Positions 1 through 38,172 of a DNA stretch of 38,172 bases are shown one piece after another; the first letter of the stretch is position 1, and each line of letters begins with the position of its first letter. The notes under the pieces were generated by a model. It was not told the DNA's origin. It saw only the letters and a list, made by a program, of their open reading frames with translations, and made no database searches. Source of the DNA: a virus; IMG/VR virus record IMGVR_UViG_3300017770_000046, positions 1 to 38,172 of that record; one strand, given 5' to 3'. The position numbers were made by a program, and so were the translations under genes.

Positions 1-2
1 GT

Positions 3-1106
3 GCAACTCAGGGTGACATCAACACCGACAACATCACAGAAGGATCTACTGCCCTATTCACCACTGCTGCACGCACAAGGTCACACTTCACGTATGGCAC
101 TGGCATTGAACATGATGGATCTGGTGCTCTTTCTGTTACTCAATCTGATATCAATACTGATAATGTCACAGAAGGATCCACAAACATCTTCTTTACCAAC
201 GCTCGCGCTAGGGGTGCATTTAGTGCTGGTGGCGATCTCGCTTATAACGCTAGCACTGGTGCATTTAGTGTAACCACCTTTAAGACTACTGATGCTCGTG
301 GCGCTGTAAGTGCTACTGGCGATCTGTCTTACAATTCTGGCACTGGCGTCTTCTCTTATACCACACCCGACTCGGATGGTATTGCTGAGGGAAGCACCAA
401 CCTTTATCACACTGCTGGTCGTGTTGATACTCGTATCGCACTTCAAGTTGGTGCAAACCTTGACCTGACTAATCAGGACACTGCTGATCTGGCAGAGGGC
501 ACTAACCTCTACTATACAGATGCTCGTGCTGATGCTCGTGTCGCACTTCAAGTTGGGGCAAACCTTGACCTGAACAGTGTAGACACTAGTGCCCTAGCAG
601 AAGGATCTAATCTTTATTACACAGACGCTCGTGCCGATGCTCGTGCATCAGCAGCCATCACCGCTTTGGGTCTTGGCACTGCTGCTACCACTGCGGCAAC
701 TGCATATGCAACTGCTGCACAGGGCACACTTGCTGCTTCTGCTACACAACCAGGTGATCTGGGTGCTGTCGCTACCAGTAATGACTATGATGATCTTACT
801 AATCTGCCCACACTCTTCTCGGGTGCCTATGCAGATCTGACTGGCAAACCTACATTATTCTCTGGTGCATACGCTGACCTGACTGGCAAACCTACATTAT
901 TCTCTGGTGCTTATGGAGACCTAACTGGTCTGCCCACACTGGGCACTGCTGCTGCAACAGCATCTACTGATTATGCTACTGCCGCACAAGGCACAACTGC
1001 TGACTCTGCACTACAAGCAGAGACGATTGATCTTACAACCCTCAAATCCGTCGCTGCGGGTGCTGCTGATTTTGCAGCATTCCAGGCTGCAATCGCTGCT
1101 CTCTAA
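3..1106 (+). CDS. Tail-fibre-like structural protein, 5'-truncated
   Basis: The frame is open from the left edge, so the N-terminus lies outside the window; about 367 residues are visible, ending at TAA. It is low-complexity and rich in Ala, Thr, Gly and Asp. A motif of the type EGS/TNLYYTDARADAR recurs (encoded around 360-640), and three tandem 14-residue units LFSGAYADLTGKPT are encoded at 813-938. Such repeats are typical of cyanophage tail fibre or virion surface proteins lying upstream of the neck genes. No catalytic motif is visible. Which fibre or baseplate protein this is cannot be decided from the C-terminal part. Confidence 0.75.
   Translation, partial: ATQGDINTDNITEGSTALFTTAARTRSHFTYGTGIEHDGSGALSVTQSDINTDNVTEGSTNIFFTNARARGAFSAGGDLAYNASTGAFSVTTFKTTDARGAVSATGDLSYNSGTGVFSYTTPDSDGIAEGSTNLYHTAGRVDTRIALQVGANLDLTNQDTADLAEGTNLYYTDARADARVALQVGANLDLNSVDTSALAEGSNLYYTDARADARASAAITALGLGTAATTAATAYATAAQGTLAASATQPGDLGAVATSNDYDDLTNLPTLFSGAYADLTGKPTLFSGAYADLTGKPTLFSGAYGDLTGLPTLGTAAATASTDYATAAQGTTADSALQAETIDLTTLKSVAAGAADFAAFQAAIAAL
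813..938 (+). repeat. Three tandem 42-bp coding repeats
   Basis: Units at 813-854, 855-896 and 897-938 encode LFSGAYADLTGKPT twice and then LFSGAYGDLTGLPT. The first two are nearly identical at the DNA level. Such repeats can change copy number by slippage or recombination and would lengthen or shorten the fibre shaft. Confidence 0.85.
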
Positions 1107-1112
1107 TAACCA

Positions 1113-1913
1113 ATGGCAATTCCAACTTCTAAGGCAGAATTAAAAGAATACTGCCTCCGTAGACTGGGTAAACCAGTCTTGGAGGTGAACGTATCTGATG
1201 ATCAGTGTGATGATGCCATCGATTATGCTATTCAAAAGTTCCAAACATATCACTATGAAGGTGCTGAGAGAGTTTATCTAAAACATCTCTTTACTTCTGC
1301 TGAAATTGCAGCGGGTCGTACTAATACAGATACTACTGGTGCTGATGGTACTACTGTCTGGTCTGAGCAAAATACATACCTAACAGTCCCAGATCATATT
1401 CTGGCAATTGAAGGTATGTTTGCTTTTACTGACAAAGGCACTCGCAGTATGTTTGATATTCGTTATCAGATGAGACTGAATGATCTGTATGACTTTACGT
1501 CTACACAGTTCTATCACTACTATATGATTCAGCAACATCTGTCTAGTATTGACTTCATGCTGGAAGGTCTGAAACCTATCAGATATAATAATGTTCAAGA
1601 CAGAGTATACATTGATTTTGACTGGACTGAGGATGCACTTTCAGATCAGTATGTGATCCTTAAATGTTGGCGTGCTTTGGATCCAAACAGTTGGACAGAA
1701 ATCTACAACCAAATGTGGATGAAAGATTATGTTACTGCTAAAATTAAAAAGCAGTGGGGTCAGAATCTTACTAAGTTCACGAATGTCCAAATGCCAGGTG
1801 GTGTCACTCTGAACGGTGAGATGATTTATAACGATGCTGTTGAGGAATTAAAGATCCTTGACGAACAACTTCGTACTACCTGGGAAACACCTCCCCTAGA
1901 CATGATAGGATGA
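1113..1913 (+). CDS. 13: Neck protein gp13 (head completion)
   Basis: A 266-residue protein starting MAIPTSKAELKEYCLRRLGKP, which I recognise as the cyanophage form of T4 gp13. T4 gp13 is 309 residues and forms the neck ring that closes the DNA-filled head before tail joining. It is followed one base later by the gp14 gene, as in T4, and then by gp15 and gp16. No motif beyond family resemblance is used. The start is the only sensible ATG after the preceding stop. Confidence 0.9.
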   Translation: MAIPTSKAELKEYCLRRLGKPVLEVNVSDDQCDDAIDYAIQKFQTYHYEGAERVYLKHLFTSAEIAAGRTNTDTTGADGTTVWSEQNTYLTVPDHILAIEGMFAFTDKGTRSMFDIRYQMRLNDLYDFTSTQFYHYYMIQQHLSSIDFMLEGLKPIRYNNVQDRVYIDFDWTEDALSDQYVILKCWRALDPNSWTEIYNQMWMKDYVTAKIKKQWGQNLTKFTNVQMPGGVTLNGEMIYNDAVEELKILDEQLRTTWETPPLDMIG

Positions 1914-1914
1914 T

Positions 1915-2790
1915 ATGGCACTTAACAGTTTCTTCACCCAAGGTACAACAGGAGAGCAGGGTCTCGTACAAGATCTCGTCGATGAGCAGATTAAAATGTT
2001 CGGCAAGAACGTGTACTATATCCCAAGAACGCTCGTCAAAGAAGATAGTGTCTTCGGAGAAGATACACTATCCAAATATACAGGCGCATTTGAAGTCGAA
2101 GTATATTTGGAAGATGCTGGTGGTTTTCGTGGTGATGGCGATATCTTCGCTAAGTTTGGTGTCAGAATTCAAGACCAGGTTACCTTCATCATATCTAAAC
2201 GAAGGTTTACAGCAGCAGTAGATGATAACGCTACTCTGATTGTGGAGGGTCGTCCTAATGAAGGAGATCTAATTCACTTCCCTATGGTGGGTAAAACATT
2301 TCAGATCCAGTATGTAGAGCATGAACAACCTTTCTTCCAGTTAGGTAAGATATACACATGGGGTTTACGTTGTGAACTCTTTGAATACAGTGATGAGGAT
2401 ATTGATACTGGCGTTGCAGAGATTGATGCTATTGAAGTCAATCATGCTAATGCTGTTGGTATGGTAATGGCCGAAGGTGGCACAGGTGATTATACAGTTG
2501 GTGAGACTGTGACTGGTGCTGTTACTAATACAACCGCCGAAGTGAAGTCTTGGGATAATGCTACTAGAACTCTTATTGTTATCAATAGGAGTGGTAGATT
2601 CTCATCTGGTGAAACTATGACAGGAGACACTAGTTCTGCCGTCTGGTCTACCTATACCTATAACACTATAAATAATGTGAACTCGGAATATGATCAAAAT
2701 GTGGCAATTGAAACTGACGCAGATGCAATCATAGATTTCACACAAACTAATCCATTCGGTGAGTTTGGTAATAAAGGGAGCACAATCTAA
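1915..2790 (+). CDS. 14: Neck protein gp14
   Basis: 291 residues; the N-terminal half (NSFFTQG, then KMFGKNVYYIPRTLVKEDS) is characteristic of gp14, which builds the neck ring with gp13 and connects head to tail. T4 gp14 is 256 residues. Residues about 190-248 hold a Gly/Thr-rich module with two GETVTG/GETMTG-like turns, which looks like an added beta-rich module. The stop codon overlaps the start of gp15 (TAATG), suggesting coupled translation. Confidence 0.9.
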   Translation: MALNSFFTQGTTGEQGLVQDLVDEQIKMFGKNVYYIPRTLVKEDSVFGEDTLSKYTGAFEVEVYLEDAGGFRGDGDIFAKFGVRIQDQVTFIISKRRFTAAVDDNATLIVEGRPNEGDLIHFPMVGKTFQIQYVEHEQPFFQLGKIYTWGLRCELFEYSDEDIDTGVAEIDAIEVNHANAVGMVMAEGGTGDYTVGETVTGAVTNTTAEVKSWDNATRTLIVINRSGRFSSGETMTGDTSSAVWSTYTYNTINNVNSEYDQNVAIETDADAIIDFTQTNPFGEFGNKGSTI

Positions 2791-3833
2791 TGCTAGGAAC
2801 TTATTCATATCACGGTGTAATTAAAAAAACCGTGGTTGCCTTTGGCACACTATTTAATAACATTGAGATCAGAAGATCCCAAGGATCCAAAACTGAGGTC
2901 ATGAAAGTGCCTTTGGCATATGGACCTAAGGATAAGTTCTTAGCGCGTCTGCGTCAACTTGGTGATCTTACTACCAAGGATCAGGTGCAGATTACTCTGC
3001 CTAGGATTGCATTTGAGATTCAAGCAATCACATATGATCCAACAAGAAAGTTATCACCCACACAGTATATTAGAAATACTACTGCCGCTGGTGCTAACAA
3101 CAAGGGGTTCATGCCAATCCCATATAATATTAATTTTGAATTAGCAATCCTTAGTAAGAACCAGGATGATGCTCTTCAAATCATTGAGCAAATTCTACCA
3201 TTCTTTCAACCAAGTTTCAACATCACAATGAACTTGGTACCAGAACTTGGTGAGAAGAGAGACTACCCAATTACACTGGCAAGTATTGATTATGATGATC
3301 AGTATGAAGGAGATTATGATACTCGCAGAACTCTAATTTATACCTTACAGTTTGTTGCTAAGACATTCTTGTATGGTCCTGTACAGGATAACAGTGGTGA
3401 GATTATCACCAAGGCAATTGTGGATTACGCTACTGATTCTGTCAGAACAGCACCAAGAGAGGTGCGTTACACTGCTACTCCTGCATCTACAATTGATAGA
3501 AACTCTGACGCAACAACTACGTTGTCGTCAGCGTGTGATGATAATGATGGAATCATTAAAGTTACAGATGCATCTGGTCTTGTTATTCATACGAATATCC
3601 AGATCGATGATGAAGTTATGCGTATCGCTAAGATCGACGGAACACAGGTATTCGTTACCCGTGCTTGGTTGAACTCAACGAATGCAGCACACACTAACGG
3701 ATCAGCGATTCATAGGATTACTGAGGCAGATCATGCCTTAGTTGATTCTGATGACAACTTCGGATTTAATGAACTATTCAGTGAATTTACAGATGGACTC
3801 TCACGAAACCCAACCACAGGCGCAGACGAGTAA
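2790..3833 (+). CDS. 15: Tail sheath stabiliser gp15 (tail terminator)
   Basis: 347 residues; the segment YSYHGVIKKTVVAFGTLFNN and position after gp14 identify it as T4 gp15 (272 residues), which caps the tail tube and sheath and receives the head. Residues about 243-310 form a module ending in IDDEVM, FVTRAW and AAHTNGS that the T4 protein would not need. The same module type appears twice in gp18 of this window. The 3' end overlaps the likely start of gp16. Confidence 0.9.
   Translation: MLGTYSYHGVIKKTVVAFGTLFNNIEIRRSQGSKTEVMKVPLAYGPKDKFLARLRQLGDLTTKDQVQITLPRIAFEIQAITYDPTRKLSPTQYIRNTTAAGANNKGFMPIPYNINFELAILSKNQDDALQIIEQILPFFQPSFNITMNLVPELGEKRDYPITLASIDYDDQYEGDYDTRRTLIYTLQFVAKTFLYGPVQDNSGEIITKAIVDYATDSVRTAPREVRYTATPASTIDRNSDATTTLSSACDDNDGIIKVTDASGLVIHTNIQIDDEVMRIAKIDGTQVFVTRAWLNSTNAAHTNGSAIHRITEADHALVDSDDNFGFNELFSEFTDGLSRNPTTGADE
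3516..3719 (+). repeat. gp15 copy of the shared structural module
   Basis: Encodes residues about 243-310 of gp15 with IDDEVMRI, TQVFVTRAW and AAHTNGSAIH, matching by eye the two modules in gp18. Confidence 0.7.
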
Positions 3834-4242
3834 GTATGATGGCATTGAGGATGCTCTCGATGTCAAAACTGAAATCGTCAAAGATGCAACACCAACACCT
3901 GTTACTGAGGTAGAAGTAACTACTTCCACCAAAGAACAATTAAAGAAAGACTATGAGTATACTCGTGGGAATCTTTACTCTCTGATCGAGAAAGGTCAAG
4001 AGGCAGTTGATGGCATCCTTGAATTAGCACAAGAGTCAGATCAACCAAGAGCATTTGAAGTTGCTGGACAGTTGATTAAACATGTGGGTGATGTTGCTGA
4101 CAAACTAATTGATCTACAAAAGAAGGTCAATGACATTGAAGCACCAACTAAAACCAAAGAAGTTACCACAACAAACAATACTATGTTTGTAGGTAGCACA
4201 GCAGATCTTGCCAAGTTTCTAAAAGCGCAGCAAGATAAATAA
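3793..4242 (+). CDS. 16: Small terminase subunit gp16
   Basis: 149 residues from the chosen ATG (MDSHETQPQ...), close to T4 gp16 (164). The central helical region YEYTRGNLYSLIEKGQEA followed by EVAGQLIKHVGDVADKL is diagnostic of the T4 small terminase oligomerisation core. It recognises concatemeric DNA and regulates gp17. The start overlaps the gp15 3' end by 41 bases. An in-frame ATG at 3769 is an alternative, and neither has a strong Shine-Dalgarno sequence. gp17 lies 4.3 kb downstream, separated by an accessory block, whereas T4 has 16 and 17 adjacent. Confidence 0.88.
   Translation: MDSHETQPQAQTSKYDGIEDALDVKTEIVKDATPTPVTEVEVTTSTKEQLKKDYEYTRGNLYSLIEKGQEAVDGILELAQESDQPRAFEVAGQLIKHVGDVADKLIDLQKKVNDIEAPTKTKEVTTTNNTMFVGSTADLAKFLKAQQDK
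4234..4241 (+). promoter_or_regulatory. Late promoter candidate GATAAATA
   Basis: Matches the T4-type late element nATAAATA at the end of gp16. It lies about 25 bases before the ATG at 4267, suitable to drive the downstream accessory block. Confidence 0.55.
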
Positions 4243-4266
4243 TAAAAACAACCAAGTAGTATAACC

Positions 4267-4548
4267 ATGGATAGAGTTCGTGTACTGGCTACTGAGGTAA
4301 CCCTCAGTGCAGCAACCAATCTGGGTAAGGCGACCGCTGTTCGTGTTGTCAATGACACTGCCGCCACCATCGTCTTAGTTATTGACGATGGTCCTGTTGT
4401 AACTGAGCGTGGAGACGGCACTAAGTATGTCGCTCTTGGATCACGTAATGCCAGTGTTGAGGCGGGTGGTGTTGTCTACTTGGAAAAAGATCCACTCGAA
4501 ACCATCGATGGCGCTGGTCTGAAATGTACAAAAGTAGCACGTCAGTAA
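4267..4548 (+). CDS. Conserved cyanophage protein, probably structural
   Basis: 93 residues (MDRVRVLATEVTLS...), rich in Val, Ala, Gly and Thr with alternating hydrophobics suggesting an all-beta fold. No cysteine cluster, membrane segment or enzyme motif is visible. It sits directly behind a late promoter between gp16 and a basic protein, so late expression and a virion-associated role are plausible. Function is not recognised. Confidence 0.7.
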   Translation: MDRVRVLATEVTLSAATNLGKATAVRVVNDTAATIVLVIDDGPVVTERGDGTKYVALGSRNASVEAGGVVYLEKDPLETIDGAGLKCTKVARQ

Positions 4549-4549
4549 C

Positions 4550-5800
4550 ATGAATTTTTTCAAAGAAGAAGAATCAGATCGTCTTAAAGACAGACGCATG
4601 GAGCGCGGCGGTGTTGATGGCAACAACCGTTATAACAAAGCACCTGGCAAACCCAATACATGGGGTAAGAAACCTGGTAAAAAATATGATGGTATGTCTG
4701 CACTTGAAAAAGTGAAAGCAGATATCCGTGCCAAGCATGGTAAAGGTGCTATCAAAGAAGACGCCAAGATGGGCAAGCAGTCAGATGAGAAACTGGCAGC
4801 GTTGCATAAGCAAGTCAGTGGTGCTGACCAGAGTCTCCCATCTAATCAATTCATGTTGAAGAGAGTGACAAAGGAAATGAATCGCAGAAAGAAAGCAACT
4901 AAAACTGAGGGTTATGCCCCTGGTGATGTTGATCAGAAGGTTGGTGCTGTAACTCCTATCCCTAAGAAGGATCAAGATGATGCTCGTGCAAGAATCCTTG
5001 CTAAGGCAAAGGCTAAGCGTGCTGCACGCTTGAAGAGTGAAGGAGTAATCGTTGAAGGTAAGAAAAAGTGCAAAGAATGTGGGGGTAAAGGATGCTCTCA
5101 CTGTAAGGACAAAGGTTACATGGTGACTCACGATTGTTCAAAGAAAATTGAACATGCTGAGTGGGGTGTTGGTGAGTGTATCTCTGAGATGCATACACTA
5201 GATGAGCAAGGTAACATCACTCACTATGATATTCTCTTTGAGCATGGTGTAGAGCAAAATGTACCTGTCGAACTTCTCACTACTTTGGTATCTGAGATGC
5301 ATGAACATGCTATCAACGATGAGAAGAATGAGATTGTAGAGAAGAAAGGTCTGTGGGCAAACATTCACGCCAAGCGTAAGCGTGGTGAGAAACCTGCTAA
5401 GAAGGGTGATAAGGATTATCCTGCTACTCTGAAAGTGGAACGTGCTGACATGTGGCATCCAGATCCTGAGAAGGATAAGAAACTGGGTGGTCCTGGTGCT
5501 AATGCTCGTGCCCGTGAGGATAGTGCTGCTGCATCTAAACCAAAGGCAGATCCTAAGAAACTGAAAGATGGTGAGTCCTACATGGACTATTCCAAGCGTC
5601 AGAAGGCAGCAAAGTCTGGTACTGCTGCTAGCAGATTAGCAGCGAAAGGTGCTAAGACTGGATCAGGTCAAGCACCTAAGGAGCGTAAGCGCGACAAGGT
5701 TGGTAAGGCACTTGGTAAACTGGTTGATAAGATCGGTGGTATCAAGAAAGAAGGCAAGTCCTACAAAGAGTTCTGTATTGAGGCTAGTGATCATGGCTGA
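4550..5800 (+). CDS. Large lysine-rich protein with a CxxC zinc-knuckle
   Basis: 416 residues, very rich in Lys, Asp, Glu, Gly and Ala, likely largely disordered. Residues about 174-185 read CKECGGKGCSHC, resembling the DnaJ CxxCxGxG zinc-binding repeat but only one cluster pair. IVE|G at 167-170 matches the (I/L)xE|(A/G) consensus of the T4 prohead protease. The C-terminal SYKEFCIEA resembles the SFKEYIFEA start of the protein encoded at 5915. The ATG follows the previous stop by one base. Function unknown; a basic protein packaged with DNA is one possibility. Confidence 0.7.
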   Translation: MNFFKEEESDRLKDRRMERGGVDGNNRYNKAPGKPNTWGKKPGKKYDGMSALEKVKADIRAKHGKGAIKEDAKMGKQSDEKLAALHKQVSGADQSLPSNQFMLKRVTKEMNRRKKATKTEGYAPGDVDQKVGAVTPIPKKDQDDARARILAKAKAKRAARLKSEGVIVEGKKKCKECGGKGCSHCKDKGYMVTHDCSKKIEHAEWGVGECISEMHTLDEQGNITHYDILFEHGVEQNVPVELLTTLVSEMHEHAINDEKNEIVEKKGLWANIHAKRKRGEKPAKKGDKDYPATLKVERADMWHPDPEKDKKLGGPGANARAREDSAAASKPKADPKKLKDGESYMDYSKRQKAAKSGTAASRLAAKGAKTGSGQAPKERKRDKVGKALGKLVDKIGGIKKEGKSYKEFCIEASDHG

Positions 5801-5918
5801 AAAATTAGATAATGGCACGTACAAGTGCCCTTATTGTGGATTGACATCCCCAAGAAACCACCAACGTCCTAAGACTTGGATGGAAAAGCATGAAGCAAAC
5901 TGCCCTAAAAGACCATGA
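5793..5918 (+). CDS. Small zinc-finger protein, 41 aa
   Basis: Starts MAEKLDNGTYKCPYCG and ends near HEANCPKRP. CPYC plus a later H-x3-C gives a C2HC-type single zinc finger resembling the eukaryote-like C2H2/C2HC fingers. It overlaps the end of the previous gene by eight bases and the next start by four (ATGA), suggesting translational coupling. Partner unknown: DNA, RNA or protein binding are all possible. Confidence 0.65.
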   Translation: MAEKLDNGTYKCPYCGLTSPRNHQRPKTWMEKHEANCPKRP

Positions 5919-6400
5919 TCAGTTTTAAAGAATACATTTTCGAGGCAAAGAATTGTCCCGAAGGAACTAGTTACTGTAACAAGTGTGGGTCTTGTGTTCA
6001 AAAAACCTGTGATCAAAAGAAGGCAGAGAAGACAATGAAAGAAGATGCTACTTCTAATAAGAAGATGCAACTTCAAAGAAAGCAACTCATGCTTAATCGT
6101 CAGAAACTGCAACTGCAAATGAAGTCAGTGCAGAAGAAGGATGCGTCTCAGGACATGAGCATGAAAGAAAGTGCATGGCAGCGTAAGGAAGGTAAGAACA
6201 AAGAAGGTGGATTGAACGAGAAAGGACGCAAGTCTTATGAACGTGAGAATCCTGGTTCTGATCTGAAAGCACCCCAACCTGAGGGTGGTCCTCGTAAGAG
6301 ATCATTCTGTGCTCGTATGGGTGGCAACAAAGGTCCTATGAAGGACGAGAAGGGACGCCCAACTCGCAAAGCATTGGCGTTAAGAAAGTGGAAATGTTAG
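5915..6400 (+). CDS. Basic cyanophage protein with FCARMGG...WKC C-terminus (DUF6321-like)
   Basis: 161 residues. The N-terminus MISFKEYIFEA contains IFE|A, matching the T4 gp21 prohead-protease consensus. It is followed by a cysteine-rich stretch (NCPEGTSYCNKCGSC) and a Gln/Lys-rich coiled-coil-like region. The end is a conserved basic segment (SFCARMGG, then TRKALALRKWKC) that I recall from phage proteins grouped as DUF6321. A basic, protease-tagged protein would fit an internal head protein, but this is inference; no function is established. Confidence 0.7.
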   Translation: MISFKEYIFEAKNCPEGTSYCNKCGSCVQKTCDQKKAEKTMKEDATSNKKMQLQRKQLMLNRQKLQLQMKSVQKKDASQDMSMKESAWQRKEGKNKEGGLNEKGRKSYERENPGSDLKAPQPEGGPRKRSFCARMGGNKGPMKDEKGRPTRKALALRKWKC

Positions 6401-6615
6401 GATTCTATATTATATTCGGTGCCATAGTTTGTCTCATATGTTATGCTGGCACCGAAGAAACCATGCGTCTCTTTGCTTTCGTTGACATCCATATTAGATA
6501 CAGTTTTGTTAAACTAAAATTATATTTCTTAAAACAAAGGGTAAGGCGTCAGTTAAGCAAAGATCTCGGGGACTACTCAAAACTAATTAAGGAAATTAAA
6601 GATGACCAACGATAA
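6394..6615 (+). CDS. Small membrane protein with basic tail
   Basis: 73 residues from ATG 6394, which overlaps the preceding stop. An in-frame GTG at 6388 is the alternative start. The first ~20 residues (LGFYIIFGAIVCLICYAG) form one transmembrane helix; the rest is basic (LKQRVRRQLSK) and likely cytoplasmic. Family not recognised. It belongs to a run of small overlapping genes up to the thermonuclease. Confidence 0.6.
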   Translation: MLGFYIIFGAIVCLICYAGTEETMRLFAFVDIHIRYSFVKLKLYFLKQRVRRQLSKDLGDYSKLIKEIKDDQR

Positions 6616-6871
6616 GGAACTGTCGGATCTCAAAATTGAGAGAAAGGAATGTCCTAAATGTGGTGCTACTTGGATCAACGGTCAACACCGTTGGAACACA
6701 GGTGCTATGGGTAGTGAACTAGACCTGGCAGGTTTGGTATGTAATACCCTAGCAGATCAAACTTGCATCAATCCCATACGAGGTATAGAAGGTGGTGATA
6801 CGTGGGAGGATAGATTTGCGACTATACATAAGTTAGATAGAGAGAAGCGTGATGAATTCGAGGCTGAATAA
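6602..6871 (+). CDS. Conserved zinc-ribbon-like hypothetical protein
   Basis: 89 residues; residues 17-20 CPKCGATW form a CxxC knuckle, with further cysteines in VCNTLADQTC giving a possible second metal-ligand pair. The segment GQHRWNTGAMGSELDLAG has a conserved feel in T4-like cyanophages. The start overlaps the end of the upstream membrane-protein gene. Function unknown. Confidence 0.65.
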   Translation: MTNDKELSDLKIERKECPKCGATWINGQHRWNTGAMGSELDLAGLVCNTLADQTCINPIRGIEGGDTWEDRFATIHKLDREKRDEFEAE

Positions 6872-6971
6872 ACGTGTTGGTCCTCTGACACAAAAGGAGC
6901 GCGAAGAACATCAAATGCTTATGCTATCTCTTCGTGCTAGAATTCAAGAACTTCGCGAGCAAGATCAATGA
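6852..6971 (+). CDS. Tiny basic helical protein, 39 aa
   Basis: ATG within the end of the preceding gene; reads MNSRLNKRVGPLTQ... and ends LREQDQ before TGA. Highly charged and probably one helix. Its stop overlaps the next ATG (TGATG), the same coupling seen along this cluster, which supports it as real. Family not recognised. Confidence 0.5.
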   Translation: MNSRLNKRVGPLTQKEREEHQMLMLSLRARIQELREQDQ

Positions 6972-7129
6972 TGTTGCAGTTTGCTAGGTTCTGTGGAACA
7001 GTATTAAATAACCCATGGGGATGTGGACTATTGGCATGGTGCCTGGTCTTCGTTCCCATTATTGGTATGTGGGCAGTACATACTTATGGGTGGCAACATT
7101 GGGAACCATTTCATAGGAGTCACAAGTGA
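6971..7129 (+). CDS. Small Trp-rich membrane protein, 52 aa
   Basis: Starts MLQFARFCGTVL and contains one hydrophobic helix around LLAWCLVFVPIIGMW (residues about 20-34), followed by a Trp/His-rich tail ending HRSHK. It overlaps the previous stop by one base and the next GTG start by four (GTGA). No family recognised. The tight coupling is the main evidence. Confidence 0.5.
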   Translation: MLQFARFCGTVLNNPWGCGLLAWCLVFVPIIGMWAVHTYGWQHWEPFHRSHK

Positions 7130-7587
7130 GAGTTGGATTAGTAGGTTTGGGTAAGTTGGGTCAGAATATATGTAAGCAACTAATTGATAATGATGTTGAA
7201 GTTTATAGTTATCACACAGACCGTCCCATACAAGATGAAGTATATGAACAAGGCAATCTAACTGGTTACGTTACATCATTAGAACTACTAAGAAATAAAA
7301 TCAAGTTTGATACAAATATACATATTAGTGTAGGTGAAAAACCAGGTGTTTATATACTAACAGATAACTCATTCGATGAGTTAGTATTACATTGCGATCC
7401 TAGCGATGTAATTATTGATTACACAGATCATAATTATGGTGTAGATAGAAAAACATACGCTGAAAAACTAGGAGTAAGTTATATCCATGGTGGCCTTTAC
7501 GGTCATAAGTATGCGATCCTTTCTTGTCAAAATGTCCTTAGCATTCTCTCACTAAATGGAACACGAAGAAGAGGAACACAGTTATGA
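7126..7587 (+). CDS. Lone NAD(P)-binding domain resembling 6-phosphogluconate dehydrogenase
   Basis: 153 residues starting at GTG (VRVGLVGLGKLG), a clear GxGxxG Rossmann start. The segment SDVIIDYTDHNYGVDRKTYA followed by LGVSYIHGGLYG aligns by eye with the Gnd region IIDGGNSxYKDT...G..F.DVGTSGG. The glycines of the GGN signature are replaced and the protein stops after the nucleotide-binding domain, with no helical catalytic domain. Cyanophages often carry a full gnd for the pentose phosphate pathway. This may be a decayed remnant or a repurposed NAD-binding protein. Confidence 0.65.
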   Translation: MRVGLVGLGKLGQNICKQLIDNDVEVYSYHTDRPIQDEVYEQGNLTGYVTSLELLRNKIKFDTNIHISVGEKPGVYILTDNSFDELVLHCDPSDVIIDYTDHNYGVDRKTYAEKLGVSYIHGGLYGHKYAILSCQNVLSILSLNGTRRRGTQL

Positions 7588-7753
7588 CTATCAAGTATCA
7601 CTCAGAATAGCAGATGTATATGCTCTACATGATTGTGTCTGCGAACGTCTTAGGATGTGGGCAGGCGGTGAACCAATGCAGCAAGAACACTTATATTATT
7701 TGAGAGATTCTCTCTATCGTATTATTCTAGAAGACAGGTTTGAAAATTTATGA
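7556..7753 (+). CDS. Conserved small hypothetical protein
   Basis: 65 residues, acidic start MEHEEEEHSYDY then a mostly helical body with DVYALHDCVCERLRMW. It overlaps the 3' end of the NAD-domain gene by 32 bases and its stop overlaps the next ATG. No motif gives a function. Confidence 0.6.
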   Translation: MEHEEEEHSYDYQVSLRIADVYALHDCVCERLRMWAGGEPMQQEHLYYLRDSLYRIILEDRFENL

Positions 7754-7926
7754 AATTTGAATTAGATATGGAGGACTACGCTATCATCCTCAATGCGCTA
7801 CACTACTATAAGAAAGTAGAGAAGCGTGGCAACTTCAAACAATACAATGAAGATCGTGTCAATCAGTTGCGAGACAAGATGGCATATCAATTAGTACCTA
7901 GTGAATATTGCGAACCTAAATCATGA
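7750..7926 (+). CDS. Small hypothetical protein, 58 aa
   Basis: Reads MKFELDMEDYAIILNAL... and ends EYCEPKS. Helical, with resemblance in style to the preceding protein (ED-Y-A-L pattern near the start), so the two might be paralogues. ATGA overlaps at both ends. Function unknown. Confidence 0.55.
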   Translation: MKFELDMEDYAIILNALHYYKKVEKRGNFKQYNEDRVNQLRDKMAYQLVPSEYCEPKS

Positions 7927-8000
7927 GTGCTGTATTTGTGTTTGGATTTGTTTTGCTACTCACGATAGGAATGGAACTTACTTGGCCTGTTAAGAAATGA
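7923..8000 (+). CDS. 25-aa membrane micropeptide
   Basis: Reads MSAVFVFGFVLLLTIGMELT and then WPVKK before TGA: a single transmembrane helix with a short basic end. It overlaps the upstream stop and downstream start by four bases each (ATGA). Length alone would not support it; the two-sided coupling does. Confidence 0.45.
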   Translation: MSAVFVFGFVLLLTIGMELTWPVKK

Positions 8001-8206
8001 ATTTACTATTGCGTCCTCTTGATAATGCTAACGATCCTGTGTGGTCAGTAATCATTATGGTGATGCTGGCAGTTGGTGGTGCAGTGTTCGTAGTTGTATA
8101 CATACTAAGAGAAGCATTTGCGGAGTTAGAAGATGGCAGCAATGACACCCCCAAGTCGGAAGAGTTGTTACAACTTCCGAGTGACGGAGATCAATCGTGT
8201 TCTTGA
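7997..8206 (+). CDS. Small single-pass membrane protein
   Basis: 69 residues with one strong transmembrane helix (about residues 15-37, SVIIMVMLAVGGAVFVVVYI) and an acidic Ser/Asp-rich tail. The last 74 bases overlap the thermonuclease gene in another frame. Not assigned to a family; a holin-like or envelope role cannot be judged. Confidence 0.5.
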   Translation: MNLLLRPLDNANDPVWSVIIMVMLAVGGAVFVVVYILREAFAELEDGSNDTPKSEELLQLPSDGDQSCS

Positions 8207-8594
8207 TGGTGATACTATCGATGTCACTATTGACCTCGGGTTTGATTTATACAAGAAAGAAAGAGTTAGAGTTGCAGGCGTTGATACACCAGAGAAAAGA
8301 ACGAGAAACTTAGAGGAGAAGGCTCTTGGAATCGACGCAACCAACTGGCTCAAAGAAAAACTCGAAGGTACTTTGGCTGGTGATGATGAGTTGTCTGTTA
8401 GGACTGAACTTGTTGGTGGCACTGGCAAATACGGGCGTCTTCTGGGTTGGCTTTACATTGGGGACGGAACTGTGTCCCTTAACGAGCAAATGATTGAAGA
8501 AGGATATGCTCACGCATACGATGGTGGCACCAAGGATATGAATCTGGAAAAACTAAAAGAGATTCGTAGAGCACACGGCACATTGGTGGAATGA
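8133..8594 (+). CDS. Thermonuclease (staphylococcal nuclease family)
   Basis: 153 residues with the SNase fold signature: DGDTIDV (residues 25-31), RVRVAGVDTPE with Arg46, Asp51 and Glu54, and KYGRLLGWLY with Arg102. These correspond to the Ca2+-ligand and catalytic Arg/Glu/Arg of staphylococcal nuclease (Arg35, Glu43, Arg87). All key residues are present, so activity is expected on DNA or RNA. No signal peptide is visible, so a cytoplasmic role such as host nucleic acid breakdown is plausible. ATG 8142 is an alternative start. It lies just before gp17. Confidence 0.85.
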   Translation: MAAMTPPSRKSCYNFRVTEINRVLDGDTIDVTIDLGFDLYKKERVRVAGVDTPEKRTRNLEEKALGIDATNWLKEKLEGTLAGDDELSVRTELVGGTGKYGRLLGWLYIGDGTVSLNEQMIEEGYAHAYDGGTKDMNLEKLKEIRRAHGTLVE

Positions 8595-8595
8595 A

Positions 8596-10242
8596 ATGAG
8601 CGATCAGATCTATCTTGGTAATCCTAATCTAAAAAAAGCAAATGTCTCTCAGGCATTTACACCAGATCAGGTTGAAGAATATGTAAAGTGTAGTAAAGAT
8701 CCTGTATATTTTATCAAAGAATATATCAAGATCATCTCACTTGACAAAGGTCTGATCCCCTTTACCATGTATGACTTCCAGGAGGACATGACCAGGAAGT
8801 TCCATGCTGAACGATTTAATATTGCAAAACTACCACGGCAGTCAGGTAAGTCTACCATCGTTACCTCATACCTGCTGTGGTATGTGCTGTTTAATGATAA
8901 TGTGAATGTGGCGATCCTTGCTAACAAAGCAGCGACTGCTCGTGAGATGCTACAACGATTACAACTAAGTTATGAAAACCTCCCCAAATGGATGCAGCAA
9001 GGTATCTCCCAGTGGAATAGGGGGAGTCTGGAATTGGAGAACGGATCTAAAATTATGGCTGCTTCTACTTCGGCTAGCGCCGTTAGGGGCATGTCTTTTA
9101 ATGTCATTTTTCTGGACGAATTCGCGTTTATTCCGAACCACATTGCTGATCAGTTCTTTTCATCTGTCTATCCTACTATATCTTCTGGTAAAAGCACAAA
9201 GGTAATTATCATCTCCACCCCACACGGGATGAATATGTTCTACAAACTCTGGCATGATGCTGAGAGGGGTAAGAACGAATACACAACCACAGAAGTTCAC
9301 TGGTCAGAAGTTCCAGGAAGAGATGATCACTGGAAAGAACAAACGATTAAGAACACATCAGAGGAACAGTTCCGAGTTGAGTTTGAATGTGAGTTCCTAG
9401 GATCTGTTGATACACTTATCTCTGCTTCTAAACTTCGTACCATGGTGTACGATGAACCTATCCAAAGGAACAAAGGTTTAGATATATTTGAAGCAGCGCA
9501 AGAAGAACATCAATATGTAATTACAGTTGACGTAGCGCGTGGAGTAAGTAAAGATTACTCAGCATTTACAATCATCGACACTACCACAATACCATATAAG
9601 ATGGTAGGTAAGTATAGAAATAATACTATTAAACCTTTATTGTTCCCAAACATCATACATCAGGTTGCGACAGCATACAACCACGCCTACGTGCTCTGTG
9701 AGGTCAATGATATTGGTGGACAGGTAGCAGACATTTTACAGTTTGATTTAGAGTATGATAACTTACTGATGTGTGCCATGAGAGGTAGAGCAGGTCAGGT
9801 AGTTGGTCAGGGATTCTCTGGGAACAAGACACAGATGGGTGTCAAGATGTCTACCACAGTTAAGAAGACAGGATGCTCTAACCTCAAAGCACTGATTGAG
9901 GATGATAAACTATTACTATCAGATTATGATGTCATTGCTGAGTTGACTACTTTCATTCAGAAAGGTCAAGCGTGGGAAGCAGAAGATGGATGTAATGACG
10001 ACCTCGCTATGTGCTTGGTGATGTTCTCATGGTTAGCAACATCAGACTATTTCAGAGAGTTGCATGACAATGATGTGCGTCATAGAATGTACATGGAGCA
10101 GAAGGAAGCAATCGAAGCAGACATGGCACCATTCGGATTCATTGATGATGGGACTGAACCAGAATCATTTGTAGACGACAAAGGTGATAGGTGGCATGTT
10201 GATGAGTATGGTGACATGGCATACATGTGGGATTATAGATGA
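8596..10242 (+). CDS. 17: Large terminase subunit gp17
   Basis: 548 residues (T4 610). The N-terminal ATPase carries Walker A PRQSGKST (residues 80-87) and Walker B NVIFLDEFAFI (Asp174, Glu175). The C-terminal RNase H-like nuclease carries TVDVARG (Asp312), CEVNDIGG (Glu369, Asp372) and later NDDLAM. It docks on the portal gp20, pumps DNA into the prohead and cuts the concatemer. The ATG follows the nuclease stop by one base. All essential motifs are intact. Confidence 0.97.
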   Translation: MSDQIYLGNPNLKKANVSQAFTPDQVEEYVKCSKDPVYFIKEYIKIISLDKGLIPFTMYDFQEDMTRKFHAERFNIAKLPRQSGKSTIVTSYLLWYVLFNDNVNVAILANKAATAREMLQRLQLSYENLPKWMQQGISQWNRGSLELENGSKIMAASTSASAVRGMSFNVIFLDEFAFIPNHIADQFFSSVYPTISSGKSTKVIIISTPHGMNMFYKLWHDAERGKNEYTTTEVHWSEVPGRDDHWKEQTIKNTSEEQFRVEFECEFLGSVDTLISASKLRTMVYDEPIQRNKGLDIFEAAQEEHQYVITVDVARGVSKDYSAFTIIDTTTIPYKMVGKYRNNTIKPLLFPNIIHQVATAYNHAYVLCEVNDIGGQVADILQFDLEYDNLLMCAMRGRAGQVVGQGFSGNKTQMGVKMSTTVKKTGCSNLKALIEDDKLLLSDYDVIAELTTFIQKGQAWEAEDGCNDDLAMCLVMFSWLATSDYFRELHDNDVRHRMYMEQKEAIEADMAPFGFIDDGTEPESFVDDKGDRWHVDEYGDMAYMWDYR

Positions 10243-10463
10243 ACCTAGAAGATGAATTTGAACTAGAACATCTATTACTAACTCAAAGACGTTGTAGAGT
10301 ATGTGGCAAGACGAAAGATCTTCTTGATGGTTTTTATATGACACGAAAGGATAGAGGTAACATTCCTAGTGCATATGCATATGAATGTAAGGAGTGTACT
10401 ATAAAAAGAGTATCTAAATCAAGGATTACAGATAGTACAAAGTACGAATACCCTGACTGGTAA
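10239..10463 (+). CDS. Small zinc-ribbon protein
   Basis: 74 residues with CRVCG near residue 19 and CKECT near residue 50, separated by a Phe/Tyr/Arg segment (FYMTRKDRG). This spacing resembles the zinc-binding half of endonuclease VII/HNH-type proteins (CxxC...FY....CxxC). The catalytic half is absent, so nuclease activity is not predicted. Overlaps the gp17 stop by four bases. Confidence 0.6.
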   Translation: MNLEDEFELEHLLLTQRRCRVCGKTKDLLDGFYMTRKDRGNIPSAYAYECKECTIKRVSKSRITDSTKYEYPDW

Positions 10464-10478
10464 TAGGTTCACGTCCGA

Positions 10479-10543
10479 GTTCCCCAGTGAAAAGGTGCAT
10501 TATTCTAAATAATAATAGCATCCATTGAACTTCACAGGAGAAC
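10479..10543 (+). promoter_or_regulatory. Inverted repeat around the gp18 late promoter covering its RBS
   Basis: GTTCCCCAGTGAA (10479-10491) and TTCACAGGAGAAC (10531-10543) are complementary at 11 of 13 positions. The 39-base loop holds the late promoter, and the 3' arm contains the Shine-Dalgarno AGGAG (10536-10540). Only RNA reading in from upstream would carry both arms; late RNA starting near 10517 would lack the 5' arm and leave the ribosome site free. Confidence 0.6.
10504..10511 (+). promoter_or_regulatory. Late promoter TCTAAATA of gp18
   Basis: T4-type late element in the only sizeable gap before gp18, 40 bases upstream of its ATG. It lies within the loop of an imperfect inverted repeat described separately. 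Confidence 0.7.
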
Positions 10544-10551
10544 CAAGCAAG

Positions 10552-13356
10552 ATGGCCAACACACAGATTTCACCAGGTGTATTGGTTCAGGAAAGAGATC
10601 TTACTAACACTATTAACGCAACGATCGATAACGTTGGCGCTATTGTTGGTACTTTTTCCCAAGGACCCGTTGAAGAGATTGTCACAATTTCTTCCGAAAG
10701 AGAACTCATTCAAGTATTTGGTGAGCCGAACGAGCAAAACTACGAATATTGGTTTAGTGTCGCACAGTTTATGCTGTATGGCGGTACCTGTAAGGTAGTC
10801 CGTGCAGACAACTCTGCATTGAAGAACGCGATTGACACTGCAATCTTTACGCAGACAATCTTCTCAGCAATTGACGTTACATTGTCTGTCCAGAACGCTA
10901 CTGGATTCGACATCAGCGATTTGCTTCTGATTGACGCAGAACTTATGTCAGTCACTGCTGTTACTGGTAACGACCTGTCAGTTCTCCGTGGTCAGAACGC
11001 TACCGCTAACACGTCACACGCTGGTGGTTCACAAATCACCCAGATCAAGACTGTCTCTGCTGCAACTTCACCCCTTAACCAAGGTGGTACGCTTGCTTCT
11101 AGTGCTACTGTACTTACCGTTACTTCTAACGCTGCACTTACCGCTGTAACAAACTCATACATCCAAGTGGGTGATGAGATCATGCAGGTTAGTGGTATCG
11201 CTGGTAACGATCTTACCGTTACTCGCGCACAACTTGGTTCAACTGCAACTGCTCATACTGATGCAACTGCCGTCAACCTGTTGAATGTTAACGTCAACCA
11301 GACCAGAATTAACGAGCAAACCAGCACTGGTGTTACTCCTCCTAAGATCAATAACATTGATACTTACGAAGCAACCACCGAGTATGCTGCTAACAACTGG
11401 AAGTTTGCTGCACGTACTCCTGGTACTTATGGTAACAGCCTTCGCGTCGTAATGACCGATGCTGGTCCTGATCAAGTTCTGTATCTTGCCGAACCTGGTC
11501 CTTCTGCTGCTGAATGGCAGATGCTTCCTGGTAAGAAAATCTCTTTCTCTGCTTCCACGATGCAGGGTCAGATTTTCAGTTACTCCTTGGTTCTTGAACT
11601 CAAAGCAGGCGCTGACCTGGTTGGTAAGTTCAAAGCAGATAACTTCTTCCAAGCAGATAGCGGAAACGTCACTGGTCGTATCCTTGCATACGAACCCAAG
11701 ACTCGCACACTCGAACTGACTGTTGATTCTTCATCTTCTGGTCACATCGATATCGATATGGTTCTTACCGAACTTGCCGATAACGGTGGTTCACCTGGTT
11801 CTGCAACTGGTAACACCGCTAAGCCTACTTTGGTTCAGCGTCGTCTTACTGTTGTTAACGATGAAGGCGCAACTGCTTTCAGCAAGAACATCACAATCAA
11901 AGATTCCAGCACACTCAACGGTGTCATCAACGATGGCGACGATGTTGTTATCCTTTCTGCCGAAAATGAGTACATTTCCAGAGTGTATGGAAACAATCAG
12001 AAGTGGGCAAGCCTAGCACCACGTCCTGGTACTAGTGTGTGGGCAACTGAGCGTGGTGGTTTCCGCGACATGTTCCATATCTTGGTTCTGGATGGCGACG
12101 GTGGTATCACTGGTACTCCTGGTGCAATTCTTGAAAAGTTCACTGATGTGTCCAAAGCAGCAGATGCTAAGACACCCCAAGGTTCTACCCTGTATTACAA
12201 GGATGTCATTAAGGCACAGTCCGAGTACATCTTCTGGGGTTCCCACGAAACTTCACGTATCTTCGACGTTAATCCTTCACTGACGGGTGACATTGGTGAT
12301 AACGTGTTGAACAAGAAGTATGACTTGTTCAAGAATGACTACTCCATCCTTTCTTTGGATGATCCTACTGGCACAAGTCTGCTGGCACAACCTCTGGTTA
12401 ACACCAAGAACACTTCTACCTTGAAGTATCAACTTCGCGGTGGTGCTGATGGTTATAGTGCTGAGCGTGACAAGTTGTTCGATTCTTACGATCTGTTCTC
12501 TGATCCTGAGACCGAAGAAATTGATTATGTGATCATGGGACCTGCAATGAGCGACGGTGTTGACTCTGTTGCCAAGGCACAGAAGATGATCGACATTGCT
12601 GAGATCCGCCAAGACTGTCTCGCATTCGTTTCCGCTCCTCGCGATGCCATCATTGGTGTTGCTAGCAGCAGAGAGATTGTTAGCAAGACTGTTGAGTTCT
12701 TCGACCAACTGTCTTCCAGTTCCTACGTTGTCTTTGACAACAACTACAAGTACATCTATGACAAGTACAACGACGCCTACCGTTACATTCCTTTGAATGC
12801 TGACATTGCTGGTCTCGTTCTTGACACTGCTATTGAAGCAGAACCATGGTTCTCTCCTGCTGGTTTCACCAGAGGTCAGATCCGTAACGCTGTCAAACTT
12901 GCATACTCTCCTTTGAAAGAAGAGAGAGATTCACTCTATGCTGCACGAGTCAACCCAGTTGTTGCTTTCCCTGGCGAAGGCATTGTACTCTTCGGAGACA
13001 AGACTGGCATGGCAACTGCATCTGCATTCGATCGTATTAACGTTCGCCGTCTCTTCCTGGTAATCGAAAGAGCAATTAGTGATGCTGCTAAGAATCAACT
13101 GTTTGAAATCAACGATGAGTTTACTCGTCAGTCTTTCAACGACATTGTTGATCCTTATCTCAGAGGTGTTCAATCACGTCGTGGTGTTGAAGATTATCTA
13201 GTTGTTTGTGATTCAAGCAACAACCCTGATGATGCTATTGATCGCGGTGAGTTCTTCGCTGAGATCTTCGTGAAGCCCACACGCTCCATCAACTTCATCA
13301 CACTTCGCTTCACTGCTACTCGCACTGGCGCATCCTTCGCTGAAATCGTAGGTTGA
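10552..13356 (+). CDS. 18: Tail sheath protein gp18
   Basis: 934 residues from ATG 10552 (MANTQISPGVLVQERDLTNT), preceded by AGGAG; an upstream in-frame ATG at 10525 has no such site. It is the contractile sheath subunit that wraps the gp19 tube. It is longer than T4 gp18 (659). At least part of the excess is two beta-rich modules at about residues 108-165 and 181-243, each with the pattern I/VDxExM..V..V.GNDLxVxR...A.HT. The C-terminal part (SPAGFTRGQIRNAVKLAY) is the conserved sheath core. Codons favour C-ending forms, as in gp23, fitting high expression. Confidence 0.95.
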   Translation: MANTQISPGVLVQERDLTNTINATIDNVGAIVGTFSQGPVEEIVTISSERELIQVFGEPNEQNYEYWFSVAQFMLYGGTCKVVRADNSALKNAIDTAIFTQTIFSAIDVTLSVQNATGFDISDLLLIDAELMSVTAVTGNDLSVLRGQNATANTSHAGGSQITQIKTVSAATSPLNQGGTLASSATVLTVTSNAALTAVTNSYIQVGDEIMQVSGIAGNDLTVTRAQLGSTATAHTDATAVNLLNVNVNQTRINEQTSTGVTPPKINNIDTYEATTEYAANNWKFAARTPGTYGNSLRVVMTDAGPDQVLYLAEPGPSAAEWQMLPGKKISFSASTMQGQIFSYSLVLELKAGADLVGKFKADNFFQADSGNVTGRILAYEPKTRTLELTVDSSSSGHIDIDMVLTELADNGGSPGSATGNTAKPTLVQRRLTVVNDEGATAFSKNITIKDSSTLNGVINDGDDVVILSAENEYISRVYGNNQKWASLAPRPGTSVWATERGGFRDMFHILVLDGDGGITGTPGAILEKFTDVSKAADAKTPQGSTLYYKDVIKAQSEYIFWGSHETSRIFDVNPSLTGDIGDNVLNKKYDLFKNDYSILSLDDPTGTSLLAQPLVNTKNTSTLKYQLRGGADGYSAERDKLFDSYDLFSDPETEEIDYVIMGPAMSDGVDSVAKAQKMIDIAEIRQDCLAFVSAPRDAIIGVASSREIVSKTVEFFDQLSSSSYVVFDNNYKYIYDKYNDAYRYIPLNADIAGLVLDTAIEAEPWFSPAGFTRGQIRNAVKLAYSPLKEERDSLYAARVNPVVAFPGEGIVLFGDKTGMATASAFDRINVRRLFLVIERAISDAAKNQLFEINDEFTRQSFNDIVDPYLRGVQSRRGVEDYLVVCDSSNNPDDAIDRGEFFAEIFVKPTRSINFITLRFTATRTGASFAEIVG
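10873..11280 (+). repeat. Duplicated coding module inside gp18
   Basis: Two related blocks (about 10873-11046 and 11092-11280) encode copies of one module. Shared features are ID-AELM / GDEIM, then TGNDLSVLRG / AGNDLTVTRA, then TSHAGGS / TAHTDAT. A third copy is in gp15 (3516-3719). Confidence 0.75.
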
Positions 13357-13362
13357 TTAAGT

Positions 13363-13383
13363 GGGGAGGATAACCTCCCCTTT
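13363..13383 (+). terminator. Intrinsic terminator after gp18
   Basis: GGGGAGG, loop ATAA, CCTCCCC followed by TTT: a perfect 7-bp GC-rich stem seven bases after the gp18 stop. Confidence 0.85.
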
Positions 13384-13438
13384 CCCCATTTCGTAATGAC
13401 ATTCAATTAATTATTCTTCCCCAGGAGAAACCCCCAAA

Positions 13439-14158
13439 ATGTCAAGTCCAATTAGAAGAAACAATAGAAAGAGAAATCCCTCTAACAGAAATGGTGTGCA
13501 GTCAGATGCCAATCTGATGCAGTTTAGGAACAACATTCAGGATCTTGCGAGACCTAATCTGTTCCAAGTGACTATTCAATTCCCTCTGTTTGACAGCAAC
13601 CCAAGCCGTGGTGGTGGTGGTGCTAACAAAAAAGGTAGAGGAGAGCGCAGAAGTGGTAACACTGAAATGCCCGAGCGTTCAACATTCTTGGTGAAAGCAG
13701 CAAACTTGCCTGCATCCACTATCGGTGTTGTTGAAGTGCCATTCCGTGGTCGTCAATTGAAGATTGCTGGTGACAGAACATTTGAACCATGGACTGTTAC
13801 TATCATGAACGAAGAGACCATGGCGCTTCGCGAGCACATGGAAAGATGGGCAGAATACATGCAGCAGAATCAGTATAACTACCAGTCTGCTGATTCCATT
13901 CGCGACTATCAGGCAAGTGCAACTGTCGATCACCTAGATAGACAGGGACAGTCAAACGGTTCATATCGTTTTGAAGGTATTTGGCCTTCTAACATCTCTG
14001 CAATTGATCTTGCATGGGATAGCAATGATACCGCTGAGGAGTATACAGTTGAATTCCAAGTTCAATACTGGGAGAAGACTGATGACTCTAACATGTCTCA
14101 TGGTCGCCGTAGGAACAACCGCCGTAACCGTAACAAGAAGGGTAGAGGTCGGTCCTGA
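13439..14158 (+). CDS. 19: Tail tube protein gp19
   Basis: 239 residues; core segments NLFQVTIQFP, FLVKAANLPASTIGVVEVPF, GRQLKIAGDR and VQYWEKT identify the T4 gp19 tube subunit (163 residues). It is extended by a basic Arg/Asn-rich N-terminus, an internal GGGGANKKGRGERR loop and a strongly basic C-terminal tail (RRRNNRRNRNKKGRGRS). The basic extensions may face the DNA-conducting lumen or aid assembly. It has a good AGGAG site at 13423-13427 but no nTAAATA element of its own, and it lies right after a terminator. Confidence 0.92.
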   Translation: MSSPIRRNNRKRNPSNRNGVQSDANLMQFRNNIQDLARPNLFQVTIQFPLFDSNPSRGGGGANKKGRGERRSGNTEMPERSTFLVKAANLPASTIGVVEVPFRGRQLKIAGDRTFEPWTVTIMNEETMALREHMERWAEYMQQNQYNYQSADSIRDYQASATVDHLDRQGQSNGSYRFEGIWPSNISAIDLAWDSNDTAEEYTVEFQVQYWEKTDDSNMSHGRRRNNRRNRNKKGRGRS

Positions 14159-14181
14159 TTAGAACCTACATAGTTGAAACT

Positions 14182-14189
14182 GCTAAATA
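14182..14189 (+). promoter_or_regulatory. Late promoter GCTAAATA of gp20
   Basis: T4-type late element 26 bases before the gp20 ATG. TAGTTGAAA (14171-14179) and TTTCAATTG (14207-14215) can pair over nine positions with two G-U pairs, placing the element in the loop and the 3' arm flush with the start codon. Confidence 0.6.
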
Positions 14190-14215
14190 GTATTTGAAGT
14201 AATTACTTTCAATTG

Positions 14216-15823
14216 ATGTCTCAACTATTTGGTTATTCGTTAGATCGTAAGAAGGGTCAGGCAACTGGTCCTTCTTTTGTTCGTAAAGAATCAGACGATG
14301 CTGCCCAACCAATTTCTGCTGGTGGGCACTTCGGACAATATGTTGAGATGGGTGACGCTGCTAACAAAGCAAGCGAAGCAGATTTGATCGGTAGATATCG
14401 TGAGATGTCTTTGCATCCAGAAGCGGATGCTGCTATTAATGATGTTGTCAACGAAGCGATTGCTGGGGATCTGAATGATCACCCCGTGGATATTGACCTC
14501 CAACACTTGAAAGTCTCTCAGACTCTGAAAAATAGAATCCGAGAAGAGTTCGTTAATGTTCTAGTGCTTCTAGATTTTGATAGAAAAGCATACGATATCT
14601 TCCGTAGGTGGTATATCGATGGACGCTTGTTCTATCATAAGATGATTGATACTAAGAACCCTGCTGCTGGTATCACAGAGTTAAGGTATATCGATCCACG
14701 CAAGATCAAAAAGGTTGTTGAATTTGACAAACCTAAGGATCGCGCACAACTCATTGACCCACAGATCACATCGATTGTTCCTAAATCGATTGAGTATTAT
14801 ATCTACTCACCGAAAGGTCTGAAAGGATATGAGAATAACGGGATCAAAGTTGCACCAGATGCTATCACATACTGCCACTCTGGTCAGTTGGATATGCAAC
14901 GCAACTACGTGCTATCCCATCTTCACAAAGCAATTAAGGCACTCAATCAACTTAGAATGATTGAGGACTCTCTGGTCATCTATCGTTTGTCCCGAGCACC
15001 TGAACGTCGCATCTTTTATATTGATGTTGGTAATCTGCCTAAGCAAAAGGCAGAGCAATACCTACGTGAAGTGATGTCTCGCTATCGTAACAAGTTGGTG
15101 TATAACGCTGACACTGGTGAGATTCGTGATGACAAAAAGTTCATGTCTATGCTGGAAGATTTCTGGTTGCCAAGACGTGAAGGTGGACGCGGTACTGAGA
15201 TCACCACACTGCCAGGTGGACAAAACCTAGGTGAGTTGGAAGATGTCAAGTATTTCCAGAAGAAACTGTATCGCTCACTCAACGTACCTGAGTCACGTTT
15301 AGAATCTGAAAGCAGTTTCAATGTCGGTCGTAGTGCCGAGATCACAAGAGACGAAGTTAAGTTCCAGAAATTTGTTACACGACTTCGCAAAAAGTTTAGT
15401 GATTTGTTTAGTGATCTTCTGAGAACTCAACTTGTTCTCAAAGGTGTCATCACACTTGATGAGTGGGATGATATGAAAGAGCACATCCAGTATAGTTTTA
15501 TCGCTGATAACTACTTTGCTGAGATGAAAGAGAAGGAGGTGATGACAGAACGTCTCGCACTTCTTCAACAAATGGATCCTTATGCTGGTAAATATTTCTC
15601 TCTGGAATACCTACGACGCAATATCCTCAGGCAATCTGATGCTGAGTTCCAAGAAATCGACAAGCAGATGCAGGAAGAGGTTGAGGCTGGTCTGATTGTG
15701 TCTCCTGCTGAGATGCAACAGATGGAGAAAATGCAAATGGAAATGTCTCTGATGCCACCCGAACCTGAACAGGAAGAGGAGCAGGGATTAGATCCAAAAG
15801 ATTACGAAAAAGGAAACATCTAA
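14216..15823 (+). CDS. 20: Portal protein gp20
   Basis: 535 residues (T4 524), starting MSQLFGYSLDRKK. Hallmark segments DPRKIKKV, YRLSRAPERRIFYIDVGNLPKQKAEQ and ESESSFNVGRSAEITRDE are those used as cyanomyovirus g20 markers. Twelve copies form the portal vertex, initiate prohead assembly and serve as dock for gp17 and the neck. A TTG at 14213 would add one residue; ATG 14216 is preferred. The C-terminal tail is Met/Glu/Gln-rich. Confidence 0.97.
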   Translation: MSQLFGYSLDRKKGQATGPSFVRKESDDAAQPISAGGHFGQYVEMGDAANKASEADLIGRYREMSLHPEADAAINDVVNEAIAGDLNDHPVDIDLQHLKVSQTLKNRIREEFVNVLVLLDFDRKAYDIFRRWYIDGRLFYHKMIDTKNPAAGITELRYIDPRKIKKVVEFDKPKDRAQLIDPQITSIVPKSIEYYIYSPKGLKGYENNGIKVAPDAITYCHSGQLDMQRNYVLSHLHKAIKALNQLRMIEDSLVIYRLSRAPERRIFYIDVGNLPKQKAEQYLREVMSRYRNKLVYNADTGEIRDDKKFMSMLEDFWLPRREGGRGTEITTLPGGQNLGELEDVKYFQKKLYRSLNVPESRLESESSFNVGRSAEITRDEVKFQKFVTRLRKKFSDLFSDLLRTQLVLKGVITLDEWDDMKEHIQYSFIADNYFAEMKEKEVMTERLALLQQMDPYAGKYFSLEYLRRNILRQSDAEFQEIDKQMQEEVEAGLIVSPAEMQQMEKMQMEMSLMPPEPEQEEEQGLDPKDYEKGNI

Positions 15824-15826
15824 ATA
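15819..15826 (+). promoter_or_regulatory. Late promoter TCTAAATA before gp67-like gene
   Basis: Overlaps the gp20 stop codon and lies 21 bases upstream of ATG 15848. It could drive the 67-21 pair. Confidence 0.6.
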
Positions 15827-15847
15827 GTAATAGTATTAATTAACATT

Positions 15848-16099
15848 ATGCCTTCCCAACCTTCTCTTGATATCGTTAATGCATTGTTTGCTGGTCAGAA
15901 AGATCTTTCTGATTATGTGAACACACAGATGCAAACACTCGCTCTCGATAAACTCGATGCTATGAAACAAGAGGTTGGCGCAGCAATGTTCGCAGCGCCC
16001 GAAGAGGGTCCTGAGAATACTGAGCAACCAGAAGACGCTGTACCCCCCGATCAAACCGAAGAGGAACCAACTGATGAAACTGATAACGGAGAAAATTGA
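15848..16099 (+). CDS. 67: Prohead core protein, gp67-like
   Basis: 83 residues: a helical N-terminal half (LDIVNALFAGQKDLSDYV) and a strongly acidic, Pro-containing C-terminal half. T4 gp67 (80 residues) has the same size, the same helical-then-acidic build and exactly the same position between gp20 and the prohead protease. It is expected to act in the scaffold core and be degraded by gp21. The assignment rests on position and composition more than identity. Confidence 0.7.
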   Translation: MPSQPSLDIVNALFAGQKDLSDYVNTQMQTLALDKLDAMKQEVGAAMFAAPEEGPENTEQPEDAVPPDQTEEEPTDETDNGEN

Positions 16100-16721
16100 A
16101 GACGCTAAGATCGTAATTACCGAAGGTAAGAACGGTAAGCGTAGCACCTGTATTGAAGGTGTATTTCTTCAAGCCGAAATCACCAATCGTAATGGTCGTA
16201 TGTATCCCATGCGTACCATGGAACGTGAGGTTGAGAAGTATAACGAGTCTTTCGTAAAGACTGGTCGTGCTCTCGGTGAGTTGGGTCATCCTGACGGTCC
16301 TACTATCAACCTTGATCGTGCATCACATTTGATTACTTCTTTGAGAAAAGAGGGTAACAATTTTATTGGTAAGGCACGTTTGCTTGAAACCCCTATGGGT
16401 AAGATTGCAAAACAACTTCTAGATGAAGGCGTCAAACTGGGTGTTTCCTCACGCGGTCTGGGTTCTATCAAAGAAGAAAATGGTATCAAAATTGTTGGCG
16501 AAGACTTTATGCTCGCCACTGCTGCTGATATCGTAGCAGATCCTTCTGCTCCTGAGGCATTTGTCAATGGAATCATGGAAGGAAAAGAATGGGTTTGGGC
16601 AAATGGTTCAGTTTCTGAGTCCCATATCGACCAAATCAAAAAGAGAATTGACAATGCTGCGGCAAGTCAATTGGAAGAAAGAAAGATTTCCGCGTTTTCA
16701 GAATTTCTGAAAAATCTGTAA
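16074..16721 (+). CDS. 21: Prohead protease gp21
   Basis: 215 residues (T4 212) from ATG 16074 (MKLITEKIEDAKIVITEG), overlapping the acidic core gene by 26 bases. It is a herpes-assemblin-like serine protease: His72 in GELGHPD and Ser125/126 in GVSSRG are the expected catalytic residues, and Asp152 or Asp156 may complete the site. It cleaves scaffold and capsid proteins after (I/L)xE before A/G during head maturation. The start upstream at 15975 would add an unconserved stretch and was not chosen. Confidence 0.94.
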   Translation: MKLITEKIEDAKIVITEGKNGKRSTCIEGVFLQAEITNRNGRMYPMRTMEREVEKYNESFVKTGRALGELGHPDGPTINLDRASHLITSLRKEGNNFIGKARLLETPMGKIAKQLLDEGVKLGVSSRGLGSIKEENGIKIVGEDFMLATAADIVADPSAPEAFVNGIMEGKEWVWANGSVSESHIDQIKKRIDNAAASQLEERKISAFSEFLKNL

Positions 16722-16722
16722 T

Positions 16723-16730
16723 CATAAATA
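16723..16730 (+). promoter_or_regulatory. Late promoter CATAAATA of gp22
   Basis: T4-type late element just after the gp21 stop, 42 bases before the gp22 ATG. A strong AAGGAGA ribosome site (16760-16766) follows. Confidence 0.7.
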
Positions 16731-16771
16731 ATTAGAGCAATCACTCAATTCGTAGCATTAAGGAGACCCCA

Positions 16772-17794
16772 ATGTCTGACAAGATTGAAACAACACTAGA
16801 TGAATCGAGCGTCACTGCTGGCGCTAAGGCAGCAGATCCTCAGGGCAAATTGTCCGATGAAGGTAGCGGTCTCGGCGGCGTACAGGATCTGGGAGGACCA
16901 ACCCCTCAGAACTCGAAGCCTGATGACGAAAGTAACAAGTACAAAGTCATCGGTAAGAGTGCAACTGCACCTACCACAAAACCTTCTGATGCATCTGCAT
17001 CCCAAGGCGGTTCCATTAAAAAGGAAGATGCTGAGGTAGAAGGTGAAGAAGTGATTGCTGAGGAAGAAGTAGTCGAAACAATGACTATCGATCTTTCCGC
17101 TGATGTTGCTGCTCTAACCGAAGGTGAAGACCTGAGTGAAGAGTTCAAGCAGAAAGCAGCAACCATCTTTGAAGCGGCAGTTGTTTCCCGCCTCAATGAA
17201 GAACTGAATCGTATCCATGGTGATTACGCTAAGGTTCTTGAAGAAGAAATTGAAACCGTCAAGTCTCAACTTGCCGAACAAGTAGACGAGTATCTGTCGT
17301 TTGCTGTCAGCAAGTGGGCTAAGGACAACACGCTCGCCATTGAGCACGGTATCAAAACCGAAATGGCAGAGAGTGTTCTGACTGGTCTCAAACAGGTTTT
17401 CGTCGAGAATTTCATTGATCTTCCCGATGAGAAAGTTGACTTGGTTGACGAAATGACCGAGCAACTTGATATTATGCAGACTAAACTCAACGAACAGATC
17501 GAAGAGAACGTTGACCTCTCGAAAGAGGTTGGCGGTTATATCAAGAATGGGATTGTGAGCGAACTGAGCGAAGGACTGTCACTTTCACAACGTGAAAAGT
17601 TGGCATCTCTTGCTGAGGGAGTTGAGTTTGATGATGAAGAATCCTTCCGTGGGAAGGTTACGACACTTCGTGAGTCGTATTTCTCTACCAAACCCGAAGT
17701 GACTACTGTCACCGAAGACGTTCAGGTTGAGAACGAGGTCGTAGGTGAGGCAATGTCCCACTACGTCCAAGCACTTTCCCGCTGGGCTAAGTGA
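16772..17794 (+). CDS. 22: Prohead scaffold protein gp22
   Basis: 340 residues (T4 269), acidic, with long charged helices typical of the scaffold core. Several matches to the gp21 consensus (I/L)xE|(A/G) are visible, including LTE|G, IFE|A, LSE|G and LAE|G. This fits a protein chopped up during maturation. It lies between protease and capsid genes as in T4. The N-terminal ~80 residues are Ser/Pro/Gly/Lys-rich and probably disordered. Confidence 0.92.
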   Translation: MSDKIETTLDESSVTAGAKAADPQGKLSDEGSGLGGVQDLGGPTPQNSKPDDESNKYKVIGKSATAPTTKPSDASASQGGSIKKEDAEVEGEEVIAEEEVVETMTIDLSADVAALTEGEDLSEEFKQKAATIFEAAVVSRLNEELNRIHGDYAKVLEEEIETVKSQLAEQVDEYLSFAVSKWAKDNTLAIEHGIKTEMAESVLTGLKQVFVENFIDLPDEKVDLVDEMTEQLDIMQTKLNEQIEENVDLSKEVGGYIKNGIVSELSEGLSLSQREKLASLAEGVEFDDEESFRGKVTTLRESYFSTKPEVTTVTEDVQVENEVVGEAMSHYVQALSRWAK

Positions 17795-17801
17795 TTAAAT
17801 A
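17794..17801 (+). promoter_or_regulatory. Late promoter ATTAAATA of gp23
   Basis: Overlaps the gp22 stop; the gp23 ATG is 37 bases downstream. Likely a major late promoter given the product. Confidence 0.65.
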
Positions 17802-17838
17802 AGGATCCACACTAAAACCCTATTAAGTATTAAAGCAA

Positions 17839-19185
17839 ATGTTCAATTCCGAATCTTTGCAGGAGAAGTGGGCACCCATTCTGGAACATTCTGAGATCTC
17901 TAACATCTCTGATAAGTACAGAAAGGCCGTCACCTCCATCCTGCTCGAAAACCAAGAGAAATTCCTCCGTGAGGAATCTGGAATGCTCAACGAAGCATCC
18001 CCAACGATGTCTGCTGGCACAGCAGGTTTCTCTGGTAGCAGCACCGCCACAGGTCCTGTTGCAGGTTTCGACCCTGTTCTGATCAGTCTGATCAGACGCT
18101 CCATGCCCAAGTTGATCGCCTATGATATCGCTGGCGTTCAACCGATGACTGGACCTACTGGTCTCATCTTTGCCATGCGTTCACGCTATGGCACCAACCG
18201 TACCGCTGGCGCTGAGTCCTTCTTTAACGAAGCGAACACAGAGTTCTCTGCTGAGAACGCAGCATCTGATCTCGGTCGTACCGCTCAAAGCGGCACCAAC
18301 CCTGGTCTGCTGAACGACAGCGGCACCTACACCGTCTCTGACGGTATGCCGACTGCTGAGAGTGAGGCACTTGGCGATGCTTCTAGCAACGCCTTCGCAG
18401 AAATGAACTTCTCGATCGAGAAGGTCACTGTGACTGCCAAGTCACGCGCTCTGAAAGCAGAGTATTCGCTCGAACTCGCCCAAGACCTGAAAGCAGTTCA
18501 TGGTCTTGATGCTGAATCTGAGCTTGCCAACATCCTCTCAACAGAGGTTCTTGCCGAGATCAACCGCGAGGTGGTACGTACCGTCTATCGCATTGCTCGC
18601 CCTGGCGCTCAGAACAACACAGCAACTGCTGGCGTATTTGACCTTGACGTTGATTCCAACGGTCGCTGGTCAGTTGAGAAGTTCAAAGGACTTCTCTTCC
18701 AAATCGAACGCGATATGAACGCGATTGGTCACGAGACTCGTCGTGGAAAGGGTAACATCCTCATCTGTTCTGCTGACGTTGCTTCGGCACTGTCCATGGC
18801 AGGTGTTCTGGATTACACCCCTGCTCTGTCTGGTAACAGCAACTTGCTTCCAGACGACAACAGCAGCACACTGGCAGGCACCCTGAACGGTCGCATCAAG
18901 GTCTATGTTGACCCTTATTCCGCTAACGTAAGTGATCGTCACTTCTACGTTGCTGGTTATAAAGGTTCTAGCGCCTATGATGCTGGACTCTTCTACTGCC
19001 CATATGTGCCCCTGCAAATGGTTCGCGCCGTTGGTCAGGACACATTCCAGCCCAAGATCGGCTTCAAGACCCGCTACGGCATGGTCGCTAACCCATTCGC
19101 AGAAGGAACAACACAGGGGAGTGGTGCTCTTACTGCAAATGCTAACCGCTACTACCGTCGTGTGCTGGTTGACAACCTCATGTGA
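17839..19185 (+). CDS. 23: Major capsid protein gp23
   Basis: 448 residues (T4 521). The N-terminus contains MLNE|A, with Glu52-Ala53 matching the gp21 cleavage consensus; T4 gp23 is cut at Glu65-Ala66, so a 52-residue propeptide is predicted. Conserved segments FDPVLISLIRRSMP, DIAGVQPMTGPTGLIFAMRS and ALKAEYSLELAQDLKAVHG are hallmark gp23 signatures. G+C is visibly higher than in neighbours, with C-ending codons, fitting the most abundant virion protein. An intrinsic terminator follows. Confidence 0.98.
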   Translation: MFNSESLQEKWAPILEHSEISNISDKYRKAVTSILLENQEKFLREESGMLNEASPTMSAGTAGFSGSSTATGPVAGFDPVLISLIRRSMPKLIAYDIAGVQPMTGPTGLIFAMRSRYGTNRTAGAESFFNEANTEFSAENAASDLGRTAQSGTNPGLLNDSGTYTVSDGMPTAESEALGDASSNAFAEMNFSIEKVTVTAKSRALKAEYSLELAQDLKAVHGLDAESELANILSTEVLAEINREVVRTVYRIARPGAQNNTATAGVFDLDVDSNGRWSVEKFKGLLFQIERDMNAIGHETRRGKGNILICSADVASALSMAGVLDYTPALSGNSNLLPDDNSSTLAGTLNGRIKVYVDPYSANVSDRHFYVAGYKGSSAYDAGLFYCPYVPLQMVRAVGQDTFQPKIGFKTRYGMVANPFAEGTTQGSGALTANANRYYRRVLVDNLM

Positions 19186-19209
19186 TCCATTAGGTTACAC
19201 ACAACACTC

Positions 19210-19233
19210 AGGACCCCATTGGGGTCCTTTTTT
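19210..19233 (+). terminator. Intrinsic terminator after gp23
   Basis: AGGACCCC, loop ATT, GGGGTCCT followed by five more T: a perfect 8-bp stem with U-run, 24 bases after the stop. Confidence 0.92.
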
Positions 19234-19292
19234 AATGCCTAGTCATATTTGCTGATTCCCTCACGAGAAGGGCGTTTGGGGTTGGCACTTAT

Positions 19293-19300
19293 GTTAAATA
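19293..19300 (+). promoter_or_regulatory. Late promoter candidate GTTAAATA
   Basis: Follows the gp23 terminator and precedes two small genes. TTGGCA (19282-19287) and TGCCAA (19325-19330) flank it as a 6-bp inverted repeat, short enough to be chance. Confidence 0.5.
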
Positions 19301-19338
19301 GAATTATACTGAACTTGACTCCCATGCCAAGGTCCACC

Positions 19339-19491
19339 ATGTTGAAGACCGATCTGCTTGCCAGATTATACAAAGAGAAAACCAAATTATACGAAGGTGA
19401 GTATGAGGGGGAACAAACTGAGGAATGGCATCACGGTGCCCACTTCGCGTATAGTAGACTATTGGATATCATTAGTGAGTATCGACAATGA
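19339..19491 (+). CDS. Small conserved hypothetical protein, 50 aa
   Basis: Chosen start ATG 19339 (MLKTDLLARLYKEKTK) is preceded by AAGG at 19329-19332 spacing well. Upstream in-frame ATGs (19249, 19291, 19324) would run through or abut the promoter element. Helical and charged; EWHHGAHFAYSRLLDII has a conserved look. Its stop overlaps the next ATG. Function unknown. Confidence 0.55.
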   Translation: MLKTDLLARLYKEKTKLYEGEYEGEQTEEWHHGAHFAYSRLLDIISEYRQ

Positions 19492-19610
19492 AAGACCTTG
19501 ACTTCATCGATGACCTGTTGACCATGCCCGAAGAACCTTCAAAATCTAAAAACATCACTGATGCTGATGCCAAGGACTGGGAAGACTTCTGGAATGGCGA
19601 AGAAGAATAA
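19488..19610 (+). CDS. Tiny acidic protein, 40 aa
   Basis: Reads MKDLDFIDDLLTMPEEPSKS... and ends with Trp-rich acidic DWEDFWNGEEE. Coupled to the previous gene by an ATGA overlap. Could be a small regulatory or DNA-mimic-like peptide by charge, but that is speculation. Confidence 0.5.
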   Translation: MKDLDFIDDLLTMPEEPSKSKNITDADAKDWEDFWNGEEE

Positions 19611-19630
19611 CCCATAACCCCTTTAATGTG

Positions 19631-19732
19631 ATGCTATTTGGAACCACGGCTGCACAACAACTGTTAACTTTCGGTTGTACCCTTGTTATAGCAACAGTAT
19701 ACATTGTAGTAATTACATGTAAGGACCATTGA
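19631..19732 (+). CDS. 33-aa single-pass membrane micropeptide
   Basis: Reads MLFGTTAAQQLLTFG then a hydrophobic helix CTLVIATVYIVVIT and a short CKDH end. It occupies the space between the acidic peptide and the gp3 promoter hairpin. No Shine-Dalgarno sequence is evident. Support is weak beyond the clean transmembrane segment. Confidence 0.35.
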   Translation: MLFGTTAAQQLLTFGCTLVIATVYIVVITCKDH

Positions 19733-19735
19733 ATT

Positions 19736-19774
19736 GAGTATGTTCCTATAAATAATTAAAACAGGAACATACTC
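19736..19774 (+). promoter_or_regulatory. Late promoter in the loop of a perfect 12-bp hairpin at the gp3 start
   Basis: GAGTATGTTCCT (19736-19747) and AGGAACATACTC (19763-19774) are perfect inverted repeats with a 15-base loop. TATAAATA (19747-19754), the exact T4 late consensus, spans the loop. The 3' arm carries AGGA (19763-19766) eight bases before the gp3 ATG at 19775. A late transcript starting near 19760 would lack the 5' arm; read-through RNA would bury the ribosome site. Confidence 0.85.
19747..19754 (+). promoter_or_regulatory. Late promoter TATAAATA of gp3
   Basis: Exact match to the T4 late consensus, and the best of the series in this window. It starts 28 bases before the gp3 ATG, in the loop of the hairpin listed separately. 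Confidence 0.85.
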
Positions 19775-20338
19775 ATGGCATCATATGGAGGCACGGACCA
19801 GACAGCACTCTGGTCTAAGCAATTAGATAACAGGAACTTCCTGTCGCCAATTGGATTTAAGATGCTACTGGAACAGTTTCCAAAGGTAGTTTACTTTGCA
19901 CAATCCGCTAATATTCCTGGTATCGGTTTGAATACCATCGAGCAACCTACGATGTTGGGACGTGTGATCCCGTGGGAAGCACATGGTTTGAACTATGAAC
20001 CATTCAACTTGACGTTCCTAGTTGATGAGGATCTAGAAAACTATCTCATCCTACACAACTGGATGCGATCGATTGCAGGTGGCGATGCATTTAGTGAGCG
20101 TGCTACTTACATGGATGATTACAATGTAACTTGTGATGCGTCACTAGCGATCATGAATAGTAATATGAGAACTAACTTCTTTGTCAACTTCAAAGATATA
20201 TTCCCTGTCTCATTGAATGCATTAGAATTCAATGCTACAATTGATGGTACAGAGTATGCCACAGCAACTGCTGAGTTTAGGTATACTACTTACGATATAC
20301 AAAACCTTGAAGGTGGACGGAGGAAAAATCTCAAATGA
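19775..20338 (+). CDS. 3: Tail completion and sheath stabiliser gp3
   Basis: 187 residues (T4 gp3 176). Segments GFKMLLEQFPKVVYFAQSANIPGI, LNYEPFNLTFLVDEDLENY and LHNWMRSI are those of the cyanophage gp3 family, which caps the tail tube tip. It shares the tube-protein-like fold with gp19, so gp19-like is an alternative label, but gp19 is already present upstream. Position between gp23 and uvsY agrees with gp3. Confidence 0.85.
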   Translation: MASYGGTDQTALWSKQLDNRNFLSPIGFKMLLEQFPKVVYFAQSANIPGIGLNTIEQPTMLGRVIPWEAHGLNYEPFNLTFLVDEDLENYLILHNWMRSIAGGDAFSERATYMDDYNVTCDASLAIMNSNMRTNFFVNFKDIFPVSLNALEFNATIDGTEYATATAEFRYTTYDIQNLEGGRRKNLK

Positions 20339-20757
20339 ATCTAGACCAAATTCGTGACATGTGGAAAGAGGATTGCATCATTGATCAAAATGATTTAGAC
20401 ACTGAAAACTTTAAGTGTACTGTGATCCACGAAAAATATTTGAATATCTGGTCTCATTTTAAACTGATGGCATCTGATGCCGACACCAAAGGTCGGATGC
20501 TATACAAAGCAAAGTTTGAATACTACTCAGGCAAAGCACCTGCCAAGGTGTATGCAGAGAAACCTTTCAATCACAAGGTACTCAAAACTGATATCAACAC
20601 TTACATCTGGGCAGATGATGAGTGGTTGAAAAACAAGCAGAAGATTGACTACCTTGATACTTGTATAAATTACTTAGAGATGATTCTTAAACAGTGTTCC
20701 TCACGAGGGTTCCAGATTAAGAATTACATTGATCTAAGGAGACATGGTGATTACTAA
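20335..20757 (+). CDS. uvsY: Recombination mediator UvsY
   Basis: 140 residues (T4 137). The segment YKAKFEYYSGKAPAKVY corresponds to the T4 ARLDYYSGRGD region, and the end SSRGFQIKNYIDLRR matches SRGFAIKHIQDMR. UvsY loads the UvsX recombinase onto gp32-coated single-stranded DNA. ATGA overlap with gp3 and overlap with uvsW suggest co-translation, so a tail gene and recombination genes share a transcript. Confidence 0.92.
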   Translation: MNLDQIRDMWKEDCIIDQNDLDTENFKCTVIHEKYLNIWSHFKLMASDADTKGRMLYKAKFEYYSGKAPAKVYAEKPFNHKVLKTDINTYIWADDEWLKNKQKIDYLDTCINYLEMILKQCSSRGFQIKNYIDLRRHGDY

Positions 20758-22213
20758 GATTGAAAAAAAGAATGAAGTCTACCTCAAAGTAACAACAGAA
20801 CCCCATGTTCATCAGGAACTGAGTGATCACTTTCAATTTGAAGTGCCACAAGCAAAGTTCATGCCACAGTATCAGAAGTGGAAATGGGATGGAAAGATCC
20901 GTTTGTATTCACCAGCAACAGGTGAGATATATGCGGGTCTTTTTGATTATCTAACTGAGTTCTTAGAACAACGTGGTTACGATTGGGAAGTTGAAGACAG
21001 TAAGTTTTATGGAAAACCAAATGAATGTGAACTACTCATATCTCCTGAGGCAACTGCGGGGTATGTTAGATCTCTGGGTCTGCCTTTCAAAGTCAGAGAT
21101 TACCAGTTACGAGCAATTTACCAAGCACTTAGGTACAATCGGAGACTTCTACTATCCCCGACAGGATCGGGAAAATCTCTGATCATCTATGCATTGGTAC
21201 GATGGCATCTGGGAATGGATCGTCAGGTTCTTATCATTGTCCCTACTGTCTCACTTGTGGAGCAGATGTATAAGGATTTCCAACAGTATGGATGGAGAGC
21301 AGATGCATATGTACATAAGATCATGGGAGGCACTGAGAGGTACGTAGATGCCCCTGTGGTGGTGTCTACCTGGCAAAGTATATACAAAGAACCTAAGAAG
21401 TTCTTTAACCGTTTTGATGTCATTATTGGTGATGAGGCACACCTATACAAAGCAAAGAGTTTGTCAGGTATCTTGACTAAGTGTCATGATGCAAAATATC
21501 GTATTGGTCTTACAGGTACTCTCGATGGTTTGCATACTCATCAGTTAGTGCTAGAAGGATTGTTTGGTAAATGTGAACAAGTTACCAAGACAGCAGACCT
21601 TATGAAGAAAGGTCATCTCACTAAACTTAAAGTAAATATTCTCTTATTAAAACATGGGTACGTTCCCTTTGATGACTACCAACAAGAGATGGATTACATA
21701 GTAAGTCATCCTAAAAGAAACAATCTAATCACAAACCTTGCGAAAGATCTGAGTGGCAATACTCTTATCCTATTCAACTACGTAGAGAAGCATGGGGAAC
21801 CATTGCATGACCTGCTAAATACTAAGGTGAAGGAAGGTCGTAAGGTCTTCTTCATACATGGTGGTATTGATGCCTATGATCGTGAAGAAGCACGATCTAT
21901 ATGTGAGACAGAAAAGGATGCAATCATTGTTGCATCGTATGGAACTTTCTCTACTGGTATTAATATCAAAAACTTACATAATGTGATCTTCGCTAGTCCC
22001 TCCAAGTCCAGAGTCAGAAACCTACAATCTATTGGTCGTGTACTCAGGAAAGGAGATAACAAAGCGCAAGCAGTTCTATACGATATTGCAGACCACTGTG
22101 CGAGAGGATCCAAAAGTAATTACACCCTTCGTCATCTTGCTGAAAGAATCAAGATATATCAAGAAGAAAAATTTAATTACGAAATTAAGGAGATCAAATT
22201 GACTCATGATTAA
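20744..22213 (+). CDS. uvsW: UvsW DNA/RNA helicase
   Basis: 489 residues (T4 about 500). An N-terminal DNA-binding part is followed by an SF2 helicase with Walker A SPTGSGKS (near residues 138-145), DEAH (230-233), a GLTGT motif III-like turn and QSIGRVLRKG motif VI. It unwinds R-loops and branched recombination intermediates and drives the switch from origin to recombination-dependent replication. Starts inside uvsY by 14 bases. Confidence 0.95.
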   Translation: MVITKIEKKNEVYLKVTTEPHVHQELSDHFQFEVPQAKFMPQYQKWKWDGKIRLYSPATGEIYAGLFDYLTEFLEQRGYDWEVEDSKFYGKPNECELLISPEATAGYVRSLGLPFKVRDYQLRAIYQALRYNRRLLLSPTGSGKSLIIYALVRWHLGMDRQVLIIVPTVSLVEQMYKDFQQYGWRADAYVHKIMGGTERYVDAPVVVSTWQSIYKEPKKFFNRFDVIIGDEAHLYKAKSLSGILTKCHDAKYRIGLTGTLDGLHTHQLVLEGLFGKCEQVTKTADLMKKGHLTKLKVNILLLKHGYVPFDDYQQEMDYIVSHPKRNNLITNLAKDLSGNTLILFNYVEKHGEPLHDLLNTKVKEGRKVFFIHGGIDAYDREEARSICETEKDAIIVASYGTFSTGINIKNLHNVIFASPSKSRVRNLQSIGRVLRKGDNKAQAVLYDIADHCARGSKSNYTLRHLAERIKIYQEEKFNYEIKEIKLTHD

Positions 22214-22649
22214 TTACATCCGACACGACGAACAATTCTTTGCCACACTTAAACTGATCACTGGGGAAGAGATTCTTGGTGAAGCATTAGTTAGTGAAGA
22301 TCCTGATACTAAAAAAGATATGATCTTCATGCAGAACCCTGCTAGAACAAAGATCGTTGAACTTGAAGTAGATTCAGAAGATGCATCCCAAAAGGTTGCA
22401 ATGGGATTCATGAAATGGATGAACTTCTCTGATGAGGATTTCTATGTAATTGATGCTCAGTCTGTTGTATCGATTGCACCTATGTCTGATGAAGCAATCA
22501 TGCTTTATAAGAGATGGATCAAAAAAGAATTTAAAAAAGAAGTACACGATGAAGCAGAGGTACCCATCAATAAGAGCATGGGTCTCATTTCTAAGGTAGA
22601 AGATGCAAGGAAACTTCTAGAACGCATCTTCAAAGATGCATCTCTCTAA
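22206..22649 (+). CDS. Conserved cyanophage hypothetical protein
   Basis: 147 residues overlapping uvsW by eight bases. The N-terminal half (FFATLKLITGEEILGEAL, later FMKWM and VVSIAPMSDEAIMLYKRWIKK) suggests a small beta-barrel of Sm-like style followed by a helix. The C-terminus is charged. The Sm-like idea is only an impression; function unknown. Confidence 0.65.
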   Translation: MINYIRHDEQFFATLKLITGEEILGEALVSEDPDTKKDMIFMQNPARTKIVELEVDSEDASQKVAMGFMKWMNFSDEDFYVIDAQSVVSIAPMSDEAIMLYKRWIKKEFKKEVHDEAEVPINKSMGLISKVEDARKLLERIFKDASL

Positions 22650-22692
22650 GCCACTTAAAGATACTGTGTTTCTGAACCCTTACAGTGTTGAG

Positions 22693-22698
22693 TATAAT
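22693..22698 (+). promoter_or_regulatory. Candidate host-type -10 box TATAAT upstream of gp55
   Basis: A perfect TATAAT in the 127-base gap between the hypothetical gene and gp55. No good TTGACA lies 17 bases upstream (TTCTGA at best). A sigma70 promoter here would let gp55 be made before late transcription. Confidence 0.3.
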
Positions 22699-22711
22699 GA
22701 TTTATTATTGT

Positions 22712-22753
22712 CTTGTCAAGCCCTTGTCACCTTGTCACTTCGTCACTTGACAA
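22712..22753 (+). repeat. CTTGTCA direct repeats and inverted repeat before gp55
   Basis: CTTGTCA occurs at 22712, CTTGTCAC at 22723 and 22731, then TTCGTCAC at 22739. TTGTCAAG (22713-22720) and CTTGACAA (22746-22753) form a perfect 8-bp inverted repeat around them. Phase is near 8-11 bases. Possible protein-binding array or RNA structure. Confidence 0.6.
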
Positions 22754-22776
22754 ATCTGTCTTGATAAGTTAACATT

Positions 22777-23286
22777 ATGTCATCCGTGAGTACCCTTATG
22801 TCTATGCTAATGCCACGGAAGAACGCCAAAAAGAAAGAACACTATGTAGATAACAAACAGTTCTTACATGAACTGATTATTTACCGTAACAAGTGTGCAG
22901 TCGCCAAAGATAAAGGACTGCCCAAACCTCGTGTCTCTAATTACATTGGTGAATGCTTCCTTAAAATTGCAACCCACCTATCGTATCGTCCGAACTTCAT
23001 CAACTACATGTACCGAGAGGACATGATTGGTGATGGTATCGAAAATTGTATTCAATACATTCATAACTTTGATCCAGAGAAATCTTCTAATCCGTTTGCA
23101 TATTTCACACAGATTGTATACTATGCATACCTAAGAAGGATTGCTAAGGAGAAGAGGCAGCAAGCAATCAGAGAGAAGATCCTAGAACGTAAGGGATATG
23201 AAGAGGTTTTCCACACAGATGACCTTGACAATATCGCTGACATGAACTATATTAAGTCTCGTGTCGAGACCAATACGAGGTACTGA
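22777..23286 (+). CDS. 55: Late sigma factor gp55
   Basis: 169 residues (T4 185). DMIGDGIENCIQYIHNFDPE followed by NPFAYFTQIVYYAYLRRIAKE is the sigma region 2 core. gp55 directs host RNA polymerase to the TATAAATA-type late promoters seen throughout this window, with gp45 as activator. Region 4 is absent, as expected. The first ~12 residues contain four Met, so the exact start (22777, 22798 or later) is uncertain; none has a clear Shine-Dalgarno sequence. Confidence 0.93.
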   Translation: MSSVSTLMSMLMPRKNAKKKEHYVDNKQFLHELIIYRNKCAVAKDKGLPKPRVSNYIGECFLKIATHLSYRPNFINYMYREDMIGDGIENCIQYIHNFDPEKSSNPFAYFTQIVYYAYLRRIAKEKRQQAIREKILERKGYEEVFHTDDLDNIADMNYIKSRVETNTRY

Positions 23287-23474
23287 TGTCCACAAAGCAA
23301 AGTTTGATCGGTGACTATTGGAGCGGTGGTTCCTCAGGTAAACAAACTCAGCGTCTAATTGCTGAGTTGACTGATAAGTTGAAAGGTATTACGTATACCC
23401 AAACATGCACAACAGCAGAGGGAACTACTTACAAGAAACTTGTTATTGAATATGAAGATTCTTCTAATAACTGA
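23286..23474 (+). CDS. Small conserved hypothetical protein
   Basis: 62 residues (MSTKQSLIGDYWSGGSSGKQ...), polar, ending in KKLVIEYEDSSNN. It sits between gp55 and gp47, touching the former and overlapping the latter by 23 bases. No motif recognised. Confidence 0.6.
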   Translation: MSTKQSLIGDYWSGGSSGKQTQRLIAELTDKLKGITYTQTCTTAEGTTYKKLVIEYEDSSNN

Positions 23475-24480
23475 TCAACACTTTGGTGCTCGGAATGATA
23501 GTCAAGTCTACATTGACCAGTACCGAAAGTTTTATACTAAGACAGTTCTTCCTTACATTGATAAGCATAAGATCACTGATGTGATTGCTCTTGGAGATAC
23601 TTTTGATAGGCGTAAGTCCATCAACTTTAACTCTCTGGAAGCAGCGAAAGAGATGTGGTTTGATCCACTGAGAGATCGTAATGTCCACATGCATATGCTT
23701 GTAGGCAATCATGATATCTTCTATAAAAATACTCTCAGGATTAACTCACCAAGGTTACTCCTTAGTGACTATGACAACATTACCGTCGTGGACGATCCTA
23801 CTGAACTATCCATTGGTGGTATTTCTATACTTCTTTTGCCTTGGATATGTGACGACAATAGAAAAAGATCCATGGATCTTATCTCAACAAGTGATTCAAC
23901 TGTCTGTCTGGGCCATCTTGAACTTAATACTTTTGAACCTATTCCTGGATATACGATGGACCATGGAGATGATCCCGATGTATTCGATAGGTTTGACTTA
24001 GTATGTAGTGGACACTTCCATCACATATCTTCTAAAAAGAATATTAAATACCTCGGTAATCCGTACCAAATGTTCTGGAATGATTACGGTTGTGAACGTG
24101 GGTTTCATGTACTAAATACTAAAACTACAAAACTTAGTTTTGTAAAGAATCCCAACACGATGTTTCATAAAATCTACTATCGTGATAGTGAAACAGCGAC
24201 CATTGATTATAAAAAACTCAAAGGTAGTTATGTAAAATTAATTGTCGAAAAGAAACAAGATCAAATTCTCTTTGATAAGATACTCAGAGAGATTAACAAC
24301 AGTGATGTTGCTGATCTTAAAATCCTTGAAGATACTTTTGTATGTTTGGATGAGGTTGACGATTCTCTGGAACAGGAAGACACACTAACTATGTTGCAGA
24401 ACTGTGTAACAGAGATCGATAACAAAGATGAAGTGTTTGGTATTTTAAAATCATTGTATGTCGAAGCACTTAGACTCTAA
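23452..24480 (+). CDS. 47: Recombination nuclease subunit gp47 (Mre11-like)
   Basis: 342 residues (T4 339) from ATG 23452. Calcineurin-like phosphoesterase motifs are complete: LITDQHFG, ALGDTFDRR, LVGNHDIF, LGHLEL and SGHFHH, which bind two metal ions. With gp46 it resects DNA ends for recombination and degrades host DNA. An in-frame TTG at 23440 was not chosen. Confidence 0.95.
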   Translation: MKILLITDQHFGARNDSQVYIDQYRKFYTKTVLPYIDKHKITDVIALGDTFDRRKSINFNSLEAAKEMWFDPLRDRNVHMHMLVGNHDIFYKNTLRINSPRLLLSDYDNITVVDDPTELSIGGISILLLPWICDDNRKRSMDLISTSDSTVCLGHLELNTFEPIPGYTMDHGDDPDVFDRFDLVCSGHFHHISSKKNIKYLGNPYQMFWNDYGCERGFHVLNTKTTKLSFVKNPNTMFHKIYYRDSETATIDYKKLKGSYVKLIVEKKQDQILFDKILREINNSDVADLKILEDTFVCLDEVDDSLEQEDTLTMLQNCVTEIDNKDEVFGILKSLYVEALRL

Positions 24481-24481
24481 A

Positions 24482-24745
24482 ATGTTCGTATTAGTTGACA
24501 AAAGTAGCGGCGGGGTGTATGCTGTCAAAGACAGTGGCATCCAAGAAAAGGTTGTTCAAATCTTCGAGCAAGAGGATGACGCCGAACGTTACTATGGTTA
24601 TCTAAAAGCAGATGATTATAAACGTAAACTCGAAATCATGGAAGTCGAAGAAGAGATTGTCAAAGATAACTGTACCAACTATGGATACAGTTACACAATT
24701 ATTACACCCAACGACATTGTGTTTCCCCCGAAAGACGTAGATTAG
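24482..24745 (+). CDS. DUF3110-like protein between gp47 and gp46
   Basis: 87 residues from ATG 24482, right after the gp47 stop (an in-frame ATG at 24458 would overlap gp47). The pattern FVLVDKSSGGVYAVKD, then QIFEQEDDAERY and EEIVKDNCTNYGY matches my memory of the cyanobacterial DUF3110 family. The family function is unknown. It splits gp47 from gp46 and its stop is one base from gp46, so it is probably co-expressed with the nuclease. Confidence 0.6.
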   Translation: MFVLVDKSSGGVYAVKDSGIQEKVVQIFEQEDDAERYYGYLKADDYKRKLEIMEVEEEIVKDNCTNYGYSYTIITPNDIVFPPKDVD

Positions 24746-24746
24746 T

Positions 24747-26462
24747 ATGATTGTTTTTGAGACTATTCGCTGGAAGAACTTCCTGTCCACTGGACAACAG
24801 TTCACCGAAGTGAATTTGAGTGAGTCACCATCTACATTAGTCGTAGGCAATAACGGCGCAGGCAAGAGTACCATTCTTGATGCGCTTTGTTTTGTTTTGT
24901 TCAACAAACCGTTTCGTAAGATCACGAAACCCCAGTTGATGAATAGTGTAAACGAACGTGAACTTTTAGTAGAGGTTCAGTTCAAAATTGGCACTATCTC
25001 TTATAAAATAGTTCGTGGTATCAAACCAACGGTGTTTGAGATCTACCGTAATAACGAACTGGTGGACCAAAATGCAGCGAACAAAGACTATCAAAAGTAC
25101 CTTGAACAAAGCGTACTTAAACTTAACTACAAATGTTTCACTCAGGTTGTTATTCTCGGCAGTAGCACTTTTGTGCCTTTTATGCAGTTGCCTGCTGGTC
25201 ATCGAAGAGAGGTTATCGAGGATCTTCTAGACATTCAAATCTTCTCACAGATGAATGGGTTGCTCAAAGAGAGAATCAAGGATGCTAAGGATGAGCAACG
25301 TCAGTGTGAGTATGAACTAGAACTTGCACAGACAAAAGTTGACATGCAAGTTCGTAATATTGCCAACCTACAAAGTGTTGACAAGCAACACATTGAGAAC
25401 CAGCAACAGAAGTTTGTTACTAATGAAAATCGTATTGTAGATATTAACTTACGCATCAAGGAAGTCGAAAAAGATATTTCACTTATTGAACCTGAGATCC
25501 AAAAACTAGATCATGCTGTTGAGAAGCATGAAAAGTTTAAGGACATGAAGTCTAAGATCTATCACAAGTTGAATACATCTAAGAAGAACTATGACTTCTT
25601 TGTGGAGAATCAAACTTGTCCTACATGTACTCAGGAGATTGATAGAGATCTTCGTCAATCCAAACAAGCAGAACTTAATCAGAAGTGTGTTGAACTGACT
25701 GATGCAGGGTCACAGATCATGGGTCAGATCAACACTCTCAATAAGAACATCAAAGAACTGCGTGAGAAAGCAAGTCAGATTAATGAGTATAGGTATGAGA
25801 TTCAATCTCTCACCAAGGAAGAGATGCTTCTGTTGAAAGACAACACTTCTATCATGACTGAGGTAGGTAGCGATACCTCTAACTTAGAGAAAGAGAAGCA
25901 AGATCTTGAAATCATGACACAAGCACTTGACAACAAACTCATTTCGTGTTCTAATATAAACAAGCAGACGGATCATCTTAAAACGGTTGCTAACCTCTTG
26001 AAGGATGGTGGGATTAAGACTAAGATTATTTCTAAGTTCATTCCTCTCATCAATCAGAGAATCAATAAGTATCTTCAAAGCATGGATTTCTATGTGAACT
26101 TCACGCTTGATGATAGTTTTAACGAGAAGATTCTTTCTCGTTTCCGTGATGATTTTTCTTATGCTTCTTTCTCAGAAGGAGAGAAGCAAAAGATTGATCT
26201 GGCGCTGTTGTTCACTTGGCGAGAAGTCGCTGCTTTGAAGAACAGTGTGAGTACCAACCTTCTTCTACTTGATGAAGTGTTTGACTCTTCACTCGATCAG
26301 TCTGCTACGGATGAACTGATGCGGATTTTGAAAGGTCTTGGAGAGAAGACTAATCTCTTTGTGATATCACACAAAGGAGAAGTGCTCTATGATAAATTTG
26401 AGCGAATCGTAGAGTTCTCCAAAGAAGGTGACTTTTCAACTATGTCAGCGGTACAAGGATGA
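24747..26462 (+). CDS. 46: Recombination nuclease ATPase subunit gp46 (Rad50-like)
   Basis: 571 residues (T4 560). Walker A GNNGAGKST (residues 34-42), a long coiled coil interrupted by the zinc hook CPTC (291-294), then signature SFSEGEKQKIDLAL (474-487) and Walker B LLLLDEVFD (505-513). A complete SMC/Rad50-type ATPase that controls gp47. It overlaps speD by four bases (ATGA). Confidence 0.96.
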   Translation: MIVFETIRWKNFLSTGQQFTEVNLSESPSTLVVGNNGAGKSTILDALCFVLFNKPFRKITKPQLMNSVNERELLVEVQFKIGTISYKIVRGIKPTVFEIYRNNELVDQNAANKDYQKYLEQSVLKLNYKCFTQVVILGSSTFVPFMQLPAGHRREVIEDLLDIQIFSQMNGLLKERIKDAKDEQRQCEYELELAQTKVDMQVRNIANLQSVDKQHIENQQQKFVTNENRIVDINLRIKEVEKDISLIEPEIQKLDHAVEKHEKFKDMKSKIYHKLNTSKKNYDFFVENQTCPTCTQEIDRDLRQSKQAELNQKCVELTDAGSQIMGQINTLNKNIKELREKASQINEYRYEIQSLTKEEMLLLKDNTSIMTEVGSDTSNLEKEKQDLEIMTQALDNKLISCSNINKQTDHLKTVANLLKDGGIKTKIISKFIPLINQRINKYLQSMDFYVNFTLDDSFNEKILSRFRDDFSYASFSEGEKQKIDLALLFTWREVAALKNSVSTNLLLLDEVFDSSLDQSATDELMRILKGLGEKTNLFVISHKGEVLYDKFERIVEFSKEGDFSTMSAVQG

Positions 26463-26794
26463 AGCACATACTCTTCACCTTGCGTCAATGTGATAGTGAA
26501 TTACTAGATGATGAATCTTACATTCGCGACATGCTGGCAAAAGCAGCGGAGTGTGCAAACAGTACACTCCTAGGTATCCAATCATATAAGTTCTCTCCAC
26601 AAGGCGTGACTGCTATTGCTATGCTTGCTGAGTCTCATATCAGCATTCATACATGGCCTGAGACAGGTGAAGCAGTATGCGATGCCTTTACTTGTGGAGA
26701 CCATACGGATCCACACGATGCTTTCATCTTTATGAAATCTTCGTTGCTGAGTAAGCGATGGGTATATCAGACAGTGAAACGACCAGTCATATAA
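26459..26794 (+). CDS. speD: S-adenosylmethionine decarboxylase
   Basis: 111 residues, slightly shorter than bacterial class 1B enzymes. The self-processing site AE-S-HISIHTWPE is intact: Ser59 would become the pyruvoyl group, with His64-type and Cys79 (FTCGD) residues present. It makes decarboxylated SAM, the aminopropyl donor for spermidine. Polyamine supply could help DNA packing or host physiology. speD is a known cyanophage auxiliary gene; here it is coupled to gp46 and closed by a terminator. Confidence 0.94.
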   Translation: MKHILFTLRQCDSELLDDESYIRDMLAKAAECANSTLLGIQSYKFSPQGVTAIAMLAESHISIHTWPETGEAVCDAFTCGDHTDPHDAFIFMKSSLLSKRWVYQTVKRPVI

Positions 26795-26799
26795 GTGGC

Positions 26800-26833
26800 A
26801 CCCCTCTACGTCCTGATGGACTAGGGGGGTTTA
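26800..26833 (+). terminator. Intrinsic terminator after speD
   Basis: Arms ACCCCTCTA-C-GTCC and GGACTAGGGGGGT pair over 13 positions with one bulged base and a TGAT loop, followed by TTTATA. It ends the gp46-speD transcript 26 bases before the next gene's ATG. Confidence 0.85.
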
Positions 26834-26859
26834 TACTATCTGTATACACACGAGGGCAC

Positions 26860-29049
26860 ATGAAAAAGGAGATCAAGAGTACACTGGCACGTTTGCTTGC
26901 TACCGAGAACCTCCTGGTGGAGCACAAGCAAGTACCGACAGCATCCTTTGATGTTCATAAGCGTCTCTTGACTCTCCCTATGTGGAATCGTGCAAGTGAT
27001 ACTGTCTACGATCTGCTCGTAGGACACGAGGTGGGTCATGCATTGTACACACCTGACGATGACACCCTTGATAATCTCCCATGCCCTAAGGATTACTTGA
27101 ATGTAACTGAGGATGCACGTATCGAGAAACTGATGAAGCGTAAGTATCCTGGTCTTGCCAAGGATTTCTATCGTGGGTATCAGGAACTGAATGATGATGA
27201 CTTCTTCGCTATCGAAGACCAGGATCGTGAAACTCTGTCTCTCATCGATCGTATCAATCTACACTATAAGATTGGTGCTTATGCACTGATGCCATTCAAT
27301 GCCTCTGAGACCCCTCTGTGTGCTGCTGTGGGGGATGCTGAAACGTTTGAGGAAGCGATTGCTGCTGCTGTTGCTATTTACGAATTTGCTAAGAAAGAAC
27401 AAGAGTCTAAACCAGCAGCACCTATGAACCTTCCACCTAATCAAGGTGGCAGTGGTATGACTCATGAGGAGATGCTTGAAGAAGCACAGAAACGTGAGCA
27501 GGAGAATGAAGAAACTAAAAGTTCTAGTGAGAAAGATCAGGAAGTATCTCGTCCATGGTTTACTGAGGACGAACCTGATACCGAGACTGAACGTAATGAT
27601 GATGATGCACAACTAGATGTCCCATCGTATGAGTACATCCAACCAAATATCGAGAATGCTACTACTCAGCGTAACTTTGATAGGAATGCGTCTGAACTGA
27701 TCGATAAGTATGCTAATGAATTTGAGTATGTTACTTTCCCTAAAATCAATTTCAAGAATACTATTGTTCCTAATACACAATTGTGGGATGAGGCAGAGAT
27801 TTTTTGGGAAGAATACTATGAAGATTTTGACAGAGATGTGTGGAGTGAAGTTGATTCGGAGTTTACAAATTTCTGTAACAACACATCCAAAGATGTAAAC
27901 TATCTGGTCAAAGAGTTTGAGTGTAAGAAATCTGCTACATCGTATGCTCGCTCATCGACAGCACGTACAGGAGTTCTTGATACAAACAAACTTCACAACT
28001 ACAAACTGAGTGAAGATATCTTTAAGAAAGTGACTCGCACTACTGATGGTAAGAACCACGGTCTCGTATTCCTACTTGACTGGTCTGGTTCTATGGCAAA
28101 CGAGATCTTTGAGACTATCTGTCAGGTCATCAACCTTGCACAGTTCTGTAAGAAGGTTGGTATTCCTTTTGATGTCTACACGTTTGTCAATGATCATAGT
28201 TTGTTGAAGTTCTTTGGCGTTGACTCTGACACTTCCATGGCAAACCTTCCTAAGGTTGCAGAATCTGGTGTAGGTGCCTTCTGGGTTGACCCTCGGTTCA
28301 AGTTAGTCAACGTATTGACCAGCGAGGGTAATCAAAATAACTTCAAACGTCAATGCAACTTCCTGTATAGGGTAGGAAACTACTGGAATGATCGTAGAAA
28401 TATGTATAAATTCCGTCCTACACCTCCTCCATTCATGGGTTTGGGTGGTACACCATTGAATGAAGCATTGATTGTGATGCGTGAGTACCTAGGAGTCTGG
28501 CAAAAGAAAGCAGGTGTGGAGAAATCTCACCTGGTTGTCTTGACTGATGGAGAGTCACAGTGTACTTGGATCGCAAAAGACCCTACTGATAGTCACTATT
28601 TTGATGAACCATATCCTTCTGCTATTCGTGGTGAGAGTGTGATCCGAACGAAAAATAGGTACTACTCTGACATCAAAGATCCACATCAGTCAATGACCAG
28701 GGGACTGATTAGGGTTATTCGTGACACATATCCTGAGTGTTCTGTCATGGGTTTCCGTATTTGTTCATCACGTCACCTGACTTCATATCTCAATGCCTTA
28801 GGTATGCATGGTTTTGATGTACATGCAAAGTATTCCAAAATGTTCCGAAGGGATAAGTCTGTTGCCATTGTTGGTTCCTGTTATAACGAACTGTATTGCA
28901 TACAATCTAGTTCTTATAATTCTGATGTGGAAATGGATGTTGCTGAGGATGCAACCAAAGGTCAGATCCGATCTGCTTTCAAAAAATCTTTGAAGTCGAA
29001 GAGTATCAATCGTAAGATGCTCTCCTCCTTTGCTGGACAAATCGCGTAG
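26860..29049 (+). CDS. VWA-domain protein with HExxH, CobT-like
   Basis: 729 residues from ATG 26860, preceded by GAGGG. The frame is open back to 26758 but that would cross the speD terminator. Domain order: a metallopeptidase-like part with HEVGH (residues 56-60) and EDARIEKLM (84-92, possible third ligand, and matching the CobT ExxRxE pattern); a Glu-rich linker (~180-260); a VWA domain with full MIDAS DWSGS (407-411), Thr531 and Asp563. The next gene is a CobS/MoxR-like AAA+ ATPase, the usual partner of such VWA proteins. Annotated in relatives as peptidase or CobT-like; substrate unknown. Confidence 0.8.
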   Translation: MKKEIKSTLARLLATENLLVEHKQVPTASFDVHKRLLTLPMWNRASDTVYDLLVGHEVGHALYTPDDDTLDNLPCPKDYLNVTEDARIEKLMKRKYPGLAKDFYRGYQELNDDDFFAIEDQDRETLSLIDRINLHYKIGAYALMPFNASETPLCAAVGDAETFEEAIAAAVAIYEFAKKEQESKPAAPMNLPPNQGGSGMTHEEMLEEAQKREQENEETKSSSEKDQEVSRPWFTEDEPDTETERNDDDAQLDVPSYEYIQPNIENATTQRNFDRNASELIDKYANEFEYVTFPKINFKNTIVPNTQLWDEAEIFWEEYYEDFDRDVWSEVDSEFTNFCNNTSKDVNYLVKEFECKKSATSYARSSTARTGVLDTNKLHNYKLSEDIFKKVTRTTDGKNHGLVFLLDWSGSMANEIFETICQVINLAQFCKKVGIPFDVYTFVNDHSLLKFFGVDSDTSMANLPKVAESGVGAFWVDPRFKLVNVLTSEGNQNNFKRQCNFLYRVGNYWNDRRNMYKFRPTPPPFMGLGGTPLNEALIVMREYLGVWQKKAGVEKSHLVVLTDGESQCTWIAKDPTDSHYFDEPYPSAIRGESVIRTKNRYYSDIKDPHQSMTRGLIRVIRDTYPECSVMGFRICSSRHLTSYLNALGMHGFDVHAKYSKMFRRDKSVAIVGSCYNELYCIQSSSYNSDVEMDVAEDATKGQIRSAFKKSLKSKSINRKMLSSFAGQIA

Positions 29050-29055
29050 TGTCCA

Positions 29056-29085
29056 CTCTGCCCCTGACTCTGCCCCAATCTGCCC
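29056..29085 (+). repeat. CTCTGCCCC direct repeats before cobS
   Basis: CTCTGCCCC at 29056-29064 and 29068-29076, then TCTGCCC at 29079-29085, in the 63-base gap between the CobT-like and CobS genes. TATACT (29086-29091) follows and could be a -10 box without a recognisable -35. Confidence 0.6.
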
Positions 29086-29112
29086 TATACTTACTTCATA
29101 CGAAACAAACCA

Positions 29113-30204
29113 ATGCCTGCCAAGTCTGACCTCAACACTATCGATCTGATCAAGTACCTTACAGCAACCTATGCTACTCCTGAGGTAAATACTAATCAGG
29201 TACTCGCTGCTGCTGATCACTTTGGTGTTTCTTATCCCACTGTGTGTCAGCGATTGGAAAAGTTCAAATCAGGTCGTGGTAAGTGGAACCTTACTGCGAC
29301 AGAACTCGAAGAGACCTATAACGCTCCGTCTGCTGCCCCTGCTGTTGAGACTTCTACCTTGATTCCTATCAAAGACAAAAACTATGTACCGTTCGGAAAC
29401 TTCACTGATCTGAAAAAGATCATTAAGTCTGGTGTATTCTATCCAACGTTCATCACTGGACTGTCTGGTAACGGTAAGACCATGGGTGTTGAGCAAGCAT
29501 GTGCTGCTCTCGGACGAGAACTGATTCGTGTAAACATTACTATTGAAACTGATGAAGATGACCTCGTGGGTGGTTTCCGTCTTGTGGGCGGCGATACTGT
29601 TTGGCATAATGGTCCCGTCATTGAAGCACTCGAACGAGGTGCAGTCTTGCTACTCGACGAAATCGATCTCGCCTCAAACAAAATCCTATGTCTGCAATCT
29701 ATTCTTGAAGGGTCGGGAGTTTATTTGAAGAAGACAGGTAGGACTGTCACCCCGTCACCTGGGTTTACTGTGTTTGCTACCGCCAACACCAAGGGTAAGG
29801 GTTCTGATGATGGTCGTTTCATCGGCACCAACGTGCTGAACGAGGCATTCTTGGAGCGTTTTCCTCTGACATTTGAGCAAGAGTATCCTGCTCCTGCTAT
29901 CGAGAGTAAAATGCTCAACAATTACTGTGCTGAACTTGATTGCTGTGATGCAGAGTTCATTAAGAACCTCACCACTTGGGCAGAGATCATCCGTAAGACC
30001 TTTGCTGAGGGTGGTGTTGATGAAGTGATCTCAACACGTCGTCTGGTCCACATCATTCGTGCATTCTCTATCTTTAACAATCGTTTGAAGGCAATTAAAC
30101 TCTGCCTGAACCGTTTCGATGACGAGACTCGCGATTCTTTCTTGGAATTGTACTCTAAGATTGACTCTGATGTTGAAATCAATCCTACTATCCTTGATTC
30201 CTGA
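29113..30204 (+). CDS. cobS: CobS/MoxR-like AAA+ ATPase
   Basis: 363 residues. Walker A GLSGNGKT (116-123), Walker B LLLDEID (179-185), sensor-1 FATANT (221-226) and FLERF (arginine finger region, 246-250) make an intact AAA+ enzyme. CobS is the ATPase subunit of aerobic cobaltochelatase, and cyanophage copies carry that name. No CobN is present here, while a VWA/HExxH protein lies directly upstream. Residues about 26-57 (VLAAADHFGVSYPTVCQRLEK) look like a helix-turn-helix, which fits a MoxR-type remodelling role as well as or better than vitamin B12 synthesis. Confidence 0.88.
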   Translation: MPAKSDLNTIDLIKYLTATYATPEVNTNQVLAAADHFGVSYPTVCQRLEKFKSGRGKWNLTATELEETYNAPSAAPAVETSTLIPIKDKNYVPFGNFTDLKKIIKSGVFYPTFITGLSGNGKTMGVEQACAALGRELIRVNITIETDEDDLVGGFRLVGGDTVWHNGPVIEALERGAVLLLDEIDLASNKILCLQSILEGSGVYLKKTGRTVTPSPGFTVFATANTKGKGSDDGRFIGTNVLNEAFLERFPLTFEQEYPAPAIESKMLNNYCAELDCCDAEFIKNLTTWAEIIRKTFAEGGVDEVISTRRLVHIIRAFSIFNNRLKAIKLCLNRFDDETRDSFLELYSKIDSDVEINPTILDS

Positions 30205-30767
30205 TGCTATATCGTACACAAATCCTTGATGACTCTGGTATATCCAAAGTCCTTTCCCAAGTTGATCCCGTCCTAGTCTTGAATTCACATAAGAACGTAG
30301 ATGAAGATAAGGGTATCGAACCTGACTTGCTAGATGACTACATCGAAGACTCTATGCAACCAGAACTGACTCTCACCTGTGGTAGATCAGGTTTTACTTT
30401 CAAAAAGTACAACCCTGGTCAAGATTATGACTGGCATCAGGACGAGGTTACCTCTGATGATGGTCTGAGGTTGGATGTATCTACCACCTTGTTTCTCAGT
30501 AACCCCGATGAATATGAAGGTGGTGAGTTGGAGTTGCGTTTTGGCGACTTTGGTGTTAGTATTAAACTTCCAGCAGGCCACGCTGTAATCTATCCGACTG
30601 GTATCATCCATAGAGTACGACCAGTTACATCAGGTGTCCGTAGGGTAGTTCATTGGTGGGACGAATCCAACGTCCAGAACCCTTTTAGGAGGGATGCCAT
30701 TGTACAACTCAACAAACAACCTGAACGCATCGATCTACACACTGCTACACTTGAACGATTCTGTTAA
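30204..30767 (+). CDS. 2OG-Fe(II) oxygenase, PiuC/prolyl-hydroxylase-like
   Basis: 187 residues. Iron ligands His78 and Asp80 (WHQDE) and His136 (IIHRV), plus Arg146 for 2-oxoglutarate, are all present. The surrounding EYEGGELEL and LPAGHAVIYPTG match PKHD-type (PiuC) hydroxylases. It shares one base with the cobS stop. The substrate is unknown; cyanophages carry several such enzymes and protein or small-molecule hydroxylation is possible. Confidence 0.87.
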   Translation: MLYRTQILDDSGISKVLSQVDPVLVLNSHKNVDEDKGIEPDLLDDYIEDSMQPELTLTCGRSGFTFKKYNPGQDYDWHQDEVTSDDGLRLDVSTTLFLSNPDEYEGGELELRFGDFGVSIKLPAGHAVIYPTGIIHRVRPVTSGVRRVVHWWDESNVQNPFRRDAIVQLNKQPERIDLHTATLERFC

Positions 30768-30769
30768 TT

Positions 30770-31054
30770 ATGAACAAATACAATGAGGATGAAATCCTTA
30801 AAGAACTTAAAGATTACATCGCTAGTACATACAGTCAGCACTACTCTGCTGGTCCCGAAGGGTTTCAAACCCTAGACTTGATTGAAGCATGTGGAGATGG
30901 GGAATCCTTCTGCCGTTCTAACATCTTGAAGTATGCATCTCGATACGATAAGAAGGGAACTGCTAGACGTGACATCCTAAAAGTGCTACACTATGCTGTA
31001 CTGTTGATGCACTTCAACGACAAAAATGCCAAAACGGAAGACTATCCTCAATGA
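30770..31054 (+). CDS. DUF3310-like protein
   Basis: 94 residues; GFQTLDLIEACGDGESFCRSNILKY followed by RRDILKVLHYAVLLMHFN fits the phage DUF3310 pattern (FQ.iDlie..g....f..gN..KYl.Ry..K......Dl.Ka..Y). Some members are annotated as nucleotide kinases without proof. ATGA overlap with gp45 suggests expression with replication genes. Confidence 0.75.
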   Translation: MNKYNEDEILKELKDYIASTYSQHYSAGPEGFQTLDLIEACGDGESFCRSNILKYASRYDKKGTARRDILKVLHYAVLLMHFNDKNAKTEDYPQ

Positions 31055-31782
31055 CCTGTATGAAATTTACTGAACCACAATTGGAAATCCTCGGGTTGTT
31101 CATGAACATCAACCCATCTATCATGTTTAAACCTGGTCAGAAGGTTTCAACTATCTCTAACAATAAGAATATTCTCGGTTCCTGTACTTTCAAAGACATT
31201 GAGTTTCAGCGTACTGCACCCATCTATGACTTGGGTAACATGATGAAGACCATCAAGGTCCTCTCACGTAATACTACTAGCATTCCTGACGTTGACTTCA
31301 ACGATAAGCACGTTGACATCAGCATGAACAACAGTCGGATGAAGTATTACTATGCTGATGAGAGCATGATTACAGTTCCACCTGACATCATCAACAGTAT
31401 CGGTGAACTATCTGTATCTACTGAACTGACCAATGAACACCTGTATCAGATCTTTGCTGCGGCCTCTGGTTACCAACTTCCTGACCTGTGCTTCCAAGGT
31501 AAGAACGGTGTTCTACATGCTATTGTTACTGATAAGCGTAACACTACTGCTAACACCCTGGAAATTGAACTTGGTGAGACTGATAAAGACTTCTGCTTCT
31601 GCATGAAGATCGAGAACATCGCTATCCTGATGACTGGTGGTCAACCCTGTCGTGCTGCGAAAGGTTACAGAATCGATCTGTATGAGCGCAAGGTCGCCAA
31701 ACTGCATGGTATTATGACAGAGAGTTCATCCGTTGAAAATCTTGAACTGATGATTGCTCTTGAACCTGATTCAGAATACTGA
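31051..31782 (+). CDS. 45: Sliding clamp gp45
   Basis: 243 residues (T4 228). NINPSIMFKPGQKV matches the T4 NSGIMLKSGQ region and LMIALEPDSEY matches the C-terminal VALEADS. It is the DNA polymerase processivity clamp and, in T4, the mobile activator of late transcription together with gp55. ATG 31060 is an alternative start. The order 45-(one gene)-44 follows T4 apart from the inserted gene. Confidence 0.92.
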   Translation: MTCMKFTEPQLEILGLFMNINPSIMFKPGQKVSTISNNKNILGSCTFKDIEFQRTAPIYDLGNMMKTIKVLSRNTTSIPDVDFNDKHVDISMNNSRMKYYYADESMITVPPDIINSIGELSVSTELTNEHLYQIFAAASGYQLPDLCFQGKNGVLHAIVTDKRNTTANTLEIELGETDKDFCFCMKIENIAILMTGGQPCRAAKGYRIDLYERKVAKLHGIMTESSSVENLELMIALEPDSEY

Positions 31783-32309
31783 TGAACATCTTCGTTACGG
31801 ACCCATCCCCATATCACTCTGCTGTGGTTCTTCCTGACAAGCACATTGTCAAGATGCCCTTAGAGACCTGTCAGATGCTTGCTATTGTATGCTCTGACAA
31901 ATGGGGGCATGGTTTTGGCACCCTTCCCAAAGCAGACGGTACTCCCTATGCTACTGAGAAGGGTGCTTTTCGTAACCATCCATGTACCAAGTGGGCGAAT
32001 GAGTTCGTAACTAACTGGCAGTGGTTGCTTGCTCATGGACTTGCTATGTGTGACGAGTACACTGCTAGGTATGGTAGAGTACACACATGCCAGAAGACTC
32101 TTCTAGCAGCGAAAGAGATCCTACCTACTGCTGATCCTCAGGGTCGGTCAGGTAAGGAGACCACACCATTCGTCAGAGCAATGCCTGATGAGTACAAACT
32201 TGACACTAGTATCTCTACCATCGATGCATACAAAATGTATATTGCATCTAAACCATGGGTAGCAGATAACTATATTAAACTTCCACATCGTAAACCTGAC
32301 TGGGTTTGA
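31782..32309 (+). CDS. Conserved phage protein between gp45 and gp44
   Basis: 175 residues; MNIFVTDPSPYHSAVVLPDKHIVKMPLETCQML, read in two parts (SAVVLPDKH, KMPLETCQML), with NHPCTKWAN, NWQWLLAHGLAMCDEYTARYG, recalls a widespread phage family of unconfirmed function with an invariant DKH.VKM.LE motif. Conserved Asp, Lys, His, Glu and Trp suggest an enzyme. It overlaps the gp45 stop by one base. No function claimed. Confidence 0.7.
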   Translation: MNIFVTDPSPYHSAVVLPDKHIVKMPLETCQMLAIVCSDKWGHGFGTLPKADGTPYATEKGAFRNHPCTKWANEFVTNWQWLLAHGLAMCDEYTARYGRVHTCQKTLLAAKEILPTADPQGRSGKETTPFVRAMPDEYKLDTSISTIDAYKMYIASKPWVADNYIKLPHRKPDWV

Positions 32310-32318
32310 CACTAAATT

Positions 32319-33260
32319 ATGAATGATTTCCTTTGGGTAGAAAAGTATCGTCCTCAGACGGTTGATGATTGTATCCTTCCAGAGGAGACTGCGACCATGT
32401 TCAAGGGTTTCCTTGACAAGGGTGAGATCCCTAACATGCTGCTTGCTGGTCCTGCTGGTATTGGTAAGACTACTATTGCTAAGGCACTGTGTAATGAACT
32501 GGGTGCTGACTACTATGTGATCAATGGATCTGATGAGGGACGTTTCCTGGACACGGTAAGGAATCGTGCCAAGGCATTCGTTTCCACTGTCTCTCTGACC
32601 TCTGAGGCACGTCACAAGGTGCTTATTATCGATGAGGCAGACAACACCACTCAGGATGTGCAAATGCTTCTGAGGGGGTTCATCGAAGAGTTCCAGAACA
32701 CCTGTCGTTTCATCTTCACCTGTAACTACAAGAACAAGATTGCTCAACCACTGCACTCTCGCTGCACTGTGGTGGAGTTTAATGTGAAAGGTAAAGAGAA
32801 AGCACAACTTGGTGCTGCTTTCTTCAAGCGTGTTCACACCATCATGGCAGAGGAAGGCATCGAGTTTGAGATGTCAGTGCTTCGCGAAGTTGTGATGAAG
32901 CACTTCCCTGACTTCCGACGCACGATCAATGAACTGCAACGTTACTCCTCTAAGGGTAAGATCGATACAGGTATCCTAGGACAACTCTCTGATATTGCTA
33001 TGTCAGATCTTATGAGTCACTTGAAGGGTCGTAAGTTTACTGACGTTAAGAAGTGGGTTGTTGCTAATATGGACAACGAACCTCATGCTGTCATGAGAAA
33101 GGTGTATGATTCCCTCTATACATACTTACAACCAAAGAGTATTCCCGAAGCAGTTCTTGTTATCGGTGAGTACCAATACAAAGCAAACTTTGTCATGGAT
33201 CAGGAGATCAACCTCGTAGCATTCATGACTGAGATCATGATGAGGTGTGAGTTTAAATGA
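32319..33260 (+). CDS. 44: Clamp loader ATPase subunit gp44
   Basis: 313 residues (T4 319). Starts with FLWVEKYRP, a clamp-loader hallmark; Walker A GPAGIGKT (44-51), Walker B IIDEAD (103-108) and the SRC arginine-finger motif (147-149) are intact. With gp62 it opens and loads the gp45 ring. Its partner gene is displaced 2 kb downstream by three inserted genes. Confidence 0.96.
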   Translation: MNDFLWVEKYRPQTVDDCILPEETATMFKGFLDKGEIPNMLLAGPAGIGKTTIAKALCNELGADYYVINGSDEGRFLDTVRNRAKAFVSTVSLTSEARHKVLIIDEADNTTQDVQMLLRGFIEEFQNTCRFIFTCNYKNKIAQPLHSRCTVVEFNVKGKEKAQLGAAFFKRVHTIMAEEGIEFEMSVLREVVMKHFPDFRRTINELQRYSSKGKIDTGILGQLSDIAMSDLMSHLKGRKFTDVKKWVVANMDNEPHAVMRKVYDSLYTYLQPKSIPEAVLVIGEYQYKANFVMDQEINLVAFMTEIMMRCEFK

Positions 33261-33880
33261 TAAAGACCCATGAGTTATTCCCTACGAGAGTCTATGAGTT
33301 TCGTTTAGAAGGTGATGACATGGCAATGTCTGATCAGGCACTGGAATATATCAAAACTTTGAACATGCAAATGTATAATTTCCCTGCTGGTGTTCGTACT
33401 AGTAAAGGTGATTTGCATAAAGATGAACCTATGCAAGAGATGACAGGGTTCTTTCATGACTGTCTAGATTATATTCGTTGTGATCTTGCACTTCAAGTAG
33501 AAGAACTACGTATCTCTTTATCATGGGCAAATTGGGCACCACCTCAATCAGGTGCTGGTCATCCTCTCCATCGTCATAACTATTCTTATCTCTCTGGTGT
33601 ATATTATTTCACCGAAGGTAGTGATACTGTCTTCCATGACCCTGTTGATATCCGTAATCTTGATACCTTAGAGATTACTCGCGACTTCTTCGACGGACCT
33701 GAGGAACGTATCACGGCGGAACCTGGTAAACTTCTTATCTTCCCTGGATGGTTAAGACATTATAGCAATCCTCACTCTGGTAAAAAAGACCGCTATACTA
33801 TGTCTTTCAACTCATTACCCCATGGTCCTGTCAACGCTGGTCCACAAGGTGTCCCTATGGCAAACATCAACGTATTATGA
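33257..33880 (+). CDS. Putative 2OG-Fe(II) oxygenase (2OG-FeII_Oxy_5 type)
   Basis: 207 residues. The core reads WAPPQSGAGHPLHRHNYSYL, then GVYYF, VFHDP, PGKLLIFPGWLRHYSNPH and RYTMSFN. This is the pattern of the phage 2OG-FeII_Oxy_5 family, with His105/His107, His168 and Arg179 as likely iron and 2-oxoglutarate ligands. Unlike the oxygenase at 30204 it lacks the PiuC-type WHxD. Overlaps gp44 and the next gene by four bases each. Substrate unknown. Confidence 0.82.
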   Translation: MIKTHELFPTRVYEFRLEGDDMAMSDQALEYIKTLNMQMYNFPAGVRTSKGDLHKDEPMQEMTGFFHDCLDYIRCDLALQVEELRISLSWANWAPPQSGAGHPLHRHNYSYLSGVYYFTEGSDTVFHDPVDIRNLDTLEITRDFFDGPEERITAEPGKLLIFPGWLRHYSNPHSGKKDRYTMSFNSLPHGPVNAGPQGVPMANINVL

Positions 33881-34395
33881 TTGACCCTACACGATTTGAT
33901 TTTCCATCTATCTTTGGAGTTGTGAAGTCTACTGATGGGTTGAAGCGGCGACAAACTAGACCACTCAGAGCAGAAGTCCAAGAGATTTCTATTGCTAAGT
34001 ACAGTGGTGGTCAGTTGAATTATGTCGGAGCAACTGCTATTGGTCAGGACTTCCTTGGATTAGAAGATGGACTTCGCTATGAGTCTAAGGGTAAGGATAA
34101 TTTATTTTGTAAGAGGATACCATGGACATCAGAAATTACCTTGAAGAATTTTCAAGGTAATAACACAGGTGTACCTGAAAAAACCTTTGACTACATGCTA
34201 TTGTGGGACACAGCAACATACACAGTTGCTATCTGTACTTGGGATGCTTGTATGAAGCATGTTACTTTGAAGGATGACTCCGTTAAGTTCCGAGTGCATA
34301 CAGATGATCTGACTTTCTTGGCAAAGAATGTCACACCAATTGATAAGGGAGACTTTGCATCCCAACTTTATAATCTTATTGAGTCAACAGTATGA
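33877..34395 (+). CDS. Possible PD-(D/E)xK nuclease next to a DNA methylase
   Basis: 172 residues, not a family I recognise. Residues 56-71 read GQDFLGLEDGLRYESK: Asp58, then Glu69-x-Lys71, the D-x10-ExK spacing and local DGLRYExKG style of many type II restriction enzymes. A beta-strand-like LLWDTATYTVAICTW follows. It overlaps the Dam-type methylase by four bases (ATGA), as in compact restriction-modification pairs. The nuclease assignment is inference from one motif plus context; a hypothetical protein of other function is possible. Confidence 0.45.
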   Translation: MIDPTRFDFPSIFGVVKSTDGLKRRQTRPLRAEVQEISIAKYSGGQLNYVGATAIGQDFLGLEDGLRYESKGKDNLFCKRIPWTSEITLKNFQGNNTGVPEKTFDYMLLWDTATYTVAICTWDACMKHVTLKDDSVKFRVHTDDLTFLAKNVTPIDKGDFASQLYNLIESTV

Positions 34396-35219
34396 AACTA
34401 TTGAAGACCCCTCTCAGATATCCTGGTGGTAAGTCGAGAGCAGTTACACAACTAGAACCCTGGTGCCCTGCTAAATTTAATGAGTACAGAGAACCATTTG
34501 TGGGTGGCGGTTCTATGGCAATATACATGTCTCAGTTGTATCCTGAGATCCCTGTCTGGATTAATGACAAATATACTTATCTCTACAATTTCTGGGTAGC
34601 ACTCAGGGATCAAGGTGACCTACTGTCTGATGTATGCTATGCGATTAAAGAAGAGAACCCTACACCTGACCTTGCTAAGGAGTTGTTTAATAGAAGCAAA
34701 GAGGAAATATCCGACGCCGATCCTTTTCGTCAAGCTGTTCTATTTTGGGTTCTTAATAAGTGCTCTTACTCAGGGTTGACTGAGAACTCTTCATTCTCAC
34801 AGAGTGCATCAATTCAAAACTTCACCAAGCGAGGAGCAGCGAATCTAAAAAACTATCAAGATCTGATTGCACACTGGCGTATCACTAATCTAGATTACTC
34901 CGAACTACTAGATGGTGATTCAGATACCTTTGTCTTTCTAGATCCTCCATACAGAATTAATTCTTTTCTATATGGTACCAATGCTGAGATGCATAAGAAC
35001 TTTGATCATGAAAGGTTTGCTAAACTGACTAAGGAATCTAAGAGTGAGTGGATGGTCACCTATAATGTAGACAAAGAGATTGAAAGTATGTTCAGTGAAC
35101 ATCATCAGAGATACTTCAAACTTACATATGGTATGAAGCACAGAGCAAACAACAAGAAGTCTGAACTTCTCATCACTAGTTACAACCCAACCCCTAATAC
35201 ACTTGAACAGTTCTTCTAA
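34392..35219 (+). CDS. dam: DNA adenine methylase (D12 class, Dam-like)
   Basis: 275 residues. RYPGGKSRA and EPFVGGGSMA form the SAM-binding motifs X and I, and FLDPPYR is catalytic motif IV (DPPY), followed by a target-recognition part. It transfers a methyl group to adenine N6. The recognition site cannot be read from sequence, though GATC is common for this class and GATC tetranucleotides are frequent in the window (five in the first 330 bases). Could protect phage DNA from host enzymes, or from the adjacent putative nuclease. Confidence 0.9.
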   Translation: MKLLKTPLRYPGGKSRAVTQLEPWCPAKFNEYREPFVGGGSMAIYMSQLYPEIPVWINDKYTYLYNFWVALRDQGDLLSDVCYAIKEENPTPDLAKELFNRSKEEISDADPFRQAVLFWVLNKCSYSGLTENSSFSQSASIQNFTKRGAANLKNYQDLIAHWRITNLDYSELLDGDSDTFVFLDPPYRINSFLYGTNAEMHKNFDHERFAKLTKESKSEWMVTYNVDKEIESMFSEHHQRYFKLTYGMKHRANNKKSELLITSYNPTPNTLEQFF

Positions 35220-35617
35220 TGAGTAAAGAATTTGAGTATCAACTGAAAGACTACCTCAATGGTATCAACTTGAAGCAAGGTAACCTTCATGAAGATGAAC
35301 GTGCCATGGCAAAGTATCCATCTTATGTCGTTAGTAAGTGTCTTGCTGGTCATCTTGATTGTATTCTCCATGTAAATCAGATGAATATGTTGTATGATCT
35401 GGATAATGATATGCAATATAATTTTTACCTACATAGTATTAGGAAATCCAAACGCTTTGCGCCTTGGAACAAATACACGGCAGAAGATGATCTAGAACTA
35501 GTAAAACAGTTCTACGGATATAGCACCGACAAGGCGAGAGATGCCCTGAAACTGCTCAACAAAGATCAGTTGGAAGTCATCAAAACTAAATTAAATGTTG
35601 GAGGAAATTCAAGATGA
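35219..35617 (+). CDS. 62: Clamp loader small subunit gp62
   Basis: 132 residues, shorter than T4 gp62 (187). YDLDNDMQYNFYLHSIRKSKRF and the following FYGYSTDKARDALKLL, directly before regA, identify it. It forms the loader with four gp44 subunits. Shares one base with the methylase stop and four with regA. Confidence 0.85.
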   Translation: MSKEFEYQLKDYLNGINLKQGNLHEDERAMAKYPSYVVSKCLAGHLDCILHVNQMNMLYDLDNDMQYNFYLHSIRKSKRFAPWNKYTAEDDLELVKQFYGYSTDKARDALKLLNKDQLEVIKTKLNVGGNSR

Positions 35618-36036
35618 CTAGTGAAGAGATCTCGTGGTCTCAGGATATGATGTTGGAAGTGGCACTTAAAGAACCAGATGATTTCTTAAAAGTGCGTGAA
35701 ACTCTAACTAGAATTGGTGTTGCATCTCGCAAGGATCGTAAACTCTACCAGTCATGTCATATTCTGCATAAGAAAGGTAAGTATTACATTGTTCATTTTA
35801 AAGAACTGTTCGCTCTGGATGGTAAACCAGCGAACATTACTAAGAACGATATCGAAAGAAGGAATCGCATTGCTAAACTTCTGTTTGATTGGGGACTAGT
35901 TAATTTTCAAGCGGATGAACTAGTAGAGATTGCACCTTTGAATCAAATCAAAGTTCTGTCCTACAAAGATAAGCAAGAGTGGACGTTGGAAAGTAAGTAC
36001 AACATCGGTAAGAAGAAAGTAACTGTTGACACCTGA
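35614..36036 (+). CDS. regA: Translational repressor RegA
   Basis: 140 residues (T4 122). PDDFLKVRETLTRIGVAS, LYQSCHILHKKGKYYIVHFKE and KQEWTLESKYNIGKKK align almost directly with T4 RegA. It binds A/U-rich sites at the starts of early mRNAs, including its own and the 44-62 operon in T4, and blocks ribosome loading. The start ATG overlaps gp62; the T4-like part begins about ten residues in. Confidence 0.95.
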   Translation: MTSEEISWSQDMMLEVALKEPDDFLKVRETLTRIGVASRKDRKLYQSCHILHKKGKYYIVHFKELFALDGKPANITKNDIERRNRIAKLLFDWGLVNFQADELVEIAPLNQIKVLSYKDKQEWTLESKYNIGKKKVTVDT

Positions 36037-36039
36037 CCC

Positions 36040-36219
36040 ATGTATGAGGATATGGATTGTTATGATAAAGCAATCCAACTCTTCGGAACAAGAGTTGGTA
36101 TGATCTGTGCCATGGAAATGGCAAAGAAACTTGATGCTGAAACTGCTTATGCTAACATCAAGTTAGAGTTGAAAGAACTCAAAAGAGTTCGTAAGAAGTG
36201 GAACAAGGAACACAACTGA
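36040..36219 (+). CDS. Small charged helical protein, 59 aa
   Basis: Reads MYEDMDCYDKAIQLFGTRVG and ends in a basic LKELKRVRKKWNKEHN helix. It begins three bases after the regA stop and probably shares its transcript. Looks like a short coiled-coil or nucleic acid-binding helix pair; family unknown. Confidence 0.6.
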   Translation: MYEDMDCYDKAIQLFGTRVGMICAMEMAKKLDAETAYANIKLELKELKRVRKKWNKEHN

Positions 36220-36229
36220 TTGATTATTA

Positions 36230-37678
36230 ATGAAATTTATTGGATTGAGAGTTGAGGATCACGATTCCAACATCACCTATACCGATGGAACCAAAGTAAA
36301 GTATCTCTCTACGGAGAGATATTTTCATATAAAGCATCATGGACTAGACAATACATGGCAGTGGCAAGACCTTACTGATGAGTTGGGTGTGCATATCAAC
36401 GAAGTTGATGCCCTTTGTATTGTTAGCGATCAAGTAACCTTTGATGAGGGTGAACTCTATCGTGAGATAGATATCGGATTGCCTTGTAAAACGTTTGCAA
36501 TCGATCACCACTGGGCACATGTACTTTCACAATGGCCAGTAGGCATTCCATACACTAACTATGTGTTCGATGGGTATGGTAGTAACAGAAGGTCCCATTC
36601 TCTGTTCTTAGGTGACAACTTAGAACTGTCTCATGATGTAGATATCACAGGATCTATTGGTATTGAGATGGCAAAGGTGGGTGCTGCTCTTGGTCTTACA
36701 GATAACACTCCACATGGTCTAGATCTTGCTGGTAAGATCATGGGACTAGCAGCATATGGTATCATTGATACAGAATATGCGAAGTTCCTGGATCAGTTCC
36801 CTATCAGTAGGGTGAAAAATATCTGGAACTATGATCAGTGGACTAGGAAGTGGGATAATAATTTTGATATCAATTGGTTACGTACTGTTCATGAGGCAAC
36901 AGCAAATAAACTAGCAGAATATGTGGGTAATGGTGATGATGAAGTAGGATATACAGGTGGTGTAGCACTGAACTGTGTGTTCAATGGACGCATTACACAG
37001 ACTGGACAACAGATTTCTACTATTCCACATTCAAATGACTGTGGATTGTCCTTAGGAGCAGTAGAATTCCTTAGAAGACGCTTCCATACAGAGGAGTTTG
37101 ATGCTACTGGGTTCCCATTCTGGCAGGATGATGAAGCACCTGAGGAAGTCAGTGATGAGACTATCAAAATAGTTGCAGAAGAGTTAGCAGTAGGTAATAT
37201 TGTTGCTTGGTATCAGGGTCATGGTGAGATCGGACCTCGTGCATTGGGTCATAGGAGCATTCTTGTTAATCCTAGGTGTGAAAACATCAAAGATGTGCTG
37301 AATAGTAAGGTTAAGCATAGAGAACACTTCCGTCCTTATGGTGCCTCAGTCCTACGAGAAGACGCTCCAAGGCACTTTGATGTACCTGACGGTGCAAATA
37401 TGCCTTGGATGAATGTTTCTGTAAATGTTACTGATAATGACCTGACATCTGTCACACATGTCGATGGTACATGTAGGATCCAAACTGTTGAAGGTGATGA
37501 CTGCTATGCCAGACTATTGCGAGCATATAAAGACATCACAGGTGACAGTGTACTGCTCAATACCTCACTAAATTTAGGTGGTAGTCCTATCGCATCTAGT
37601 TTCTGGGAAGCGAAGGAGTTGTTTAGTAAAAAAGATATTGACTTTTTATGTATTGGTAATGATCTACTTCATAAATAG
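36230..37678 (+). CDS. Carbamoyltransferase (NodU/CmcH/TobZ family)
   Basis: 482 residues with both domains: an N-terminal Kae1-like ASKHA fold with IDHHWAHVLS (iron-binding HxxxH type), FDGYGSNRR and GGVALNCVFNGR, and a C-terminal YrdC-like-fold part with GHGEIGPRALGHRSIL and FRPYGASVL. The family transfers carbamoyl from carbamoyl phosphate, via carbamoyl-adenylate, to sugars, antibiotics or other acceptors. Slightly short for the family but motifs look intact. Acceptor unknown; modification of a surface sugar or nucleotide are options. Confidence 0.92.
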   Translation: MKFIGLRVEDHDSNITYTDGTKVKYLSTERYFHIKHHGLDNTWQWQDLTDELGVHINEVDALCIVSDQVTFDEGELYREIDIGLPCKTFAIDHHWAHVLSQWPVGIPYTNYVFDGYGSNRRSHSLFLGDNLELSHDVDITGSIGIEMAKVGAALGLTDNTPHGLDLAGKIMGLAAYGIIDTEYAKFLDQFPISRVKNIWNYDQWTRKWDNNFDINWLRTVHEATANKLAEYVGNGDDEVGYTGGVALNCVFNGRITQTGQQISTIPHSNDCGLSLGAVEFLRRRFHTEEFDATGFPFWQDDEAPEEVSDETIKIVAEELAVGNIVAWYQGHGEIGPRALGHRSILVNPRCENIKDVLNSKVKHREHFRPYGASVLREDAPRHFDVPDGANMPWMNVSVNVTDNDLTSVTHVDGTCRIQTVEGDDCYARLLRAYKDITGDSVLLNTSLNLGGSPIASSFWEAKELFSKKDIDFLCIGNDLLHK

Positions 37679-37685
37679 GTGAAGT
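37666..37685 (+). promoter_or_regulatory. TAAATA element in a short hairpin before the membrane-protein/petE pair
   Basis: CATAAATA (37670-37677) ends the carbamoyltransferase gene. ACTTCA (37666-37671) and TGAAGT (37680-37685) form a perfect 6-bp inverted repeat around it. It might be a late promoter for the downstream pair, but the sequence also encodes the last codons of the gene. Confidence 0.4.
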
Positions 37686-37697
37686 TACTTCTTCTCT

Positions 37698-37979
37698 ATG
37701 GATAACCCAAAGAAAGAGGAAACCAAGAAGGACAACAAATTTGAGTGGGCGGATGAGGGTGTATCAACTCTCGTCCGAGTTATTATACTTGGATGGTCAG
37801 CAGCAATTCTGACCCTTAACTATGTAACTGTTCCTGGTATTCGTCAGAAAAATATTGATCCAACTTTTATCGCCAGTGTGTTCACTGGAACCTTAGCCAC
37901 TTTTGGAGTGATGCCCTCCAAGAAAAAGGATGAAGATAAAACTCCTACATTACCGAAAAAAGATGAGAAAATTTCTTAG
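37698..37979 (+). CDS. Small membrane protein upstream of plastocyanin
   Basis: 93 residues: charged N-terminus, a hydrophobic helix VRVIILGWSAAILTLNYV (about 27-44), a second hydrophobic stretch FIASVFTGTLATFGVM (57-72) and a Lys/Asp-rich tail. Two-helix topology with both ends inside resembles small phage holin-type proteins, but no lysis enzyme is nearby. Overlaps plastocyanin by 17 bases. Confidence 0.6.
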   Translation: MDNPKKEETKKDNKFEWADEGVSTLVRVIILGWSAAILTLNYVTVPGIRQKNIDPTFIASVFTGTLATFGVMPSKKKDEDKTPTLPKKDEKIS

Positions 37980-38172
37980 TTTGATTTGTTTGCTGGGTGT
38001 CATGTTCATGGCAGCACCAGTCTTTGCCGTTGATGTTGTCATGGGTGCTGGGGGCAACCTAGCATTTGAACCTAATGAGATTACAATCTCAGCAGGTGAC
38101 ACACTACACTTCGTAAATGAGGCACTACCTCCTCACAATATTATTGTTGAAGCACGTCCCGATCTTTCGAGA
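37963..38172 (+). CDS. petE: Plastocyanin, 3'-truncated by the window
   Basis: 70 visible residues. A Sec signal peptide (MRKFLSLICLLGVMFMAAPVFA, written here as its first part MRKFLSLICLLG and cleavage end APVFA) is followed by the mature start VDVVMGAGGNLAFEPNEITI and DTLHFVNEALPPHNIIVE. The His in PHN is the first copper ligand; the C-x2-H-x4-M ligands lie beyond the edge. It carries electrons from cytochrome b6f to photosystem I in the thylakoid lumen. A phage copy would sustain photosynthetic electron flow during infection. Confidence 0.93.
   Translation, partial: MRKFLSLICLLGVMFMAAPVFAVDVVMGAGGNLAFEPNEITISAGDTLHFVNEALPPHNIIVEARPDLSR

Follow-up and report, generated by a model that had tools for sequence, protein, structure and literature searches.

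How could a late tail gene be kept silent on an RNA that also serves the recombination genes behind it? The question is raised by gp3 in the 38,172-nucleotide stretch of viral DNA analyzed here (the window), which is part of a T4-like cyanophage genome and in which the neighbors gp23, UvsY, UvsW, and gp55 were confirmed (Table 1). The initial annotation had placed the gp3 late promoter within the loop of a hairpin hiding the gp3 ribosome site, such that late RNA would be translated and read-through RNA would be silent. Our analysis indicates that a translational gate of the T4 gene e type probably does act on this cyanophage gp3. In an hhalign profile comparison, the protein encoded at 19775 matched T4 gp3 (96%; E value, 5e-9); an identity as gp19 was rejected, the match to T4 gp19 having an E value of 0.91. 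The closest isolate homologue is an S-WAM1 protein, itself annotated gp3 and found in an identical gene order. Three small ORFs lie between gp23 and gp3.

Table 1. Features of the gp23-gp55 region, in window coordinates.
Feature	Position	Strand	Remarks
gp23, major capsid protein	17839..19185	+	
Intrinsic terminator after gp23	19210..19228	+	AGGACCCCATTGGGGTCCT, with TTTTT following; found in most members of the clade
Sigma70-like element TTGGCA-17-TATACT	19282..19310	+	Conserved TTATGTTAAATA spacer; candidate early promoter (putative function)
55-aa small ORF	19324..19491	+	phrog_566
40-aa small ORF	19488..19610	+	Weak phrog_25333 match
33-aa small ORF	19631..19732	+	Frame conserved; ends 2 nt before hairpin
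5' arm, TGAGTATGTTCCT	19735..19747	+	Predicted absent from late mRNA
Late promoter motif, TATAAATA	19747..19754	+	Invariant in 13 near relatives
Predicted late transcription start	19760	+	Placed roughly a helical turn downstream of the TATA box, from T4 spacing (PMC2988020)
SD-like AGGA	19763..19766	+	8 nt before ATG 19775; wholly inside stem
3' arm, AGGAACATACTCA	19763..19775	+	Includes the SD-like AGGA; last base is the gp3 start-codon A
gp3, tail completion/sheath stabilizer	19775..20338	+	
uvsY	20335..20757	+	Start overlaps gp3 stop (ATGA)
uvsW helicase	20744..22213	+	
gp55, late sigma factor	22777-23286		Downstream of uvsW

The arms form a perfect inverted repeat (19735-19747/19763-19775) of 13 bp, 100% complementary, with 15 nt between them. 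The repeat had been given as 12 bp; its perfect pairing was borne out, and the extra pair, T19735-A19775, takes in the A of the gp3 ATG. The AGGA is where it had been placed, in the 3' arm eight bases before the ATG at 19775. The placement of the late promoter in the loop holds for ATAAATA but not for the first T of TATAAATA (motif class, PMC2984593), which sits in the 5' arm. Within the 38-kb window, this hairpin is the only perfect stem of at least 12 bp with a loop of 3 to 30 nt, as well as the longest. Dinucleotide shuffles yield 0.075 stems of at least 13 bp per window, before demanding that a NATAAATA site be enclosed. Given this rarity, and given that the stem coincides with one of the five NATAAATA sites in the window and with a start codon, a chance origin is very unlikely. 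An intrinsic terminator was rejected as a reading of the hairpin on account of its 15-nt loop and the lack of a T run after 19775, and no Rfam family matched at gathering score across positions 17000 to 23000.

We propose that a long RNA would start upstream of the hairpin, probably from a sigma70-like element near 19310, past the gp23 terminator. Carrying both arms, this RNA would fold into the 13-bp hairpin and hide the gp3 SD and start region; gp3 would be poorly translated from it, with uvsY and uvsW still served. A gp55-dependent late RNA would start near 19760, in the loop, and would lack the 5' arm, allowing gp3 to be translated. The earlier suggestion that gp3 stays off while uvsY and uvsW are expressed needs some qualification: since uvsY starts on the gp3 stop codon (ATGA), translation of the two genes may not fully separate. 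Furthermore, the 33-aa ORF stops 2 nt short of the stem, which a ribosome terminating there could open.

When both RNA forms were folded, a check that the initial annotation had suggested, the gp3 start region was costly to open in the read-through RNA and cheap to open in the predicted late RNA. The cost was 16.1 kcal/mol in a 150-nt read-through piece versus 2.5 kcal/mol in the late RNA, and 15.7 to 17.5 kcal/mol versus 3.9 to 4.1 kcal/mol for longer RNAs (270- to 714-nt read-through), the late value holding for any start from 19757 to 19764. The late RNA itself was calculated to fold weakly around the gp3 AUG. The hairpin alone accounts for -17.9 kcal/mol, and an 81-nt RNA containing it reaches -22.6 kcal/mol (z, -4.3), with 0 of 200 shuffles equally good.

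By the same calculation, the read-through and late costs in T4 are 15.4 versus 0.5 kcal/mol for e, 15.7 versus 3.4 for 49, 14.3 versus 1.7 for I-TevI, 17.2 versus 5.6 for segB, and 13.7 versus 2.1 for 26. The proven or proposed T4 cases e, 49, I-TevI, I-TevII, segB, and 26 were all recovered, with differences of 8.7 to 14.9 kcal/mol, and the ordinary T4 late genes 22, 15, 18, and 20 showed differences of 0.1 to 2.7 kcal/mol. Given that the calculation misses T4 soc and also flags T4 53 and alt, neither known as gated, the accessibility metric is supportive but not specific. When 180 late-promoter-like sites in the window and eleven related cyanophage records were ranked by this difference, the window gp3 site came first; among other late-promoter sites in the same set, a difference of at least 8 kcal/mol was seen in 2 of 148 clusters. 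In T4 (L506-L508), genes 53, alt, and 24 have differences of 6 to 9 kcal/mol and are unlisted as gated in the T4 reviews consulted. Other late-promoter-like sites with large differences mark candidate gated genes at S-SZBM1 119984 (-), P-TIM40 161426 (+), and S-WAM1 56199 and 168635 (both +).

What RNA would carry the complete hairpin? Read-through from upstream had been invoked, but from gp23 this is probably minor, since a strong conserved terminator follows that gene. The likelier source is the sigma70-like element at 19282-19310, which is kept across the clade, 460 nt before gp3 and just past the gp23 terminator. We infer that this candidate early promoter drives the small ORFs, gp3, uvsY, and uvsW. 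The conservation of both the terminator and the sigma70-like element suggests that the RNA carrying the hairpin arises separately and earlier, running into gp3-uvsY-uvsW. An early promoter as the source would make the arrangement more like that of T4, in which early or middle transcripts run through the late genes that are gated in this manner (PMC2988022, PMC3014915). A related copy of the element follows the gp23 terminator in S-WAM1 (NC_031944, ~119944), where TTATGTTAAATA is followed by 4 to 5 nt and then TATACT; the TTATGTTAAATA-TATACT element is a candidate early promoter of an unusual type.

An alignment of related gp3 leaders, proposed earlier as a check for compensatory change, revealed coordinated changes in both arms in two subclades. 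The device is present in both subclades of the gp3 clade, the upstream blocks of which are ~0.8 changes per site apart. The window type (L001-L005 and L007; also L006 and L008, in which one or two pairs are broken) has GAGTATGTTCC-TA/TA-GGAACATACTC, and the L009 type (L009-L011) has GAGTATTTC-TA/TA-GATATACTC and carries one mismatch. Pairing energies are -20.7 kcal/mol (window) and -13.1 kcal/mol (L009) for cognate arms, compared to only -9.7 and -9.4 kcal/mol for mixed arms. As counted on a hand-made structural alignment, which leans towards structure, there are two base pairs that the two arms either both have or both lack, and the outer pair alternates between T-A and G-C. This comparison covers only about six distinct haplotypes, with most pairs invariant and one fully compensated. 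A MAFFT alignment of the arms was set aside because it mis-registered the shorter L009 stem.

Relatives that keep the promoter but not the complementary arms had been named as evidence against the hairpin, and one such sublineage was found; the other near relatives keep the hairpin. In that sublineage (L172/L173), TATAAATA and the 3' arm are kept and the 5' arm is absent. Both members are nested within the L009 subclade, and at all 12 of 12 positions their 3' arm remains a match for the L009 5' arm, so the absence looks like a recent loss. A separate observation concerns L008 (contig IMGVR_UViG_3300000265_000055), which is recombinant, with a junction near the gp3 start at 721; its upstream block and hairpin are of the window type and its gp3/uvsY of the L009 type.

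Hiding of the gp3 ribosome site is predicted for the window type, in which the SD pairs with the anti-SD at -4.3 kcal/mol and is enclosed by the stem, but it does not extend to the L009 and L172 types, which have no clear SD (-1.1 and -0.1 kcal/mol, respectively). Since the window type conceals an SD that the other types do not share, what the relatives have in common is an occluded start region rather than a hidden SD. Counting against the gate are the 5'-arm loss in L172/L173, the broken pairs in L006/L008, the missing SD in the L009 and L172 types, the small number of haplotypes, the gp23 terminator, the residual weak folding of the late RNA, and the imperfect performance of the accessibility metric in T4.

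In more distant gp3 leaders, the hairpin device was not found. A claim covering gp3 in general was rejected: of 73 distinct sequences upstream of gp3, 43 lack NATAAATA within 60 nt, and in the other 30 the strong hairpin occurs in a single clade only. When viral contigs were scanned for the hairpin pattern, matches beyond the gp3 clade were mostly due to chance. With the 5' arm lost in one sublineage and the device missing from more distant relatives, it is, judging from these leaders, lineage-specific. The logic of T4 e, 49, and I-TevI agrees with the sequence, with the energetics, and with most of the close relatives, but the device is absent from most cyanophage gp3 leaders.

Short stems were observed in other gp3 leaders (CAGGAG/CTCCTG, AAGGAG/CTCCTT, TAGGAGT/ACTCCTA, and TACCTA/TAGGTA, in L012, L014, L022, L024, S-WAM1 [L242] at 2929-2973, L178, and L193-L201). 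Their 5' arm straddles the predicted late start, and some lie within the coding end of the upstream ORF. It is possible, although doubtful, that self-removing leader hairpins recur at cyanomyovirus gp3, having evolved more than once with unrelated sequences, and let an early uvsY-uvsW recombination operon run through a late tail gene; the types would then be the 13-bp stem of the window, CAGGAG/CTCCTG (the CATAAATA group), and TACCTA/TAGGTA (the L193 group). Elsewhere in the window, a 93-aa ORF is preceded, at a distance of 20 nt, by CATAAATA (37670-37677) within a 6-bp stem, ACTTCA...TGAAGT.

The main rival to the gate is translational coupling, by which gp3 on the long RNA would need translation of the 33-aa ORF, the terminating ribosome melting the outer 5' arm, and the late promoter would supply an uncoupled RNA. 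The geometry is suitable: the stop codon occupies 19730-19732 and the stem begins at 19735, the stop likewise adjoins the stem in the L009 type, and the stem, at -17.9 kcal/mol, weakens to -5.8 or -1.7 kcal/mol when 8 to 10 nt of the 5' arm are covered. We nevertheless consider coupling unlikely, given that the 33-aa ORF of the window has no clear SD and that coupling usually works without a late promoter exactly in the loop. It is compatible with the gate, and the two could coexist.

The remaining explanations are less likely than the gate. Template switching at quasipalindromes could repeatedly restore matching arms, so that mutation rather than selection would keep the repeat; known phage mutagenesis leads one to expect both perfect symmetry and coordinated two-base arm changes from such a process. 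It would not, however, lead the repeat to enclose a late promoter and to reach a start codon, and the mismatches in L008 and L009 have persisted, which makes this account quite improbable. We give still less weight to a DNA operator, at which a dimeric protein bound to both arms would repress the enclosed late promoter: a GAGTAT/ATACTC core is conserved in both arms, but the inner arm sequence and the core spacing (27 versus 23 nt) vary while complementarity is kept. Equally hard to credit is an RNA-processing or stability element, whose stem would protect the RNA or whose AU-rich loop would be cut in the long RNA to free a translatable gp3 mRNA. The loop is indeed long and AU rich, and a hairpin near a gp55 site in the S-PM2d psbA 5' untranslated region has been proposed to affect stability (PMC5931967), but such an element does not need a promoter motif in its loop.

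As the initial annotation had supposed, no earlier description of the arrangement at cyanophage gp3 was found in the open-licence literature, nor was start-site sequestration by late-promoter-hairpin logic found described there for cyanophages. The gating principle is well known in T4, and the gp3 case most likely adds another instance. If the gate is real, a classic form of temporal control that T4 has been proven to use for lysis and homing-endonuclease genes would extend to a cyanophage virion gene, and it would explain how a late tail gene can precede recombination genes possibly required earlier. Cyanophages lack the MotA middle transcription of T4 (PMC2984593). Post-transcriptional control in such phages is little studied, and the gp3 gate offers a compact, directly testable prediction of timing.

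Among known systems, S-PM2d psbA also has a cyanophage leader hairpin with both sigma70-type and gp55 sites; the role proposed there is mRNA stability in response to light, and start-site sequestration is not proposed in the text consulted (PMC5931967). The T4 gene e leader is similar in having TATAAATA in the loop or 5' part of an SD-hiding stem and a late RNA without the 5' arm, and its computed opening costs match those of gp3 (15.4 versus 0.5 for e and 16.1 versus 2.5 for gp3). Unlike gp3, gene e has two late promoters and a gating proven by experiment (~100-fold); it is a lysis gene rather than a tail gene, and the leaders share no sequence homology. The leaders of T4 gene 49, I-TevI, I-TevII, and segB and of Aeh1 mobE follow the logic proposed for gp3, with a late gene buried in early or middle transcripts (PMC2988022, PMC3014915), an arrangement that at gp3 is predicted. 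Those five genes encode nucleases, whereas the window gp3 has a structural role and precedes recombination genes in a cyanophage.
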